Shown here piece after piece: positions 1 to 64,000 of a stretch of 64,000 nucleotides of DNA (the first letter of the stretch is position 1; the number at the start of each line of letters is the position of its first letter). Both the position numbers and the translations under genes were made by a program. The notes under the pieces are model-generated. The model was not told where the DNA came from. It searched no databases and saw only the letters and a list, made by a program, of their open reading frames with translations. The stretch is from Paraglaciecola sp. MB-3u-78 (GTDB taxonomy: Bacteria; Pseudomonadota; Gammaproteobacteria; Enterobacterales; Alteromonadaceae), in assembly GCF_002835935.1 (NCBI RefSeq), contig NZ_PJCF01000006.1, positions 124,001 through 188,000 on the forward strand, read 5' to 3'.

Positions 1-1298
1 TCATCAGCTATGCCATTGGTGGATGGGAAGCGCCATTAGGTATTTCCCTTACCTTAAATACCTTTTCTGCCATCATGCTTATTATGTCTGCGACCATTTC
101 ATTGGCGATTACTATCTATAGCGGACATTATTTTAAGGATGTCGACCAAGCAAGGCGTTTTTGGCCGCTGTGGTGGCTACTGAATACAGCCCTGTGCGGG
201 ATCTTCTTATCAGGCGATCTGTTTAATCTTTATGTGATGCTTGAGCTGATGGGATTATCAGGTGTTAGCCTTATTGCGATTAACAAGAGTCAATCAGCCA
301 TTAAAGCGGCATATCAATATTTGTTAGTGGGGTTATTTGGTTCACTGCTGTTTTTGTTTGGGGTGGCGCTGATTTACCGTGAGTACGGTGTGTTGGATTT
401 GATAATGCTGGCGGCTACTGTGCAAGGTACCTTGTTGACCAAATGTGCCTTAGGGTTTATGTCCCTAGGATTAATATTAAAAACAGCACTCTATCCGCTA
501 CATTTTTGGTTACCTGACGCTCATGCTAGCGCACCTGCTCCAGTGAGTGCGGCTTTATCAGCGTTGGTACTAAAAGGCACATTTTATATCTTATTTATGC
601 TTTGGTTTAGTGTACTCACACCCGCGACCACTTTTATAGGCGCCAGTATTATCGGGGCATTTGGCGCCTTAGCCATTTTATGGGGGTCGGTTAAGGCATT
701 CACAACGGATAAGTTAAAACTACTTGTGGCCTATTCCACAGTGGCTCAAGTGGGGTATTTGTTTATTTTATTTCCCTTGATGTACCAATATCCCACTAAG
801 ACATTAGGTGCTGCTGCTTATTTTATTGTGGCACATGCGTGTGCAAAAGCTGTGATGTTTATGGCAGTAGGTAATATTCAGAAAATTGCGGGGCATGACG
901 AAATAAAACGTTTATCAGGCATTGCTTCACATATGCCCCTTAGTATTTTTATTTTTGGTATTGCCGGCATTAGCTTAATGGGGCTTCCTCCAACCGGTGG
1001 CTTTATCGCGAAGTGGATCATGTTTGATAGTGCATTAGAAAGTAAGCAGTGGTGGTGGATCATCTTCTTGGTTGTAGGAGGGTTGTTATCTGCTAGCTAC
1101 CTATTTCGTGTTTTAAACTTGGCTTTTACCACTCCAACAATAGAGCAAGAGGTGTATGTCTCATCTTCTGCAGAAGTCGGTTTGTTAAGTGCACTCGTGC
1201 TTGCTGTTATCACGATTGTTATAGGCCTGAATGCCATGTGGATCCTTGATGTTATCGATATAGGGCTCGCCACTGCGACTTTAGGAACGGGAAAGTGA
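1..1298 (+). CDS. Proton-conducting antiporter subunit, MrpD/NuoN-like (5' end outside window)
   Basis: Integral membrane subunit of an Mrp-type cation/proton antiporter or a complex-I-like module. The frame is open from base 3 and reads IGGWEAPLGI before the first internal ATG at 75, so the gene begins upstream of the window and about 430 residues are visible. It carries the antiporter-family marks: a TM5 glutamate in YVMLELMGLSG, a lysine in LILKTALYPLHFWLPD, and the loop HASAPAPVSAALSALVLKG with a second lysine. Its stop overlaps the GTG start of the next gene by 4 bases (GTGA), so the two are translationally coupled and probably belong to one complex. MrpD is the best family guess; a NuoN/HyfB-like module is the alternative. 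Confidence 0.88.
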   Translation, partial: ISYAIGGWEAPLGISLTLNTFSAIMLIMSATISLAITIYSGHYFKDVDQARRFWPLWWLLNTALCGIFLSGDLFNLYVMLELMGLSGVSLIAINKSQSAIKAAYQYLLVGLFGSLLFLFGVALIYREYGVLDLIMLAATVQGTLLTKCALGFMSLGLILKTALYPLHFWLPDAHASAPAPVSAALSALVLKGTFYILFMLWFSVLTPATTFIGASIIGAFGALAILWGSVKAFTTDKLKLLVAYSTVAQVGYLFILFPLMYQYPTKTLGAAAYFIVAHACAKAVMFMAVGNIQKIAGHDEIKRLSGIASHMPLSIFIFGIAGISLMGLPPTGGFIAKWIMFDSALESKQWWWIIFLVVGGLLSASYLFRVLNLAFTTPTIEQEVYVSSSAEVGLLSALVLAVITIVIGLNAMWILDVIDIGLATATLGTGK

Positions 1299-4200
1299 GT
1301 TGGTCTAGTATGTTGCCTCTGTTCATTCTGGTTACCGCATTTGTAACGGGGATAGTGTTACTTATTATCCCAGAAAATAAACAAAAGATACGCACCACCA
1401 TCAATCTAGTGAACGCTTTCTTAACTATTCTTATGATTGTCGTTTTGATAATAGGCATTAACTCTGGGCAAGAATTTAGGTTGGTTTTTCCTTTACTACC
1501 CAATATCAACTTAGTGTTGCATGCCGATCCTCTGTCTTTGATGTTTGTGGGATTATCGGGTGTGCTTTGGTTTGTGACTACCATTTACGCTATAGGTTAT
1601 TTACGAAAAGCTAAACATCAAAGCCGTTTTTTTGGTTTCTTCAGCTTATGCGTATTTGCGACGCTGGGTATCGCAATGGCTGGGAACCTGATTACATTCC
1701 TCATTTTTTATGAGTTATTAACATTAGCGGCCTATCCATTAATTGTACACAAAGGTAACGAGGCATCACTGCGTGCTGGAAGAATTTATCTTCGATACAC
1801 TATGATTGGCGGTGCAGTGTTACTTGTTGCTGTGGTGTGGTTAAAGTCACTGGCTGGGGCTCTTGATTTTTCAGCTGCTGGTGATTTGGCGAATATGACG
1901 CATCTGCCAACCACTGAACTGACTATTATCTTTGTGCTTCTTATCGTGGGTTTGGGTGTCAAAGCCGCTTTAGTGCCTTTACATGGGTGGCTACCCGAAG
2001 CCATGGCTGCTCCCGCTCCCGTGAGCTCATTACTTCACGCTGTCGCAGTGGTTAAAGCCGGTGCTTTTGGGATCATTCGGGTCATTTATGATGTCTATGG
2101 ATTTGAGTTCGCTGACTCTCTTGGCGTGTTGTTCTACTTATCCATTGCTGCTTCCATCACTATCGTTTATGCCTCGGTAAGAGCACTTTATCAGGACGAC
2201 CTGAAAAAAAGACTCGCCTATTCAACCGTTAGTCAGGTGTCATACATTGCGTTAGGGGCGTCAATTGGTGGACCACTGGCTGCAATTGCGGCTGTCACCC
2301 ATCTTGTGCATCAAGGGATCATGAAGATCACTATGTTTTTCAGCGCAGGAAACTTCGCTGAAGAATTACATATTCACAAAGTATCTGAACTCGATGGTGT
2401 AGGAAGCAGAATGCCTTTGACGATGACGGCGTTAACATTGGCTATCTTTGGGATGATTGGGATACCACCCATCGCAGGTTTTGTGACCAAGTGGTACTTA
2501 GGAAATGGCGCAATTGCACAAGGACAATATTGGGTGCTGGTGGTGTTAGCGCTCAGCAGTTTACTGAATGCAATGTATCTTTTACCCATAGTCTACAGGG
2601 GCTGGTTTATGCCATCTCAAGGTCATTGGCCTGCTAAATCCGAGTCGTCAAAGTTAGAGGTTTATTGGATGTTACTTATTCCACCTCTGATCACTGTTAC
2701 ATTATCTGTTCTGGCAGGGCTGTTTGCCGCGAGTGAATTTAGTCCTTTAAAATGGGCTAAGGTCATTGCGAGTCAAGAATTTGTAAACGTACCTTCTCTT
2801 ATTAATACTTATGTTGAATCATCATCCTTGGTGCCATGGCTTATTGTACTGGCACCGATGTTGTTTGCCGGAGTATTATTTTTATCTAGGTACAAACGTG
2901 TTCTTATCGCCTGTGCCCCAATTTGCGCTTTACCGGCCATTTATTTTGCATTTACAGGCATTGATTATGCCTCTTCTTCGTCATTTTTGTTTTTCAGTAA
3001 CGAATTATTACTCGATAAAACAACCCAGTTATTCTTAATGTTGGCAGGTGTTTTGTGGTTTTTGGCCACTCTATATGCTCAGTTTTATATGGCTAAAGAT
3101 CCTAAACAATCAACCTTTACAATCTTTATGTTATTGGCGATGTCCGGATGTTTTGGTTTGACACTTAGCCAAGACCCATACGGTTTTATTACTTTCTTTA
3201 CCTTAATGAGCTTGTCTTCTTTTGTGCTGGTTATTCATCAACTTTCTGAAGAAGCTAGAGAAGCTTCTCGTAGCTATATTCGTTGGGTCATTATCGGTGA
3301 AGTGCTGCTATTTAGCGGATTCTGTTTATCCCAATGGTATGCAGGGTTTGCTCTTAACAGTGAGCTAGCCTGGATCACTAGTCTAATTGTGGTGCTTGGT
3401 TTTGGCTCTAAAGTCGGGTTGTTCGGTATGCACTGGTGGTTACCCAAAGCACACCCCGTGGCGCCTGTTCCCGCAAGCGCAATATTGAGTGGCTTTATGG
3501 TAAAAGCGGGCGTCATTGGTTGGCTCCGATTTGTGCCACAAAGTGTTGAGCCAGTTGAGATAATCGGTTATTTGATAGTAGGGTTGGGGGGCGCTGGTAC
3601 ATTTTTAGGCGCAATCAAAGGGCTGTTTCAGCACAACCCTAAAGTAGTGCTTGCATACTCAACCGTCAGTCAAATGGGTATTTTGACTATGGCATTTGGC
3701 GCCACGTATATATTACCAGACAATCGAGATGCTATTATTACCGCTATGATTTTGTACTGCATTCATCACGGATTAGCTAAAAGCGCCTTATTTTTTAGTG
3801 TCGGTATATCTCCATTGTTGGCACTAAAATCTCAGGCACGATATTTTGCATATTTTGTGATAATCATGCCTGCATTGGCATTAGTTGGTATGCCATTCTT
3901 AAGTGGAGGTTACGCAAAACTGCTGTTGAAAGAGCAACTAATCGGAATGCCACTGTTACCCACATTAATAAGTATTAGTAGTCTTTTTACGGGGCTATTA
4001 ATGTATCGATTTGTTAACTTGATGTCTCGAGATACAGGCCATCACTACGACCCACAAAAGCATATTCCATTGCTGTTAATTTGTTTGCTGACTGTTTTGC
4101 TAATGATCCTATGGCCTTTCATATCATTCGAAACCATCAGGCTGTCCATGGGTAATATTTTAGCGGCTAGTTGGCCTATCGTAGTCGCAATTTTTATGGG

Positions 4201-4477
4201 GCTGTTATTGAATAAATACGTTGATAATTATGTACAAATACTCTCCAATGAGGATCCTAAAAGGCCGTCATTTTTAGATGTGAGTGCAGCATACTTTTCT
4301 TCATTATTTATGAGTCTGAGCAGAATATTGGCTGCCATAGCCCAAAGAACACAATATATTGATTCAAAATTCATCACCTTAACTGTTAACCGTATTTCTA
4401 CTATCAATTCTGCTCATTTGTCAGTTGTTTTTTTAACGGTGCTTTCATTGGTATTTATAGCGTTAATGTTTGCATGA
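1295..4477 (+). CDS. Fused double antiporter-module membrane protein (two NuoL/MrpD-like halves)
   Basis: This 1060-residue protein is about twice the usual length and contains two complete antiporter-like halves. Half 1 (about 1-490) has Glu140 in LIFYELLTLAAY, Lys223 in GVKAALVPLHGWLPEA and Lys254 in AVVKAGAFG. Half 2 (about 510-1060) repeats the fold, with GSKVGLFGMHWWLPKAH near residue 705 and GFMVKAGVIGW, but the TM5 segment near 632-645 reads ITFFTLMSLSS and has no glutamate. Start is a GTG overlapping the previous stop. No Mrp E/F/G-like genes follow; the operon appears to end here. Role: proton or Na+ translocation across the inner membrane; half 2 may be structural or act with altered coupling (inference). 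Confidence 0.85.
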   Translation: MSWSSMLPLFILVTAFVTGIVLLIIPENKQKIRTTINLVNAFLTILMIVVLIIGINSGQEFRLVFPLLPNINLVLHADPLSLMFVGLSGVLWFVTTIYAIGYLRKAKHQSRFFGFFSLCVFATLGIAMAGNLITFLIFYELLTLAAYPLIVHKGNEASLRAGRIYLRYTMIGGAVLLVAVVWLKSLAGALDFSAAGDLANMTHLPTTELTIIFVLLIVGLGVKAALVPLHGWLPEAMAAPAPVSSLLHAVAVVKAGAFGIIRVIYDVYGFEFADSLGVLFYLSIAASITIVYASVRALYQDDLKKRLAYSTVSQVSYIALGASIGGPLAAIAAVTHLVHQGIMKITMFFSAGNFAEELHIHKVSELDGVGSRMPLTMTALTLAIFGMIGIPPIAGFVTKWYLGNGAIAQGQYWVLVVLALSSLLNAMYLLPIVYRGWFMPSQGHWPAKSESSKLEVYWMLLIPPLITVTLSVLAGLFAASEFSPLKWAKVIASQEFVNVPSLINTYVESSSLVPWLIVLAPMLFAGVLFLSRYKRVLIACAPICALPAIYFAFTGIDYASSSSFLFFSNELLLDKTTQLFLMLAGVLWFLATLYAQFYMAKDPKQSTFTIFMLLAMSGCFGLTLSQDPYGFITFFTLMSLSSFVLVIHQLSEEAREASRSYIRWVIIGEVLLFSGFCLSQWYAGFALNSELAWITSLIVVLGFGSKVGLFGMHWWLPKAHPVAPVPASAILSGFMVKAGVIGWLRFVPQSVEPVEIIGYLIVGLGGAGTFLGAIKGLFQHNPKVVLAYSTVSQMGILTMAFGATYILPDNRDAIITAMILYCIHHGLAKSALFFSVGISPLLALKSQARYFAYFVIIMPALALVGMPFLSGGYAKLLLKEQLIGMPLLPTLISISSLFTGLLMYRFVNLMSRDTGHHYDPQKHIPLLLICLLTVLLMILWPFISFETIRLSMGNILAASWPIVVAIFMGLLLNKYVDNYVQILSNEDPKRPSFLDVSAAYFSSLFMSLSRILAAIAQRTQYIDSKFITLTVNRISTINSAHLSVVFLTVLSLVFIALMFA

Positions 4478-4614
4478 CTATTTTTCTAAATGTCACAAAA
4501 GTTTACAACACATTCTATTCCGTTCCCCATATTACTTCTCACCGAAGACTTTGAAGATGCGAGTTATGTTCCACATTTTGATGGCAGAAAAGACCAATTT
4601 TCCTAGTTTTGACT

Positions 4615-5055
4615 CTATATAAATTTCAACAAAATATCGCCAAATCCCCAGACTAGGGTGCCACTTATTAATAACGACACTTCTAAAGCGCCAATCGACA
4701 TTCTTAAATGCTGGAGATGCTCTGCCAGTTCTTTGTCGTGATTCGAGTTGATTTCTGAAATCTCTGTTTCGCCTAGAGAGGGATGATTTTTACCTTTAAG
4801 GATCCTAAATTTAGACTTGGCAAATGCCTGATTACGTTTCCAAGATATTTTTTGCACTAATACTTTTTCCTTGAAAACAACACCTAAGCTTGCCCAGACG
4901 CCTAACACAATCACCATACAACCAGAACGCGTAAACCACTCAACATTCATGTAACCAATTTCTGTTAAATGAAAGCCAGTATAGAAAAAGGCTAACGCAA
5001 CTAGCCAATAGGTAGTATTACTAAACCTTGTTTTGGGTGAAATATTTTTGCTCAA
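4615..5055 (-). CDS. Small membrane protein of unknown function
   Basis: 146 residues, not recognised. Two N-terminal hydrophobic segments (about 16-36 and 44-62) are followed by a charged cytoplasmic-looking stretch rich in Lys/Glu (about 63-118) and a C-terminal hydrophobic segment (about 119-146). It stands alone, facing the antiporter operon end-to-end, with no clear terminator between them. No catalytic motif is visible. A real gene is supported by length, membrane-protein character and the clean gaps on either side. Confidence 0.6.
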   Translation of the reverse strand: MSKNISPKTRFSNTTYWLVALAFFYTGFHLTEIGYMNVEWFTRSGCMVIVLGVWASLGVVFKEKVLVQKISWKRNQAFAKSKFRILKGKNHPSLGETEISEINSNHDKELAEHLQHLRMSIGALEVSLLISGTLVWGFGDILLKFI

Positions 5056-5303
5056 AAAAACTCCTAAATTATGTTTTCAGATAAACAATACAAATATGAT
5101 GGTTAAAATTGGTTACTTATTAGGGGATATTTCACATTAAAAATGATTTATCTTCTCAATTACCAAAAGTGACTCTATTTGTTTTAATAGAAATGGGAAA
5201 TTGAAAAGACCTCATACATTCCATTTGAATTAATCAGCTAAAGCTGCCCTTTTGACAATTTCCCCCATTCAGTGTGACTTAGCCATCACTATTTTAATGC
5301 TTG

Positions 5304-5915
5304 TTATTGTGCCTCTGTGGATGGCACTTTTGATTTTTTAGCTGCTTTTAACCCTGAAGCATTACCACCCGTCAGGGCTATTCTCATGGCCGTTTCAACA
5401 TCAATATCCAATGGGGAAACTTGGTCGCTATCTATATACAGTGTATAGCCACCTATTTGGTAACTTAATGGTATGTATACACCTAGCTTTTTATCATCCT
5501 TAAATAATTTTTTTGCACCATCGTGGTTTGTGACAAAGCCTATTAAATGAATACTGTCGGTGATCTTGACGGATACCACGCTTTGAATTTTTTGCTGTTT
5601 ACCCAGGTTGATCAAATTAACGGCGTCTTGAATGGCGCCATATATTGTTTTGATAAGAGGAATACGTTCAAATACTTTTCCGCTCCAACCTATGAAAAGT
5701 TCGACTATATACACATTGACTGCGATCCCTATTATAAGCAATACCATTAGGCCAGCAATCAACCCCATTCCAGGAAAATAAAGAGAGGCAGGTATAAGCG
5801 GGGTTAATCCTGTTTCAATTGCGGTCACCAACCACACCAAAAAATAGAGTGTTAGTGATATTGGCAGCAAAGCAAGTAGACCCTGAGCCATTAAAAGAGC
5901 AATTTTCTTGAACAT
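5304..5915 (-). CDS. DUF502 family membrane protein
   Basis: 203 residues with the DUF502 pattern: an N-terminal TM (GLLALLPISLTLYFLVWLV), a second TM (about 48-72), then the conserved block ERIPLIKTIYGAIQD that ends the membrane part, and a soluble C-terminal half with a VSVKITDSIHLIGFVT-type beta domain. Family members are inner-membrane proteins of unknown biochemical role. The ATG is preceded by GAGGAAAA at good distance. It lies just downstream of the DUF21 gene on the same strand (46-base gap), so the two may be cotranscribed. Confidence 0.85.
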   Translation of the reverse strand: MFKKIALLMAQGLLALLPISLTLYFLVWLVTAIETGLTPLIPASLYFPGMGLIAGLMVLLIIGIAVNVYIVELFIGWSGKVFERIPLIKTIYGAIQDAVNLINLGKQQKIQSVVSVKITDSIHLIGFVTNHDGAKKLFKDDKKLGVYIPLSYQIGGYTLYIDSDQVSPLDIDVETAMRIALTGGNASGLKAAKKSKVPSTEAQ

Positions 5916-5961
5916 TTATTTTCCTCTTTTTAATCTCATTTCAAGGTAAGTTAACCTGCCT

Positions 5962-6996
5962 TTACGAGGCATGTTGCTCTTGCCCTATTCCTTTTAATAA
6001 GCGGCCGAGTATGTCTGCCCCTGTAATGACGCGATGGGGTAAATCGGTCCAAACCACTATCACATCAGTATGCAATACCTCGTCTGAGGTGGGTTCTGCA
6101 TCATGCACAGATTTCATCTTTTTCAGTGCTTCACCCAATGTACACTTCGGATCACGAATAACAATGGGCCTATGACAAAACAGGTAGGGATCAGTGATTT
6201 CATTTTCTAGGGTAGTAGATCGCACAAATCCATCTGCATCAAGCATTAATAAGGGCTCATTTTCTTCGCTTTGAATCAGTACCCACTTGTGGCCAGAACG
6301 GTTAACGGCTTGAATAAATTCTTTAAATTCCGAGGTGCCGTTCGCAGGTAATATTGGAAAGTCTAGTTTGCTTGGCATGGTAATAATACTATCTGGATCA
6401 AGGAGTTCACCTTCCTCAAATACTGTGATGTTTTCTACTTGCAGGAAATTGAGCGCTCCTCGACCTTGAACATGTGCCATATCAGTATCATCTGAATCGA
6501 TATGTGCTTTGATAATAGCCGCCAGTTGTTTTTCTCTATAGTAAGTAATGCCCTCTTTCCCCAACCAACCATCTAAGATCAAAGCGGTTAATTTAGCGAC
6601 GGGAAACAATAAAATTTGATAAAACTTAATAACAGGCGTTAGTTTTGACGCAACCAGTAGCGCGTTTCGAGAAAAATAAGCCTGGGGGAAAATCTCTCCT
6701 AAAAAGGTAATGAGGAAAGTTGAAAATAAGAACGCAGAAACACCTGTCAGTACCGAACCGGACAAAATCGTTAACAATACATTGATTGACACGTTCCCCC
6801 AAAGCACGGTTGAGAGCAAAAAATTAGAATCTTCGCGCATAGACAGGATCACAATTGCATTTTTATTATTTTGCTTGGCTTCTACCTCTAGTTGCAATCG
6901 ACTTAAGCTGAAAAATGCCAGATTTAACCCAGAAAAAATAGCGGATTGCGTAATACAAAACGCGATGCCTAGCCAAATGAGTATGTCGTATGTCAT
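5962..6996 (-). CDS. DUF21/CNNM-type transporter-like membrane protein (CorC/HlyC family)
   Basis: 344 residues. Residues 1 to about 150 form a DUF21 (CNNM) transmembrane domain, with the family phrase FSGLNLAFFSLSRLQLE near the start and FLGEIFPQAYFSR near residue 97. The rest is a soluble region where paired CBS domains would lie, but the CBS signature is weak and the C-terminal CorC_HlyC domain is absent. Relatives are implicated in Mg2+ or Co2+ export. It probably sits in the inner membrane and is followed by the DUF502 gene. Substrate is not evident from sequence. Confidence 0.82.
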   Translation of the reverse strand: MTYDILIWLGIAFCITQSAIFSGLNLAFFSLSRLQLEVEAKQNNKNAIVILSMREDSNFLLSTVLWGNVSINVLLTILSGSVLTGVSAFLFSTFLITFLGEIFPQAYFSRNALLVASKLTPVIKFYQILLFPVAKLTALILDGWLGKEGITYYREKQLAAIIKAHIDSDDTDMAHVQGRGALNFLQVENITVFEEGELLDPDSIITMPSKLDFPILPANGTSEFKEFIQAVNRSGHKWVLIQSEENEPLLMLDADGFVRSTTLENEITDPYLFCHRPIVIRDPKCTLGEALKKMKSVHDAEPTSDEVLHTDVIVVWTDLPHRVITGADILGRLLKGIGQEQHAS

Positions 6997-7059
6997 GTAA
7001 ATTTCTCTATCAATAATAATGGTGAAATAGGGTTGCGATGCAAAGAGAGTTTGGCATTC

Positions 7060-7232
7060 ATTATCCTAGATTCCGCAGTAGAACTCGTGGAAAGAGTGTT
7101 AGCCAATGGTGTGATTGGCATAGGGGAAAAATTAGTAGTCACCTTATTGGTGATGAGAACTTTTTTACCATAGCCAGGCGCATCAGTGAATGGCGCTATT
7201 TCTCGTGGTTTAACTGCCGAATCTAGGATTAT
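7060..7232. repeat. MITE-like element: imperfect ~34-bp inverted repeats flanked by ATTAT direct repeats
   Basis: The left end starts at 7065 with CCTAGATTCCGCAGT and the right end finishes at 7227 with the complement of CCTAGATTCGGCAGT; similarity continues inward for about 34 bases with roughly three quarters identity. Both ends are directly flanked by the same 5 bases, ATTAT (7060-7064 and 7228-7232), as a target-site duplication would leave. The interior of about 95 bases encodes no transposase; a 62-codon frame crossing it looks incidental. It is probably a non-autonomous element mobilised by a transposase elsewhere. No second copy was seen in this window. Confidence 0.6.
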
Positions 7233-7433
7233 AATAACCCAGCTTTAAAAATTAGACACAAGGTTAATTGCAAAAGTCACATGTAAGTCTGTGATCTAGC
7301 TATAAATTTGCTTAATTCAGAGTTTTCATGTTTAAAACGAAACCTTCACAAAGCGGATCCTGATGTGACCAACTTTGCTGATCATGCGTCTAATTAAGAG
7401 ATCTAACATGAATCCCTCGAAAGGAAACTGAGA

Positions 7434-7965
7434 ATGACCACTCAAAATGATTGGCAAACTGCTTTGTCTACAAGTTATGAGCAATTAAATAACTACTTGG
7501 TTTTACATGTTCCTCAACTGATTGGCGCACTATTTCTTATATTATTAGGATGGCTAATTGCTTGGGTATGCAGCAAATTAACGTTAACAACCGTTAAGTT
7601 GATTAGCCGGATGTGGCAAAAAGTGGTTCGAGAATTGGCAGTCACTGGGGTAGCAGAAATTAAGGCATCCCATGCAGCGGTCATTAGTAAGACGGTTTTT
7701 TGGGTGGTCATGCTGTTTTTTATGGCAGCGGCAACGTCTAGTCCAGGGCTCGATTTTTTCTCTTCTTGGTTAAATACACTTCTTGGTTATGTGCCTCAGC
7801 TGTTAGCCACCGTTTTTATTGTGATGGCTGGTTATCTATTGGGCAATATTGTGGGTGTGATGGCTGAGAGTGCTGCAGAAGCGTCAGTATTTAGTTAATC
7901 TGCGTCTTTAGGAAATATCGCAAAATTTTCTATCTTCTTTGTTGCACTAGTCGTCGGTATTAATC
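7434..7965 (+). pseudogene. Broken CmpX/MscS-type gene: TM-helix domain, in-frame stop, channel domain lost
   Basis: The frame starts well (AAGGAAAC before the ATG) and encodes 154 residues with two TM-helix repeats (VPQLIGALFLILLGWLIAW and VPQLLATVFIVMAGYLLGN), as in CmpX-like members of the MscS superfamily. A TAA at 7896-7898 interrupts it. Past the stop the same frame continues to make family sense (SLGNIAKFSIFFVALVVGIN) up to about 7965, then turns into unrelated sequence. The beta/channel domain is therefore missing. A short translated product is possible, but decay is the simpler reading. Confidence 0.7.
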
Positions 7966-8092
7966 GACCGTGGGCTTCGCCCTCTTGCCTTCAAAATTCA
8001 ATGTGTCGCACTAGAAACTGAAATCCGCTAGCTCTAATAAATATAATTTTATAGTATTCTATTGTTATCACACTTACATCCATTAGGAATTT

Positions 8093-8920
8093 ATGCTCAA
8101 AGATATCCTGTTACATCCGGTTTTTATCTCTCTAATAGTGATCAGCATCGCATTTGGTTTAAAAGCGATTGTAGATAAATTAGCGCAGCAACGGGCCGAA
8201 AAAAAACAGCTCGATGTCAGAAATACATCACATAACATCAAGCATTTTATTAACTTCGTTATGATGTTATTGCTGTTATCTACATGGGCCGCTGAAATTC
8301 AGAACTTTGCATTATCCATTGCGGCTTTTGCTGTCGCTATTGTGATTGCTACAAGGGAGTTTATTCAATGTGTGATCGGTTTTTTCTACCTAGTCACAAC
8401 AAGGCCTTTTAAGATAGGTGATTGGATCCAAGTGGGTGACTATTTTGGAGAGGTGGTCGAAACTGACTGGATAAAAACAACCTTGCATGAAATTGACATC
8501 AATACTTATCAGTTTTCAAGAAAAACAGTCTATATTCCCAACAACAAACTGATAACCACCCCCATTAAAAACTTAAACTTTAGTAAGCGTTATGTCACCC
8601 ATCATTTTATGATTGTACGTAAAGAAAGTCTTAACCCATATTCCATTTATGAAACATTATCTAATAAAGCCAAGCATTATTGTGAGGATTTTATTGATGT
8701 TGCATGTCGATATAATTCCGTTATCGAAAGAAAACTTGATGCGCAGATATCAGGTCCAGAGCCGCAAATCCACTTTGGTACAACTGAAATTGGAGAATTT
8801 AAAGCGAGCTTTACATTATTTTGTCCTATTGAAAAAGCTCTGGATATCGAACATAAATTGACCAAGGATTTTATGACGCTTTGGTATAAGGAACTGAGCA
8901 AGCAGAGCGCTAAAACTTAA
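8093..8920 (+). CDS. MscS-family mechanosensitive channel
   Basis: 275 residues. N-terminal TM at about 10-28, a second at about 55-75, then the pore-lining helix region AAFAVAIVIATREFIQCVIGFFYL followed by the MscS signature RPFKIGDWIQVGDYFGEV, which begins the beta domain; the C-terminal alpha/beta part runs to the end. MscS channels open on membrane tension and release solutes after hypo-osmotic shock. An AGGA lies upstream of the ATG. The pore helix is less Gly/Ala-rich than E. coli MscS, so gating may differ. It is the first intact member of an MscS-rich region. Confidence 0.85.
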   Translation: MLKDILLHPVFISLIVISIAFGLKAIVDKLAQQRAEKKQLDVRNTSHNIKHFINFVMMLLLLSTWAAEIQNFALSIAAFAVAIVIATREFIQCVIGFFYLVTTRPFKIGDWIQVGDYFGEVVETDWIKTTLHEIDINTYQFSRKTVYIPNNKLITTPIKNLNFSKRYVTHHFMIVRKESLNPYSIYETLSNKAKHYCEDFIDVACRYNSVIERKLDAQISGPEPQIHFGTTEIGEFKASFTLFCPIEKALDIEHKLTKDFMTLWYKELSKQSAKT

Positions 8921-8941
8921 TATTCAAGGATTGCGTAAAAA

Positions 8942-9044
8942 GCGCACTGGATAAATATACCTGTTTAATTCAACAATAAAATATTTGTTAAAACAGAGGC
9001 ATTTTTCAGAAGGGGTAAACTGTTATTGCCTTGTTCCAGTGCGC
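8942..9044. repeat. Inverted repeat element, GCGCACTGG...CCAGTGCGC
   Basis: Nine-base perfect terminal inverted repeats (8942-8950 and 9036-9044) enclose about 85 bases that can fold further (CTGTTT..AAACAG and AACAA..TTGTT pairings near 8961-9000). Runs of A flank both ends (8937-8941 and 9045-9048). It could be a small MITE-like element or a structured transcript end after the MscS gene. No ORF inside. Confidence 0.45.
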
Positions 9045-9222
9045 AAAACTTTCCTTATCAAAAGCTAATCTTACATATCACTATCTGTTAGACGGAATGA
9101 AATTCCAATTGGTCACAATGTGAATTTTAAAATTAATATTCTATAAATGTGACTTCTTTGACTTCCGACTAGTCTATATCTTTGAATACTATTAAAGCCT
9201 GTTTATATACAGCAGAGAAAAC

Positions 9223-9393
9223 ATGAAAAAATCAATTGATGCTACCACTCTATTTTTAACAATCGATTCTGGGTGTGCATCCAAAAAATCATTCACCGAG
9301 CAGGAAATGTTTGCTGAATATCCAGTAGCATCTAACGAGACAGTTGAAGGACGTGCACAAAATAGACGCGTTGAAATACTGATAATGAATTAG
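9223..9393 (+). pseudogene. OmpA-family lipoprotein scar (internal deletion joining signal peptide to C-terminus)
   Basis: A 56-codon frame begins MKKSIDATTLFLTIDSGCAS, which resembles a lipoprotein signal ending in a GCAS lipobox, and ends VASNETVEGRAQNRRVEIL, the characteristic last segment of OmpA-type peptidoglycan-binding domains (peptidoglycan-contact RxxNRRVEI region). The roughly 100-150 residues normally between them are gone, so an in-frame internal deletion of an OmpA-like lipoprotein gene is the best explanation. It lies immediately upstream of crfX-cmpX-sigX, a module that in Pseudomonas is adjacent to the OmpA-type gene oprF. Confidence 0.65.
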
Positions 9394-9457
9394 TCAAACG
9401 ATTAGAAAGGGCTAAGCATAGTGATTGGCTCTGTTTACGTTTAGATGGAGAGTCGTC

Positions 9458-9703
9458 ATGAGCCCAGATGAAGAACAGTTAAAAAAGTTGTTCAATGAAA
9501 GTGCGCCTGTCACTGATGAGAACAAAGCGTTGCAACAGGTCCTTAGGAAATCTTCGAATACAACCGCAATCAAGGATGTTGGGAGCCTTTTTATTGGATG
9601 GGTTTGGGTTTTGTTGTTAGGTTTTGGTGCGTCAGCATATTCAGCGAAACGCCGCTTTGACTTGCATCAACAGCAAAAAAAACACAGAAATAACAAAAAT
9701 TAA
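9458..9703 (+). CDS. crfX: CrfX-like small membrane-associated protein
   Basis: 81 residues from the ATG at 9458, chosen because GGAG sits 7 bases upstream; a TTG at 9425 would extend it without a binding site. Pattern: an acidic/amphipathic N-terminus (DEEQLKKLFNESAPV, then ALQQVLRKSS) followed by one hydrophobic segment (DVGSLFIGWVWVLLLGFGAS) and a basic tail. This order, and its place before a CmpX-like gene and an ECF sigma gene, match the Pseudomonas crfX-cmpX-sigX arrangement. The symbol rests on synteny and weak resemblance; function is unknown beyond that association. Confidence 0.62.
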   Translation: MSPDEEQLKKLFNESAPVTDENKALQQVLRKSSNTTAIKDVGSLFIGWVWVLLLGFGASAYSAKRRFDLHQQQKKHRNNKN

Positions 9704-9737
9704 TATTACACACATTACTTAAAAATGGAGTACCGAC

Positions 9738-10589
9738 ATGAATATAGATATTTGGACACAATCGTTTGGCAATGCCTTGTCGCGGTTTTGGACAGAAATT
9801 GCGGGATTTTTGCCTAATTTGATTGCCACAATAATTTTCATTTTTATTGGGTTGCTATTATCTAAATTTTTTACAAAATGGTTTGCTAAGGTTATTGAAA
9901 AAATAGGCTTCAATACGCTTTGCGATATGCTGGGTATAGAGAAGGGTTTAAAAACCTTAGGATTTAAATTAAGCCCATCGTCACTCGTGGGGCGGATCCT
10001 TTATTTGTTTTTTGTGTTGATAATTCTTGTTGCGGGTGCAGAAACCTTAGGGTTAGACAGACTGTCGTCTTTGTTGGATGAATTTGTGTTGTATCTACCT
10101 AAATTAGTGGGAGCACTCGTGATTGCTGTCATCGGTTTGTTTATTGCCAAGGCAGGCAAAACACAAGTAGAAGCGTCTTTTGAAAACATGGGCATTGAGT
10201 TCGGTGACGCTGCAGCAAGAGTGCTTCAAATGTTGGTGATATTTATCACTTTTTCTTTAGTTGTTGGTCAACTGCAATTGGAAACTGAACTACTCAATAC
10301 GATTTTTACTGTCTTGATCGCGAGTATGGGGATCGCGTTGGCGTTGGCGTTAGGTTTGGGAACTAAGGCTATTGCAAATAGTATTGTTTCGGGAATTTAT
10401 GCAAGAGAACAGTTGTTACCTGGAGATGAAGTTGAATTTAAAGGTTTTACTGGGAATGTAGTCCAGGTTAGCACAGTCAACACCATTATAGAAAACAAGG
10501 ACGGACTGCAATTAAGTATTCCTAATCAAGACTTATTAACTCAGACATACACCATAACTAAGTTGGCTGAACGCTGGGAAGAGTCGTAG
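9738..10589 (+). CDS. cmpX: CmpX-like mechanosensitive-channel-type membrane protein
   Basis: 283 residues with two TM-helix repeats (GFLPNLIATIIFIFIGLLLSK and YLPKLVGALVIAVIGLFIAK), a further TM (about 165-185), a Gly/Ala/Leu-rich pore-like helix (ASMGIALALALGLGTKAIANS) and a short MscS beta domain with LLPGDEVEFKGFTGNVVQ. It lacks the long C-terminal alpha/beta domain of canonical MscS, as CmpX does. In Pseudomonas, CmpX affects SigX activity and membrane homeostasis. It sits 34 bases after crfX and 12 before the sigma gene, so one transcript is likely. Confidence 0.8.
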   Translation: MNIDIWTQSFGNALSRFWTEIAGFLPNLIATIIFIFIGLLLSKFFTKWFAKVIEKIGFNTLCDMLGIEKGLKTLGFKLSPSSLVGRILYLFFVLIILVAGAETLGLDRLSSLLDEFVLYLPKLVGALVIAVIGLFIAKAGKTQVEASFENMGIEFGDAAARVLQMLVIFITFSLVVGQLQLETELLNTIFTVLIASMGIALALALGLGTKAIANSIVSGIYAREQLLPGDEVEFKGFTGNVVQVSTVNTIIENKDGLQLSIPNQDLLTQTYTITKLAERWEES

Positions 10590-10601
10590 AAACGATTAAC
10601 T

Positions 10602-11177
10602 ATGAAAAGCACAAGGCCCGTTGTCAGTAGTGTTTCAGAGAGGTTGTCGCAGCTAGATGACAATGAGCTTGTACGAATTGCGCGTATACAACTGCCCTAT
10701 GTGACAACTGCATATGAAGTGATTTTTCATCGATATCACTCAAAGTTAATACAAGTCTGTTTTAGATATCTTGCTTCAATAGAAGAGGCAGAAGAGACTG
10801 TGAGCGATACAATGTTAAATGTGTTTAACAATATACATCGCTTTGAAGGACGTTCCAGTTTTAAAACATGGATTTATCGGATTGCTTATAATCAATCTTT
10901 GAATCGATTAAGGAAAAAACAGCTCACCCTTGTATCTATAGATGAGGCTGATTTTATAGCTGAAGAACAAGTTGAATCGGAGGCATTTGAAGATAATGAG
11001 AAGGTTGATCTTTGGCTATCCACACTCAGTGTGGAAGAGCGCTCAATTGTCGTTTTTAGGATTATTAGTGGACTGAAGTTTAGTGAAATTTCAGAGATAG
11101 TCGATCAGAATTTAAGTACGGTGAAGATGCGCTATAAACGTGCATTGGAAAAGATACCAAGCTATGCAGACATCTAG
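10602..11177 (+). CDS. sigX: ECF sigma factor, SigX-like
   Basis: 191 residues with sigma region 2 (about 38-105: YHSKLIQVCFRYLASIEEAEE, then FKTWIYRIAYNQSLNRLRKK) and region 4 (about 132-185: LSVEERSIVVFRIISGLKFSEIS, STVKMRYKRALEK). The 12-base gap to cmpX and the absence of a following anti-sigma gene fit the SigX group, whose activity is linked to membrane state rather than to a classical anti-sigma factor. It would direct RNA polymerase to envelope-stress promoters. No autoregulatory promoter could be assigned by eye. Confidence 0.82.
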   Translation: MKSTRPVVSSVSERLSQLDDNELVRIARIQLPYVTTAYEVIFHRYHSKLIQVCFRYLASIEEAEETVSDTMLNVFNNIHRFEGRSSFKTWIYRIAYNQSLNRLRKKQLTLVSIDEADFIAEEQVESEAFEDNEKVDLWLSTLSVEERSIVVFRIISGLKFSEISEIVDQNLSTVKMRYKRALEKIPSYADI

Positions 11178-11322
11178 ACTATTACATAAACACAATGTAT
11201 TAGCATATCCTGATATTTAACAGCGTTTTCCTTTTTCCACTCTTATATGCAGGTGAACTAGGATTCAGTTATCACAATCTGTCCCTTTGGAAGGGATTTA
11301 AGGGCTGTTCTAAAATTAAGCT

Positions 11323-12594
11323 CTAATTAAGGGTTTTTGGAATGCTGTGCAGTAACTCATCGTAGTGTGCATAATTCTTAGTCATGTCCATTTTATTAAT
11401 AAACTCAGAACAGGTTAAATAAGACAATAAATAACGTGCATCTTTGACCCAAGGTGGTAAGTATTTCGCCGGTTGGCAGAGTCCCATTTCTTCTAATTTG
11501 TATAAAACGGGTATGTCTTCAATATCCATTTTGCCGCAAAATAATAACTTCAGGCAGTCTGCCCTGCCGTTAGCCGCTATGGCTTTTAAAAAATTATGCA
11601 CGCGGATAAATCCTTCTAAATAGACCCCATCTTTAGTAAAGGGTGCACCGCCGGTTAACACGCCACCTCGGAATACTCTCCGGGTGTTTTCGTAGGCCTG
11701 TGATTCGTTGCCAATCCGCTCTAAAAAATAGTGATATACGTCTAAAAAGTCGGCTCCTTCGATTGCCATTTGTATCGCCAGAATACGATCTGCAAGCCTG
11801 CGAAGACGGTCTAAATCTATTGAGTTGGTAATATACTCAGAGAATACGGCTAAACCTTCTTGTGTTTTAGTGGTACCTGGATGACCAGCGGCCAATATTT
11901 TAAGATGCGGTTGATTTAAGCCATTAATAGATGTGGCGACATGAATATGTGCTTCATGATTAATTAGCTGCTGCGCATCAAGGTCAGTAAAACATGCCGT
12001 TTTTCTTATCCTGATAAGCTTTGGGTTTGCTAACGCATTAGCAGAAAGCTCGTCTACAATTTCAACTTTTGGGGCTTCGTCACCAAACATTTTCACAACT
12101 GCAGCCTGCATTTGCTGGGCGATATCAGAGGCGAGGTAACACATTGGAGGGGGAGCACCTAAGTCGTAGGTTGCGTAACTGCTAATTTGTTTGTCAAAAG
12201 TATTGGCTAATTCAAGAGGTGTGGATTTGCCGTCGGCAAAAGGGTTGGTTGGTTTACCATATAGTTTTTCAGAGAATTCATAAAACTTCTGGGTGCCTGC
12301 TGCCGCCATCATTAAAGCACCATATTCAAGCTTGATAGACACACGTTCTAACCAGTTATCTATATCTGTATTTTTAAGCAGTGATCTAGCTTGATTCACT
12401 AATACTAAGGTTTTGCTAGGGTCAAATTGAAGATAGTTAACCTTAGGCAGTTCTTTAGCTTTATCCCCAAAGAACTGACGCTTAATATCTCTGTTCCATT
12501 CAAGATGAGACAGTATTCGAATCGGTTGGCTGGCACTATATAAGATGGAGCTGATCTTACAAAAACGCTCTTTCTCTAGTTCTTCTTTATTCAT
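11323..12594 (-). CDS. DUF1704 / QEGLA-motif metallopeptidase-like protein (MATCAP-related)
   Basis: 423 residues. A zinc-type HExxxH motif (His213, Glu214, His218, in NHEAHIH) is followed by the family's QEGLA at 245-249, whose Glu can act as third ligand. This is the DUF1704 family, annotated in bacteria as 'flavohemoglobin expression-modulating QEGLA motif protein'; eukaryotic relatives (MATCAP/KIAA0895) remove C-terminal tyrosine from tubulin. The bacterial substrate is unknown. Cytoplasmic, no signal peptide. It is the last gene of a minus-strand run DUF432-mscS-gss-this gene, separated from gss by a strong inverted repeat. Confidence 0.85.
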   Translation of the reverse strand: MNKEELEKERFCKISSILYSASQPIRILSHLEWNRDIKRQFFGDKAKELPKVNYLQFDPSKTLVLVNQARSLLKNTDIDNWLERVSIKLEYGALMMAAAGTQKFYEFSEKLYGKPTNPFADGKSTPLELANTFDKQISSYATYDLGAPPPMCYLASDIAQQMQAAVVKMFGDEAPKVEIVDELSANALANPKLIRIRKTACFTDLDAQQLINHEAHIHVATSINGLNQPHLKILAAGHPGTTKTQEGLAVFSEYITNSIDLDRLRRLADRILAIQMAIEGADFLDVYHYFLERIGNESQAYENTRRVFRGGVLTGGAPFTKDGVYLEGFIRVHNFLKAIAANGRADCLKLLFCGKMDIEDIPVLYKLEEMGLCQPAKYLPPWVKDARYLLSYLTCSEFINKMDMTKNYAHYDELLHSIPKTLN

Positions 12595-12624
12595 TAAATA
12601 TTACATTCCATGCTAATCACCAGA

Positions 12625-12673
12625 CACTAGCAAAGCTTAACCCAAAAACTATTTTCTTTAAGCTTTGCTAGTG
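12625..12673. promoter_or_regulatory. 16-bp perfect inverted repeat between gss and the QEGLA gene
   Basis: The arm CACTAGCAAAGCTTAA (12625-12640) is exactly complementary to 12658-12673, with a 17-base loop. It lies in the 107-base gap between gss and the downstream QEGLA gene. There is no T-run after either side, so it is not a standard intrinsic terminator. An intercistronic mRNA-stabilising hairpin, an attenuator, or an operator are all possible. Confidence 0.6.
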
Positions 12674-12701
12674 CGCTATTACGACTGTATGTTCTACTTA
12701 A

Positions 12702-14561
12702 TTATTCGTGGCAAACTTGTAGTGCAATACAATCACTGTCTTTGCCAATAATCATTGAGGGATCAACACGTGTGCCACTTCCAGCATAGTTTCCTTGGGC
12801 GGTAAAAGTACAAATCTGTACATAAAGATTGTCAATACATGGCAATGGAAACAGTTGTTGGTAAATTTTTTCTCTGTTGTCAAATACCCCCATTTTTTCA
12901 GCTAATATATTGTGGTCTTGATCAATCAACTGAATATTTGCACCACATCTTCCGACTATCGGTTTAACAACGTATCCGGATTTAACTAGCTCACTATTGA
13001 GTTCGAAATCAGCATTCAATAACAAGGGGTGATTTGGGAATAGAGACCATAGTATCGGTAGTATTGCTTTATTACTTGGAATGAGTGTCCACATCGGCTC
13101 AAATACCATAATGTCATCGTTTAGCAGTACATCGGATAAAGATGGGGAGCTATCGAGAAAGTCAGGATCTCTTTGAGTGCCCTCCTCCAAACGCAATTCA
13201 TCTAATGCGGTTTCCCATGCCCACGTTTTCCAAACCCATTTAATCAGGTTTCCATTACCATCCTCGATTTTTTGATTTGCATTCCACCGAAGCGAGTCCA
13301 ACCCTTTGACAAGCTCACAATGGTACCCCGCTGCCTCAATCACATTTTTCATAAAAAGTGCGTGATAGGTTTCTTCGGGATCATCGTCTTGAAGCACATG
13401 CACAATAGAGTCGATTTTACAGCTCTTCCATGCCTTCACTAGGTGCTTAAATAGCTCGTTACCTGCGTCAGTTCCACCTTTTACATCAAAGTGTTTAAGC
13501 CACTTACCTTGAACTTTACCCACTTCCATATAACAAGACGCAGAGTCACAATTGTATTCATATACCTTTAGACCGTTCTCAGACATGGCAAAATCAAAGC
13601 GACTTGTAATCAACTGGTTTTTTCTATTTGCCCAAGATGTTCTTATCTTCGACAGGATTTTTTCAGGCAAACCAAATTTACCCAATAACTCAGGGTGCTC
13701 AAGTGCATAATCAGTGGCGTGTAAAAACATTTGGTGAAGCTCATCAGTAGCCGATTCTAGAGCCACTTTAGCGGTAGCAGAAATCTGATAATATTTTTTT
13801 TCATAGGAGGCGGAAGAGGAAAGCTTGTGGCCCTCCATCATTTCGACAAATGCGTTTTCATCTTCATTCGCCAAATTAAGCCATGGTGTGCCTATTTTGC
13901 TATTGTCTGTGGCTTCACATGAGATAATGTTAAACATCTCTTTGTTGGACGCGTCTAACGTAATGGCGTGAGTTGGATCATCGGTTTGTAGCACCCACCC
14001 CAAAATAGTTGAGTCATTTGATGGACATCGAAGCCAGTAGTCTCCTCTGGTGCCTACTTTAGCTTTAATTTCTCTTGAAAAATTTTGTCTATCTGGCCAT
14101 TTTGCAAAGTCTTGGTTTTGTTCAACGACCCTGATCTTGTCCTCATAAACTTCTGTGATAATAGCGACATGCCCAGTTTCTTCAAATTCACCGCCCTCAT
14201 CCCAGATCAATAAACATCCTGGCTCAGGGCGTCGCTGAGAACCATTTTTAAATGCATTCAGGGGCAATTCTTGGCTGTTAACTAAGTCCCGTACATAACG
14301 AAGTCGAAAAATTTCGTATGCCATAGCCACATCGTTAAAAATATAACCTTTATTGATATACAACCAACGTCGCGCAAACTCTACGCATTGCCATTTATAT
14401 CCCATGTAAATCCCATCTACGTAACTTCTATAATGGCTGCGACTGGGGTAGGCCTCTTCATTAGCTGTTTCATAATCTGAAGAATAGGAGATAACACCAC
14501 CTGGTGCGATGCCTAATGACTCGCCAAATTTAAGATCACCTGATGTAATATTTTTAGTCAC
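12702..14561 (-). CDS. gss: Bifunctional glutathionylspermidine synthetase/amidase
   Basis: 619 residues, the same length as E. coli Gss, and alignable by eye end to end. The N-terminal CHAP amidase domain (about 35-195) has Cys59 in KWQCVEFARR, His131 in ETGHVAII and Glu147 in VVEQNQ, the known E. coli catalytic residues. The C-terminal ATP-grasp synthetase (about 210-615) has VYEYNCDSASCY, WKTWAWETA, PSNKAILPILWSLFPNH and VKPIVGRCGANI. It joins glutathione to spermidine and can hydrolyse the conjugate. Start is GTG with GGAG upstream. It lies 63 bases after the MscS gene in a four-gene minus-strand cluster. Confidence 0.95.
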   Translation of the reverse strand: MTKNITSGDLKFGESLGIAPGGVISYSSDYETANEEAYPSRSHYRSYVDGIYMGYKWQCVEFARRWLYINKGYIFNDVAMAYEIFRLRYVRDLVNSQELPLNAFKNGSQRRPEPGCLLIWDEGGEFEETGHVAIITEVYEDKIRVVEQNQDFAKWPDRQNFSREIKAKVGTRGDYWLRCPSNDSTILGWVLQTDDPTHAITLDASNKEMFNIISCEATDNSKIGTPWLNLANEDENAFVEMMEGHKLSSSASYEKKYYQISATAKVALESATDELHQMFLHATDYALEHPELLGKFGLPEKILSKIRTSWANRKNQLITSRFDFAMSENGLKVYEYNCDSASCYMEVGKVQGKWLKHFDVKGGTDAGNELFKHLVKAWKSCKIDSIVHVLQDDDPEETYHALFMKNVIEAAGYHCELVKGLDSLRWNANQKIEDGNGNLIKWVWKTWAWETALDELRLEEGTQRDPDFLDSSPSLSDVLLNDDIMVFEPMWTLIPSNKAILPILWSLFPNHPLLLNADFELNSELVKSGYVVKPIVGRCGANIQLIDQDHNILAEKMGVFDNREKIYQQLFPLPCIDNLYVQICTFTAQGNYAGSGTRVDPSMIIGKDSDCIALQVCHE

Positions 14562-14624
14562 TTTAACTCCACTCCCAGTGACATTTTTGTGGTTGTTTGC
14601 ATACTTTTAACAAGTCACTTGTTT

Positions 14625-15464
14625 TCATTTCGTGATCTCGTTTATAGAAACAGGTATAGGTTTTGTGGCTTCCCCAGAATATAAACTGATATGAGGAAAC
14701 GGAATTTCAATGTTTTGTTCATCGAATGTTTTTTTGATTTCTTGATACATACTGTTTTTTAAAGCCAGAAAATTTTCTTTTTTAGCCCAGACTGACAGTT
14801 GGATGTCAACGGAGGAGGAGCCAAAGCCAAGTAAAATAAATAAGGGTGCGGGTTCATCTAAACACAGCGTATTTTTTGTCGCTACATTGTTGAGTATTTC
14901 TTTTACTCTCTGTATATCCTCTTTATAGGCTATTCCGATTTGAAGATCAGCTCGCCTAATTGGAAATCTGGTCAATGTAGTCACTTGTGTTTTTATCATA
15001 GATTCATTCGGAATTCGGACAAACAAGTTATCAAAGGTCCGAAGTTTTACTGACAGCAGATCGATGGAAATCACTTCTCCAGTTGTCGACTCGACTCTAA
15101 TGATATCTCCGACAGAAAATGGTCTTTCCATCATCAAAAATAGTCCACTTATAAGGTTGGATGCGGATGTTTGTGATGCAAAACCAATAGCCACACTAAA
15201 AATACCTGCTGCGCCCAGTACAACACTTAGATCAAATCCAAGTTCTTTCATCACTGAAATAAAGGTAAGGATTAAAATCCCATAAAACACTAAACGTTTA
15301 AGCAATATCATGCTGTGTGGTGTGAGGTTTGCCACCTTAAAACGCCCAACGCCGTTTCTGGCAAAACGAGCAAGTAGGTAACCAATAATAAGTATTGAGA
15401 AGCCTTTGCCAATGGCAAAGACATGCCATTGCTCCATTAAATTCAGTGTTGTACTGGTTTCCAT
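14625..15464 (-). CDS. MscS-family mechanosensitive channel (in gss operon)
   Basis: 279 residues: three TMs (about 18-35, 53-72, 78-100) with pore helix LGAAGIFSVAIGFASQTSASNLISG and the beta-domain signature RPFSVGDIIRVESTTGEVISI, then an alpha/beta C-terminal domain ending IEIPFPHISLY, as in typical small MscS. It opens under membrane tension. The start has AGGAAAA upstream. It lies 28 bases after the DUF432 gene and 63 before gss, so it is probably cotranscribed with both. DUF432 next to an MscS gene is a recurrent pairing to my knowledge; with gss it is unusual. Confidence 0.92.
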   Translation of the reverse strand: METSTTLNLMEQWHVFAIGKGFSILIIGYLLARFARNGVGRFKVANLTPHSMILLKRLVFYGILILTFISVMKELGFDLSVVLGAAGIFSVAIGFASQTSASNLISGLFLMMERPFSVGDIIRVESTTGEVISIDLLSVKLRTFDNLFVRIPNESMIKTQVTTLTRFPIRRADLQIGIAYKEDIQRVKEILNNVATKNTLCLDEPAPLFILLGFGSSSVDIQLSVWAKKENFLALKNSMYQEIKKTFDEQNIEIPFPHISLYSGEATKPIPVSINEITK

Positions 15465-15492
15465 TGTAAAATTTTCCTAAGGTTGCCTTTAC

Positions 15493-16278
15493 TTAAGCCA
15501 CTAAACTTCTAATTGACCGCATAAATGTATTTTCATCAGCCATTTCCCTTGCTGGTGAGATTAATGTTAGATCCGTTTTTTCGCTTTCTTTTGTTAAGTT
15601 TTTAATAGCAAAGGACGGACGGTCACCATCTAAGTGATGTATCAAACACACCTTGTCAGTCCAAAACTGATGCGTGGCGTCAACATAAAGGTTTAAAAAT
15701 GGGGCCGGGAGGCTAATGCGTTCTATGGTCAATACTTCATCATGTTCATTAGATATGTTTATTGTGGTGATGGCTCGGTGTGAACGTTTTTGGATGTTAT
15801 CTAATGTGACTTTTGCATCGGTGTACTTTGAGTAGCATAGTTCACCGACCATTGTATTGGGTCCAAACCATGAATCAGATGGCAGCCAGAATGGAAGGTC
15901 ACTGATTGGTAACCTTCCTTCATGAGCATAAAAAGCCAGCCATAAAGGAGAGCTGACATAGAGTTCTATTTTCTCTCCAGGAAGTACATTGAGAGCAGAG
16001 TGAGGCCTAACAATGATGGAACGGTCAGCCAGTAGTGGTTTAGCGATTAGGCTGTTCTGGGTGTTTTTAACCAAGTAGCGTTGAGGTAGGATATCTATTA
16101 CAGGGTCCGTAAACGTTGCCCTCTCTAATACCAGCTCTTCAAAGCTCTCTTCATTAGTCTTTTCATTCGAAATTAGCCACTCGGCATCTTTGCGTTGTAC
16201 AGATATTTTGCGTTGACCAATCCGCCAAGTTTTAGCCTCATTTAACTCAAAATTAATATCACCCCACCACTTTTTCAT
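15493..16278 (-). CDS. DUF432 family protein
   Basis: 261 residues matching DUF432 by its opening WWGDINFELNEAKTWRIGQRK and by the block PGEKIELYVSSPLWLAFY followed by WFGPNTMVGELCYSKYT. No signal peptide or TM; beta-rich and presumably cytoplasmic. Function is unknown. DUF432 genes are often beside MscS channel genes, here 28 bases upstream of one, suggesting a channel-linked role. It is the first gene of the DUF432-mscS-gss-QEGLA run. Binding site before the ATG is weak (AAGAG). Confidence 0.78.
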   Translation of the reverse strand: MKKWWGDINFELNEAKTWRIGQRKISVQRKDAEWLISNEKTNEESFEELVLERATFTDPVIDILPQRYLVKNTQNSLIAKPLLADRSIIVRPHSALNVLPGEKIELYVSSPLWLAFYAHEGRLPISDLPFWLPSDSWFGPNTMVGELCYSKYTDAKVTLDNIQKRSHRAITTINISNEHDEVLTIERISLPAPFLNLYVDATHQFWTDKVCLIHHLDGDRPSFAIKNLTKESEKTDLTLISPAREMADENTFMRSIRSLVA

Positions 16279-16813
16279 TTTTTACTCTTTTTAGTCTCAA
16301 TTGTTTCTAAAGGCACTGAATATATATTTTTACTTTGATAAGAATTAAATTCAAACCACATCATCATGCATAACTATCCTAGTCTTTTGTGAGCCGTAAA
16401 TATTCTTTAATATACTGGCTCAAAAAGGATATATGTATATAACATTTTTTTAGCTAGCTAATTATCACCATTATCTAACGCCAAACTTGCTTTAGAGAGA
16501 CTTTTCAATGCCTGTTATTTTGAGGCACTAACACTAAGGGTTGCACCTAACCCAACACACCTTAATTAGGCGATAGTTTCACTATCATTATGTGGGTATA
16601 TAGACGGTTCATCGTTCTAAAAAGACACAATCATTGTGAATTTATTTTTGGCGTTGCTAGTGCTACCTTGTTGTCAATATTTCTCAAGACCTGACACTAT
16701 TTGTTTAAATGGGATATGAAAGTCTTGGCTTCTATTGTATCTAGTCTCAAACTGAGAGTTAATCAGTTAATATTCTATAAGCTGAATGCAGCAAAACTAA
16801 AAAGGTGTATAGG
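16279..16813. other. Gene-free interval with short hairpins
   Basis: About 535 bases between the divergent DUF432 operon and the Na+/Ca2+ exchanger. No ORF is convincing. Three small hairpins occur in series near 16516-16580 (TGCCT..AGGCA, GGGTT..AACCC, GATAGT..ACTATC). It must hold promoters for both neighbours but no clear -35/-10 pair was assigned. Confidence 0.4.
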
Positions 16814-17779
16814 ATGATTTGGGCTACGTTAGCAATTTTGGTTGGATTACCTGTTCTTATCTGGAGCGCAGAACGGTTTATCCATGGTGCCTCTTTTACT
16901 GCCGGATATTTCGGTATTTCGCCGTTGTTTATTGGCATGTTTATCATTGGTTTTGGCACATCCGCGCCAGAAATTATCGTCTCTATTTTCGCCGCGATTC
17001 AAGGCAACGGTGGTCTTGCTTTAGGTAATGCGTTTGGTTCCAACATCACCAACATAACATTGGTACTGGGCACTACAGCTTTACTCAGCCCCATTATGGT
17101 GAAATCAGAAATTGTTAGAAAAGAACTGCCAATTTTACTCGCAATTACATTCTTTGCCGTTTGGCAGTTATTGGATCTTGAGGTTTCACATGATGATGCA
17201 TTCTCATTGCTTGGTATATTTGTATTACTGATTTCTTGGAGCGGATGGCAGGCGTTTAAGCAACCAAAAGATCAGCTGGGCAAGGAGGTGGCTATTGAGA
17301 TTACTGATAGTCAGCTTCAGCTCAAACCTCATCTAATTTGGTTAGCCGTAGGTTTAATTCTGTTGATTGTCAGCTCCAGAGTATTGGTGTGGGGAGCGGT
17401 TGAAGTCGCCCAATATTTTAAAGTCAGCGACGTGATTATCGGACTGACTATTGTTGGTATTGGAACCTCGTTGCCTGAGCTTATTTCTTCCATTATCGCG
17501 GTAAGGAAAAACGAACACGAATTAGCAATCGGTAACGTTGTTGGCTCCAATCTTTTTAATACGCTCGCTGTTGTTGGAATCGCGGGTGTGATTCAGCCGG
17601 TTCAGGTTGATGCTACCTTTTTGTACCGAGATGGCTTGTTAATGCTGGGCTTAACCGTAGCATTATTGATATTTTGCTTAGGAATAAGAGGCCCTGGAAA
17701 AATTAATCGGTTCAAAGGTTTAGCATTGATTTTGTGTTTTGTGGGCTATAATTTATATTTAGTCTCCACACAGTTTTAG
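16814..17779 (+). CDS. Na+/Ca2+ exchanger family protein (CaCA, YrbG-like)
   Basis: 321 residues from the ATG at 16814 (AAGG upstream; a GTG at 16805 would add three residues). It has the two inverted alpha repeats that form the ion path: GFGTSAPEIIVSIFAAIQG..LALGNAFGSNITN (about 50-80) and GIGTSLPELISSIIAVRKN..LAIGNVVGSNLFN (about 210-245), with acidic Glu in each (APE, LPE). About ten TMs in two halves joined by a polar loop near 150. Inner-membrane cation/Ca2+ antiporter. It converges on the large MscS gene. Confidence 0.9.
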   Translation: MIWATLAILVGLPVLIWSAERFIHGASFTAGYFGISPLFIGMFIIGFGTSAPEIIVSIFAAIQGNGGLALGNAFGSNITNITLVLGTTALLSPIMVKSEIVRKELPILLAITFFAVWQLLDLEVSHDDAFSLLGIFVLLISWSGWQAFKQPKDQLGKEVAIEITDSQLQLKPHLIWLAVGLILLIVSSRVLVWGAVEVAQYFKVSDVIIGLTIVGIGTSLPELISSIIAVRKNEHELAIGNVVGSNLFNTLAVVGIAGVIQPVQVDATFLYRDGLLMLGLTVALLIFCLGIRGPGKINRFKGLALILCFVGYNLYLVSTQF

Positions 17780-17804
17780 CATCCTTGCTCAATGTATCTG
17801 CAGA

Positions 17805-19112
17805 TTATTTTACAAAGCCTTCATTCAGAACTGTCACTTCACGTTGAGGGAATGGAATCGCAATACCGTTGGCTTTAAGCGTTTCAAGGATAATGAGCAG
17901 CAAATCTCCACCTACACGATTTTTACCGTCATCTATACCTTCAATCCAAAACTCAATAAACATATTCACACCGTTATCACCAAAGCTATCAATTTCACAA
18001 TCTGGCCGTTCTTCGAATGGTACATCCATACCACTGATAACCTGAGGATGTTCTGCAACCGCCTCTTTAATAATCTCTACCATTGCACGCACATCAGTGG
18101 CATAAGCAACACTGAAATCCACTCTATAACGTTGTTTGGGATCTTTATGAGTCCAATTAATAAGCAGCGAAGAAATAAATACTTCATTCGGGACTAAGAT
18201 ATCTTTACCGTCATAAGTTTCTAGTACCGCATGACGCATTTTAAACTCTCGGACAAATCCTTTTTTCCCGTCTTCCAGCTCGACAAAATCACCAATTGTC
18301 AGTGATTTATCTAATAAGATGATGATCCCAGAGATAAAGTTTGAAGCAATTGATTGCAAGCCTAATCCTAAACCGACACCGACAGCCCCACCAAATACGG
18401 CCAAAGCAGTTAGGTTAACTCCCATAATGTTAAGCAACAATATGAAAACAACGCAGAAAAGACCTACCTCAAATAATTTGGTAAATACTTCACGGGTGCT
18501 TATATCAAGTTTGTGTTGGTTACGAATGATATCTTTACCCACATTGTTGGATGCACGCCCAAGCCAGAAGAGAAGGGCCCCAAAGAACAATACTCGTGCA
18601 AGTCCATATAGGGTGACCTGGATATTGCCAACAGTAAGAGAAATTTCTTCAAGTACTTTGATAAAAACAGGAAGTACATCTAAAAGATGTAGCAAAAGAA
18701 TAGGCAGTCCTACCCAGCGAAACAATGCGGACATAAAAGTACTAGTGACAAATTCTTTGATAATAGAATAGACAAATAGCAATACTGCGATAGTGAGAGC
18801 GGCATTGATCAGCCACACTGAATATAAGGACGCCTCTCCCACAGAAAGTGAAATCCGCAGCAGCACGATAGCAACAAGGGGGTAAACGATACTGCCGAGC
18901 CTAGAAAGTATGCTGCCAAGTGGGTGCCCGATGGAGCTGGATTTTTTGTTGGCTAACAAGCTTCTTTTAATAGTTTTGGCATATATCCAGTAAGCAGCGA
19001 AATAACTCACCATAATTACAGTTGCTTGAATGTAAGTCGATGTTTCACTTAACTGCGACTGAGCTAATAGCCAAAGTTCATGAAACTTGTTAGCAAAAAA
19101 TTCTAGGTTCAT
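17805..19112 (-). CDS. Large MscS-family mechanosensitive channel
   Basis: 435 residues. Extra N-terminal TMs (about 25-45, 70-90, 98-118, 125-150, 165-185) precede the canonical MscS core: TM3 LAVFGGAVGVGLGLGLQSIASNFISG (Gly/Ala-rich, very typical), signature LDKSLTIGDFVELEDGKKGFVREF, beta domain, and C-terminal IPFPQREVTV. Medium-size MscS relatives of this layout are widespread; the role is tension-gated solute release or small-ion permeability. Single gene, facing the exchanger gene with only 25 bases between stop codons. Confidence 0.92.
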   Translation of the reverse strand: MNLEFFANKFHELWLLAQSQLSETSTYIQATVIMVSYFAAYWIYAKTIKRSLLANKKSSSIGHPLGSILSRLGSIVYPLVAIVLLRISLSVGEASLYSVWLINAALTIAVLLFVYSIIKEFVTSTFMSALFRWVGLPILLLHLLDVLPVFIKVLEEISLTVGNIQVTLYGLARVLFFGALLFWLGRASNNVGKDIIRNQHKLDISTREVFTKLFEVGLFCVVFILLLNIMGVNLTALAVFGGAVGVGLGLGLQSIASNFISGIIILLDKSLTIGDFVELEDGKKGFVREFKMRHAVLETYDGKDILVPNEVFISSLLINWTHKDPKQRYRVDFSVAYATDVRAMVEIIKEAVAEHPQVISGMDVPFEERPDCEIDSFGDNGVNMFIEFWIEGIDDGKNRVGGDLLLIILETLKANGIAIPFPQREVTVLNEGFVK

Positions 19113-19319
19113 CGTTTAATCCTGTTTTTATTCTATCTACAAATCTAATATGGCCCAAGAGAATACCGATCTACCAGACTTTTTCGAATACTAAAAAAAT
19201 GATATTTATCGCTTTTAAGTGAGTGAAAACCTAGGCTTTATTCAAAATGTTACTGCAAACTAATGGTTATTAAACAATCATAAATTTGGCACAACTGCAC
19301 CGTTTCTTCGTCAGGGTTA

Positions 19320-19808
19320 CTAACCTTGCCATTGGGGTATGTATATAATGGAAATTATGTGCCATTCCTTGATACCATTGGGCGTTTTTACAGCAACTAT
19401 GTCGTCGACTTCTTTCTTCAATAAAGCCCTAGCCATAGGAGAGTCGATAGAAATATACCCAATAGCATCACCGTAAATTTCTTCTGGGCCGACAATTCGA
19501 AACTTTTTTACTTCCCCGGTCTCATTTTTAATCTCAACCCAAGCACCAAAAAACACTCTACCTTCCTGTTCCTTTGAATAATTGATGATTTTTAGCTCAG
19601 GCAATAGCTTTCTAAGAAATCGAACACGGCGATCAATTTCCCTTAATTTTCTTTTATTATATTGATAATCTGCGTTTTCACTCCTGTCTCCAAGGCTTGC
19701 AGCCCAAGTTACAATTTTGGTGATTTCAGGTCTTTGTTTAAGCCATATTTCTTCATGTTCGTCATGAAGCTTTTTATACCCTTCAGGTGTTATCAGTTTT
19801 GTTTTCAA
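19320..19808 (-). CDS. greB: Transcript cleavage/elongation factor GreB
   Basis: 162 residues, matching E. coli GreB closely: an N-terminal coiled coil with WAASLGDRSENADYQYNKRKLREIDRRVRFL (the acidic tip ENAD region inserts in the RNA polymerase secondary channel), then a globular domain with GRVFFGAWVEI and YISIDSPMARALLKKEV. It rescues backtracked polymerase by stimulating transcript cleavage. Stands alone. Confidence 0.96.
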   Translation of the reverse strand: MKTKLITPEGYKKLHDEHEEIWLKQRPEITKIVTWAASLGDRSENADYQYNKRKLREIDRRVRFLRKLLPELKIINYSKEQEGRVFFGAWVEIKNETGEVKKFRIVGPEEIYGDAIGYISIDSPMARALLKKEVDDIVAVKTPNGIKEWHIISIIYIPQWQG

Positions 19809-20371
19809 GCCTGAACCTTTCTTAAAATATTTGCGTGTAATTGTTGATGTAACATCGTTCTAACGGGAATGATAAGCTTATCAATAGGTGAAATTCTATG
19901 CTTAATTTTAAATGAATGGAATCTTACATCTTCCTTCTTTTATTCAATTACATTATGAGAATACAAATCAGTAGCGATTTACCCTTATATTGAGTATTGA
20001 TTGGCGAGGTGGAAGACAAAGAAGTAAAAGTTGCCACATCAAGTGGGAATAAAAACTATTTTTTTAGTGTAATTTATTACAAAAAAAGTCGAAGTTAACC
20101 ATGTGAAAATATGGTTATCGACTATGCTTAATATTAATCAAAGTGAAGTTACGTTATTGGTCAATAATCACTACTAAGTCTCATATGAGAAACACTTTGA
20201 GGAACCTAGCGTAAAAAAGAGTTGCCCTTTTTTTCGCCCTTTATTGAGTCAACTGAAATTAAGAGAGTAAGTCATACTACCTTTAAACACGGCAACACAT
20301 GATTTGAGGTAAATATCGACATCCAAATATATAAAGTTGAAACAGTATTTAGTCGAAAAGACAATATATTA
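19809..20371. other. Gene-free interval upstream of a candidate sRNA
   Basis: About 560 bases after greB with no convincing ORF. A short A-run/T-run hairpin-like sequence (AAAAAAGAGTTGCCC then TTTTTTTCGCCC) occurs near 20213-20240. Nothing else recognised. Confidence 0.4.
20337..20365 (+). promoter_or_regulatory. Possible sigma-70 promoter for the candidate sRNA
   Basis: TTGAAA (20337-20342) and GACAAT (20360-20365) are separated by 17 bases, predicting a start near 20372. Four of six -10 bases and five of six -35 bases match the consensus. Confidence 0.35.
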
Positions 20372-20510
20372 CAGTTTAAATCACCTGGTTAGTCCGGGAT
20401 AAACAGCCCTTTTAAGGGCTACAGAGTAAGGGAATAAGGTTCAGCACGGAGAATAGCTGATTATCATTATGATAAAGTGAAGCCGGCCACGGTAACGTGA
20501 TCGGCTTTTT
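20372..20510 (+). ncRNA. Candidate small RNA ending at an intrinsic terminator
   Basis: A strong plus-strand terminator at 20481-20510 has no protein gene in front of it. Upstream, the interval holds stacked hairpins: AGCCC..GGGCT (20405-20420), CAGC..GCTG near 20442-20459, and the 15-base palindrome TTATCATTATGATAA (20461-20475). With the possible promoter at 20337-20365 this predicts a transcript of about 140 nt. No known sRNA family was recognised with confidence. fkpA converges from the other side. Confidence 0.45.
20481..20510 (+). terminator. Intrinsic terminator with GTAA tetraloop
   Basis: AGCCG pairs with CGGCT and CACG with CGTG around a GTAA (GNRA-type) tetraloop, with one wobble and one mismatch between, followed by TTTTT. 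Oriented for plus-strand transcription. Confidence 0.75.
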
Positions 20511-20538
20511 ATTGGATGTTAGTAAATAGTGTATTAAA

Positions 20539-21303
20539 TTAAAACTCAGGTTCTCTAGTTGCTGGTTTACCTTTATGGATGATTTCAAGTAATTCCACTT
20601 CAAATATTAAGGTTGAATGACCAGTGATTTCACCAGTCGAACGGCCTCCATATGCTAAGTCTGAAGGCACATAAAACTTGTACTTTGCTCCCGTATTCAT
20701 TAGTTGAACTCCTTCAGTCCAGCCTTTAATTACACGATTTAGCGGAAAGCTTGCAGGTTTATTACGTGAATAAGACGAATCAAACTCTGTGCCGTCTAAC
20801 AGTGTGCCAAGGTAGTGTACTTTTACTGTATCGGTAGCTTTAGGTTTGCTGCCCTCACCCTTTTTTAGTACCTCGTACTGTAAGCCTGAATCAGTGACAA
20901 TGACGACAGCACGCTTTGCATTATTGCTTAAAAATGCTAAACCTAATGCTTTATTTTCCTCACCCATCAGGGCTTTAAGCGCAGCTTTTTTTTCCTGCAC
21001 TAGGCGTTCAACAAAGCGATTGATTGATTGAATTTCTTTTTTTTCTAATTGTGATTGGCCTTGTAAGGCTGCAATAAATCCTTTTACTAACAAGTTTTGG
21101 TCGTATTCAACCCCAACTTCTTTTTGATTCGCTATTTTACTTTCTATAATTTGACCCATACTAGCGCCAATAGCATAAGAGTGTTTTTGTTGTTCTGTAT
21201 CAAGGACTAATATTTCTACTTTCATAGGATCAACCGCTGGTGGCTGACAAGCACTTAAGGTTAAAGCACAGACCATCAACATTGTGACTGAGGCCTTTTT
21301 CAT
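20539..21303 (-). CDS. fkpA: FKBP-type peptidyl-prolyl isomerase, FkpA-like lipoprotein
   Basis: 254 residues: lipoprotein signal ending at LSAC (Cys19), an N-terminal helical dimerisation region (about 40-130, YAIGASMGQIIESKI) and a C-terminal FKBP domain (about 140-240) with VKVHYLGTLLDGTEFDSSY, VIKGWTEGVQLMNTGAKYKFYVPSDLAYG. It folds or chaperones envelope proteins in the periplasm. The lipobox indicates membrane anchoring, unlike soluble E. coli FkpA. GGAGAA precedes the ATG. slyX lies nearby, as in E. coli. Confidence 0.92.
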   Translation of the reverse strand: MKKASVTMLMVCALTLSACQPPAVDPMKVEILVLDTEQQKHSYAIGASMGQIIESKIANQKEVGVEYDQNLLVKGFIAALQGQSQLEKKEIQSINRFVERLVQEKKAALKALMGEENKALGLAFLSNNAKRAVVIVTDSGLQYEVLKKGEGSKPKATDTVKVHYLGTLLDGTEFDSSYSRNKPASFPLNRVIKGWTEGVQLMNTGAKYKFYVPSDLAYGGRSTGEITGHSTLIFEVELLEIIHKGKPATREPEF

Positions 21304-21380
21304 TATAATTCTCCAACTAGCAGTATGTGATTGGTAAGCAAACGCTTATACTAAACGTCATAAGGTAAAAGAGAAACCCA

Positions 21381-22370
21381 TTGAGTAAACCTATTAAAAT
21401 CATCTATTTTGTTATATCGATAAGTGCCATGACACTTATCGCCTGTAGTGGTTCAAGTGATGTGCCTATTAGTTCATTTCGCCATGCTGAGGGGGGGTCA
21501 CATGCCTCCCACATCTCTGCAGACAATACAATTGCGGTTGTTTCTACTATTGAAAATGGCATTACTGTCTGGGATTTGACTACTAACGAACACCGATATG
21601 TATGGCGACATCAAGATGATGGCAGTAATTCAGTGACCAATATTCATATTGCCTTTGATAATTCATATGTTGTGACTGCTGACAGGGAAGCATTTGCGTT
21701 GTGGAATTTAGACGTTGGTGAGCCAGAGGGTTTTTGGCGAATTGACGAGGCCAGTATTCGAGATATAGCTGTTTCAAATCAAGGGCGAGGCATTTTGGTA
21801 GGGCGCGGCAATGGCAAAGTGATGTTTTTTGAGCCTAAAACAGGAAGGCGATTAGAGTTCTTAGGCCACCAAGAGAAAATTAATAGTGTGGATATTTCAC
21901 CTAATGGTTTTTATGCATTAACAGGTGGCAACGATTATTTAGCCTATCTGTGGGATACACGCACTGGCCAAGTTGTCCATAAGTTTGACCACCCCAGCAG
22001 AGTCACTAAAGTATCACTAGATGATCAAGGACGTTACGCATTTACAGCTGACAGTAAGCGTGATGCAAGAGTCTGGGACTTAGTTACAGGTAAAGAAGTC
22101 AGTAACTTACAATATTCGGCAAGACAGCTGATATTCACCACAGCCGTATTTTCGGATGATGGTAAGTACTTACTAACAGGATCGCCATCAAGAAGAATCA
22201 ATCGCTGGGATGTAAAAACAGGAAAAGAACTAAACGAATGGCGCGTTTCAGCTCGTGAAGGTAGCAAACCAGCCTCGGCTGTAGTGCATGATGTGGGCTT
22301 TATTGGTGATAGTGAAATTATTTCAGAAAGCAGCAATGGTTTATTAGAAAAGTGGAAGATAAAAAATTAA
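21381..22370 (+). CDS. WD40-repeat lipoprotein
   Basis: 329 residues from a TTG start, needed because the first internal ATG would cut the signal peptide. Signal ends at LIAC (about residue 22). The rest is WD40-like blades (ITVWDLTTNE, ALWNLDVGE, YLWDTRTGQ, RVWDLVTGK, NRWDVKTGK, EKWKIKN), about seven units, so a complete beta-propeller. Presumably an envelope-attached scaffold; partner unknown. Its stop overlaps the slyX start by one base, so the pair is coupled. It diverges from fkpA. Confidence 0.85.
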   Translation: MSKPIKIIYFVISISAMTLIACSGSSDVPISSFRHAEGGSHASHISADNTIAVVSTIENGITVWDLTTNEHRYVWRHQDDGSNSVTNIHIAFDNSYVVTADREAFALWNLDVGEPEGFWRIDEASIRDIAVSNQGRGILVGRGNGKVMFFEPKTGRRLEFLGHQEKINSVDISPNGFYALTGGNDYLAYLWDTRTGQVVHKFDHPSRVTKVSLDDQGRYAFTADSKRDARVWDLVTGKEVSNLQYSARQLIFTTAVFSDDGKYLLTGSPSRRINRWDVKTGKELNEWRVSAREGSKPASAVVHDVGFIGDSEIISESSNGLLEKWKIKN

Positions 22371-22582
22371 TGAGCACAGTACAGACAGATATCGAACAAT
22401 TACAAATGAAAATGGCTTTTCAAGAAGACACCATAGAAAGCCTCAACCAAGCACTCATATTACAGCAAAAACAAATGGACGACTTGCAATTTCAACTCAA
22501 ACAACTGGTCTCAAAAATGAGTGCCATTGAGCCTAGTGATATGGCCTCCGAAAAAGAGGAAATGCCACCTCCTCATTATTGA
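22370..22582 (+). CDS. slyX: SlyX family protein
   Basis: 70 residues from ATG 22370, which overlaps the preceding stop (TAATG). It is an almost continuous heptad coiled coil (DIEQLQMKMAFQEDTIESLNQAL, QMDDLQFQLKQLVSKM) ending with the family tail PPPHY. Function is unknown; the gene lies beside fkpA in many gammaproteobacteria. A start at GTG 22352 would overlap the upstream gene more and has no support. Confidence 0.93.
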   Translation: MSTVQTDIEQLQMKMAFQEDTIESLNQALILQQKQMDDLQFQLKQLVSKMSAIEPSDMASEKEEMPPPHY

Positions 22583-22606
22583 TTCAGTTAGTTTTATCCA
22601 AAGTAA

Positions 22607-22635
22607 AAAGAAGGCGTTACAGCACAGCCTTCTTT
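22607..22635 (+). terminator. Hairpin terminator after slyX
   Basis: AAAGAAGGC (22607-22615) pairs perfectly with GCCTTCTTT (22627-22635), 11-base loop, 24 bases past the slyX stop. The T-rich 3' arm supports intrinsic termination. Confidence 0.65.
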
Positions 22636-22937
22636 AAATAAGCTAAACCAAAAGACTGAATAGGTTTACAAAGTCGAGTGAAAATCTTTCGAAGGTTTGT
22701 TGGTCACGGGGTCAGGGAACCTTGGATTCACTTTTTTGGTTTGGTTTTTTTCAGAAATGATAGATGACATTGCTTTATGTGTAGTAACTCAAATTTGATC
22801 TGGCAATATTGAATTATGAAGCGTGATATGACCTGACGGTCGGCTGTTGAACGCTCAATCCAAAAGTGCAATTTTTTACTTTCCTTTTATCCGAAATGTG
22901 CCAAAAGCCGAAGTTAGCACGAGAGAATTAGGGCTTG
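22636..22937. other. Gene-free interval between slyX and an outer-membrane protein gene
   Basis: About 300 bases with no ORF. It contains a GGGGTCAGGGAACC string (22708-22721) and TGTGCCAAAAGCCG (near 22899); similar strings recur in the accessory region (a TGTGCCAAAAGCGG string near 29564), so these may be worn repeat fragments. Confidence 0.35.
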
Positions 22938-23489
22938 TTAAAACGTATATCTAATGCCAAAATTCCAAAGTTCGCTATATTGATAGAGTCCATACGAAGC
23001 TTGAGCAGACCAATGTTTTCCAATGTTGTATTCACCTCCAAAATCAACACCAAAATCCGAATCATCTGATACCGTCAAACCACTTAGGTTAGAGCTAAGG
23101 TCTGTAAAAGAAAACGCAGGGGTAGTGAATAGTTTAAAATCGGAATTAAGTTCATAAGAGAATTTGGTTGAAATTCTGACAACGCTATCTAATTCGACAT
23201 CAGCTCTATAGATAATGTCACATAAGGAACAACCTCCACCGACACTATTATCTTCATCTTCGCTAATACCGACACCGTAACTAATTTCAGGCGTTATCGT
23301 TATATTGTCCGAGTAATGGAAGGAGTAACCAGCAACTGCTGCGACAGCATTAACATTGGCATCAAAGAGAGTATTTTTAGTCTTAACTTCTTTCTCAAGA
23401 TTTATGTAATCAACGCCAAAAGTAAAGTCAGCAAGTGATTGGTTTGACAATATGAAGAGGGAAAGACCTAAGCCTAGAGCTTTTTTCAT
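22938..23489 (-). CDS. Small outer-membrane beta-barrel protein
   Basis: 183 residues: signal peptide ending LADFTFG (cleaved about residue 20) followed by alternating beta-strands and a terminal strand ending in aromatic YTF, the usual BAM recognition end. A loop carries CSLC, a likely disulfide. Typical of eight-stranded OmpW/OmpX-size barrels, but the family was not identified. Monocistronic, antisense to slyX. Confidence 0.7.
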   Translation of the reverse strand: MKKALGLGLSLFILSNQSLADFTFGVDYINLEKEVKTKNTLFDANVNAVAAVAGYSFHYSDNITITPEISYGVGISEDEDNSVGGGCSLCDIIYRADVELDSVVRISTKFSYELNSDFKLFTTPAFSFTDLSSNLSGLTVSDDSDFGVDFGGEYNIGKHWSAQASYGLYQYSELWNFGIRYTF

Positions 23490-23750
23490 TTGAGAATACC
23501 CTTATCAACTTTTATTATTTTATAAACGACCGTAATTTGCTCATACCCGTCTGTCATGGTAAGTCAGAACTTACAATTTTCATGCGTCAGGTCGAATATG
23601 AGCTAGTACACTTTATGGCTAATGTTTAGTGTGAAACAAGGGGAAGAATAAACAGATTGATGTTATGTTCAAATTATTCAATCAAAAAGAACACTAAGCA
23701 TAACTAAGTCTTAGCGACCCGTTAAGATGCCATGCACTATTACTAAAAAA

Positions 23751-23957
23751 CTACTCCGGCTTAAACACCCCAATCACATTTCCACCAGAACGAGAAGCTT
23801 TGGCCACTTTTTTATCTGTTTGGGACTCTGAATAATGACACTTCACACACTCTAATTTTTCAACGTTATTTTCAAAATATAGCATTATGGTGTCCAGTGC
23901 GCGGCACTTTGGGCAGTTTGCCCCAGCGACGAATCGTTTTTTTATTTTATTAACCAT
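23751..23957 (-). CDS. yheV: YheV family zinc-ribbon protein
   Basis: 68 residues closely resembling E. coli YheV: KKRFVAGANCPKCRALDTI, then LECVKCHYSE and the end VIGVFKPE. Two CxxC pairs make a zinc ribbon. Function unknown. It diverges from the ABC-F gene yheS with about 137 bases between, the same association as in enterobacteria. Confidence 0.93.
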   Translation of the reverse strand: MVNKIKKRFVAGANCPKCRALDTIMLYFENNVEKLECVKCHYSESQTDKKVAKASRSGGNVIGVFKPE

Positions 23958-24094
23958 GGTTTAAGACATTTTTTCGGTTCATCATCTTGTTATGATACTC
24001 CCATTCAAATTTGAGTGTTATCTCGTTTTAGTTTAAGTGCAACTAACAACAGAGCATATGCTTAAGATAGCTAAAAAGTTCATAACAGGTTTTC

Positions 24095-26017
24095 ATGATC
24101 CAATTTTCAAATGTTTCGTTAATGCGTGGTAGTAAAGTATTGCTGCGAGATGCCAATGCTGTTGTATATCCTGGCCATAAAGCAGGCCTGATTGGCGCTA
24201 ATGGTTGTGGTAAGTCCACCTTATTTGCTTTGATAAAGGGGGAGCTACATACCGAGCAAGGGGATTTTAATATTCCTAAAAATTGGCAAATCGTCTCGGT
24301 CGCCCAAGAAACGCCTGCCGTTGAGCGCTCAGCTTTGGATTATGTGATTGACGGTGATAAACAATACAGAAAACTACAAACACAACTAGTTGACGCAGAA
24401 CAAGCCCACAACGGCGAACAAATTGCTGTTTTACATGGTTCTTTAGAACAAGTGGGTGCTTATGATATTGATGCCCGTGCCGCGACAATTTTAGCCGGCC
24501 TAGGTTTTGCCAATGACGTAATGACAAACCCTGTTTCTGCCTTTTCTGGTGGTTGGCGAATGCGTTTGAATCTAGCTCAAGCATTACTTTGTCATTCAGA
24601 TTTATTGTTGTTAGATGAACCCACTAACCACCTCGATTTAGATGCGGTCATTTGGTTAGAAAAATGGCTACAGCGCTATGCTGGTACCTTGATGTTGATC
24701 TCTCACGATAAGTCTTTTTTGGACAGTACAGTGAATGAAATTATCAGTGTTGAGTCCCAGCAACTTATTAGTTATACGGGTAATTACGATGCTTACGAAA
24801 AACAGCGTGCCGAACGTTTACGTTTAAAAAGTTTGCAATATTCAAAGCAACAAGATCAAATTGCGCACCTCGAATCTTTTATTAATCGATTTGGTGCGAA
24901 GGCAAGTAAAGCTAAACAGGCGCAGAGCCGCGTAAAACAATTGGCAAAGATGGAATCCTTGCTACCTGTGATGGCCGCTTCCGAATTTAGTTTTACATTT
25001 TTTACCCCTCCCAAGTTACCTAATCCACTCATCAAGATGGAGCAGGTAAAAGTAGGTTATGGCGATACTATTATTCTAGAAAAATTGCATTTGAATCTAG
25101 TACCAGGTAGCCGTATTGGCTTATTAGGTAAAAACGGCGCAGGTAAATCTACCTTAATCAAATTGTTAGCCGGCGAAAAGTCACCCATGGAAGGCTTGTA
25201 CGAAACCTCAGCTGGGTTACGTATAGGTTATTTTGCACAACATCAATTAGAGTTTTTACGTGGTGACGATTCGCCCATCGCCCATCTGCAAAGGTTAGAT
25301 AAAAAAGCTACCGAGCAAAACCTCAGAGATTATTTAGGCGGTTTTGGTTTTCGAGGTGATAATGCGTTAAGCAAAGTAGAGCCCATGTCTGGGGGGGAAA
25401 AAGCCCGTTTAGTCTTAGCGCTAACTGTCTATCAAAAACCTAACCTGTTGTTGCTGGATGAGCCCACCAACCACTTAGACTTAGATATGCGCCATGCGCT
25501 GAATATTGCGCTACAAGGTTTTGAAGGTGCCATGGTATTGATATCACATGATAGGTTTTTGCTGACTTCGGTCTGTGATGACTTTTATTTGGTGGATTCA
25601 AAACAGGTGCAAGCCTTTGATGGTGACTTAGATGATTACAAAGATTGGATCCTTAAAGGCGATAAAAGCGGTGATAAAGGCACTAACGCAGACAGCGACA
25701 AAACCACTGTTAAGCCAGATCGTAAAAACACTAAACGTTTAGAAGCAGAATTTAGGCAGGCCACTAAGCCACTAAGGAAAACCATAGAAAAACACGAAAA
25801 CACTATGGCTGCCGCTCAAACAAAACTAGAAGCTCTCGAGCAGCAACTTAGTGATACTGAGTTATATAATGCCGAAAATAAAACTCAACTCAAACAAGTG
25901 TTAACTGAACAAGCCAACCATAAATCTACTCTTGAAGACGCAGAAATGTATTGGCTCGAAGCTCAGGAAGAGTTAGAAATTAAACAAAAGGAATTTGAGC
26001 TAGAAAGTATTGGCTAA
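24095..26017 (+). CDS. yheS: ABC-F ATPase, YheS-like
   Basis: 640 residues with two ABC domains: Walker A GANGCGKST (about 34-42) and GKNGAGKST (about 348-356), signatures SGGWRMRLNLAQALL and SGGEKARLVLAL, and Walker B LLLLDEPTNHLDLD twice. The linker between domains and the coiled C-terminal tail (about 545-640) fit YheS. No TM domain, so it is a ribosome-associated translation factor rather than a transporter. ATP hydrolysis Glu are present in both halves. Confidence 0.95.
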   Translation: MIQFSNVSLMRGSKVLLRDANAVVYPGHKAGLIGANGCGKSTLFALIKGELHTEQGDFNIPKNWQIVSVAQETPAVERSALDYVIDGDKQYRKLQTQLVDAEQAHNGEQIAVLHGSLEQVGAYDIDARAATILAGLGFANDVMTNPVSAFSGGWRMRLNLAQALLCHSDLLLLDEPTNHLDLDAVIWLEKWLQRYAGTLMLISHDKSFLDSTVNEIISVESQQLISYTGNYDAYEKQRAERLRLKSLQYSKQQDQIAHLESFINRFGAKASKAKQAQSRVKQLAKMESLLPVMAASEFSFTFFTPPKLPNPLIKMEQVKVGYGDTIILEKLHLNLVPGSRIGLLGKNGAGKSTLIKLLAGEKSPMEGLYETSAGLRIGYFAQHQLEFLRGDDSPIAHLQRLDKKATEQNLRDYLGGFGFRGDNALSKVEPMSGGEKARLVLALTVYQKPNLLLLDEPTNHLDLDMRHALNIALQGFEGAMVLISHDRFLLTSVCDDFYLVDSKQVQAFDGDLDDYKDWILKGDKSGDKGTNADSDKTTVKPDRKNTKRLEAEFRQATKPLRKTIEKHENTMAAAQTKLEALEQQLSDTELYNAENKTQLKQVLTEQANHKSTLEDAEMYWLEAQEELEIKQKEFELESIG

Positions 26018-26050
26018 TCTTATGTTTATTGGACTCCCATAAACACGGAT

Positions 26051-26251
26051 AGCCCTATTGTTGGTTATCACAAGGATGAAGAAAATGATTGGGTGGCTGA
26101 GTTAGCCTGCGTCCATTTGCAACATGTCAGACATAACCCACCTTGGGTAAGCCGCCCTTGGGTCATCACGGTGGATGGCCGAAAATCAATGCTAGGCCAT
26201 AAACTGCCATGCAAAAAGTGTGATTTGAATGCTCCTGTGGATACAATTTAG
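26051..26251 (+). pseudogene. DUF3565 protein gene without a recognisable start codon
   Basis: The frame from the yheS stop to a TAG at 26249-26251 has no ATG/GTG/TTG at the proper place but reads SPIVGYHKDEENDWVAELAC, then LQHVRHNPPW, RPWVITVDGRKSMLGH and CKKCDLNAPVD, a nearly full-length DUF3565 domain. The usual C-G-H is C-V-H here. An ATG at 26022 is out of frame and stops after six codons. Either the start was lost by mutation or a rare start (ATT 26057, ATA 26039) is used. Confidence 0.65.
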
Positions 26252-26897
26252 GGAAAGTTAGAGCTAAATTTTTTACCACCGAGAGACTGCGGACACAGAA
26301 AAAAGCTAGTTGGTTCTTCTTAATTTAGTCTGCTACTCAAAAACGCGCTAAAGGTGATTGTTATAGTTAGTCACGACTCACTGATTGGCAAATAAGTGCC
26401 CAGGCTATGTGAAATTCAAGATTGAATGGGATGGCGTTGCACTTTTTTATGATAAATATTCTCCACAACAGGTGATTATCTGACCAAAATTACAACTAAA
26501 AAACCCCACCAAGCTTGGAAGTTGCGATTTTTTACACAGCCTGTGCCATAACCGGCCGTTCTCCCTACTGTCATAATTATTTATAAGTTTTTGGAGTCGC
26601 TAAGGCGCAATGTGCCCACAAGAGGTAGTTAAAGCAGTTATTTATTAGATAGTGACTAGATAACCGGGTGGTCTTTACACTTAGATGGGGAAGGTATCTG
26701 AAGTAGGGCTAAACTTGGCGCTAAACATTCAGTAGCTAATACTCTTTTTGTAGCATAACAATGGTATTTCTGATCGCCAAAAAGGGTAAACAGGACATAC
26801 TAGGGCAATGATGGTAGACAAACATTTGATTGTGGGTAGTTACAGCAATAGCAGTATATTTAGTATAACTGTATTACTACAGTCGCCGGCTAGCTAT
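26252..26897. other. Gene-free interval with one inverted-repeat element
   Basis: About 650 bases between the DUF3565 remnant and the reductase gene, no supported ORF. It holds the MITE-like element at 26396-26547; the rest has many stops in all frames and shows no recognised RNA. Confidence 0.45.
26396..26547. repeat. MITE-like element with GGCACAGGCTGTGT-type ends and ATAA flanks
   Basis: The left end TGCCCAGGCTATGTGAAA (26397 on) and the complement of the right end, GGCACAGGCTGTGTAAAA, agree at 14 of 18 positions. ATAA flanks both sides (26392-26395 and 26548-26551). About 152 bases, no ORF. Consistent with a small non-autonomous element, old enough to have diverged. Confidence 0.45.
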
Positions 26898-27878
26898 TCA
26901 GCGTGGAATGCTGCGTAGGTCTTTATATTCGAATGGATCTGTATAAATATGTTGTAATGGCACCCCAGCCACATAAGCACTGGTCTGCGTAGACTTTACC
27001 ATCTGCGTATTACCACAAATATATAGTCTCGGCTGTTGCTCTACGTTTAACTCAGCCATTGCAACGTCATTACATCGCCCCCGCATCATGCCTGGTGCGG
27101 TCTGAGACGCTGAGATGCAGGGATGATAAGAGAAATTTTTCTGGTTTTGCGCAAGTGTGACAAGTTGATTGTGTAAATATAGACCATCAATATTGCCGGC
27201 CCCATGATAAAAATGTATATCCCCCTGATGGTGGTGCTTGATAGCATCTCTGGCGATACCCAACAGTGGTGCCGCCCCTGTACCACTGCCAATGAGTATA
27301 AGCGGCATGTCTAAATCTTTGACGGTGTAAAAACAATTCCCCATAGCCTGCCCAATGTCAATCTCATCGCCAACCCTAGCATGCTCAAACAACCAAGAGG
27401 TCATTGTGCCCCGTATTTTTCGTTTTATGTGTAATTCCAGCAAGCCGTCTTCGTTTGGTACACTGGCCAGTGAATAACTTCTTATCGCGCCCAGAGGATG
27501 TTTAAGGTTAATGAATTGCCCTGCGCGATAGCTGAAATTTTGTTGTGCCTGCAGCACAAGCTGCAAGACATTTTCTGCCAGCAGGCTTTTTTTGCTGATC
27601 TGCGCGCGGCGAAATAGCAATTCGCTATCCACATCCGCGGCCTGCTGAATATCGATGGCGCTCTGCTGGCAGGCAAGAAAATACTGTTGCGCTACTAAGG
27701 TCTCTTTTATACCGGCCATGGCCTGGGATGATAACTTACCCTCAATACATTTTAATAGACAGGCCTGACAATGTCCTGATTTACAGGAATAACTGACCTC
27801 GATCTTATAACGAATAAGTAAGTCTAATACCGTTTCATTTTTATCCTGCGCACAGATATCATGCTGCCTGAAAAGCAC
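26898..27878 (-). CDS. Ferredoxin-domain flavin reductase (2Fe-2S / FAD / NAD)
   Basis: 326 residues: an N-terminal plant-type 2Fe-2S domain with Cys32, Cys37, Cys40 (SCKSGHCQAC) and Cys70 (YFLACQQ); an FAD domain with IRSYSLAS and the G-T-M-T-S loop; an NAD(P) domain with LIGSGTGAAPLLGI and YICGNTQM. It passes electrons from NAD(P)H through FAD to the cluster, then to an oxygenase or haem partner. It follows the truncated haemoglobin gene by 16 bases on the same strand, so the globin is the likely partner (inference). Base composition is clearly richer in GC than the surroundings. Confidence 0.88.
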   Translation of the reverse strand: MLFRQHDICAQDKNETVLDLLIRYKIEVSYSCKSGHCQACLLKCIEGKLSSQAMAGIKETLVAQQYFLACQQSAIDIQQAADVDSELLFRRAQISKKSLLAENVLQLVLQAQQNFSYRAGQFINLKHPLGAIRSYSLASVPNEDGLLELHIKRKIRGTMTSWLFEHARVGDEIDIGQAMGNCFYTVKDLDMPLILIGSGTGAAPLLGIARDAIKHHHQGDIHFYHGAGNIDGLYLHNQLVTLAQNQKNFSYHPCISASQTAPGMMRGRCNDVAMAELNVEQQPRLYICGNTQMVKSTQTSAYVAGVPLQHIYTDPFEYKDLRSIPR

Positions 27879-27894
27879 GGTTCACCTTAAAATG

Positions 27895-28263
27895 TTATAA
27901 ACCCAAAATGTCGTCATGGGTGCTGCCCGCGATCGCCATTACTTCGCCGATCAAAGCCTCGTCAACCCCGAGCTCTTGCAAGGTTGTTTGTAAATGCACT
28001 GCAACTGCGCTGAAGTGGCTATCATTTAGGCCCTGTTCTACCAGAGGTGCATGAGCCTCGCGCAAATCCCGGCCGCTATAATGGTTCGGCCCACCAAAAG
28101 CCATGGTTAAGAAGCTTTTTTGTTTCGCCAACTGATCATTCATGTCAATGTTGCTGAAAAAATGCGCAATACTGTCATCAGATAAGACTTTGCGATAAAA
28201 CAGATTAACGGCGGCATCTACTGCCGCCTCTCCACCTATACGTTCAAATAAAACAGTGTTCAT
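27895..28263 (-). CDS. Group I truncated haemoglobin
   Basis: 122 residues with the 2-on-2 globin pattern: LFERIGGEAAV start, Phe22-Tyr23 (B9-B10, oxygen-stabilising tyrosine), AFGGPNHYSGRDLREAH with proximal His71, and LGVDEALIGEVMAIAGSTHDDIL. Such globins bind O2/NO and can carry out NO dioxygenation if re-reduced. First gene of a two-gene unit with the Fe-S flavoreductase; together they could replace a one-piece flavohaemoglobin. GC-rich like its partner, hinting at shared transfer. Confidence 0.93.
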   Translation of the reverse strand: MNTVLFERIGGEAAVDAAVNLFYRKVLSDDSIAHFFSNIDMNDQLAKQKSFLTMAFGGPNHYSGRDLREAHAPLVEQGLNDSHFSAVAVHLQTTLQELGVDEALIGEVMAIAGSTHDDILGL

Positions 28264-28717
28264 TAGTAAGCCTTTTGATTATGTCAGGATAAAACTTAAG
28301 TGCTGAACTCGCTGCCATCGGTGCAGCTAAAGCAAGCCTGTGACTTTAAGCCTAACAGTAAAAAACACATGCACCATTGGTATAAATACCTATATGCCAA
28401 AATCTTCGGCTTGCCATTAATATTCACTCCTTCAGTGTCTACCAGCGGTTGTTTTAGGGGAAGTAGAAGCATCAGTCCAGTGTGGTCAGGGCAGGTTGGA
28501 TACTTTAGCGACGTAGCCGCCTTTTCACCCCCAGCAGAGTCCTCTAAGCAGCGCTGGTATTTCACCGGGCAAAAAGAGGGGGCAGAGGAAACTGCAAAGC
28601 CAGGCTTTGTCCGATGAACCAGCCCACCGGCAAGGGGTTGTCGACTTAGTCGTTTGAAGACGATTTTCTGAGGGCGATTGACGAGGTTCCAAATTAGGCA
28701 TGGACGACTGATACTAC
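28264..28717. other. Unexplained GC-rich stretch
   Basis: Upstream of the globin gene, about 28290-28620 is relatively GC-rich and open on both strands (105 codons plus from 28300, 89 codons minus to 28296), but neither product resembles a known protein and both lack binding sites. A minus-strand ATG near 28416 opens a 21-codon frame before a stop. May be a remnant of an inserted element or a structured 5' region. Confidence 0.35.
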
Positions 28718-28960
28718 TTATATGGGAGCTTTTAGGCTCCGATTGATATCCAGTACATCCTGTTCTGACAAATTACCGGCGGCTAGTTACAGTGCTAGGG
28801 CAATGGTTACATAGCCGTAACACACGCAGCTTAGGTTGCATCTGGCATCAAACAAGTTACGGGTGTTATTTAGCACGTCTATACCCTAGTCACTTCAACT
28901 TGCAGGTTTTAGTACCTGAAAGTTATCGTTTATTCGGCTGTTTAGCGTGTCAGCAATATC
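28718..28960 (-). pseudogene. TolC-family outer-membrane protein, C-terminal scar
   Basis: On the minus strand, 28879 to 28718 reads DVLNNTRNLFDAR, then YGYVTIALAL, an in-frame stop, LAAGNLSEQDVLDINRSLKA and a final stop: the last third of a TolC-type efflux protein (compare GTLNEQDLLALNNAL in E. coli TolC). About one base is missing just before this (a shift near 28880), after which the family-like VEVTRV segment continues in another frame. Two lesions and no 5' part: a dead fragment. Confidence 0.65.
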
Positions 28961-28981
28961 GGGAAGGATGACATTAAAAAG

Positions 28982-29476
28982 GTGACGAATGTGTTGTCGA
29001 AATTCTTTGGAGTTAGAGAAATATCGATTATTGCTCAGATTACGTTCATTGGGTTTGTCATTGCAGTCAACGAGCGAGTTATAGAGGCATTTAAACGAAC
29101 CTTTAGACGAAGAACTTCCGAAGAATATTCGAACGAGTTAAAGTCGATTAAGGAAGCCCTCCAAAACAAACCTTTAGATATTGAACTAATAAACAAAGCA
29201 AAATTGTGGCAAAGCATTGTGAACGATTACTCATCAGAAACGGGGATAGTGTGTCTAACAGCTTCATTAATAATTGGCTGTATTCTTGGGTCATTAGGTG
29301 TTGTCAGTATTTTTGGTAGCTTTGAGAGCTCAACAAAATTTTCAAGTCAGATACATGTGATTCTATTTAATGGTGTCGATGTTGTTTTAACTGGTTGGGT
29401 TATTTCTGGGGGCTCAGATGGATGGACAGGCTTTTTAACTAACGCCAAAAATCTATTTAGTCAAAAAGTGAGTTGA
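28982..29476 (+). CDS. Small membrane protein of unknown function
   Basis: 164 residues from a GTG (GGAAGG lies 14 bases away, so the start is uncertain). TM1 about 14-36, an amphipathic charged region (about 40-80, KRTFRRRTSEEYSNELKSIKEAL), TM2 about 92-113 and a hydrophobic segment about 124-142 with a glycine-rich GWVISGGSDGWTG. Not recognised. It has its own terminator and sits in the accessory region, so it is likely acquired cargo. Confidence 0.5.
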   Translation: MTNVLSKFFGVREISIIAQITFIGFVIAVNERVIEAFKRTFRRRTSEEYSNELKSIKEALQNKPLDIELINKAKLWQSIVNDYSSETGIVCLTASLIIGCILGSLGVVSIFGSFESSTKFSSQIHVILFNGVDVVLTGWVISGGSDGWTGFLTNAKNLFSQKVS

Positions 29477-29500
29477 ATTGTAGTAGTGTGATTAATTGGG

Positions 29501-29530
29501 ATTGTCAGCACTTAAACTGACAATTATTTT
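29501..29530 (+). terminator. Terminator after the 164-residue membrane protein
   Basis: ATTGTCAG (29501-29508) pairs with CTGACAAT (29517-29524), 8-base loop, followed by TATTTT. Confidence 0.6.
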
Positions 29531-29824
29531 GATGAACCTTTACCAAATCTGACTAGGAGCTATGTGCCAAAAGCGGCTGTTTACGTGCTACCCAATGAAC
29601 GATCCCATTTAGCAGATTGCAGACAGTCGATGAAATTGGCTGTATGACTCCTCCGAGTGATAACCAGACCTTCAGCAACTGTTATTCCAAGCATTGAAAT
29701 CCAATCATCGAATAAGATGCTCTACTCATAAAATGAACTATGGTTGATTCTTAGTATATTAAAAATAACAATAATTTTCCTCATACTGCTGTTTTGGAAT
29801 CCAATATTTAAGGAAGAATCTATT
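29531..29824. other. Gene-free interval before the beta-helix gene
   Basis: About 300 bases. A TGTGCCAAAAGCGG string lies near 29564, resembling one near 22899. A TTG-initiated frame from 29744 could extend the next gene but is not supported. Promoter not assigned. Confidence 0.35.
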
Positions 29825-31303
29825 ATGAAAATCAATACACTTTTCTTTAGTCAACCAGCCAGCACTTGGGTTATTAAGTGCGTTTGCGTAATGTTACTGA
29901 CATGCCTGATGAGTACCGCTTCGGCAGCAGATTGGTACGTAAAAGCATCAGCCGAATCAGGAGGGAGTGGCTCCAAGGCCAAACCATTCAACTCCCTGAC
30001 AGACGCTGAATTGGTCTCAGGCGAAGGAGACACGATCTATATTAAACAATCCAACAAGCATGCGATACTCGATGGGCAAATCGTGCTCAAACCCAACCAA
30101 AAACTTATCGGCTTAGGACCGGATGTGCGAAATGTGCCGGAAAATGCTGCTGGTGCAAGGATCACCTATTCCGGTGGAGACGGAGAGGGCTACCCTGACG
30201 GCGCAGTTGTTCAGCTTTCCAGTGGCAACGAAATTTCCAATATTCATTTCAAAGATATGAGCTTTGGCGCAATTGTGGGAATTGACGTAGATTTCACTGG
30301 CGCAAATATTCACGATAACCTCTTTTCCGGAGGGGATATTGATAATGGCTGGTTTCGAGTGTCCGTTCTTTTAGATTCATCTTTAAGCAACAGCGATGTT
30401 ATCGTGAAGGATAACCTTTTCAGAAACGGAAATTTTCTTAGTGGCATAAATATTAATCATCGAGGAGATAGTTCTGGCATCTATCATTTCGAAGGTAATC
30501 ACTTTGACAATATCGGTGGGAGACCTTATATATTCTGGACAATTGATGCGGCATATATTCAGGCCAAAATCCTGAATTCTTCAGCCAATGATATTGGAGC
30601 TCTTGGAGAGTACAGTGAATTTGCTAACTCAGACAGTATTCTAATGCAAATGTCTGGCAGTTCTATAATGGACGTTGTGGTTGATGGCTACACCTATGAC
30701 AACACCGGTCAATTCGGGGGCATTTCGAATACGGGGCTCGAATTGTTCATCATTGGTGACGGGATAGGAGCACCTCCTGAATTATGGGCAAACAACGCGC
30801 AAGTGTCCTTGAAAATCAACAACAGTAGTTTCAGTAATGCAGTAACCGAGGCTATTCAATTAAACAACTTGGGTTTGAATTCAATAATAGATGTAGAAAT
30901 CAGAAACACCCAGGTTGTTAATGCCAATCCTGGACAGATAGGACCCTTATTCGGATTGACTGGTGCCGCTATATCGCTTCTCCCCGAAAACACTGGTAAC
31001 AGCGGTAGCCGTGCATCTCTACTCATTGAAAACAGCGACATCATTGGATCATCTGGATATGCGGTAGGGGTTTACGACGCGGGCATATCTGGCTTTAATT
31101 CAGATATCGATTTGGGCGGTGGCGTTTTGGGCAGCCTTGGCAATAACCGTTTCCTGGATAATGCCATCGGTGATATCGAACTTTTTCAGACAGGCGGTTT
31201 TGGATTGTTCAACTGGTGGGGCGGCGTGTCTCCACGAATTGATTTGTATGGGAGCGGTACTTTCGAGTCAGTTCCAGAATTGCAGACTGATCCTCGTCCA
31301 TAA
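29825..31303 (+). CDS. Secreted right-handed beta-helix protein
   Basis: 492 residues from ATG 29825, selected because GGAAG lies 8 bases upstream; an earlier TTG would put a second hydrophobic stretch before the signal. Signal peptide ends near TASAADWYV. The body is a parallel beta-helix: repeating short strands with Asn/Asp turns (NEISNIHFKDMSFGAIVGID, NIHDNLFSGG, DVIVKDNLFRNG, SLKINNSSFSNAV, DVEIRNTQVVN). Such folds bind or cleave polysaccharides, but no pectate-lyase-type catalytic cluster was recognised. Exported, with no sorting domain seen. Flanked by scars, it looks like cargo. Confidence 0.72.
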   Translation: MKINTLFFSQPASTWVIKCVCVMLLTCLMSTASAADWYVKASAESGGSGSKAKPFNSLTDAELVSGEGDTIYIKQSNKHAILDGQIVLKPNQKLIGLGPDVRNVPENAAGARITYSGGDGEGYPDGAVVQLSSGNEISNIHFKDMSFGAIVGIDVDFTGANIHDNLFSGGDIDNGWFRVSVLLDSSLSNSDVIVKDNLFRNGNFLSGININHRGDSSGIYHFEGNHFDNIGGRPYIFWTIDAAYIQAKILNSSANDIGALGEYSEFANSDSILMQMSGSSIMDVVVDGYTYDNTGQFGGISNTGLELFIIGDGIGAPPELWANNAQVSLKINNSSFSNAVTEAIQLNNLGLNSIIDVEIRNTQVVNANPGQIGPLFGLTGAAISLLPENTGNSGSRASLLIENSDIIGSSGYAVGVYDAGISGFNSDIDLGGGVLGSLGNNRFLDNAIGDIELFQTGGFGLFNWWGGVSPRIDLYGSGTFESVPELQTDPRP

Positions 31304-31310
31304 AGAACTA

Positions 31311-31351
31311 CTGCAAAGGGCAAATATATAGTGGTTATCTGCTCTTTGCAG
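31311..31351 (+). terminator. Hairpin after the beta-helix gene
   Basis: CTGCAAAGGGCA (31311-31322) pairs with TGCTCTTTGCAG (31340-31351) including one G-U pair, 17-base loop. It lies just after the stop. There is no T-run, so it may protect the 3' end rather than terminate. Confidence 0.5.
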
Positions 31352-31704
31352 CAAGCTGAATGAAATAGACAACTTAGTTAAAAAAACTTCCGACTCGGGT
31401 CGATAAAACCAGATTGATCACGCTTGTTGCGATGGTCCGCTAATGGCACAAACTTCTCACACAAATTTGAACTGCGTGTGACCGCTATCTCAGTAAAGGC
31501 GATCCTCATAGCTAATTAATCGTATGACTGGTTTTCGAAGGAGCCGGACAGTCTAAAATACTGACTTGCGGGTGATATCGACTAAATATATCAGTGATAA
31601 ATCATCAATTCTCGACGAAATATTAACCTGAGCTGAAACTTGATATATAGATACAATACTAGTAACTCCATCAACGTTTGAGAATTATTATGTAAGCTTT
31701 AACT
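31352..31704. other. Gene-free interval
   Basis: About 350 bases before the integrase scar, all frames broken, no recognised sequence. Confidence 0.4.
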
Positions 31705-32235
31705 ATTTATATCCCTAAAGAACCTTGGAACAAAAATAAAATTGTCGGACAAAAGTTACCACTTAAACTTCAACAAATGTGGTCTATTTGAATTAGGCTT
31801 GAACTAGCAAGAAATGTAAGAGACCTTGCATTATTCAACCTAGGGATTGATAGTAAATTACGCGGTTGTGATTTGGTCTCGCTAAAAGTCAAAGATATCT
31901 GTCATGGAATAAGTGTTCAATCCAGAGCTATTATTGTACAAAAAAAGACTGGTTTACCGGTTCAGTTTGAATTGAAAGTAAACACTAGAGAAGCTGTTTT
32001 GGATTTAATTACTCAATCTCACCTGAGCCATTCTGACTATTTGTTCAAATTGGATAAAACACAATATGGCACAAATACGATGCGCCGGACAAAACCATCA
32101 CTGATTTATAAAAAGACGAAGAATTTAAGAGCCTGCCAGCTATTGCTTGGGCACCGAAAACTTGAGAGTACCGTTAGGTATTTAGGCATAGAGGTAGACG
32201 ATGCACTTGAAGTTTCTGAAAGTATTGATGCATAA
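31705..32235 (+). pseudogene. Tyrosine recombinase/integrase remnant
   Basis: The frame reads PKEPWNKNKIVGQK, MWSI, a TGA, then RLELARNVRDLALFNLGIDSK and on to GTNTMRRTKPSLIYKKTKNLRACQLLLGHRKLESTVRYLGIE and the stop at 32235. This is a common site-specific integrase of gammaproteobacteria, but it has an in-frame stop, lacks about 30 residues between YLF and KLDKTQYG, and has Asn where the family has the catalytic His (HTMRR). The second box His (LLGHRKL) and nucleophile Tyr (VRYLG) remain. Dead gene; a trace of the event that built this region. Confidence 0.75.
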
Positions 32236-32331
32236 ATACACTGCCAGAGACTAACGTACTCTGGCAAATTCACAACATGAATGGCCTCTGCGTGTTGCGG
32301 CCATTGACTTTTGTCAAATCAACGTCCCTGA

Positions 32332-32344
32332 CCCAGCAGATTCC
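32332..32344 (-). repeat. GGAATCTGCTGGG repeat, copy A
   Basis: The complement reads GGAATCTGCTGGG; two more copies lie at 33657-33669 and 33777-33790. Single short copy next to scars; see the copies around 33.7 kb. Confidence 0.35.
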
Positions 32345-32414
32345 TCAGATTAGTTTCCAGTGACAAAGAAATATTTATTCATTAACCATTCTTCCCATAA
32401 TCACAAAGAAAGGA

Positions 32415-32447
32415 GTAGGAGTGAATTTAATTACTATTCACTCCTAC
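32415..32447. terminator. 12-bp perfect hairpin terminator
   Basis: GTAGGAGTGAAT (32415-32426) pairs exactly with ATTCACTCCTAC (32436-32447). It lies about 40 bases past the stop of the minus-strand gene 32488-32868; on that strand the hairpin is followed by TCCTTTCTTT. It may work in both directions. Confidence 0.65.
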
Positions 32448-32487
32448 CCCTTTTCCCAGTGATTTTCTACCAGTATCGCTTTAATCG

Positions 32488-32868
32488 CTATATCTCTATT
32501 TCGCTGTATAAGCTGTCGGAGACGATTTTTCGAAGTTCGGCTAATCCAGCAAGCCATTGTGCAACCGATTTGTCAGCCTGAACTTTATCCCATGCGGTCG
32601 CGAAATCGGCAAGGGAGCCGGGATATTCTAGGGCGACTATCATCGCGCCAGTCGAATCTCCAGCGAAAGTTGCTCGCCAAGCGCGGATTGTCATTTTCGG
32701 AGCGATGGCCTTTATCAGCAGACTACCTTTATTAAGTTGCGCGATATAGGCTCCAGCATCATCTGTATCGACCACAACAACCCGAAGTGTCGAAAGTTCG
32801 TCAGCAAATACGGCGGTAGATAATGAGAGCATTAGGCCCAGCAGAATTAATGTAATTAATTTTTTCAT
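32488..32868 (-). CDS. Small secreted protein, ferredoxin-like fold suspected
   Basis: 126 residues: signal peptide ending VFADELS (about residue 22), then a beta-alpha-beta layout (LRVVVVDTDD, AYIAQLNKGSLLIKAI, IRAWRATFAGDSTGAMIVALEYP, SLADFATAWDKVQAD) resembling the dimeric alpha-beta barrel or NIPSNAP-like proteins. It is predicted periplasmic. No catalytic residues seen. Its coding sequence is GC-richer than its neighbours. Has its own terminator. Function unknown. Confidence 0.6.
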   Translation of the reverse strand: MKKLITLILLGLMLSLSTAVFADELSTLRVVVVDTDDAGAYIAQLNKGSLLIKAIAPKMTIRAWRATFAGDSTGAMIVALEYPGSLADFATAWDKVQADKSVAQWLAGLAELRKIVSDSLYSEIEI

Positions 32869-33298
32869 AATTTATTTCCTTTTGTTATAGCAGCGTGTGC
32901 CGAAAATTGGCATTCGAATTAGACTATAGTCGACTAAGACGAAATTACTATCAGTCGTAATGACGGCTGTGCAATTTTAATTGCGTCGCCAACTTGGAGT
33001 GCTTTTTGGAAAAAGGGGAGCGGAATAAATAGGTAGGGAATTCACTCATAATCGTGTTGATGCTGTGAACTTGAGGAAAGGGTTTTTTACTACTGATACT
33101 AGATAGTATTAAAGATGCCGTTAATAAAATTGCAGGTGTCGATGCAGAATTTAACACGACTGTGCTAGCTCAAGGGTATAACGAATCAAAGAGATTGTCA
33201 GAGACTCATTTGTTAATTGGAATATACTGGTTGTAGTAGCTAAACCTCTCGCTTATATGTGCAGATTAAAATACCTAATAAAAATAATAGGGAATACT
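32869..33298. other. Interval with a possible gene fragment
   Basis: About 430 bases. A plus-strand frame from about 33090 to a TAG near 33236 reads LILDSIKDAVNKIAGVDAEF then TTVLAQGYNESKRLSETHLL; it has no start codon or binding site and was not assigned. The rest is unremarkable. Confidence 0.3.
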
Positions 33299-33589
33299 AT
33301 GAAGTTAAGTCTAGGCTTGGGAGCCATTTTGACAGGAACGCTATTGATTGCATGCCAATCTGAGCAGGTTCAACACACATCTGAAATATCTGATGATGCA
33401 TCACGGATTAAGTCGCATCTTAGGTTTTTATCTGATGACTTATTAGAAGGCAGAGATACAGGAGCTCGAGGGCACGAAATCGCTTCGTTATATATTGCAG
33501 CTGAATTTGAAAAATACGGTTTAACCCCAGCGGGTGACAATGGCACTTATATGCAGAGGGTGAATTTTGTTCAAGCTTATATTGATTGA
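33299..33589 (+). pseudogene. Truncated M28-type peptidase (N-terminal fragment)
   Basis: From ATG 33299: lipoprotein signal with LLIACQS, then IKSHLRFLSDDLLEGRDTGARG, IASLYIAAEFEKYGLTPAGDN and YMQRVNFV, the standard opening of M28 zinc aminopeptidases with a PA insert. It stops after 96 residues, before any metal ligand. The following 240 bases carry no continuation. A remnant left by deletion; the signal peptide is intact, so a small lipoprotein may still be made. Confidence 0.72.
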
Positions 33590-33656
33590 TCAATCCTCCA
33601 TCAAATTGTCGTTAACGGGTTCACTCGCTCATGCTGACGGCATTTGCCGCTTGCAA

Positions 33657-33790
33657 GGAATCTGCAGGGTCACCCAGTCAGTGGAAATGAGCAATAAAAT
33701 GGTTTAACACAAGGGTAGACGGCGCATGGCATTGAACGCTGTGAAATTATATTTGTGGGGATCCCTCAGACTCTGTCCCCCGCAGATTCC
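33657..33790. repeat. Inverted pair of GGAATCTGC repeats (copies B and C)
   Basis: Copy B GGAATCTGCAGGG (33657-33669, plus) and copy C (33777-33790, minus strand reads GGAATCTGCGGGGG) face each other across about 110 bases. Copy A is at 32332. C continues as GACAGAGTCTGAGG on the minus strand, a string I associate with repeats linked to REP-type tyrosine transposases. No transposase is present here. Confidence 0.45.
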
Positions 33791-33832
33791 CAGAATTCCT
33801 AAACCAGCAAATAGCCAGAGCTAATAGCTAGT

Positions 33833-34417
33833 TTATATTAGCAAGTCCTGCTGGGTTATTGCAGCACAACGGGGATCCATTGCTTGTACACCTTTAATCA
33901 TTTGCTGAGTTAGGGTGATGGTTTTACCTTCTTTTTCAAACGTAATAGGGTCGCAACCATGATCCTGCTCACAGATGAGATCAAATTCAGGTTTCGCTTT
34001 GATATGGCAGCCAAAACAATTGCCACCAAACTTATTGACCACTTCAAAGGCACCACGTACCGCTATTTCTGAGCCCTTTTCAGACACCGCCAATTCAAAG
34101 AACTCCCAGTCTTTCGTCACAGCGTTATAGCCTTTTTCCCGTTTGACCATAACCTCGGTTGGGACGAGTTGCACGACAGAGCCAACGGGGTAAACCGCCC
34201 CATTAACCGTTTTAGCTGCGGCTAATGTGGATTGTAAATCACCAAGTAGATTGTCTACAAAAAAACCTCTAACAGGAGCCATTTCTGTTAAACATTTAAA
34301 GCTATCTTCATTGACTTCAACTGTTTGTGCATAACTGATGTTACTGACTAAAATTGCTATTAAAGCAAATGAGGTAAAGATACTTTTCTTTTTAACAGTC
34401 ATAGTGATTAATCGCAT
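33833..34417 (-). CDS. Periplasmic c-type haem protein, cytochrome P460-like
   Basis: 194 residues: signal peptide ending ISYAQT (about residue 30) and a single CxxCH haem site (CFGCH, 134-138) in FEVVNKFGGNCFGCHIKA. The layout before it (PVGSVVQLVPTEVMVKREKGYN, KDWEFFELAV) resembles cytochrome P460-type proteins, where one haem c is held in a beta fold; the extra lysine cross-link cannot be judged. Additional cysteines (LICEQDHGC, RCAA) could form disulfides. A second ATG five codons in is possible as start. Monocistronic. Confidence 0.65.
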   Translation of the reverse strand: MRLITMTVKKKSIFTSFALIAILVSNISYAQTVEVNEDSFKCLTEMAPVRGFFVDNLLGDLQSTLAAAKTVNGAVYPVGSVVQLVPTEVMVKREKGYNAVTKDWEFFELAVSEKGSEIAVRGAFEVVNKFGGNCFGCHIKAKPEFDLICEQDHGCDPITFEKEGKTITLTQQMIKGVQAMDPRCAAITQQDLLI

Positions 34418-34634
34418 TTTGATTTTAAGTATTAAGATTAAATAGAATTATTATCTAATATTCAATTTCTCATTTCTTATTTCTCATATCACTTAACAAA
34501 ATAATGAACAATTAAAACATTAACACTGTCTTTATTTCGCCACAAACATGGTGTATTCACTATACAAAAAGGTAGTAAAAAGAAGCGCGAATTGGGGTCG
34601 GCACCATTAATTCTATTACGTATTGCAAAACAAA

Positions 34635-34661
34635 AAAGCCAAACTTTTTAGGTTTAGCTTT
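34635..34661 (-). terminator. Terminator of the NSS transporter gene
   Basis: On the minus strand AAAGCTAAAC pairs with GTTTGGCTTT around a 7-base loop (one mismatch), followed by a T-run. It is 25 bases past the stop. Confidence 0.65.
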
Positions 34662-34685
34662 ATCACTATTTTGTTGCACCACCCG

Positions 34686-36107
34686 CTAACCAATCAATGC
34701 AGCACCAAAGAACTTCAACGCTATGGTGTTAATCAATACCAACAACAAAATGACTGGGATAAACGTGCCTACCGAGAAATCAACATAACGCTCAAACCAG
34801 CTATGTGCATAATTGGGAGCACCTTCGTCTAGTTCTTTATTGAAATTTGCCTTCTTCCAACGGTAGATAACAAAAAGACAAATTAACAGACCATTAAGGG
34901 GCAAAATGGTGTCGTAAAACACATCAATTATCACATCAAAGAACGACTTAGACTGTCCTGCATAACTGATAAAACCAGTAAAAAAGTCCAGCATACCAAA
35001 TGATGTTGCAGCCATGACCGACATTATCACTAACAGAAGTCCCATCCAGCCTAATGCTTTACGACGGCTGAAGTTTTTCTCTTCCATCAACGCTGCCACT
35101 GGTACTTCAAATATTGAAACAATCGAGGTGATAGCCGCAAAAAAGACTAATAAAAAGAAAAAGCTAGCAATGGCACTGGCGCCAACGTAACCAATAGTGG
35201 CTTGTAATGCCAAAAATATTTTAGGTAAGAATGTAAAAATCATACCTACAGACGAGTCACTTAAATCGTTAGTATTGATATCAGGGTTAAAGGAAAACAC
35301 GGCGGGTAGAATCAATAAACCCGCAATAAAAGCCACTGCGGTATCTAACAAAGCGACCATTTTTGCAGAGCCGGGCACATCTGTCTTCTTATCTAAATAC
35401 GAGCCATAGGTGATCATAATCCCCATACCCAAAGACAATGAAAAGAATGCCTGGGATAACGCACCATTGACCACAGAAGCGTTAATTTTGCTGAAATCAG
35501 GTATCACATAATATTTCACGCCTTCAAACGCATTGTCCAAGGTCAGCACAAAAATCACTAAGGCTATCAGCATAATAAATAAGGTAGGCATCATAAATTT
35601 AGCTGCTTTTTCAATCCCTTGCTTTACGCCGCCTTGCAAAATTAAATAGATAATAGCCAATACGCCGACCATGTAATAAAACAAGTCGTAACCATTAATA
35701 AAGGAACCAAAAGTATCAGGGTCGGCAAGCATATCAAGATCACCCGTTACAGAATGAAACAAATAACCAAATATCCAAACAGTGATGACTAAATAGAAAA
35801 CCGCAATCATAAAGGGGGTAATAATCGAAAGCCAACCCGCTACTTTCCAGCCTTTATGTCCATCTGACATGGAAGAATAAGCACCGAGGGGATCTTTACG
35901 ACTATGCCTACCTACAGACATTTCAGCCAACATTACGGGTAAACAAATGAAAGCCACAAAGATGGCATAAATTAACAAAAACGCGCCACCACCATTTTTA
36001 GTAGCCGCAACGGGGAAACCCACCATATTACCGATACCTACAGCTGAACCAGCTGCAGCTAGAATAAAACCTAAACGTGAACCAAACTGTTCGCGAGGTG
36101 CGCTCAT
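34686..36107 (-). CDS. Sodium-dependent neurotransmitter-symporter family (NSS) transporter
   Basis: 473 residues, about 12 TMs. The first segment FILAAAGSAVGIGNMVGFPVAATKNGGGAF is the NSS TM1 with the unwound G-x-G Na+/substrate site; TM6-8 regions QAFFSLSLGMGIMITYGSYL and ASIVSIFEVP-like SIVSIFEVPVAALME also match. Moves an amino acid or related solute with Na+ across the inner membrane; substrate not readable. The ending (PVILLLVLINTIALKFFGAAL) is complete. Confidence 0.93.
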   Translation of the reverse strand: MSAPREQFGSRLGFILAAAGSAVGIGNMVGFPVAATKNGGGAFLLIYAIFVAFICLPVMLAEMSVGRHSRKDPLGAYSSMSDGHKGWKVAGWLSIITPFMIAVFYLVITVWIFGYLFHSVTGDLDMLADPDTFGSFINGYDLFYYMVGVLAIIYLILQGGVKQGIEKAAKFMMPTLFIMLIALVIFVLTLDNAFEGVKYYVIPDFSKINASVVNGALSQAFFSLSLGMGIMITYGSYLDKKTDVPGSAKMVALLDTAVAFIAGLLILPAVFSFNPDINTNDLSDSSVGMIFTFLPKIFLALQATIGYVGASAIASFFFLLVFFAAITSIVSIFEVPVAALMEEKNFSRRKALGWMGLLLVIMSVMAATSFGMLDFFTGFISYAGQSKSFFDVIIDVFYDTILPLNGLLICLFVIYRWKKANFNKELDEGAPNYAHSWFERYVDFSVGTFIPVILLLVLINTIALKFFGAALIG

Positions 36108-36223
36108 AACCTATCCTTTTTTTATTTTTATAATTTGAATAGATATTACCAGCAGATTTTCAGAAAGTCTTTTATGTTGACAACACAGTTGCTACAGAAT
36201 GTACTAAAAGTGTTTACATTTAG

Positions 36224-36976
36224 CTACCATGGAATAACACGGCCTTGCCAATCGACATAGTGGGGGCCAGTGTCTGCAGTTAGATTAGGGATGATGTTAA
36301 GTAACTGTGTGACAGTAAAGTCAGTAGTAAATAATTTTCCTTTGGGCACCTTGGACTGGAACGGCCTAGAAAGCTCGGTTTCTACTGTGCCAGGATGGTA
36401 ACTGATTAAACAGATGTTTTTTGCCCGTCTTTGGCATTCAATTTGTGCACACTTTATCATCATATTGAGTGCCGACTTACTGGCTCGATATCCATACCAG
36501 CCGCCTAAATGATTGTCGCTAATACTGCCAACTCTGGCACTAAAGAAAACTAATTTAGACGGTTCAGCTCCTTTTAGCAGTGGTTCTACATGCTTTAACC
36601 ATATAGCAGGTAATATAACGTTAGTGGTGAAGTAAAAACTTAGCTGATCTTTGTGAATATCTTCTAAACGTTTTTCAGGCATGATTTTTTGATTGTCAGC
36701 ACCGATTGCGTGTAATGCACCGATGCAACATACAACTAGACTAAATTGACCACCGGCTTGCATAAGTTGTTGACAATATTGAGCCACCAAATCGTCGTTT
36801 CCAGAATCAAGGGTATGATATTGCACACCTTCAATAGGCGACGCAGGTAATGAACGAGACACAGCATACACACACTCGTACTCGCCTGATTCATATAGCT
36901 TTTTAACCAGCGTTTTACCGATGCCTCCTGAGGCACCTATCACCAATGCATTGCCTTTAAACATCTGCTTTATCAC
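36224..36976 (-). CDS. Short-chain dehydrogenase/reductase (SDR)
   Basis: 250 residues. Rossmann start NALVIGASGGIGKTLV, active-site YGYRASK (Tyr-x3-Lys), and a PGTVETELSRPF segment after it. It overlaps the upstream DCC gene by 20 bases (8 if Met5 is the start), so the two are coupled. Resembles C-signal-type SDRs. Substrate unknown; NAD(P)-dependent, cytoplasmic. Confidence 0.88.
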   Translation of the reverse strand: MIKQMFKGNALVIGASGGIGKTLVKKLYESGEYECVYAVSRSLPASPIEGVQYHTLDSGNDDLVAQYCQQLMQAGGQFSLVVCCIGALHAIGADNQKIMPEKRLEDIHKDQLSFYFTTNVILPAIWLKHVEPLLKGAEPSKLVFFSARVGSISDNHLGGWYGYRASKSALNMMIKCAQIECQRRAKNICLISYHPGTVETELSRPFQSKVPKGKLFTTDFTVTQLLNIIPNLTADTGPHYVDWQGRVIPW

Positions 36977-37370
36977 CTTTGCTTTCGCAGGGTATACAAG
37001 GTTTCTTTCCGGTTAGAAGATAAGAAATACGGTGGCGATATTTAGCAAAAATATTGTAGGCTATATCAGCAAACCACCTTATGACCGGCCACCTTAGAGG
37101 CGCATATACCCAACCTTTGCCCACCAGTTTCCAAGCTAAATAGGTTACGTCTAATCCACTGATCAAAGTACCGTCAGCCAAATAACCGTGGATCCTAGCA
37201 TCTAATACTTGCCAGTCTAGGTGTGGATAATCTACAAAAAAAGCAGGTGTTTGAATATCAACAAATATAATATTTTGCTGTTTATCCAGTTGTTTTAATT
37301 TGTTCATTTCTATTGAACACAAAGGGCAATAACCATCATAAAAAATGGTTAAAGAAGAATTATGGATCAT
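36957..37370 (-). CDS. DCC family (DUF393) thiol-disulfide oxidoreductase-like protein
   Basis: 137 residues opening FYDGYCPLCSIEM, the DxxCxxC motif that names the family, followed by a thioredoxin-like small fold with VLDARIHGYLADGT, a hydrophobic tail (about 85-125) and CIPCES near the end, a second CxxC-like pair. Role uncertain. First of a pair with the SDR gene. Confidence 0.88.
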   Translation of the reverse strand: MIHNSSLTIFYDGYCPLCSIEMNKLKQLDKQQNIIFVDIQTPAFFVDYPHLDWQVLDARIHGYLADGTLISGLDVTYLAWKLVGKGWVYAPLRWPVIRWFADIAYNIFAKYRHRISYLLTGKKPCIPCESKGDKADV

Positions 37371-37709
37371 TTAGTCGGCACAATTGTTGATACATGGAAG
37401 TTTTTACGTTGATAAAGTCATAGTGGATTACATTCACTATGACTTATTTTACACCCTGTACTCACTCTTTTAATTAAAAATATTCGGTCAATACTATTTT
37501 GAACCAGACCAATAGTGACCTAACTTACCGAAATTAATATCTATATAAGCCGCAGATGAGCATCAGGATTACTTTTTATGTAATCCGCAGAATCAATGTT
37601 GTCACTATGGTTGCGACACTTAAACTGGCAACGTTTTGGGAGATGTTCTGCCAGAAAGTTAACATAATCCCGTATTAAGATTAAATATTATGGCTAACCA
37701 TTATTCAGG
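37371..37709. other. Gene-free interval
   Basis: About 340 bases between the lipoprotein gene and the DCC gene; no ORF, hairpin or repeat stands out. Confidence 0.4.
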
Positions 37710-38840
37710 TTAGTCGAACCATGTTGCTTGTATAGGCAGACTAAACAGCAGTGGCGCAAACATTTGATAATGTGGGCGATTTTGTGCGCACTTAACGTTG
37801 TTTAAGTATACTGCCTTCCAAGGATCGTTAATTAACCATAAGGTGTCATCAATCACCGCCACCCCCTCTATTGACGCATTGTCCATGGCTTCGTAGTTTT
37901 CACATCCTTCAGTGCCGGTTTGAATTTCAGCAAAAAAGTCAACCGGCAATAAAAGTGTTTCTTTTTTGCCGGCTAAATCTACCACCCATAATGTTTCATC
38001 GTTTCTGGCGGCAACCAACAAAAATTCTCGACCATCTGGCGTTTGATAATAGTCCATACCGTTAATAGGATGATTACCACTATCAAAAGAAGGTAACTTC
38101 AAAGCAAAGTTTGTGACTACTGCAAATTCATCTGATTGCCAAAATTCATTATGCATTTGCAAGGAAAAAATTCTGGCTTGTTTGTTACTGTCTTTCTCAA
38201 TACCCAGATATAAAGTTCGAGCTTGACCAAATGCGAGGGCTTCAACCCCATCATTAGGGAAATTGCCAATCTGCATATCAGCAGTAAATTGGATTGGACG
38301 AATATGGGTTATCAACACTGTATTGTTGCCTTGCAATTCAAGTCTGACAAGTAAAGTTGGATGATTTGTTGAGCCTGAATTTAGGTATTTTTGCTGGCAA
38401 ACTTCAGACATAGGATCGGCATATGACGCATCTTCTGTGACCATATAAAATACGTTGTCATCATCAGGATCGACAACCAAGGCTTCGAGATCAGGGTTAT
38501 CACTGATATATGCGGCAAAACAGCTTGTTTGCAATGTTTCAGATAAAATCATTGGCAAATCAGGGCCGCTTAACAAAGCATCATCTTTAGAGATAGTCCG
38601 CAAGCGCAGACGTTGTGAAGGATGGGCACTGCGATCGCTCAAGGTCAACAACTCATCACGCCATTTCACTAAGCCCGATGTCTGCGGGTTTAGCATCACT
38701 TGACCGTCTTGTTCGATGATCCAATGACCATAGACTTGCAATTTTTGCTCTAATTTCTCTACTTTTGCCAATTCAGGGTTTTTTCCACAGCTAACTAATA
38801 TACTGCAAATTCCTATGATAAAACCCACATACGTTCTCAT
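37710..38840 (-). CDS. Lipoprotein with propeller-like C-terminal region
   Basis: 376 residues. Signal with lipobox LVSC (Cys at about 18). Segments LEALVVDPDDDNVFYMVTED, VEALAFGQARTLYLGIEKD, INGMDYYQTPDGREFLLVAA and IEGVAVIDDTLWLINDPW have the spacing of esterase-like/phytase-like beta-propellers. Several cysteines (QTSCFAAY, SEVCQQ, GCENYEAM, VKCAQ) suggest disulfides in the envelope. Not assigned to a known enzyme. Monocistronic. Confidence 0.6.
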   Translation of the reverse strand: MRTYVGFIIGICSILVSCGKNPELAKVEKLEQKLQVYGHWIIEQDGQVMLNPQTSGLVKWRDELLTLSDRSAHPSQRLRLRTISKDDALLSGPDLPMILSETLQTSCFAAYISDNPDLEALVVDPDDDNVFYMVTEDASYADPMSEVCQQKYLNSGSTNHPTLLVRLELQGNNTVLITHIRPIQFTADMQIGNFPNDGVEALAFGQARTLYLGIEKDSNKQARIFSLQMHNEFWQSDEFAVVTNFALKLPSFDSGNHPINGMDYYQTPDGREFLLVAARNDETLWVVDLAGKKETLLLPVDFFAEIQTGTEGCENYEAMDNASIEGVAVIDDTLWLINDPWKAVYLNNVKCAQNRPHYQMFAPLLFSLPIQATWFD

Positions 38841-39078
38841 TTACGACCTGATCTCACATTCATGAATCATTGAATAGGCTGCCAAGTTTACCCTACTCAA
38901 AATTATGAAGAAATACAAAATTTGGACCATTTGGTCATTATTTATCATCGTTCCACCTAACAATGGCTAAACAGTCGTTGGTTAAATATTCAGAACCTAC
39001 ATAAAAAGCCGCACTACAATATTTTATTTGTATAATGCAGTTGTTTATATGCACTCATATAGGGTTTAGAAGAACATT
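38841..39078. other. Gene-free interval
   Basis: About 240 bases before the peptide scar and flavodoxin; nothing recognised. Confidence 0.35.
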
Positions 39079-39165
39079 ATGAAAGTAACATAGTTGATAG
39101 TGTTAATAAGCTGGGCGGCTTCTGTCGCTGCTACTCCAACAAAACAAATAGGACTTCATGATTAA
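39079..39165 (+). pseudogene. Signal-peptide-like scar with an in-frame stop
   Basis: ATG at 39079 gives MKVT, a TAG, then LIVLISWAASVAATPTKQIG and a stop at 39163-39165, which looks like an exported protein's signal peptide cut by a nonsense mutation. It overlaps the flavodoxin start and may supply its promoter region. Low confidence because it is short. Confidence 0.3.
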
Positions 39166-39700
39166 TAGCGAATTAAAAATCGGCCTTTTTTACGGTTCAA
39201 CCACTTGTTATACCGAAATGGCCGCCGAAAAAATTCAAACTAAGTTACACGAGTTAGTGGGTCATGGCTGTGTTGAATTATTTAATATAAAAGATAACGC
39301 ATTATCAAAAACACAAGAGTTCGACATTCTTGTTTTTGGTATTTCAACCTGGGATTTTGGAGAATTACAAGAAGACTGGGAATCGACTTGGCAAGACATC
39401 GCAGAGCTAAATTTGGCCGACAAAACGGTGGCCATTTTTGGTTTAGGGGATCAGCTAGGTTATGCAGAGTGGTTTCAAGATGCAGTAGGCATGTTGCATG
39501 ACGAACTGCTGGTATTAGGTTGTGACTTTGTTGGCTACTGGCCTAACCAAGGATATGACTTCATCGCTTCAAAAGCGCTCACAGAAGACAAAGATTTTTT
39601 TGTTGGTTTAAGCCTTGATGATGAAAACCAATATGATCTTACTGATGAACGTATCGACAGTTGGTGTAAGCAGTTACTAGCTGAAATAAAAACGTTGTAG
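39158..39700 (+). CDS. Flavodoxin (long-chain)
   Basis: 180 residues. FMN-phosphate loop GLFYGSTTCYTEMAAE, the 60s and 90s loops ISTWDFGELQEDW and FGLGDQLGYAEWF, and the long-chain insert (about 118-140) ending GYWPNQGYDF. A one-electron carrier. AGGA precedes the ATG. FldB-like in size, but not beside xerD as in enterobacteria, so no symbol is given. The CLCA_X-like gene follows 8 bases later. Confidence 0.92.
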   Translation: MINSELKIGLFYGSTTCYTEMAAEKIQTKLHELVGHGCVELFNIKDNALSKTQEFDILVFGISTWDFGELQEDWESTWQDIAELNLADKTVAIFGLGDQLGYAEWFQDAVGMLHDELLVLGCDFVGYWPNQGYDFIASKALTEDKDFFVGLSLDDENQYDLTDERIDSWCKQLLAEIKTL

Positions 39701-39708
39701 TTATCAAA

Positions 39709-40503
39709 TTGCAAATACCAGACTCTCGTATTCATAAACCCTTTTATCGTAACGGCCCCTCTCATCGAGATGGTGCCGATGTTAGCTTTCAAGATATCGT
39801 TAAAATTTTTGGCTTTCGCACTGTCACAATCGGAAAATGGGTCACGGCCGCAGAACAACAAATTGCGGCCAACCTGTTTTTTGATGCTTTATGCGATTTG
39901 ATGGATATTTTACAAGTACCAGAAACAGTCATTTCTCTCAATGGTAACCTCTCATTAGCATTTGGCAGCGGCGGAAGAAAACATAGCAGTGCTCACTATG
40001 ACTCAACTACCAAAAAACTAGCACTAGCGAAAAATGCAGGGGGCGGCGCACTAGCCCATGAGTGGTTCCATGCTTTTGACCATTACATTTGTGACAAATT
40101 ATTTGTTCAGGCTTCTCATGAACAATTTGCTTCCCAGTGTTGGTTACAAGACAAGAAACAAATATCCCATCAACTGAATAAAAAGCTCAGCCGGTGTTTC
40201 GAAGCAATATTTTTAGGCGCAGATAAAAGCCAGCCGAATGAGTATGTTAGGCGCAGCGCTCAAGCAGACAAATTACTGAAAACATTTTATTACGCACGCC
40301 CACAAGAGCTGGTTGCACGAGCCTTTGAAGCATGTATTCAAGACCATTCCACCAAAAATGCATTTCTGGTACAAGGTACCAAACAAAGTCCAGAAGCAAA
40401 AATGGGGATTTATCCCGCTGAAAAACTCAGAGCAACAATTTCTAAAAACATATTGGATTATTTTTATCATTTGGGGAGAGGGGTGAAAATTGGAAAAGTA
40501 TAA
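39709..40503 (+). CDS. CLCA_X-type protein with a HExxH motif
   Basis: 264 residues from a TTG (no good binding site; coupling to the flavodoxin stop 8 bases before is likely). A metalloprotease-like H117-E-W-F-H121 followed by AFDHY (Asp124, His125) sits in GGGALAHEWFHAFDHY. Upstream block FGFRTVTIGKWVTAAEQQIAA is highly conserved in proteins I know as the CLCA_X family. Function unknown; a zinc peptidase is likely, cytoplasmic. The 3' end is duplicated downstream. Confidence 0.72.
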   Translation: MQIPDSRIHKPFYRNGPSHRDGADVSFQDIVKIFGFRTVTIGKWVTAAEQQIAANLFFDALCDLMDILQVPETVISLNGNLSLAFGSGGRKHSSAHYDSTTKKLALAKNAGGGALAHEWFHAFDHYICDKLFVQASHEQFASQCWLQDKKQISHQLNKKLSRCFEAIFLGADKSQPNEYVRRSAQADKLLKTFYYARPQELVARAFEACIQDHSTKNAFLVQGTKQSPEAKMGIYPAEKLRATISKNILDYFYHLGRGVKIGKV

Positions 40504-40787
40504 TGCAGGTCAAACCACATCATCTGAAATGCAGTGAAAGCTATTTACGGTGCAATTCAGTTTTAACAACTCAGCAATAATATGCAGTACAAGCATGTTC
40601 CCCCATTCTTATCCAAAGTTCAGGTTATTTAGAATTCCACTTCCGATAAAACTATCGACCTGATATTTAACATACTTGCTTTACAAGTTTGACTCAGATT
40701 TTAACTATGTAAGCTGAAGATCGACTATTAATGTTTACTCAGAGCAACAAATTGTAAAACCTACTGGATTATTTTTATCATTTGGGG
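40425..40787 (+). repeat. Direct repeat of the CLCA_X gene 3' end
   Basis: Copy 1 (40425-40476, within the gene) and copy 2 (40737-40787, outside) share about 52 bases with few differences, including an exact block TGGATTATTTTTATCATT plus TGGGG. Spacing is 312 bases. Copy 2 is likely a remnant of a tandem duplicate, the rest of which has gone. Confidence 0.65.
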
Positions 40788-40919
40788 CAGGCTATGTGTA
40801 AGTAAAATATCTTATAATCTGAGTGTTTTGTTGATTTTATGTTAATTAATAGATGCTCTGAAGCTTAACTGCCTTTATACTAGGCAGTCTCGTTTTAACC
40901 CAATTGGCGATTTATACCG
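40504..40919. other. Gene-free interval containing the second repeat copy
   Basis: About 415 bases between the CLCA_X-like gene and exbD. Apart from the 51-base repeat copy nothing is recognised; there is no exbB remnant. The exbD promoter must lie near its 3' end. Confidence 0.4.
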
Positions 40920-41327
40920 ATGAAAAGAAAAAAGCACGGCAGTTCTGACGACGACGCTGCAATTGATATGACTCCCATGTTGGACATAGTGTTCATCATG
41001 CTTATCTTCTTTATTGTGACCACTTCTTTCGTAAAAGAGAAAGGTCTTGAAGTTAATCGTCCTAAAGATTCGAATACGCCACCACCACCGACCAATGTCA
41101 AGTCACTGTCTATTCGAGTGAATGAAGACGGCACTATAGTCGTTAACGGTCGTCAGGTAGATATTCGCCGCGTTGAAGCCAACATTCAAAGCTTCTTGGC
41201 CGAAAACAACCAAGATTCTGCGGCGGTTCAGGCTCATCCAAAAGCAAAACACGGTGATGTAACTGAAGTTATTAACGAAGTAAAAAGAGCCGGTATAGCA
41301 AACGTCTCGGTATTGGTTGGCACTTAA
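40920..41327 (+). CDS. ExbD/TolR family protein
   Basis: 135 residues: short cytoplasmic N-terminus, one TM with the conserved Asp22 in DMTPMLDIVFIMLIFF, a proline-rich linker (TPPPPTN) and a periplasmic domain (LSIRVNEDGTIVVNGRQVD). With ExbB/TolQ it would use proton flow to power TonB-like energy transfer. Neither an exbB nor a tonB gene is adjacent, so it is an orphan here and must pair with proteins coded elsewhere. Confidence 0.92.
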   Translation: MKRKKHGSSDDDAAIDMTPMLDIVFIMLIFFIVTTSFVKEKGLEVNRPKDSNTPPPPTNVKSLSIRVNEDGTIVVNGRQVDIRRVEANIQSFLAENNQDSAAVQAHPKAKHGDVTEVINEVKRAGIANVSVLVGT

Positions 41328-41353
41328 AACCAAAAGAATCAATAAGATTAACT

Positions 41354-41387
41354 AAAACCCCGCTATTGATTAAATAGCGGGGTTTTT
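41354..41387. terminator. Strong bidirectional terminator between exbD and rraA
   Basis: AAAACCCCGCTATT (41354-41367) pairs with AATAGCGGGGTTTT (41373-41386) around a 5-base loop, with T-run or A-run on both flanks. The genes converge on it. Confidence 0.9.
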
Positions 41388-41425
41388 AACTGTTTGGTTT
41401 GTAGTCGATAAATTAATTTAAAAGT

Positions 41426-41911
41426 TTACTCAAGATCTAATGCCTCAGGAGATAAGATAATACCTGTACTGTCGGCATACAAATGGTCTTCAGGTAAAAA
41501 GGTTACGCCACCAAAGTTAACTGCCACATCCATTTCACCTGTCTCTTGATCGTCTGCACTAACGGGGATTGAAGCGATGGCATGAATACCAATGTTTATT
41601 TCTTCTAGTTCATCTACTTCACGCACGCTGCCATAACATACGATCCCTTCCCAACCATTATCAAAGGCCAACTGGGCAGCACTAGAGTCAATTAAGGCTC
41701 TGCGCATAGAGCCACCACCATCAATTAATAGGATTTTGCCTAATCCGGGCTGCTGTATCGTTTTTAGAATTAACCCTTTGTCTTCAAAACATTTTATTGT
41801 GGTAATTTCGCCGCCATAAGAAGCCCGTCCGCCAAAACTCACAAACATGGGTTCAACCACGTCAACACTGTCGGCAAACACATCGCAAAGAGTAGAAGTA
41901 TTGTAATCCAT
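41426..41911 (-). CDS. rraA: RNase E activity regulator RraA
   Basis: 161 residues from ATG 41911 ([12 protein letters not shown] aligns with E. coli MKYDTSELCDIY; a longer frame to 41965 is not supported). Conserved blocks [67 protein letters not shown]. It binds RNase E and lowers mRNA decay. Monocistronic, diverging from lptM. Confidence 0.96.
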
Positions 41912-42142
41912 GTTTGTTCCAAATATAGCTGAGTCAAGTTTTAGTATACTGCTAGTACACAGCAAATCCAGCGTAAAAAATTTTTAGAAGCAGTTTAACT
42001 CTGTCATAACGCATTGTTCCAAAATGAATGTGACAGTGCGGAAGTAAGGCTGTGATTGACGACATTCTAATTTTTTATCTTTGTTATTTCTTATTGCATA
42101 AAATAAGCAATTCAAAGCTTAGCATCTCTTTGTTTTTATCCT

Positions 42143-42162
42143 CGGTAATGACATCATTACCG
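42143..42162. promoter_or_regulatory. 9-bp inverted repeat upstream of lptM-lysA, likely operator
   Basis: CGGTAATGA (42143-42151) and TCATTACCG (42154-42162) are exact reverse complements separated by CA. It is 25 bases before the lptM start, where a repressor or activator site would act. No known regulator was matched. A hairpin in the leader is the alternative. Confidence 0.5.
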
Positions 42163-42187
42163 CCTATACATTAACGGGATTGTTGTG

Positions 42188-42358
42188 ATGGCAAACAGAA
42201 TTAACATAAAATCAATTGGCTTAGCTTTATTGGCAGTATTCCTACTCACTGCCTGTGGTCAAAAACGTCCTTTATATTTGCCTGAAGAGCCTGCCACTAA
42301 CACCACCACAACTGACTCAGAACCATCAACTGAGCCTACTGTACAAGGAAAAAATTGA
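42188..42358 (+). CDS. lptM: LptM (YifL) small lipoprotein
   Basis: 56 residues: signal with lipobox LTAC followed by GQKRPLYLPEEP, the signature of LptM, and a Thr/Ser/Pro-rich tail. LptM assists maturation of the LptDE lipopolysaccharide translocon. Its stop is one base from the lysA start (TGATATG) and the lysA binding site (AAGGA) is inside its end, so the two are translated together, as in many gammaproteobacteria. Confidence 0.92.
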   Translation: MANRINIKSIGLALLAVFLLTACGQKRPLYLPEEPATNTTTTDSEPSTEPTVQGKN

Positions 42359-42359
42359 T

Positions 42360-43610
42360 ATGGACTACTTTGCCTATAAAAATGAACAACTATTTGCTGA
42401 AGATGTAGCCCTTGAAACCGTAGCTCACATATACGGTACACCTTGTTATGTTTACTCAAAAGCCACAATTGAAAGGCATTGGCATGCATTTGATAGGGCA
42501 GCGGGTAGTCAGCCACATTTAATTTGTTATGCAGTCAAAGCTAATTCTAATTTGGCAGTATTAAATGTGATGGCCAAACTAGGCTCAGGCTTTGATATTG
42601 TTTCTGGTGGTGAGCTAACACGTGTGCTCAAAGCTGGCGGTGATCCAAGCAAAGTCGTGTTTTCTGGGGTAGGTAAGACCCATGATGAAATTGCATTAGC
42701 CTTAGAACATAATATTAAATGTTTTAATGTGGAATCCCGCGGTGAATTGACCCGTATAAACGAAGTCGCAGCACAAGCTGGTAAAAGAGCCCCTATCTCG
42801 ATTCGAGTTAACCCTGATGTAGATGCTAAAACCCATCCATATATTTCTACAGGCCTTAAAGACAACAAGTTTGGGGTCGAACGCCAACAAGCCGTTGAAA
42901 TTTACAAATATGCCCATAGCTTACCGTTTTTAAATGTGGTCGGCATTGATTGCCATATTGGTTCGCAACTGACTGAATTATCACCTTTTGTAGATGCCTT
43001 AGATATATTGTTAGCCTTAATCGACGAACTAGCTGAACAACAAATCCATATACAACACCTTGATGTAGGTGGTGGATTAGGTGTGACTTATAATGATGAA
43101 GAACCACCTCACCCCGACCAATATACCCAAGCAATCTCCGAACGTTTACAGGGCCGAGAACAGCTATTACTTATCTTTGAACCTGGCCGAGCAATTATGG
43201 CTAATGCAGGCGTTTTGTTAACCAAGGTTGAGTTTCTCAAACAAGGGGCGGAGAAAAACTTTGCTATTGTTGATGCCGCAATGAATGATCTTATACGTCC
43301 AGCGCTTTACTCCGCATGGCAAAATATCATTCCTGTAGACGCTGGTCTAGAAAGAACCAAAGCCATTTATGACGTAGTAGGTCCCATTTGCGAAACCGGC
43401 GACTTTCTAGGTAAAAACCGTGAGTTGGCTATCGCACCCGACGATTACCTTGCCGTTCGCAGTGTTGGTGCATACGGTTTTGTAATGGCATCAAACTACA
43501 ATAGTCGATGTAAGGCCGCAGAAGTGTTAATTGACGGTGACAAGATGCATTTAGTCAGAGAACGTGAAAAAATAGCGCAATTATTTGAAAGTGAGCACAT
43601 ACCAACATAA
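42360..43610 (+). CDS. lysA: Diaminopimelate decarboxylase
   Basis: 416 residues from ATG 42360 (MDYFAYKNEQLFAEDV). PLP lysine in CYAVKANSN (near residue 58), HIGSQLTE and GGGLGVTY phosphate-binding loops, EPGRAI, and the C-terminal active-site region VGPICETGDFLG and GAYGFVMASNYN. It turns meso-DAP into lysine, the last step of lysine synthesis. Upstream lptM and downstream dapF (also DAP metabolism) make a functional cluster. Confidence 0.97.
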   Translation: MDYFAYKNEQLFAEDVALETVAHIYGTPCYVYSKATIERHWHAFDRAAGSQPHLICYAVKANSNLAVLNVMAKLGSGFDIVSGGELTRVLKAGGDPSKVVFSGVGKTHDEIALALEHNIKCFNVESRGELTRINEVAAQAGKRAPISIRVNPDVDAKTHPYISTGLKDNKFGVERQQAVEIYKYAHSLPFLNVVGIDCHIGSQLTELSPFVDALDILLALIDELAEQQIHIQHLDVGGGLGVTYNDEEPPHPDQYTQAISERLQGREQLLLIFEPGRAIMANAGVLLTKVEFLKQGAEKNFAIVDAAMNDLIRPALYSAWQNIIPVDAGLERTKAIYDVVGPICETGDFLGKNRELAIAPDDYLAVRSVGAYGFVMASNYNSRCKAAEVLIDGDKMHLVREREKIAQLFESEHIPT

Positions 43611-43777
43611 ATATCATTTTATTTTTTAAAGTATTAATTTGATAAATATTGGGATTATTTAGCCTGTATCCAGTTAAAGACATAGTCAGTCTTTCGCTGA
43701 AATGATATAACTATTTTATAATATCAATTACGCATATAATAGAGCGTGTTGACAAAAATTTTAGCTAAGTAGTCGCA

Positions 43778-44608
43778 ATGCAAATCCAGTTTTCAAAGAT
43801 GCATGGTTTGGGAAATGATTTTGTTGTTATTGATAACGTAACGCAAAACGTATTTTTTTCTAAAGAGAAAATTCAACAACTCTCGGACAGAAATTTTGGT
43901 ATAGGATTCGATCAACTTTTATTGGTTGAGCCGCCTTACGATCCCGACCAAGATTTTCATTACAGAATATTTAACGCTGATGGATCTGAAGTCTCTCAGT
44001 GTGGTAATGGCGCGCGCTGTTTTGCTCGATTCGTAAAAATGAAAGGCCTAACCAACCGCAATAAAATTGTGGTCAGTACTAAAGCTGGCCGTATGGTCCT
44101 CTACCTTGAAAAAGATGGGCAAGTGACAGTGAATATGGGCGTACCCGAATTTGAACCAAATTTGGTGCCCATCAAAGCAAATAAGCGGGAAAAAGTTTAC
44201 ATATTAAGAGCACAGGAACACACTTTTTTTTGTGGTGCCGTTTCTATGGGTAACCCACATTGTGTGTTGTTGGTAGATGATGTGGAAACTGCAGATGTTG
44301 AAACAATGGGTCCATTGCTTGAAAAACACGAACGTTTTAGCGAAGGTGCAAACGTTGGCTTTATGCAGATTATTAATCACAGTCATATCAAACTCCGTGT
44401 TTTTGAAAGAGGTGTAGGTGAAACATTAGCTTGTGGCAGCGGAGCATGTGCTGCAGTGGCTGTAGGTCAATTACAAAATAGATTAAGTAAAGATGTAAGA
44501 GTTGAGTTGCGCGGTGGCAGTTTAAAAATACGTTGGCAGGGCAATGATAATGTATTAAAAATGACAGGCGCCGCTGAGCATATTTTTGATGGATATATAA
44601 ACCTATGA
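43778..44608 (+). CDS. dapF: Diaminopimelate epimerase
   Basis: 276 residues: [12 protein letters not shown] start motif, Cys in SQCGNGARC and Cys in [12 protein letters not shown], the two acid/base cysteines that exchange the DAP proton. Makes meso-DAP for lysine and peptidoglycan. It overlaps the DUF484 gene by four bases (ATGA). About 167 bases after lysA with TATAAT at 43735-43740, so it may have its own promoter. Confidence 0.97.
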
Positions 44609-45294
44609 TTAAAGAGTCGCAAAATAAAATGGATATAACGACTGCATACGAATCTGAAAATCTAATTGACGCTGCACAAGTAGCTGCTTATCTACTTGAA
44701 AATCCAAGTTTTTTCACTCAATTCCCACAACTTATTGAGAAAATCACTATTCCCCATGTACACAAAGGTAGCGTATCTTTGGTGGAGCTGCAAAGTGAAC
44801 AGTTGCGCACAAAAGTTAGAAGCCTAAGTCATAAGCTTAACCAATTAATTTCTATTGCCAAACAGAACGAAGCCATTTATCGGGTCTATGCAGACTTAAA
44901 TTTACGTATTCTAAAGTGTGCCAACCTTGATGATCTCAAATTCATACTGGAAGAAGTCATTCAAGAAAACCTCCAGTTAGCATCTGTAACCTTAAAACCT
45001 TTCAAAGGGGCTCATGCTTTACCTGAGATCCAGCGACGCCTATTTATCGAAAAACGTTTTAAAAGACATCAATTTTTCTTTGGACGTTTAAGTGATCATG
45101 AACGCAAGTTATTGTTTGCTGATCAGGAAGCTAACTCGGTTGCTTTATTGCTTATTGGTGATTTAGGTGAACTCGGAATTTTGGCAATAGGTAGTAAAGA
45201 CCCAAGTCACTTTAATCCAGATATGGATACCTTATTGATCACGCAACTACAGCAATTTTTGGGTGTCTTGTTACCTAAAATGCTGACTTATTAG
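44605..45294 (+). CDS. DUF484 family protein
   Basis: 229 residues. The family layout is visible: [25 protein letters not shown], then [35 protein letters not shown] and a GAF-like C-terminal part ending [18 protein letters not shown]. Always between dapF and xerC in many gammaproteobacteria (YigA). Function unknown. Coupled to dapF by overlap; xerC follows 8 bases later. Confidence 0.93.
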
Positions 45295-45302
45295 TCAGTA
45301 AA

Positions 45303-46196
45303 ATGTTAAGACCAAGCTTACATACTTGGTTAGAAAAATACCTTGCATATTTGAGGTACGAAAAAAATCTGGCTAATAATTCCATAGAAAATTATCACCG
45401 GCAGCTGAACGCAGCTTTCAACAAACTAGATTTTGAATCTTGGTCAACATTTAATACGTCAGATGTCCGCAAAATTTTAAACGATGCCCGTAAAAGCAGC
45501 CTAAGTTCCCGTTCTATAGCTTTACGCTTATCTTCTATCAGAGGTTTTTGTGCCTATCTTGTGCAACAAGGTCAACTAATACAAAACCCAGCATCATCCA
45601 TTCAAGCACCTAAACAAGCCAAACCCTTACCGAAACAGTTGAATGTCGATGAGATGCATCAATTACTGGATATCAAAGAAGATGAACCTCTGGCCATACG
45701 TGATAAGGCCATGATGGAACTGATGTATAGTTGTGGTTTACGTCTATCAGAATTAGCTAATCTTAATATCAAAAGCATTCAACCTGACAGACAACTAAGA
45801 GTCATAGGAAAAGGCAATAAAGAACGTTTATTACCCATTGGTAGGATTGCCTTAGACGCATTAACTGTTTGGCTAAAAATCAGGCCAGAACTAGCATCTA
45901 GTGAAGAACCAGCGTTGTTTGTTAGTATGCTTAAAAATAGGATCGGCACCAGGCAAATAGCGAAACGTATGAAATTGTGGGCCACTCGTCAAAACCTAGA
46001 ACAAGCTGTTAACCCCCATAAACTAAGACACAGTTTTGCCACTCATGTTTTAGAATCAAGCTCAGACTTAAGAGGGGTGCAAGAGTTACTGGGGCATGCG
46101 AATTTATCTACAACCCAAGTTTATACACACCTGAACTTTCAACATTTAGCCCACGTATATGATAGTGCTCACCCTAGGGCAAAAAAATCCAAATAA
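45303..46196 (+). CDS. xerC: Tyrosine recombinase XerC
   Basis: 297 residues. N-terminal core-binding domain and catalytic domain with Arg in SCGLRLSELANL, Lys in IGKGNKERLLPIG, HKLRHSFATH, LLGHANLSTTQVYTHL with nucleophile Tyr. Resolves chromosome dimers at dif with XerD. Normal length. Context dapF-DUF484-xerC-HAD is conserved. Confidence 0.97.
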   Translation: MLRPSLHTWLEKYLAYLRYEKNLANNSIENYHRQLNAAFNKLDFESWSTFNTSDVRKILNDARKSSLSSRSIALRLSSIRGFCAYLVQQGQLIQNPASSIQAPKQAKPLPKQLNVDEMHQLLDIKEDEPLAIRDKAMMELMYSCGLRLSELANLNIKSIQPDRQLRVIGKGNKERLLPIGRIALDALTVWLKIRPELASSEEPALFVSMLKNRIGTRQIAKRMKLWATRQNLEQAVNPHKLRHSFATHVLESSSDLRGVQELLGHANLSTTQVYTHLNFQHLAHVYDSAHPRAKKSK

Positions 46197-46227
46197 TTAA
46201 AAACTTAAAAAGAATAGATAGTCATAA

Positions 46228-46944
46228 ATGATTTATTATAAAAAACTTAAACCAATTCAAGCGATTACATTCGACTTGGATGACACCTTATATGAAAACA
46301 CGAGTGTGATAGTCAACGCAGAGCGTTCTTTAATTGAATTTATGCACCACCAATATCCTGCTACCCAAGATGTGAACAAAGATTTCTGGCGCGCTCAACA
46401 AAAGGCCCATGTTCTAGCTAACCCATTATTAAAAAATGACATGAGTGAATTACGTCGACTTTCCCTAGAATCTGGTTTTATGACGTTAGGTTTGTCCGAT
46501 AAAAAGCTAAATGCAGCAACCACAGAGTGTTTCGAACATTTTTATTTCCAAAGAAGTAACTTCACTTTAAACAAAAATATTCATTCTTTATTAAAAATCC
46601 TATCGAATAATCTGCCATTGGTCGCTATCACTAATGGTAACGTTGACCTAAAACAGATTGGGCTTAACGGGTATTTCACTACTTGCTTTAAGGCGAGTAT
46701 GGAAATGCCAATGAAGCCACATAAAGCTATGTTTGATGCAGCTCAAGTACACCTGAACATTCCTCATGAAAACATTTTGCATGTAGGAGATAACTTACCC
46801 AAAGACATATATGGAGCACTTAGAGCGGGCTATCAAACTGCTTGGTATGCTGAAGATAGAAGTATGAATATACGTAATGAAAAAGCACAAATTTTACCCC
46901 ACGTTCAACTCAGTAAGTTAACCCAATTATTAGAGCTTATTTAA
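46228..46944 (+). CDS. yigB: HAD-IA family phosphatase (YigB-like)
   Basis: 238 residues with HAD motif I FDLDDTLYEN, motif II VAITNGN, motif III lysine MKPHKAMF and motif IV HVGDNLPKDIYGAL. YigB dephosphorylates FMN in E. coli; that activity here is by synteny and family only. Last gene of the dapF-xerC run, converging on cysE. Confidence 0.88.
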   Translation: MIYYKKLKPIQAITFDLDDTLYENTSVIVNAERSLIEFMHHQYPATQDVNKDFWRAQQKAHVLANPLLKNDMSELRRLSLESGFMTLGLSDKKLNAATTECFEHFYFQRSNFTLNKNIHSLLKILSNNLPLVAITNGNVDLKQIGLNGYFTTCFKASMEMPMKPHKAMFDAAQVHLNIPHENILHVGDNLPKDIYGALRAGYQTAWYAEDRSMNIRNEKAQILPHVQLSKLTQLLELI

Positions 46945-46958
46945 ATAAGGAAAAAGGC

Positions 46959-47738
46959 TTAATCTTCTAAAATATTCTGTCGCATGGTTTCGCAAGGTTT
47001 TTGACAGCTAGGCTTACCAACAATTTTTGCAGGGATACCTGCCACTGTGACATGTGCTGGCACATCACTTAACACCACACTACCGGCGCCTACTTTGGCA
47101 CCTTCACCGATAACGATATTGCCTAAAATTTTAGCTCCGGCACCTATCATGACTCCTTCACGAATTTTTGGATGGCGATCACCGGCTGCATTTCCAGTAC
47201 CACCAAGTGTGACGGATTGCATGATAGAGACATTATTCTCAATCACAGCAGTTTCACCCACTACTATCCCTGTGGCATGATCGAACATGACACCTTGACC
47301 AATTTTCGCAGCAGGATGAATATCCACCGAAAAAGCTTCTGAGTTTCGACTTTGTATAAACAAAGCTAAATCCTTTCTACCAGCCATCCAAAGTTGATGC
47401 GCTAATCTGTGCACTTGAATGGCCTGAAAGCCTTTAAAATTAAGTAATACCGTAAGAAATGAATGTACTGCGGGGTCGCGTTTAAACACAGCTTGAATAT
47501 CACAAATTGCAGCTTCTACTACTTCGGGGTGCATTAAGTAACTTTTTTCGAACATTTCTCTAACGGACAACGCACTCATCACATCATCAGCTAGTTTATT
47601 AGATAAAATAAAACTTAACGCCGTTTCGAAATTACGGTGCGCTAAAATACAAGTGTGTACATAACTCGATAGAACAGGCTCATTATTAACAAGCTGCTCG
47701 GCTTCATCTTTTAATTGTTGCCAAAATTCAATACTCAT
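46959..47738 (-). CDS. cysE: Serine O-acetyltransferase
   Basis: 259 residues: an N-terminal helical domain and a left-handed beta-helix (IHPAAKIGQGVMFDHATGIVVGETAVIEN, GGTGNAAGDRHPKIREGVMIGAGAKILGN) ending in an acceptor loop AGIPAKIVGKPS. Makes O-acetylserine for cysteine synthesis from serine and acetyl-CoA. His in DHATGIVVGE is the catalytic base. Monocistronic, diverging from uvrD. Confidence 0.95.
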   Translation of the reverse strand: MSIEFWQQLKDEAEQLVNNEPVLSSYVHTCILAHRNFETALSFILSNKLADDVMSALSVREMFEKSYLMHPEVVEAAICDIQAVFKRDPAVHSFLTVLLNFKGFQAIQVHRLAHQLWMAGRKDLALFIQSRNSEAFSVDIHPAAKIGQGVMFDHATGIVVGETAVIENNVSIMQSVTLGGTGNAAGDRHPKIREGVMIGAGAKILGNIVIGEGAKVGAGSVVLSDVPAHVTVAGIPAKIVGKPSCQKPCETMRQNILED

Positions 47739-47855
47739 ACTTTCTCTGCAATTTAATTTGAATAACTAGAATACATATAAGGGTGACTTTAGTGTATTTA
47801 AACACAGTGTTACTGATATACTGGAAACATATTTTTCTAATATATTTTTTGTGTA

Positions 47856-50024
47856 ATGGATGTATCTCGACTTCTTGACCAGTTAAACGACAAACAACGT
47901 GATGCAGTGGCCGCTCCTGCTTCAGACATGCTTATCTTAGCGGGTGCAGGTAGTGGAAAAACGCGAGTTTTAGTACATCGCATTGCATGGCTAATGGAAG
48001 TTGAGGGCATCGCCCCATACGGTATTTTGGCGGTCACTTTTACTAATAAGGCCGCCAAGGAAATGCGCGGCCGAGTAGAACAATTGCAAGGTAGCGCACT
48101 GAATAGTATGTGGATTGGTACCTTTCATGGTATCGCTCACCGCTTACTACGAGCTCATCATGCTGACGTAAACCTGCCAGAAAATTTCACTATTTTAGAC
48201 TCAGATGATCAATATCGTTTGATTAAGCGCGTACTTAAAAGTCTTAATCTTGACGAAAAACACTGGGCACCGAAACACGTACAGTGGTATATCAACGGTA
48301 ATAAAGACGAAGGGTTACGGCCACAGCATATCGAAACAAATGGTGATGCAACGCAACAAAAAATGCGTGAAATATATCAGACCTACCAACAAACATGCGA
48401 TCGCGCCGGGTTAGTTGATTTTGCTGAATTATTACTCAGAGCCCATGAGTTATGGTTAAACAACCCGTCGGTTTTAGAACACTATCAAAAACGCTTTAGA
48501 GCAATTCTGGTAGACGAGTTTCAAGATACCAACAACATTCAATATGCTTGGTTGCGTATACTTGCCGCCCCCAGTAATAATATGATTATTGTAGGTGACG
48601 ATGATCAATCAATTTATGGTTGGCGTGGGGCAAATGTAGAAAACATCCAACATTTTTTACGTGATTTTAAGGGCGCAAAAACTATACGTCTGGAGCAAAA
48701 TTACCGCTCAACTGGCAATATATTAAAAGCGGCTAATGCTGTGATTGATAATAACCAAGGTCGATTAGGTAAAGAACTGTGGACAGAAGATAGCCCTGGC
48801 GAGCTTATTTCTTTATATGCGGGGTTTAATGAGTTGGACGAAGCCCGTTTTAACATTTCACGCATAAAAGAATGGCGAGACAACGGCAATGCCTTATCTG
48901 ATTGTGCAATGTTATATCGCAATAACGCTCAATCGCGTGTTCTAGAGGAGGCATTATTGCAAGAGTCTATCGCCTACCGAATATACGGCGGCTTACGATT
49001 CTTTGAACGTCAGGAAATTCGAGATGCCCTAGGTTATCTACGTTTAATTAATCAAACCATTGATGACGCCGCGTTTGAACGAATTGTCAATACACCGGCT
49101 CGTGGTCTTGGTGATAAAACCCTGTCGCAAATTCGCGAACTCGCTCGCGATTCAGAATTATCCATGTGGGATGCCAGCACCCGAATACTTGCTGAAAATC
49201 GTCTAACAGGCCGAGCTTCTAATGCCCTTACTTCATTTACAAAGTTAATCAGACAACTCACACAGGATACTGCAGAGCTTTCCTTAGAACAACAAGCTGA
49301 CTACGTGATCAAACATTCTGGCTTATTTGCCATGTACAAAGCAGAAAAAGGCGAAAAAGCTCAATCCAGAATTGAGAACTTGGAAGAACTGGTCACCGCT
49401 TGTAAACAATTTGTGGTGCCAGAAGAGGCGGATAATATGAAACCTATGTCAGCTTTTTTAGCACATGCGTCTCTAGAAGCAGGAGATAATCAAGCTGACA
49501 AACATCAAGACGCGGTTCAAATGATGACCATTCACACCGCAAAAGGCCTAGAGTTTCCACTGGTCTTTTTGGTCGGTGTTGAAGAAGGCATGTTCCCAAG
49601 CCAGATGAGTAACGAAGAGCCCGGTAAAATAGAAGAAGAGCGCCGCCTTTGTTATGTAGGCATGACACGCGCTATGCAAAAGTTATATATCACTTACGCT
49701 GAAAACAGAAGGGTATACGGTCAGGACAAATATCACACCCCTTCTCGTTTTATCAAAGAAATCCCAACCGATTGTATAGAAGAAGTCCGTTTGCGGACAA
49801 CCATCTCTCGCCCAGTCCAAAATAGGTTTACCCCAGTCACGGGTCATACTGCTTTCGAATCAACAGGTTTCCAACTAGGGGAAAGAGTGTCCCACCCTAA
49901 ATTTGCTGAAGGTACGGTGTTGAATTATGAGGGCAGTGGTGAACATGCAAGAGTACAAATTAACTTCGATGAATTTGGAAGTAAATGGTTGGTCTTGTCA
50001 TTTGCAAAGTTAACGAAAGTCTAA
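47856..50024 (+). CDS. uvrD: DNA helicase II
   Basis: 722 residues, the length of UvrD. Motifs: NDKQRDAVAAPASDMLILAGAGSGKTRVL (Ia/Walker A), VDEFQDTNNIQYAWL (II), GDDDQSIYGWRGANVEN (III), LEQNYRST (IV), TIHTAKGLEFPLVFLVG (V), EEERRLCYVGMTRA (VI), and a C-terminal Tudor-like end. Acts in mismatch and nucleotide excision repair. I found no LexA box upstream by eye. Confidence 0.97.
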   Translation: MDVSRLLDQLNDKQRDAVAAPASDMLILAGAGSGKTRVLVHRIAWLMEVEGIAPYGILAVTFTNKAAKEMRGRVEQLQGSALNSMWIGTFHGIAHRLLRAHHADVNLPENFTILDSDDQYRLIKRVLKSLNLDEKHWAPKHVQWYINGNKDEGLRPQHIETNGDATQQKMREIYQTYQQTCDRAGLVDFAELLLRAHELWLNNPSVLEHYQKRFRAILVDEFQDTNNIQYAWLRILAAPSNNMIIVGDDDQSIYGWRGANVENIQHFLRDFKGAKTIRLEQNYRSTGNILKAANAVIDNNQGRLGKELWTEDSPGELISLYAGFNELDEARFNISRIKEWRDNGNALSDCAMLYRNNAQSRVLEEALLQESIAYRIYGGLRFFERQEIRDALGYLRLINQTIDDAAFERIVNTPARGLGDKTLSQIRELARDSELSMWDASTRILAENRLTGRASNALTSFTKLIRQLTQDTAELSLEQQADYVIKHSGLFAMYKAEKGEKAQSRIENLEELVTACKQFVVPEEADNMKPMSAFLAHASLEAGDNQADKHQDAVQMMTIHTAKGLEFPLVFLVGVEEGMFPSQMSNEEPGKIEEERRLCYVGMTRAMQKLYITYAENRRVYGQDKYHTPSRFIKEIPTDCIEEVRLRTTISRPVQNRFTPVTGHTAFESTGFQLGERVSHPKFAEGTVLNYEGSGEHARVQINFDEFGSKWLVLSFAKLTKV

Positions 50025-50087
50025 GTTTTCCAGAGCTTGGAACGGGTTAATCTGCTAAATTAAATTTTTTCCACTAGATGTTAGCCT

Positions 50088-51326
50088 ATGCAACGCAAAG
50101 TATTAATAGTCGAAGACAGTAAAACCAGCATGAACCTGATGCGCAGTCTTATAACTAAGGCTAAATTGCGCCCGATTTGTACCACTAGTTTAGTCGAAGC
50201 CAAACATATTTTTTCTAGTTCGGCACCGGAAGAATACCTTTGTGCAGTGGTCAACTTTAATTTACCAGACGCTCCAAATGGTGAAGCTATAGACTTTGCG
50301 ATTGAATCTTTTTTACCCACTATAGTGATAACTGGTAGCATAAATGAATCAACCAGAACTACTATTCTTAATAAAAGTGTGGTGGATTACATCCCTAAAG
50401 AAAACCCTCAGGTCTATGAATACCTGACACGTTTATTAAATCGCTTGGATAAAAATAAAAAAGTAGGGGTGTTAGTAGTTGATGATTCTAGGGTCAACAG
50501 ACATGCAATGACCGCTCTACTTAGGCGACATAATTTTATTACCTTTGAAGCCTCGAATGCTGAACAAGGCGTAGAATATTTACGCAGCCATTCTAATATT
50601 AAACTAGTGATAATAGATGAAAATATTTCAGGTGTGTCCAGTATTCAGATGATGTCTGAACTCCGTAAAACCTATTCTAAAGAAGATCTTGGTATCATTG
50701 GTATAACCTCAGATACCACAAGTGGTTTGTCTGCAAGATTCATTAAAAGTGGCGCCACTGATTACTTAAATAAACCTTATTGCCATGAAGAATTTTTCTG
50801 TCGAATTATGCAAAATGTTGAACGTTTAGAAAATATCGAAACGATCAGGCGTGTTGCAAATTCCGACTACCTTACGGGTTTACCTAACAGACGTCATTTT
50901 TTTACGCGAGTAGCTGCCAGCCTAACAATCAAGCCCAAATCACAAAGTTTAGCGATTATTGATATCGATCATTTCAAAAAAGTGAATGACACTTATGGTC
51001 ATGATTGTGGTGATTTCACCCTGAAAGAGCTTGCTAAGTTAGTCGCTGAATATTTTATTGATTACACTGCTGCGCGATTTGGTGGTGAAGAATTTTGTGT
51101 ATACTTTTCGAATACAGCGCCCGAAAAAGTACTGCAAATAATGGAAGATTTTCGAGAAGCTATAGCGAATAAGATACTCACTTTTGAAAAGAAAAAGTTG
51201 TCTTGCACCGTTAGCATAGGTCTAACACACAAAAGTAAAGGCGGCATAAACGCCATGATACGTTTAGCCGACGAACATCTGTATAGTGCAAAAAATAATG
51301 GAAGAAATCAGGTAGTTGATGATTAA
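50088..51326 (+). CDS. Dual-receiver diguanylate cyclase (REC-REC-GGDEF)
   Basis: 412 residues. REC1 (about 3-120) has Asn56 in the phospho-acceptor place (CAVVNFNLPD). REC2 (about 126-245) keeps Asp177 (VIIDENISG) and Lys229 in YLNKPY. GGDEF domain (about 258-410) has GGEEF at 332-336, IDIDHFKKVNDTYGHD and no RxxD inhibitory site before it. It should make c-di-GMP under control of REC2; REC1 may be constitutive or a binding domain. Follows uvrD by 63 bases. Confidence 0.92.
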   Translation: MQRKVLIVEDSKTSMNLMRSLITKAKLRPICTTSLVEAKHIFSSSAPEEYLCAVVNFNLPDAPNGEAIDFAIESFLPTIVITGSINESTRTTILNKSVVDYIPKENPQVYEYLTRLLNRLDKNKKVGVLVVDDSRVNRHAMTALLRRHNFITFEASNAEQGVEYLRSHSNIKLVIIDENISGVSSIQMMSELRKTYSKEDLGIIGITSDTTSGLSARFIKSGATDYLNKPYCHEEFFCRIMQNVERLENIETIRRVANSDYLTGLPNRRHFFTRVAASLTIKPKSQSLAIIDIDHFKKVNDTYGHDCGDFTLKELAKLVAEYFIDYTAARFGGEEFCVYFSNTAPEKVLQIMEDFREAIANKILTFEKKKLSCTVSIGLTHKSKGGINAMIRLADEHLYSAKNNGRNQVVDD

Positions 51327-51365
51327 TATCTGCTTTGTAAGCAGTTAATCCTCACTCCAAACAAG

Positions 51366-52265
51366 TTACTCTTGGAGAAGCCGTCGCGATTTTCGGTAGA
51401 CTCTCAGTGAGTCATAGACATAAATCAATAACCCTGACCAAACACATACGAAAGTGATTACCCTTGTTGTATCTAGTGGTTCTTGGTAGAGCATGACTGC
51501 TAACAGGAACATCAGGCTTGGACCTATATATTGGAAAAAACCTAAAGTCGTATAACGGATACGTCTAGCTGCAGCAGTAAAGCATAACAATGGAGCGGTA
51601 GTCACCACACCGGCAAGCAGCAGTGTAACATTGAGGTCAAAACTATTTGCCAACATGTTGCCACTGGTTGTATCCATGACAAGCCAATACAACAAAGCGA
51701 AGGGCAACATTATACAACTTTCAATCAATAAGCCGGGCATAGAGTCCACAGTCACTTTTTTACGCAATAACCCATAGATACTGAAACTAGTTGCTAACAC
51801 TAAGGCAATCCAAGGTATCTGACCATATGAAAAAATCAAAAAAGTCACACCCGCAAAGGCTACAAAAACGGCTAATAACTGTAACCTGGTTAAGCTCTCT
51901 TGCAGGAAAAAGCGCGCTAGTAATACATTAAATAAAGGATTAATAAAGTATCCTAAACTGGCATCAAGCATTTGATCGTTATTTACGGCCCAGATAAAAG
52001 TTAGCCAGTTCACCGCTAACAATAATCCACTTATTGACAAGATTGCGATGACTTTTGGATCGCGGATTGCCCTAAACACTTGACTAAATTTTTTTCGAAC
52101 AGCCAACAACAAACACAATACCAGCACAGACCAAACTATTCGGTGCATAACAATTTCTAGAGCAGGTACACTTGTCAACAATTTAAAATACATGGGTGCT
52201 ATGCCCCACATTGAATAAGCAGCTAGTGCAAAGATAACACCTGCTTTTACTGATTTATCGTTCAA
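51366..52265 (-). CDS. rarD: RarD-type EamA transporter
   Basis: 299 residues, about ten TMs. GVIFALAAYSMWGIAPMYFKLL and the block DASLGYFINPLFNVLLARFFLQESLTRLQ are typical of the RarD protein of the EamA/DMT superfamily, as is YTTLGFFQYIGPSLMFLLAV. Substrate unknown. Diverges from the chrA pseudogene. Confidence 0.92.
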   Translation of the reverse strand: MNDKSVKAGVIFALAAYSMWGIAPMYFKLLTSVPALEIVMHRIVWSVLVLCLLLAVRKKFSQVFRAIRDPKVIAILSISGLLLAVNWLTFIWAVNNDQMLDASLGYFINPLFNVLLARFFLQESLTRLQLLAVFVAFAGVTFLIFSYGQIPWIALVLATSFSIYGLLRKKVTVDSMPGLLIESCIMLPFALLYWLVMDTTSGNMLANSFDLNVTLLLAGVVTTAPLLCFTAAARRIRYTTLGFFQYIGPSLMFLLAVMLYQEPLDTTRVITFVCVWSGLLIYVYDSLRVYRKSRRLLQE

Positions 52266-52363
52266 GTATTTGACCTAGCTTTAACAGCGCTTAATATAGC
52301 GTGGAGTGTGATGTAAGCATTTCGCAAATGCAATCTAAAACCTAATTGAGGTAAGGTAAACCC

Positions 52364-53512
52364 ATGAAGAAAAGCGGGGAGATATTTTGGCAATTTCTGT
52401 TGCTAGGTTGTATCAGTTTTGGTGGCCCAGTAGCACACATTGGATATTTCCAACGCACTTTTGTGCAAAAACTGGAATGGCTTTCTAATGATGCCTACGC
52501 CAGATTGATATCTTTAAGTCAGATTTTGCCAGGCCCTGGCTCAAGCCAAATTGGATTTGCAATAGGATTACATAAAGCATGACTGGCTGGAGGCATTGCA
52601 GCATTTTTAGGCTTTACCTTACCCTCATTTATATTGATGTATTGGCTGGCCGTGTCGGTAAACTTAGATACCCCAGCAAGTTGGTTACTTTCAGTGAGTA
52701 GCGGCCTAAAATTGTTAGCCGTTGTTGTTGTGTTAGATGCAGTAATCACAATGTTTAGAAGTTTTTGCAAAAGTCGCTTATCAATCTTAATCATGGTCCT
52801 TAGTGTGTTACTACTCGTCATCTATCAATCCTTTTATACACAAATGTTAGTGTTACTAATAGCCATGTTAATAGGCATGGCTAATAAGCAAATTATCCCT
52901 AAGCAAATCAACATAGGTCAGACCCTTAAAAAAACATCCTGGCTACCTATGCTGCTATTTATCTGTATATTTTTAATCAGTTTGGGTCTAAGTCAAGGTG
53001 ATTCTGTGGCAGGCTTATTCGCGACATTTTATAAAAATGGCAGTGTAGTATTCGGCGGTGGGCATGTAGTCTTACCACTATTACAAACTAGTATTGGCGC
53101 GACACTGACAGAGCAGCAGTTTCTTTTTGGCTATGCAGCTGCTCAGGGGGTACCCGGCCCTATGTTTACTATGGCAACATTTATGGGTGCACAATGGATA
53201 GAAAACGCACCATTAATTGGGGCTGCCGTGGCTACATTGGCGATTTTTTTACCCGGTTTTTTATTGATTTTAGCCATCAACCATAGTTGGCAATCTCTAG
53301 CTCAACACCCAAAATTTATTGGCGCATCCGCAGGTATTAATGCTGCGGTAGTGGGTTTTCTGATTGTGGCTCTCTACGATCCAGTATTTATTAATGCAGT
53401 TCACAACTATATTGACTTGGGCCTAGTGGTCATCGGCTTTCTGGGCCTAAAATTATTTAACCCCCCTATTCTGCTGCTGATAAGTATTTTTATTTTGTTA
53501 GGTTTTATTTAA
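52364..53512 (+). pseudogene. chrA: chrA-type chromate transporter gene with an in-frame TGA
   Basis: A single frame runs from ATG 52364 to 53512 but TGA at 52580-52582 splits it after residue 72 (GFAIGLHKA). The frame goes on without shift as LAGGIAAFLGFTLPS, and both halves match ChrA (FLLLGCISFGGPVAHIGYFQR, ISLSQILPGPGSSQIGFAIG; second half GSVVFGGGHVVLPLLQ and AAAQGVPGPMFTMATFMGAQ). The family has Gly at this point, so GGA to TGA, one base, is the likely change. It may be a recent loss, a sequencing error or rarely read through. Confidence 0.85.
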
Positions 53513-53543
53513 AAATGTCCTGCTAAGTTTATGCCTATAACGA

Positions 53544-54467
53544 CTAAGTAGCCGCTGAATACTGATTACGACCTGCTTGCTTCGCTTTGTATAAATTGAT
53601 GTCGGCCTTATCAATCAAATCTATAGGATCCGCCACAGTATTTTTTTTATGGGTGGGGCTAAAGGCTGAAATACCCACGCTGATTGTCACAACAGGATAT
53701 GAAGCCCGATGTGCAGATGGAATACTCCGGTTTTGCACATTTTGGATTAACTCCTGTGCCACCTGTTCAGCCCCTTTTAAATCTGTGAAAGGTAATAGTA
53801 GGACAAATTCTTCTCCGCCATATCTCGCAGCAAAATCGCGCTCTCTCCTTTTACTTGAAGCTATAATTGAAGCTATAATTTTCAAACATTTATCACCCTC
53901 CAAGTGACCAAACTCATCGTTAAATAACTTAAAATCATCAATATCGATAATTAATGCAGCCACGGAATGACTCCCCCGAACAGCTGCATACCATTCCTTA
54001 TTTAGCATAGTATCCAACTGCATTCTGTTGGCTAAGCCTGTCAGCCCATCAGTGCAGGAAACCAGAGCAAGTCTTTTCTGTTGCGCGACCATCGTCATTA
54101 AATTCGTGACACGGGAGACCAAAATTCTAGGCCGCGTTCTTTTGTCTATATAGTCCACTGCACCTAGGGTTAAACAATCTTCTTCTTCGTCAAGATTTGG
54201 CTTGTCGGCCAAAAACATCACTGGAATGTGGGCAGTAAGTTGGTTGTTTTTAACGAAAGTACATAATTCTTGTCCTGAAATAATTGGCGTATTCACCACA
54301 CTCAAAACCAAATCAATATCTTTAAGCATGATACTTTGTAATGCGGTTTTGCCATCTTGGGCTATTTCAATATTAAATGTTTTAGCGAAAAGCGAGGAGA
54401 GTGTGGAAATACTGACAACGTCCTCGTCAATAATGAGTAATGTAAGATGATGGTTAAAAGCTGTCAT
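53544..54467 (-). CDS. REC-GGDEF diguanylate cyclase with degenerate receiver
   Basis: 307 residues. REC (about 8-125) begins LLIIDED but has Val57 where the acceptor Asp belongs (DLVLSVVNTPIISG); Lys109 of the signalling site remains in DYIDKRTRP. GGDEF (about 140-305) has GGEEF at 217-221 and an inhibitory RxxD (RERD, 208-211) five residues before it. A 12-base tandem duplication in the GGDEF domain repeats IIAS (198-205). Cyclase with product feedback but no phosphorylation control. Confidence 0.92.
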   Translation of the reverse strand: MTAFNHHLTLLIIDEDVVSISTLSSLFAKTFNIEIAQDGKTALQSIMLKDIDLVLSVVNTPIISGQELCTFVKNNQLTAHIPVMFLADKPNLDEEEDCLTLGAVDYIDKRTRPRILVSRVTNLMTMVAQQKRLALVSCTDGLTGLANRMQLDTMLNKEWYAAVRGSHSVAALIIDIDDFKLFNDEFGHLEGDKCLKIIASIIASSKRRERDFAARYGGEEFVLLLPFTDLKGAEQVAQELIQNVQNRSIPSAHRASYPVVTISVGISAFSPTHKKNTVADPIDLIDKADINLYKAKQAGRNQYSAAT

Positions 54468-54757
54468 AACGTCCCTGCAAAATACGGCAATGAGCTACTG
54501 ACTAAAAAAGGCCCAAAATTTATAAAACTAATAAAAAACTGAATTTTAGTGTAAATATTAACCACTAATAAAGCATTTTCTTACTTATATTGCGAGCAAA
54601 ATCACGTATTAAATTTGCGCCTAGATTATTAGATTACATAGCTTCCTGTAATATATTCACTTAGGCATGGAATTTGACCAGTTTTTCATTGTTAGCGAGT
54701 GAACCTCGAGATAAAAACACGTAAACTTATGTTTTACTAATATCTTTTGAGCAACAG

Positions 54758-56575
54758 TTGTCAGATCACCCAGCACATTTTTCGCCTGCAATTACCCAAG
54801 CGCAACAAGTATTAAAACACACATTTGGCTATGATCATTTTCGTGATGGACAAGCACAAGTTATAAACCAAGTGATGCTACAAAAAGATGTGTTGGTTCT
54901 TATGCCTACTGGTGGCGGTAAGTCTTTGTGTTATCAAATTCCGGCTATATTATTACCAGGTCTCACGATTGTTGTTTCACCCCTGATATCGTTAATGAAA
55001 GATCAGGTCGATGCCCTTTTAACCTATGGCGTCAATGCCGCTTACATAAATTCAAACTTGTCGCCACAAGATATGTTTAAGGTTTTCAGAGGCATGCAAG
55101 ATGGCAAATACAAACTAATTTACGTTGCGCCTGAAAGGCTTATGCAACTGGAGTTTATCCAACGTTTACAAGGGCTTACAATAAGCCTTATTGCAGTTGA
55201 CGAAGCTCATTGTGTATCACATTGGGGCCATGACTTTAGAAAGGACTATAGACTACTTGGGCAATTAAAAGCCACTTTCCCGTATATCCCAATTATGGGT
55301 TTAACTGCTACCGCCGACCTTGCCACCCGTGCAGATATCACTCAGCAACTAAAGTTACAGCAACCCTTTATCTTCAAAGGAAGTTTTGACCGCCCTAATA
55401 TCCGATACAACCAAGTCACCAAATACAAGGCCACAGACCAAGCAATTGCTTTTGTAAAGCAACAAGACGGTAGCGGTATTATTTATTGTAATAGCCGCAG
55501 AAAGGTAGACGATCTCAGCATCGCTTTGGCCAAACACGGGGTTAATTGTGCTGGTTATCACGCCGGTCTTGAAGGTGAAATTCGTGACAAAATACAGCGG
55601 GATTTTATACAAGACAAAATTGACATCATAGTAGCAACTGTGGCGTTTGGCATGGGAATAGACAAATCTAATGTGCGCTTTGTTGTGCATTTTGACTTAC
55701 CACGAAGTATTGAATCATATTATCAAGAAATAGGCCGAGCAGGCAGAGACGGTATGCCCGCCGAAGCGTTATTATTATTTGACGAAAAAGATGCAGCTCG
55801 CATTCGTCAATGGATATCAACGGGTGAAAATCCACATAGAAATAGTGTAGAACTTCAAAAATTTGCGGCTATGGAAGCGTTTGGTGAAGCGCAAACCTGT
55901 CGCCGACAAATTTTACTCAACTATTTTGCTGAATATTCTGCGGGACACTGTGGTAACTGCGATATTTGCCTCGACCCACCCAAAGCATTCGATGGCACTG
56001 TCGATGCGCAAAAGGTTCTATCTTGTGTGTTTCGTCTAAAACAATCTGTTGCCGGCCAATATTTAATTGATGTGCTCAGAGGTAAACAACTAAAGCGCAT
56101 TCTAGAACACGGCCATGATAAATTGACTACTTATGCTATCGGCAAAGATAAATCAGATGCCTATTGGCACAACATTATTAATCAATTAATCCACCGCGGA
56201 TTTCTTAGGGTAGATATCACCCAAAACGCAGTTTTGAAATTAACTGAAGAAGCGAGGCCGATATTACAACAAGCGCAAAAATTGCAGCTGGCGGTGCCAA
56301 GGCTGAGTCTTGATTTAAGTAAAAAAGCACAGCTCATTACACAAGATTATGATCGTGCGCTGTTCGCTAAACTGAAACATTTACGCAAAACTATTGCTGA
56401 GCAGGATGATGTGCCACCTTTTGTGGTATTTAGCGATGCAACACTAGCCGATATGGCAGATAAATTTCCAGAGTCCGCGTTCGACTTCTTAGATATTCAT
56501 GGTGTAGGTCAAACTAAACTCGAACGTTATGGTGAGCGTTTTATTGCCGCGATTTCGAAGCACATTAATAAGTAA
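54758..56575 (+). CDS. recQ: ATP-dependent DNA helicase RecQ
   Basis: 605 residues from a TTG; no in-frame ATG lies upstream before a stop. Motif 0/I FRDGQAQVINQV and MPTGGGKSLCYQIPA, DEAH box VDEAHCVSHWGHDFRKDY, motif VI IGRAGRDG, four zinc cysteines (CRRQILLNYF, CGNCDIC), winged helix and a C-terminal HRDC domain (about 530-605, HLRKTIAEQDDVPPFVVFSDA). Unwinds recombination and replication intermediates. Confidence 0.96.
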   Translation: MSDHPAHFSPAITQAQQVLKHTFGYDHFRDGQAQVINQVMLQKDVLVLMPTGGGKSLCYQIPAILLPGLTIVVSPLISLMKDQVDALLTYGVNAAYINSNLSPQDMFKVFRGMQDGKYKLIYVAPERLMQLEFIQRLQGLTISLIAVDEAHCVSHWGHDFRKDYRLLGQLKATFPYIPIMGLTATADLATRADITQQLKLQQPFIFKGSFDRPNIRYNQVTKYKATDQAIAFVKQQDGSGIIYCNSRRKVDDLSIALAKHGVNCAGYHAGLEGEIRDKIQRDFIQDKIDIIVATVAFGMGIDKSNVRFVVHFDLPRSIESYYQEIGRAGRDGMPAEALLLFDEKDAARIRQWISTGENPHRNSVELQKFAAMEAFGEAQTCRRQILLNYFAEYSAGHCGNCDICLDPPKAFDGTVDAQKVLSCVFRLKQSVAGQYLIDVLRGKQLKRILEHGHDKLTTYAIGKDKSDAYWHNIINQLIHRGFLRVDITQNAVLKLTEEARPILQQAQKLQLAVPRLSLDLSKKAQLITQDYDRALFAKLKHLRKTIAEQDDVPPFVVFSDATLADMADKFPESAFDFLDIHGVGQTKLERYGERFIAAISKHINK

Positions 56576-56682
56576 CCTGATCTCTAAATAAGTAAATATT
56601 GTAAAAGCAAATGCCACTCAAGGTTTACTTATTAGGGCGATTTGGCGCATACTGATTTATCTTATTTGATCTGATAAAATCA

Positions 56683-58080
56683 ATGCCAGTTAAAGCTGTT
56701 CCACAAAAAAATGCAGACCTAAAAGTCGAAAAACTGAAAATTCCGCCTCACTCTATCGAAGCTGAGCAATCGGTATTGGGCAGTATGTTAATTGCCCCTG
56801 ATTCGTGGGATAAAGTGGCTGAAATTGTGGTAGAGACAGACTTTTACAACCGTTCACATCAAATCATTTTCCGCGCTATTGTCCGCCTCCTGACTAAAAG
56901 CCACCCTATTGATTTAATTACCGTTTCTGAAGATTTAGAAGGTATGGATGAGTTAGAGTCCGCAGGTGGTTTTGCTTATTTAGGTGAGTTAGCCAAAAAT
57001 ACACCAAGCTCAGCCAATGTATCCGCATATGCACAAATCATAAAAGAACGCGCGGTGATCCGTGAGCTCATTGGTGTCGCCCATGTCATTGCTGATACCG
57101 GATATAATCCTGAAGGTCGCAATAGTGGTGAAATTCTCGATATGGCCGAGAGTAAGGTATTCGAAATTGCCGAAAAACGCACCGGCAAAGACGAAGGCCC
57201 AAAAAATGTTGAGGCTGTGTTAACCAAAACCATCGATCGTCTTGAAGTATTAGTTAAGAGTAATAAAGAAGTCACAGGAGTATCTACTGGTTACACTGAC
57301 CTAGATAAAAAAACCAGTGGCCTGCAACCTTCAGATTTAATTATTGTTGCAGCTAGACCCTCAATGGGTAAAACCACCTTCGCTATGAACCTGTGCGAAA
57401 ATGCGATGTTATTGGAAGAAAAACCGGTATTGGTATTCAGCTTAGAAATGCCCTCTGAACAAATTATGATGAGGATGTTGGCATCCCTTAGCCGAGTCGA
57501 TCAAACCAAAATTCGTACTGCGCAGCTTGACGATGAGGATTGGGCCAGGATGTCTAATACTATGGCCATGCTAAAGGACAAAGATAATTTGTTTATTGAT
57601 GATTCTTCCGGTTTGACCCCTATGGATGTGCGCACCCGTTCAAGAAAATTGGCCCGTGAGAAAGGGGGGATCAGCCTGATCATGATTGATTATTTACAAT
57701 TAATGCAGGTACCAGGATTAAGTGATAATCGAACCTTAGAAATTGCCGAAATTTCACGTTCCCTTAAATCTTTAGCAAAAGAATTAGAAGTCCCAGTGGT
57801 GGCGTTATCCCAGTTAAACCGAAGCCTTGAGCAACGCAGCGATAAACGCCCAATCAACTCGGACCTGCGAGAATCAGGGTCAATTGAGCAAGATGCTGAT
57901 TTAATCATGTTTATTTATCGAGACGAGGTTTATAACGAGCAAAGTACTGATCAAGGTGTCGCTGAAATTATTATAGGTAAACAGCGTAACGGTCCCATAG
58001 GTACATCACGGCTGACATTCCAAGGCCAGTTTTCACGCTTCGATAATTATTCTGGGCCAGCTGTAGAAGACAAGTACTAA
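56683..58080 (+). CDS. dnaB: Replicative DNA helicase DnaB
   Basis: 465 residues: N-terminal domain (IPPHSIEAEQSVLGSMLI), Walker A ARPSMGKTTFAMNLCENAM, DnaB motif VFSLEMPSEQIMMRMLAS, H3 ISLIMIDYLQLMQVPG and H4 DLRESGSIEQDADLIMFIYRDE. Hexameric fork helicase. Complete, no intein. Convergent with ompA over a shared terminator. Confidence 0.98.
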   Translation: MPVKAVPQKNADLKVEKLKIPPHSIEAEQSVLGSMLIAPDSWDKVAEIVVETDFYNRSHQIIFRAIVRLLTKSHPIDLITVSEDLEGMDELESAGGFAYLGELAKNTPSSANVSAYAQIIKERAVIRELIGVAHVIADTGYNPEGRNSGEILDMAESKVFEIAEKRTGKDEGPKNVEAVLTKTIDRLEVLVKSNKEVTGVSTGYTDLDKKTSGLQPSDLIIVAARPSMGKTTFAMNLCENAMLLEEKPVLVFSLEMPSEQIMMRMLASLSRVDQTKIRTAQLDDEDWARMSNTMAMLKDKDNLFIDDSSGLTPMDVRTRSRKLAREKGGISLIMIDYLQLMQVPGLSDNRTLEIAEISRSLKSLAKELEVPVVALSQLNRSLEQRSDKRPINSDLRESGSIEQDADLIMFIYRDEVYNEQSTDQGVAEIIIGKQRNGPIGTSRLTFQGQFSRFDNYSGPAVEDKY

Positions 58081-58100
58081 TACCACTAATTTCTGAACAA

Positions 58101-58133
58101 AAAAAAAGAGATGCAACTAGCATCTCTTTTTTT
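58101..58133. terminator. Bidirectional terminator between dnaB and ompA-like gene
   Basis: AAAAAAAGAGATGC pairs with GCATCTCTTTTTTT around a 5-base AACTA loop. It has A- and T-runs on either side. Confidence 0.92.
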
Positions 58134-58145
58134 GTAGTCAATAGT

Positions 58146-59417
58146 TTATCTTTCGACTTTCACTCTATTTCTTGCCGATACATTTGCAGTAATTCGACGA
58201 TTAACCTTATTAGCCGCAACAGTGTTAGATGTATCCAACAACTGAGTTTCCCCAAACCCTTTAGCGGTTAAACGTGCACCATCAATACCATATTTATTGA
58301 TTAGAAGTGTTCTAACAGCATTTGCTCGCTTTTGAGATATCATCATATTGTAATCAGCATCACCTGGTGCAGAAGCATGACCTTCAATAACAGCATCTGT
58401 ACCTGGGAATCGCTCCATGAAATCTGCAAATGCTTGGAACTGGGCATTATTTGCGTTATCAATAATCGAACTATTGTTGCCAAACGACACATTTAGATTA
58501 GTTGATACCTCTTCCTCAACAAATACACTACAACCATTTGCATCGACTTTATCTGTCATAGGTGTGTCAGCACAATTATCTACATCGTCTAGTATACCGT
58601 CTTGGTCAGTATCTAATAATAAGCTACAGCCTTTGGCACCGACTTTTGTTCCGACTGGGGTATCTGGACACATATCAATTGTATTTAGTATACCATCACC
58701 GTCAAGATCGTTTTTACAGCCGTAACTGTCGACCTCAGTTCCTGCAGGTGTGTCCGGACAGTTATCTAAACGGTTAATCACGCCATCGCCATCCAAATCC
58801 AAAGTACAACCCATAGAATCTACTGCTGTACCCGCTGGTGTATCTAAACATTGGTCTTGGCTATCGACCACACCATCATTATCACCATCTTTTGGCATTG
58901 ACATAGCTATTGAACCACCGAAAGCGTATGCTAAACCCAATTTAAATCCCAAGTGAGTTCCACTCTCACCGCTATCTAAATTTTGGTAGGCAGCCACCTC
59001 AGTAACAATTTTCATGCTGTTACCTACATCCCAGTGTTTGCCCAAACCGATATTGGCCATAAGATCACGATCAGTGATTTTGGTAAATTTTAAACCGCCA
59101 AAAGCATAAAGCATGTCATCAGACAAAAAATATAATACGTCTGCACCTAAGCGATTTCCTGACTTGTCTGATGGGGATGCGTCAATATTTAAGTGAGATA
59201 ATTCCAATCGGGCAGCCCACCCAGGAGTAAACTTAAATCCCATTTCAGCGCCAAATCCAACACCATTATCCAAGAAATCTGGGAGGCCAGTTTCAGATTG
59301 ATCAGTTGCATAATACTCAACAAATCCAGCAACCCACTTTTCATTTTCTTTAGTCTGAGCTTGAACATTTGCACTCAAAGCGGCTGCTACAGCACTTAAA
59401 AGCAATAATCTTTTCAT
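58146..59417 (-). CDS. OmpA/OprF-like porin with thrombospondin type 3 repeats
   Basis: 423 residues: signal peptide ending VQAQTKE (about 20), an eight-strand barrel (about 22-175), four acidic TSP3-type calcium repeats (about 177-300, DGDNDGVVDSQDQCLDTPAGT, DLDGDGVINRLDNCPDTPAGT, with cysteine pairs) and an OmpA peptidoglycan-binding domain (about 308-415, VIEGHASAPGDADYNMMISQKRANAVR). The layout is that of Pseudomonas OprF. Structural porin linking outer membrane to the wall; binds Ca2+. Terminator shared with dnaB. Confidence 0.93.
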   Translation of the reverse strand: MKRLLLLSAVAAALSANVQAQTKENEKWVAGFVEYYATDQSETGLPDFLDNGVGFGAEMGFKFTPGWAARLELSHLNIDASPSDKSGNRLGADVLYFLSDDMLYAFGGLKFTKITDRDLMANIGLGKHWDVGNSMKIVTEVAAYQNLDSGESGTHLGFKLGLAYAFGGSIAMSMPKDGDNDGVVDSQDQCLDTPAGTAVDSMGCTLDLDGDGVINRLDNCPDTPAGTEVDSYGCKNDLDGDGILNTIDMCPDTPVGTKVGAKGCSLLLDTDQDGILDDVDNCADTPMTDKVDANGCSVFVEEEVSTNLNVSFGNNSSIIDNANNAQFQAFADFMERFPGTDAVIEGHASAPGDADYNMMISQKRANAVRTLLINKYGIDGARLTAKGFGETQLLDTSNTVAANKVNRRITANVSARNRVKVER

Positions 59418-59505
59418 TTAATTAATCCCTTATTTTCATTTTAAATTGTTGGCATAGAAATTCGTTTGATAATATATATATGCATATCTTTAAATCAACT
59501 ATTTT

Positions 59506-59561
59506 ATTGTGTTTAGATACCTATAATTGTGTTTAGATACCTAATTATTATATTTAGAAAC
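59506..59561. repeat. Short tandem repeat upstream of the ompA-like gene
   Basis: About two and a half units of ATTGTGTTTAGATACCTATA, the last worn (TATATTTAGAAACCTA), run up to the yjbQ stop. Unit about 18-20 bases. Confidence 0.6.
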
Positions 59562-59981
59562 CTATTTCCCACAAATAGTCACAATTAAGTGACGATTTCC
59601 TGCTCTAACTCGGTGTTCACCCAATACTATGCCTTGCCACATACCTAAACCTAAAGTGCCTTCTATGATAGGGATGGTAAGGTTGTTGCCAAGTAAACTG
59701 GCTTTAATATGGGCAGGCATATCATCTGCACCCTCATAGTTGTGCAAGTAATAAGCCATATTCTCTGGCACTATTTTATTGATATGGGTTTCTAAATCTT
59801 GGCGTACGGTAGGGTCAGCGTTTTCATTAATGGTTAAACTGGCGCTAGTATGTCGAATAAACAGGTGTAGTAAGCCTGTTTTGACTTGTCTCAAGCCTTC
59901 AAGTTGATTAACCACTTCGTCAGTGATCAGATGATATCCCCTGCTTTTGGGGGATAAAACGATAGATTGTTGAGTCCACAT
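59562..59981 (-). CDS. YjbQ family protein (thiamine phosphate synthase-like)
   Basis: 139 residues with [43 protein letters not shown] and GTWQGI-like [12 protein letters not shown]. Family members form a trimeric barrel and were shown to have weak thiamine phosphate synthase activity. Sits 16 bases after cheX on the same strand; may be cotranscribed. Confidence 0.92.
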
Positions 59982-59997
59982 GTATTTTTTATGCTTC

Positions 59998-60462
59998 TTA
60001 TTTGTTAAAGCACATTTCTAGGTAGAGGTTGCCTGATGTATGAGAAAATGGCATCACCATTTTTTTCCCATTGACTTGATGGTTTATCGTATGATTTATC
60101 CCAGAAACAATCATAGGCGTAGCCATACCAAAATCATAACCTTTTTGATCCAGTTCGTTTTTGGCTCCACCGCATATCATATTGGTGATTTCTCCCACCA
60201 TATCTTGCACATCAGAATCGATGCTATCAGGTTTTTCACCTAACATTTTGTGCATGATTTCTAACGCTAGCCCCTCATCAAAGGAAATAGACATAGAACC
60301 CTGAATATTGTCACCCACCATGCCAATCAAGCCAGAAACCTGCCCCCTCGCTTGATTATCACTTTTCTTTTTAGGTTTACCAGGCAATAACTCAATTTGT
60401 GCCATGGTTGTCAATACATTGAGTAAAGCAGCGATAAAGGGGTTAATAAACTCTGCGTTCAT
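59998..60462 (-). CDS. CheX-like chemotaxis phosphatase
   Basis: 154 residues. [18 protein letters not shown] opening, and the catalytic-type helix [18 protein letters not shown] with the Glu-x2-Asn spacing of CheX/CheC. Likely dephosphorylates a response regulator (CheY-P). No chemotaxis genes are nearby. Probably cotranscribed with yjbQ, 29 bases from zur upstream. Confidence 0.88.
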
Positions 60463-60491
60463 TGGATTAGTTGTTCCTTATTAGATTGGAT

Positions 60492-60941
60492 TTATTGGCA
60501 AGCAGCGCAGATACCATGAGCTTCAATTGTCTGATTTATTATGCTAAATCCAACAGTTTGGGCTTGTTTATCTAAGGTATCTTTTACTCCTTCAGATTGG
60601 ATTTCTTGTACATCACCACAAGTATCACAAATCAAAAACTGAACTGGGTGATTACAATCAAAATGATGACAGGCTACAAAGGCATTTGTGGATTCTATTT
60701 TATGAATGAGACCAAACTCTAAGAGAAAATCTAATGTTCTGTAGACCGTAGCTGGCTTTGCGTTAGACTCAGTTATTTTTAGAGTATCCAACAGTTCATA
60801 GGCACCTACAGCACCTTGTTGTTCGAGCAATAAAGCATAAATCTTTTCTCTCAGTAGAGTAAATCTAGCCCCTTTGTCTTCACAAAACTGCCTAGCTTTA
60901 TACACTTGAGCAGCAATAGAATGTTGGCAAGTATCAGTCAC
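60492..60941 (-). CDS. zur: Zinc uptake regulator Zur (Fur family)
   Basis: 149 residues from GTG 60941, chosen because GAGGGA precedes it; an ATG 24 bases earlier would put the site inside. Winged-helix part (ARQFCEDKGARFTLLREKIYALL, AKPATVYRTLDFLLEFGLIHKIES) and the metal core CHHFDCNHPVQFLICDTCGD..HGICAACQ with the structural zinc cysteines. Represses zinc-uptake genes when Zn is present. The stop is close to cheX, 29 bases. Confidence 0.95.
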   Translation of the reverse strand: MTDTCQHSIAAQVYKARQFCEDKGARFTLLREKIYALLLEQQGAVGAYELLDTLKITESNAKPATVYRTLDFLLEFGLIHKIESTNAFVACHHFDCNHPVQFLICDTCGDVQEIQSEGVKDTLDKQAQTVGFSIINQTIEAHGICAACQ

Positions 60942-61133
60942 ATTTCTTCCCTCAAAAAAAAGCATTTAATAATAACACTAATTTTTGTAGGTTGCGTATT
61001 TTAAGCATTTATTATTAGTTCTTCGCGACTACATACGTTAATTTTAATGATGCGATACTCTCATAAAAGTATATTTCGATACTGGGTTTTACTGTGTTAA
61101 CTTAAATTAGAAAATTTGATTTCTGGTAACTAT

Positions 61134-61976
61134 ATGATCCAACAAAATATATCGGTAACAGCTGAAACAAAAGCTATTTGGTTAATTTTCAGCGGTGAAA
61201 AAGTTTTTCAATCCACTGAACATTCAGGATTAATGATAGACACATGGGCAACGCTGGGTTTTGCCCATGCCTATCAAGAGCAAATCGTTCGAATAGGCAG
61301 TCATGGCGACTTACCTTGCTACTTAATCGATATGGGCAATGAACATATTGAACACGAACACCTTTCACTTGTCAGTATGCGTGCCTTACTCATGCAAAAC
61401 CAAACTAGCTTTTTTGGCATTGCCTCTAGAGCATGGCAGATTGCTCTGTTTATGCGCACTCATAGGTTTTGTGGTCAATGTGGTAGCTCTATGCAACAAA
61501 TTGATTGGGAAATGGCGATGCAGTGTTCACGGTGTCAGCACCGTTGTTACCCGCGAATTTCACCTTGTATTATCGTGTCTATCCGTCATAACGATAAAAT
61601 ATTGTTAGCACAAGGTAAACCTCAACGATCTAGGCAAATGTTTTCGACTTTGGCCGGTTTCGTAGAAAGTGGTGAAAGACTTGAACAAGCAGTGCACAGA
61701 GAAGTATTTGAAGAAGTAGGCATACAAGTTAAAAACCTGCGCTACTTTTCGAGCCAACCTTGGCCTTTCCCTCACTCATTAATGGTGGGGTTTCTGGCTG
61801 ACTTCGACTCAGGCGATATAAAAGTAGATGGCAAAGAAATACTCGAAGCATATTGGTTTGAACCAGATAAATTACCCAACATCCCACCCAAGTTATCCAT
61901 TGCGGGGCAACTGATCCAGCATACTATCGAAGAAATAAAACAGCAGAAAAACCTCACAATTCCCACCTATTCTTAA
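61134..61976 (+). CDS. nudC: NAD-capped RNA hydrolase / NADH pyrophosphatase NudC
   Basis: 280 residues from ATG 61134 (a TTG 18 bases earlier is less likely). Zinc ribbon FCGQCGSSM, MQCSRCQHRCYPR, Nudix box GFVESGERLEQAVHREVFEEVG and the NudC SQPWPFPHSLM motif. Removes NAD caps from RNA and cleaves NADH. Normal length. Diverges from zur. Confidence 0.96.
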   Translation: MIQQNISVTAETKAIWLIFSGEKVFQSTEHSGLMIDTWATLGFAHAYQEQIVRIGSHGDLPCYLIDMGNEHIEHEHLSLVSMRALLMQNQTSFFGIASRAWQIALFMRTHRFCGQCGSSMQQIDWEMAMQCSRCQHRCYPRISPCIIVSIRHNDKILLAQGKPQRSRQMFSTLAGFVESGERLEQAVHREVFEEVGIQVKNLRYFSSQPWPFPHSLMVGFLADFDSGDIKVDGKEILEAYWFEPDKLPNIPPKLSIAGQLIQHTIEEIKQQKNLTIPTYS

Positions 61977-61994
61977 TTAAAATTTGAGCATAAA

Positions 61995-62016
61995 AAACCC
62001 CACATCTGTGGGGTTT
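61995..62016. terminator. Terminator after nudC
   Basis: AAACCCCACA pairs perfectly with TGTGGGGTTT, 2-base loop (effectively tetraloop or larger in RNA), 18 bases beyond the stop. Confidence 0.75.
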
Positions 62017-62035
62017 GAATATTTTAGCGTATTGG

Positions 62036-62148
62036 TCTCGTCAACGAGATTCTTGATTTTTGGTTGCTTTCGCAACTCTGTTATAGCAGAGAAAACTCTT
62101 AAAGTGCAAGTTTTTGCTGAATATAGCGCAAGTTTTTACTAGATATAG
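62036..62148 (+). repeat. Hairpin series and 22-bp tandem repeat upstream of hemE
   Basis: Three short hairpins (TCTCGT CA ACGAGA 62036-62049; GTTGC..GCAAC 62063-62076; CTCTG..CAGAG 62076-62091) are followed by a 22-base tandem repeat (62105-62126 TGCAAGTTTTTGCTGAATA..., 62127-62148 CGCAAGTTTTTACTAGATA...) and a partial third copy. Between nudC and hemE. Could be leader or promoter architecture of hemE; not matched to a known riboswitch. Confidence 0.5.
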
Positions 62149-62248
62149 TGCAATTTACCCTTTTTTCAGTGGATAAAATCGCTACAATACAGACCTTTTT
62201 AAGCCCTTAGCCTAAGCAGGGCCAGTTAATTTTAATTTGAGGAAATCA

Positions 62249-63316
62249 ATGCAGCCATTGCAAAACGACCGATATTTAAGAGCATTGTTACGTCAACCAG
62301 TCGACACTACACCAGTATGGATGATGCGCCAAGCAGGTCGATATTTACCTGAATACAAAGCCACGAGAGCAAAAGCGGGCGACTTTATGTCACTCTGCAA
62401 AAATGCTGAATTAGCCTGCGAGGTCACACTCCAGCCATTACGTAGATTCGATCTAGACGCTGCCATCATATTTTCTGACATTTTGACTATCCCTGATGCA
62501 ATGGGATTAGGCTTATATTTTGAAACCGGGGAAGGCCCGAAGTTTGAACGGCCATTAACTTGCATGGCTGATATTAAAAAATTACCAGTACTGGATCCTG
62601 AAGTAGAACTGGGTTACGTAATGAATGCCGTGCGCACCATACGCAAAAATTTAAATGGATCAGTGCCTTTAATTGGCTTTTCTGGTAGTCCCTGGACACT
62701 CGCTACTTATATGATCGAAGGCGGCTCAAGTAAGGCTTTCACCAAAATCAAAAAAATGGCCTTCAGTGATCCACAAGCTTTGCACCTATTACTCGATAAG
62801 TTAGCCGACTCAGTTATTTTGTATCTTAACGCGCAAATTGCCGCTGGGGCTCAATCAGTGATGGTGTTCGACACTTGGGGCGGCGTATTGTCAGGTCGTG
62901 ATTACCAAGAGTTTTCTTTGCAATATATGCATAAAATTGTCGATAGTCTCACACGGGAAAATGATGGGCGTAAAGTGCCAGTGACTTTGTTCACTAAAAA
63001 TGCAGGTCTGTGGTTGGAATCTATCGCTGCAACAGGATGTGACGCAGTAGGTTTGGATTGGACAGTGGATATGGCTGATGCAAAAGCACGAATCGGCGAC
63101 AAAGTTGCATTACAAGGTAATATGGATCCCTCAATGTTGTATGCCCCTTCAGCACGAATTGAGCAAGAAGTGCAATTAATCCTCGAAGGTTTTGGTAAGG
63201 GCAATGGCCATGTATTTAATCTAGGCCATGGTATTCATTTAGATGTGCCACCTGACAATGCCAAAGTATTTATTGATGCGGTGCATAAATTGAGTAAACC
63301 CTATCATCAACAATAA
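62249..63316 (+). CDS. hemE: Uroporphyrinogen decarboxylase
   Basis: 355 residues from ATG 62249 (GAGG upstream; a TTG four codons earlier is not needed). Conserved [31 protein letters not shown] with the catalytic Asp, [29 protein letters not shown], and [11 protein letters not shown]. Turns uroporphyrinogen III into coproporphyrinogen III in haem synthesis. Normal length, complete. Confidence 0.98.
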
Positions 63317-63327
63317 CGCCTAAACAC

Positions 63328-64000
63328 TTAGTCCTTTTTAGTAAAAGTGACGACCTCACCGGAGGCACACAATTGCTGTGCCTCAACTTTATTACAAGCC
63401 GGATCTATTTTAAGTAACCCTATGCCAGCTCCATTTGATAGCGTGGTTAATTTGTGATTATTCGGCTTGCGGTGTCTAACCAGCATGTTTCGCCTTTGGG
63501 TGAACCAGTTTAATGGCGAATATTTGCTGTACAAAATGCGGTTAAGCTTATCGAACCACTTTAGCAACTTATCGGGAAATTCGTTTTTGATACCGCTACT
63601 AGTGATTTGAGTAATATTTGGGCTGTTATGCCTGAATCTTAGGGTAATGTCATACACAAATGAATAGTGTACATCACCGGAGAGGATCACAAAATTGGGT
63701 GGAGTTTTGCGATTGCGAAAAATATTTAACATCACACTAGCCGTGCCTTTATGGGCCATCCAGTTTTCTGCATCAACAGTCAATGCTTTACCAAAAAACG
63801 TAAAAATACGTTGTATGATTTCAATCAGTTTTACACCAAAAATAGGTGCTGCAGAAACCATGATGACTGCCTCTTGTCCGATTAGATCCTGTTGCAATTC
63901 GCATAGCGCTTCCCAGTCCATCAGACCTGAAGGTTTACTTAAACTTGACTCTGAACGCCAACGTTGGGTGCGTGTATCTAATACCACCAGCTTGGGTGAC
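63328..64000 (-). CDS. PhoD-like metallophosphatase (start outside window)
   Basis: The frame is open to the window edge (SPKLVVLDTRTQRWRSE), so the N-terminal part lies beyond 64000; about 224 residues are visible. FVILSGDVHYSFVYDI is the metal-binding GD-x-H motif of alkaline phosphatase D-type enzymes and ITSSGIKNEFPDKL follows. Probably a phosphodiesterase or phosphatase with metals bound in the missing part. Convergent with hemE, gap 11 bases. Confidence 0.8.
   Translation of the reverse strand, partial: SPKLVVLDTRTQRWRSESSLSKPSGLMDWEALCELQQDLIGQEAVIMVSAAPIFGVKLIEIIQRIFTFFGKALTVDAENWMAHKGTASVMLNIFRNRKTPPNFVILSGDVHYSFVYDITLRFRHNSPNITQITSSGIKNEFPDKLLKWFDKLNRILYSKYSPLNWFTQRRNMLVRHRKPNNHKLTTLSNGAGIGLLKIDPACNKVEAQQLCASGEVVTFTKKD

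What the first reader, a model, noticed from the sequence alone, without database searches (positions are those of the whole stretch)
11323..16278. Four-gene operon: DUF432, MscS channel, glutathionylspermidine synthetase, QEGLA metallopeptidase
All four run on the minus strand with gaps of 28, 63 and 107 bases. Gss has all three amidase catalytic residues at E. coli positions and a full ATP-grasp half; the QEGLA protein has HExxxH (213-218) and is related to eukaryotic MATCAP enzymes that cut C-terminal tyrosine. An ATP-grasp ligase plus a carboxypeptidase-like enzyme next to a tension channel suggests either redox-polyamine control of osmotic response or a ligation/cleavage cycle analogous to tubulin tyrosination. 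The function is inferred, the gene set is seen.
Basis: partly seen in the sequence, partly recalled or inferred. Interest (0 to 1): 0.75.

Follow-up and report, generated by a model that had tools for sequence, protein, structure and literature searches.

The report
Channel with a dedicated unknown partner
Of the four neighbouring genes, two form a tightly linked pair seen in many bacterial groups, a tension-gated safety-valve channel and a small protein of unknown fold that looks like its dedicated partner, while the other two are local additions within one genus.

Summary
In detail: four minus-strand genes, DUF432, mscS, gss and QEGLA/MATCAP, with gaps of 28, 63 and 107 bases. They are not four equal partners.

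The core is DUF432-mscS. In 80 DUF432 loci labelled as 12 phyla (plus one doubtful bin), the same MscS subfamily lies directly downstream in 78; the other two end at a contig edge. In sampled genomes of the class the link also holds from the channel's side. DUF432 shows no clear membrane span and models as a mostly-beta protein without a PDB fold match. I read it as a dedicated soluble partner of this channel.

QEGLA joined the pair in this genus: 7 of 22 genomes have it, all 7 beside the pair, 4 overlapping mscS by 1-4 bases. Gss sits between them in 3. Outside the genus neither was seen beside the pair.

Gss looks like ordinary E. coli-type Gss with its own amidase, so a Gss/QEGLA 'tyrosination-like' cycle is weak. 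RimK, which recurs near DUF432-mscS and near QEGLA, fits a ligase role better.

No paper in the open-licence library holds the word DUF432.

The parts
15493..16278 (-). DUF432 protein, 261 aa, first gene of the core pair; proposed soluble partner of the channel
   Evidence: Pfam PF04254 21.1 bits; linkage; model pLDDT 86.7
14625..15464 (-). MscS-family channel, 279 aa, second gene of the core pair
   Evidence: three MscS Pfam domains; aligns to E. coli MscS
12702..14561 (-). Bifunctional glutathionylspermidine synthetase/amidase (Gss), 619 aa, inserted between mscS and QEGLA in 3 of 22 genus genomes
11323..12594 (-). QEGLA/MATCAP-type metallopeptidase, 423 aa, third gene added in this genus
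   Evidence: PF08014 405 bits; HExxxH and QEGLA glutamate; 7 of 22 genus genomes
16279..16804 (.). Intergenic stretch between DUF432 and the divergent Na+/Ca2+ exchanger gene; likely place of the operon promoter (inferred)
   Evidence: position only; scan not above chance

Best explanation
The real unit is a two-gene module, DUF432-mscS. The channel belongs to a distinct MscS subfamily. DUF432 is a soluble protein made just before the channel subunit and is its dedicated partner, most likely a cytosolic auxiliary subunit that binds the channel (perhaps through its conserved amphipathic C-terminal tail) and tunes its opening or closing. In this genus the module gained a third gene, the QEGLA metallopeptidase, and in one lineage gss lies between mscS and QEGLA. 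Shown: gene order, tight spacing, near-total linkage in the loci examined, lack of clear membrane spans in DUF432, catalytic motifs of QEGLA and Gss. Inferred: physical binding, effect on gating, cytosolic location, any action of QEGLA on the channel or on DUF432.
For: Linkage: 78 of 80 DUF432 loci in public genomes have the MscS (49-66% identical to the window's, while DUF432 is 27-39%) next downstream on the same strand; the other 2 run off the contig. In the class, 17 of the 18 other genomes with DUF432 have it. From the channel's side, 20 of 369 class genomes match at E<=1e-60; 17 of them (own included) have DUF432, one more is cut at a contig edge, and the two without are 42% and 37% identical. 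All 9 of 22 genus genomes with DUF432 have the pair. Spacing: median 13 bases in 102 pairs, 12 overlaps (start codons chosen nearest, so biased low; some loci counted twice). The pair is kept where gss and QEGLA are absent (G624, G627) and in two copies in Malonomonas rubra (L114, L116). In Acinetobacter baumannii the two genes are 9 bases apart. Linked MscS fall together in a quick tree, apart from most other MscS rows. DUF432: only 2 of 102 have a 19-residue hydropathy window above 1.6. Linked channels have invariant F95 and T99 opposite E. coli L109 and G113.
Against: Linkage shows a shared function, not contact. The DUF432 fold matched nothing, so no mechanism can be read from it. No fused DUF432-MscS protein was found; two loci flagged are overlaps. 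The 80 loci came from patterns built on six gammaproteobacterial sequences and are the best 80 of 149, so divergent DUF432 may behave otherwise. G592's linked MscS is only 38% identical; G479 has a broken DUF432 and no MscS on its 7.1-kb contig; G270 and G346 have related MscS without DUF432 and are not separated from the linked group in the tree. L078 has about 670 bases between the two genes. Most phylum labels come from metagenome bins. Other MscS channels work as homomers without a partner (recalled).
Confidence: 0.6

Rival explanations
1. DUF432 does not touch the channel. It is an enzyme or ligand-binding protein of the same osmotic response, co-expressed because both are needed together, for example handling a solute or ion that the channel releases.
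For: Conserved polar and charged positions such as E33, R67, D85-R86, D135, E146, R168 and N177 could form a ligand pocket; ion transporters recur nearby, CorA in 15 of 80 loci, Na+/H+ exchanger in 8, Na+/Ca2+ exchanger and CNNM in 6 each.
Against: The link is to one MscS subfamily with fixed order and tight spacing, whereas each transporter is nearby in a minority of loci.
Confidence: 0.2
2. A ligation/cleavage cycle: QEGLA trims glutamates or another residue from a protein C-terminus that an ATP-grasp ligase extends, and this tunes the osmotic response. The ligase would be RimK rather than Gss.
For: RimK lies within 5 kb of DUF432-mscS in 4 of 80 loci, in L153 and L106 as RimB, RimK and DUF432-mscS on one strand; beside QEGLA in L029, L254 and L255; and just beyond the mscK-like gene in the four gss-free three-gene genomes. 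The related TMCPs remove C-terminal residues and glutamate chains (PMC10499314, passages). Rlo proteases, paired with an ATP-grasp protein, are needed under hypoosmotic stress (PMC12239564, passages).
Against: Most of the 80 loci lack RimK. Orientation of RimK to QEGLA varies (convergent or divergent), and RimK-bearing operons usually carry RimB instead. No enrichment test was made and several loci are related. MscS and DUF432 tails show no common glutamate-rich end.
Confidence: 0.17
3. One reading: Gss makes glutathionylspermidine, which acts on the channel or marks stress, and QEGLA belongs to that pathway.
For: Gss lies between mscS and QEGLA in three genomes, in G625 with other flanks.
Against: Gss is beside the pair in only 3 of 9 genus genomes with the pair and none of 80 loci elsewhere; 12 of 22 genus genomes have full-length Gss, mostly away from the pair.
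Confidence: 0.06
4. No functional link: the four genes are neighbours by chance.
For: For gss and QEGLA alone the association is limited to one genus.
Against: DUF432-mscS recurs in 78 of 80 loci; QEGLA is beside the pair in 7 of 7 genus genomes that have it, with overlaps in 4.
Confidence: 0.05

Closest known systems
E. coli MscS (homoheptameric tension-gated channel)
   Same: Same domains; 4age_A matches residues 20-260 at E 1.3e-37
   Different: Distinct subfamily with V91, F95 and T99 opposite L105, L109 and G113, found behind DUF432 in nearly all loci examined; I recall no dedicated partner gene for E. coli MscS
Pfam DUF432 (PF04254)
   Same: 60 of 103 members match at E<=0.1, best 1.2e-6; the window's match spans model positions 13-122 of 123
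   Different: Function unknown. The Pfam match covers residues 89-198 only; the N-terminal WWG and C-terminal tail lie outside it. Of 14 control genomes only Methanosarcina acetivorans matched; its gene neighbours were not seen
MATCAP/TMCP tubulin carboxypeptidases (PF08014)
   Same: 405-bit Pfam match; HExxxH plus the E of QEGLA, like HExxxH plus EEG in TMCP1 (PMC10499314 passages)
   Different: Bacterial, substrate unknown; phmmer found no solved relative at E<=0.001
E. coli glutathionylspermidine synthetase/amidase (Gss)
   Same: Full length, same positions for catalytic C, H and E
   Different: Only the gene neighbourhood
RimABK and Rlo ligase-protease systems of Pseudomonas
   Same: ATP-grasp ligase plus peptidase; Rlo proteases are needed under hypoosmotic stress (PMC12239564 passages)
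   Different: Their peptidases are aspartic, not HExxxH metallopeptidases; the word mechanosensitive does not occur in that paper
P. aeruginosa cfrX-cmpX-sigX
   Same: 9425-11177 has a small gene, a CmpX-like MscS and a SigX-like sigma factor in that order; cfrX-cmpX unit known from abstract starts in a search listing
   Different: A separate plus-strand unit converging on QEGLA, not part of the set; naming by order and family, not by direct comparison

Membership tests
MscS mechanosensitive channel | Pore helix, beta-domain and C-terminal domain of MscS | tested here: met
   PF21088 26.8, PF00924 70 and PF21082 56.1 bits, all above cut-off
MscS mechanosensitive channel | Opens under membrane tension | not testable with these tools
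   needs electrophysiology
DUF432 (PF04254) | Score above Pfam gathering cut-off | tested here: met
   21.1 vs 21 bits, marginal; 60 of 103 relatives match at E<=0.1; three other members tested singly had no match at 0.001
Gss (NF007801 equivalog) | Score above NCBIfam cut-off | tested here: not met
   876.6 vs 882 bits; a sister-genome Gss scores 923.2
Gss (functional type) | CHAP amidase with C59/H131/E147 plus ATP-grasp half | tested here: met
   residue roles recalled
Gss (functional type) | Makes and splits glutathionylspermidine | not testable with these tools
   needs an enzyme assay
MATCAP (PF08014) | Pfam match, HExxxH and third ligand glutamate | tested here: met
   405 bits; H213, E214, H218, E246
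MATCAP (PF08014) | Removes C-terminal residues | not testable with these tools
   needs an enzyme assay
TIGR02421 QEGLA hypothetical equivalog | Score above NCBIfam cut-off | tested here: not met
   278.7 vs 338.65 bits
Tubulin-type tyrosination cycle | Ligase and carboxypeptidase acting on one protein C-terminus | tested here: inconclusive
   the ATP-grasp neighbour matches E. coli Gss full length; no shared substrate shown

The most novel reading that the evidence does not exclude
DUF432 is a dedicated auxiliary subunit of a widespread MscS channel subfamily, with a beta fold not matched in the PDB. That would make this a two-component mechanosensitive channel, with QEGLA and RimK-type enzymes as lineage-specific modifiers of it.
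Probability: 0.45. Interest if true: 0.75.

Novelty: new variant of a known kind. Interest (0 to 1): 0.58.

Why it matters
Bacterial MscS channels are the textbook example of channels that sense tension alone, as homoheptamers (recalled). A soluble partner gene kept beside one MscS subfamily in many lineages, Acinetobacter baumannii included, would mean that this subfamily is regulated by a second protein, and it gives DUF432 a testable role. The library searched holds no paper with the word DUF432; of 30 papers holding MscS, 'auxiliary subunit' and 'mechanosensitive channel', the 8 listed are not, by title, about a bacterial partner (listing only).

Tried and rejected
Gss-QEGLA as the functional heart: not seen outside the genus. 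Of 49 order genomes and 54 class genomes with a QEGLA match (own counted in both), 29 and 29 loci were returned besides the window's own and were searched to about 1.5 kb each side; none had Gss, DUF432 or the linked MscS; one (L256) had a distant MscS-like hit at 25%. Sixteen longer stretches (L034-L049) and two more (L266, L267) also had none. Matches without a returned locus were not read. Five other order genomes have both a QEGLA and a GSP-synthetase-type match (G013, G030, G039, G090, G230); by coordinates none is side by side.

Promoter and terminator scans: 17 promoter-like and 7 terminator-like sites against 24.6 and 6.9 expected, so no evidence on transcription. No Rfam family and no tRNA in the window.

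Fold of DUF432: two AlphaFold models and three Foldseek runs, best E 0.078, 0.17 and 0.17, TM by query length at most about 0.2, so no match. phmmer against the PDB: nothing for QEGLA at E<=0.001, one hit at E 1.3 for DUF432.

Osmoprotectant (NAGGN) link for the peptidase beside a solo gss: no NCBIfam match at 1e-10. Viral scan: no DUF432 relative. The careful tree did not finish and the quick tree was used; it held 61 of the linked channels I had (even-numbered loci only among L093-L172), and four rows that my script labelled 'unlinked' (L072, L078, L105, L226) are in fact linked or at a contig edge. No formal enrichment test was made for RimK, CorA or other neighbours. The archaeal gene context of DUF432 could not be reached. 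The organism was not identified.
Full report
What is there. The window holds four intact genes on the minus strand, in transcription order DUF432 (16278-15493), mscS (15464-14625), gss (14561-12702) and QEGLA/MATCAP (12594-11323), with gaps of 28, 63 and 107 bases. The Gss residues C59, H131 and E147 and the QEGLA residues H213, E214, H218 and E246 are in place.

Which genes belong together. I searched each protein in relatives. In 247 genomes of the order, QEGLA matched in 49 and Gss or its synthetase half in 83; by coordinates the two are adjacent only in the window's own genome. The closest QEGLA outside the genus (85% identical, G194) has none of the other three genes nearby. In 22 genomes of the genus, DUF432 is in 9, QEGLA in 7 and full-length Gss in 12. 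All 9 DUF432 genes are followed by mscS. Three arrangements exist: the pair alone (G624, G627); pair plus QEGLA (G614, G615, G617, G629), with mscS and QEGLA overlapping by 1-4 bases; and pair plus gss plus QEGLA (G000, G612, G625). G612's QEGLA is broken. G625 carries the four genes between other flanks. In quick trees of MscS and of DUF432 the two pair-only genomes group with the three four-gene genomes (support 93 and 85), so gss and QEGLA have probably come or gone around a stable pair.

The pair across bacteria. A scan of public genomes with a DUF432 alignment gave 80 loci (the best of 149), labelled Pseudomonadota, Thermodesulfobacteriota, Myxococcota, Nitrospirota, Chloroflexota, Deinococcota, Gemmatimonadota, Acidobacteriota, Bacteroidota, Latescibacterota, Krumholzibacteriota and Glassbacteria, plus one Planctomycetota bin that I doubt because its DUF432 is as close to the query as the Porticoccaceae ones. 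Phylum names for old labels such as Deltaproteobacteria are partly my reading. In 78 of 80 the MscS is next downstream; L154 and L163 end about 70 bases after the DUF432 stop. No Gss or QEGLA relative was found in any of the 80, within at most 5 kb each side. In the class, 19 of 369 genomes have DUF432; of the 18 others, 17 have the MscS downstream (in L078 after a gap of about 670 bases), and G479 has only a broken DUF432 and no MscS on its 7.1-kb contig. From the channel's side, 20 of 369 match at E<=1e-60: 17 shared with DUF432 (own included), G325 cut at a contig edge, and G270 and G346 without DUF432 but only 42% and 37% identical. The 102 pairs include repeats (the window's own locus, one locus fetched twice) and use the start codon nearest to the DUF432 stop, so the median gap of 13 bases is a low estimate.

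What DUF432 looks like. Over 103 sequences W34, G139, G145, Y149 and N177 are invariant and W4, W5, G21, E33, R67, D85, R86, P111, W113, S134, D135, W137, F138, T142, E146, C148, R168, P191, L195, W206, T207 and R244 nearly so; the consensus ends in a tail of the type RAFxxLF. The last 14 residues have a mean amphipathic moment of 0.40 against 0.21 in the body, above the protein's own 90th percentile in 63% of 102. Only 2 of 102 exceed a 19-residue hydropathy of 1.6. AlphaFold2 with 103 sequences gives mean pLDDT 86.7 and pTM 0.86, mostly strands, with a less certain C-terminal helix. No library of predicted cellular proteins was on hand, so a known but unsolved fold is not excluded.

What the channel looks like. 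It aligns with E. coli MscS over residues 20-260. By that alignment Q98 faces Q112, so V91, F95 and T99 face L105, L109 and G113, which I recall as pore seal and hinge of E. coli MscS. F95 and T99 are invariant and V91 nearly so in 45 linked channels. In a quick tree of 89 rows the linked channels fall together and 20 other MscS rows form a separate branch (support 88), but the long-branched G270 and G346 rows are not separated from the linked ones.

Neighbours. Around the pair, transporter genes recur by BLAST to one representative each: CorA in 15 of 80 (19 by single-linkage clustering), Na+/H+ exchanger 8, Na+/Ca2+ exchanger 6, CNNM 6; also MarC 7, PsiE 8 and TamA 13. Four of 80 carry RimK: L153 has RimB, RimK, DUF432 and MscS on one strand; L099 has a RimB-RimK fusion, an AstE/AspA-type gene, DUF432 and MscS on one strand; L106 has the same row with separate RimB and RimK; in L100 RimK and the AstE/AspA-type gene are followed by a Na+/H+ exchanger and then the pair. 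In the four gss-free three-gene genomes RimK lies just beyond the mscK-like gene on the opposite strand. RimK is beside QEGLA without DUF432 in L029, L254 and L255, and about 5 kb away in L042 and L044. In the window's own genome a RimK that passes its NCBIfam cut-off (444 vs 331 bits) and an AstE/AspA-type gene lie about 3.3 kb left of the window. I made no formal test of these frequencies and several loci are related. A longer QEGLA paralogue, fused to an N-formylglutamate amidohydrolase domain and beside a glutathione-synthetase-type ATP-grasp gene, occurs in L045, L047 and L048 by DNA match; Pfam was run on the L047 fusion and on the L045 and L047 ATP-grasp proteins. I recall that Iyer et al. 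2009 described such ATP-grasp/peptidase sets; that paper is not held and I saw only its citation.

How it most likely works. Fixed order, tight spacing and one-subfamily specificity point to DUF432 acting with the channel. I think it is a cytosolic accessory subunit; contact, location and direction of effect are inferred. QEGLA is probably a peptidase recruited in this genus, possibly acting on a C-terminus; its eukaryotic relatives remove tyrosine and glutamates (PMC10499314, passages). Gss looks like normal Gss and is the least attached member.

Literature seen. DUF432 as a whole word: 0 papers, so the 15 papers of the word-start search hold only longer DUF numbers. DUF1704: 1 paper, listing only. 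QEGLA: 1 paper, listing only. PMC12239564, PMC10499314 and PMC10092738: passages. PMC4431377 and PMC10219603: passages that are references only. CmpX/SigX papers: listing only. For amidoligase papers 10 of 38 were listed, and for RimK with channel or glutamate ligase 8 of 39.

Noticed in passing
7434-19112: Five ORFs with MscS-family Pfam matches within 12 kb (7434, only the conserved TM helix; 8093; 9738; 14625; 17805).
   Followed up: partly
9425-11177: A cfrX-cmpX-sigX-like unit on the plus strand, converging on QEGLA; the 92-aa first ORF has no Pfam match and is named by position only.
   Followed up: partly
L274:6736-8713 (left of the window): RimK and an AstE/AspA-type gene overlap or abut on the minus strand, about 3.3 kb left of the window start.
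   Followed up: partly
L153:3513-6663: Marinobacterium jannaschii has RimB, RimK, DUF432 and MscS in one compact row; a possible link between C-terminal glutamylation and a tension channel.
   Followed up: partly
L218:5158-14676; L219; L220: In three sister genomes solo gss lies in a similar cluster; in L218 (the only one scanned) the neighbours are circularly permuted ATP-grasp, Alpha-E, proteasome-like, transglutaminase-like and M42-like proteins.
   Followed up: partly
L211:8707-9976: QEGLA in G612 is split between frames: decay or sequencing error.
   Followed up: no
L045, L047, L048: Long QEGLA paralogues with an N-formylglutamate amidohydrolase-like part, next to a glutathione-synthetase-type ATP-grasp gene.
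   Followed up: partly
L114, L116: Malonomonas rubra carries two DUF432-mscS pairs on different contigs.
   Followed up: no
L090:5956-7704: Acinetobacter baumannii record (labelled plasmid, 1.02 Mb) has DUF432 annotated as hypothetical 9 bases before an MscS-family gene.
   Followed up: no
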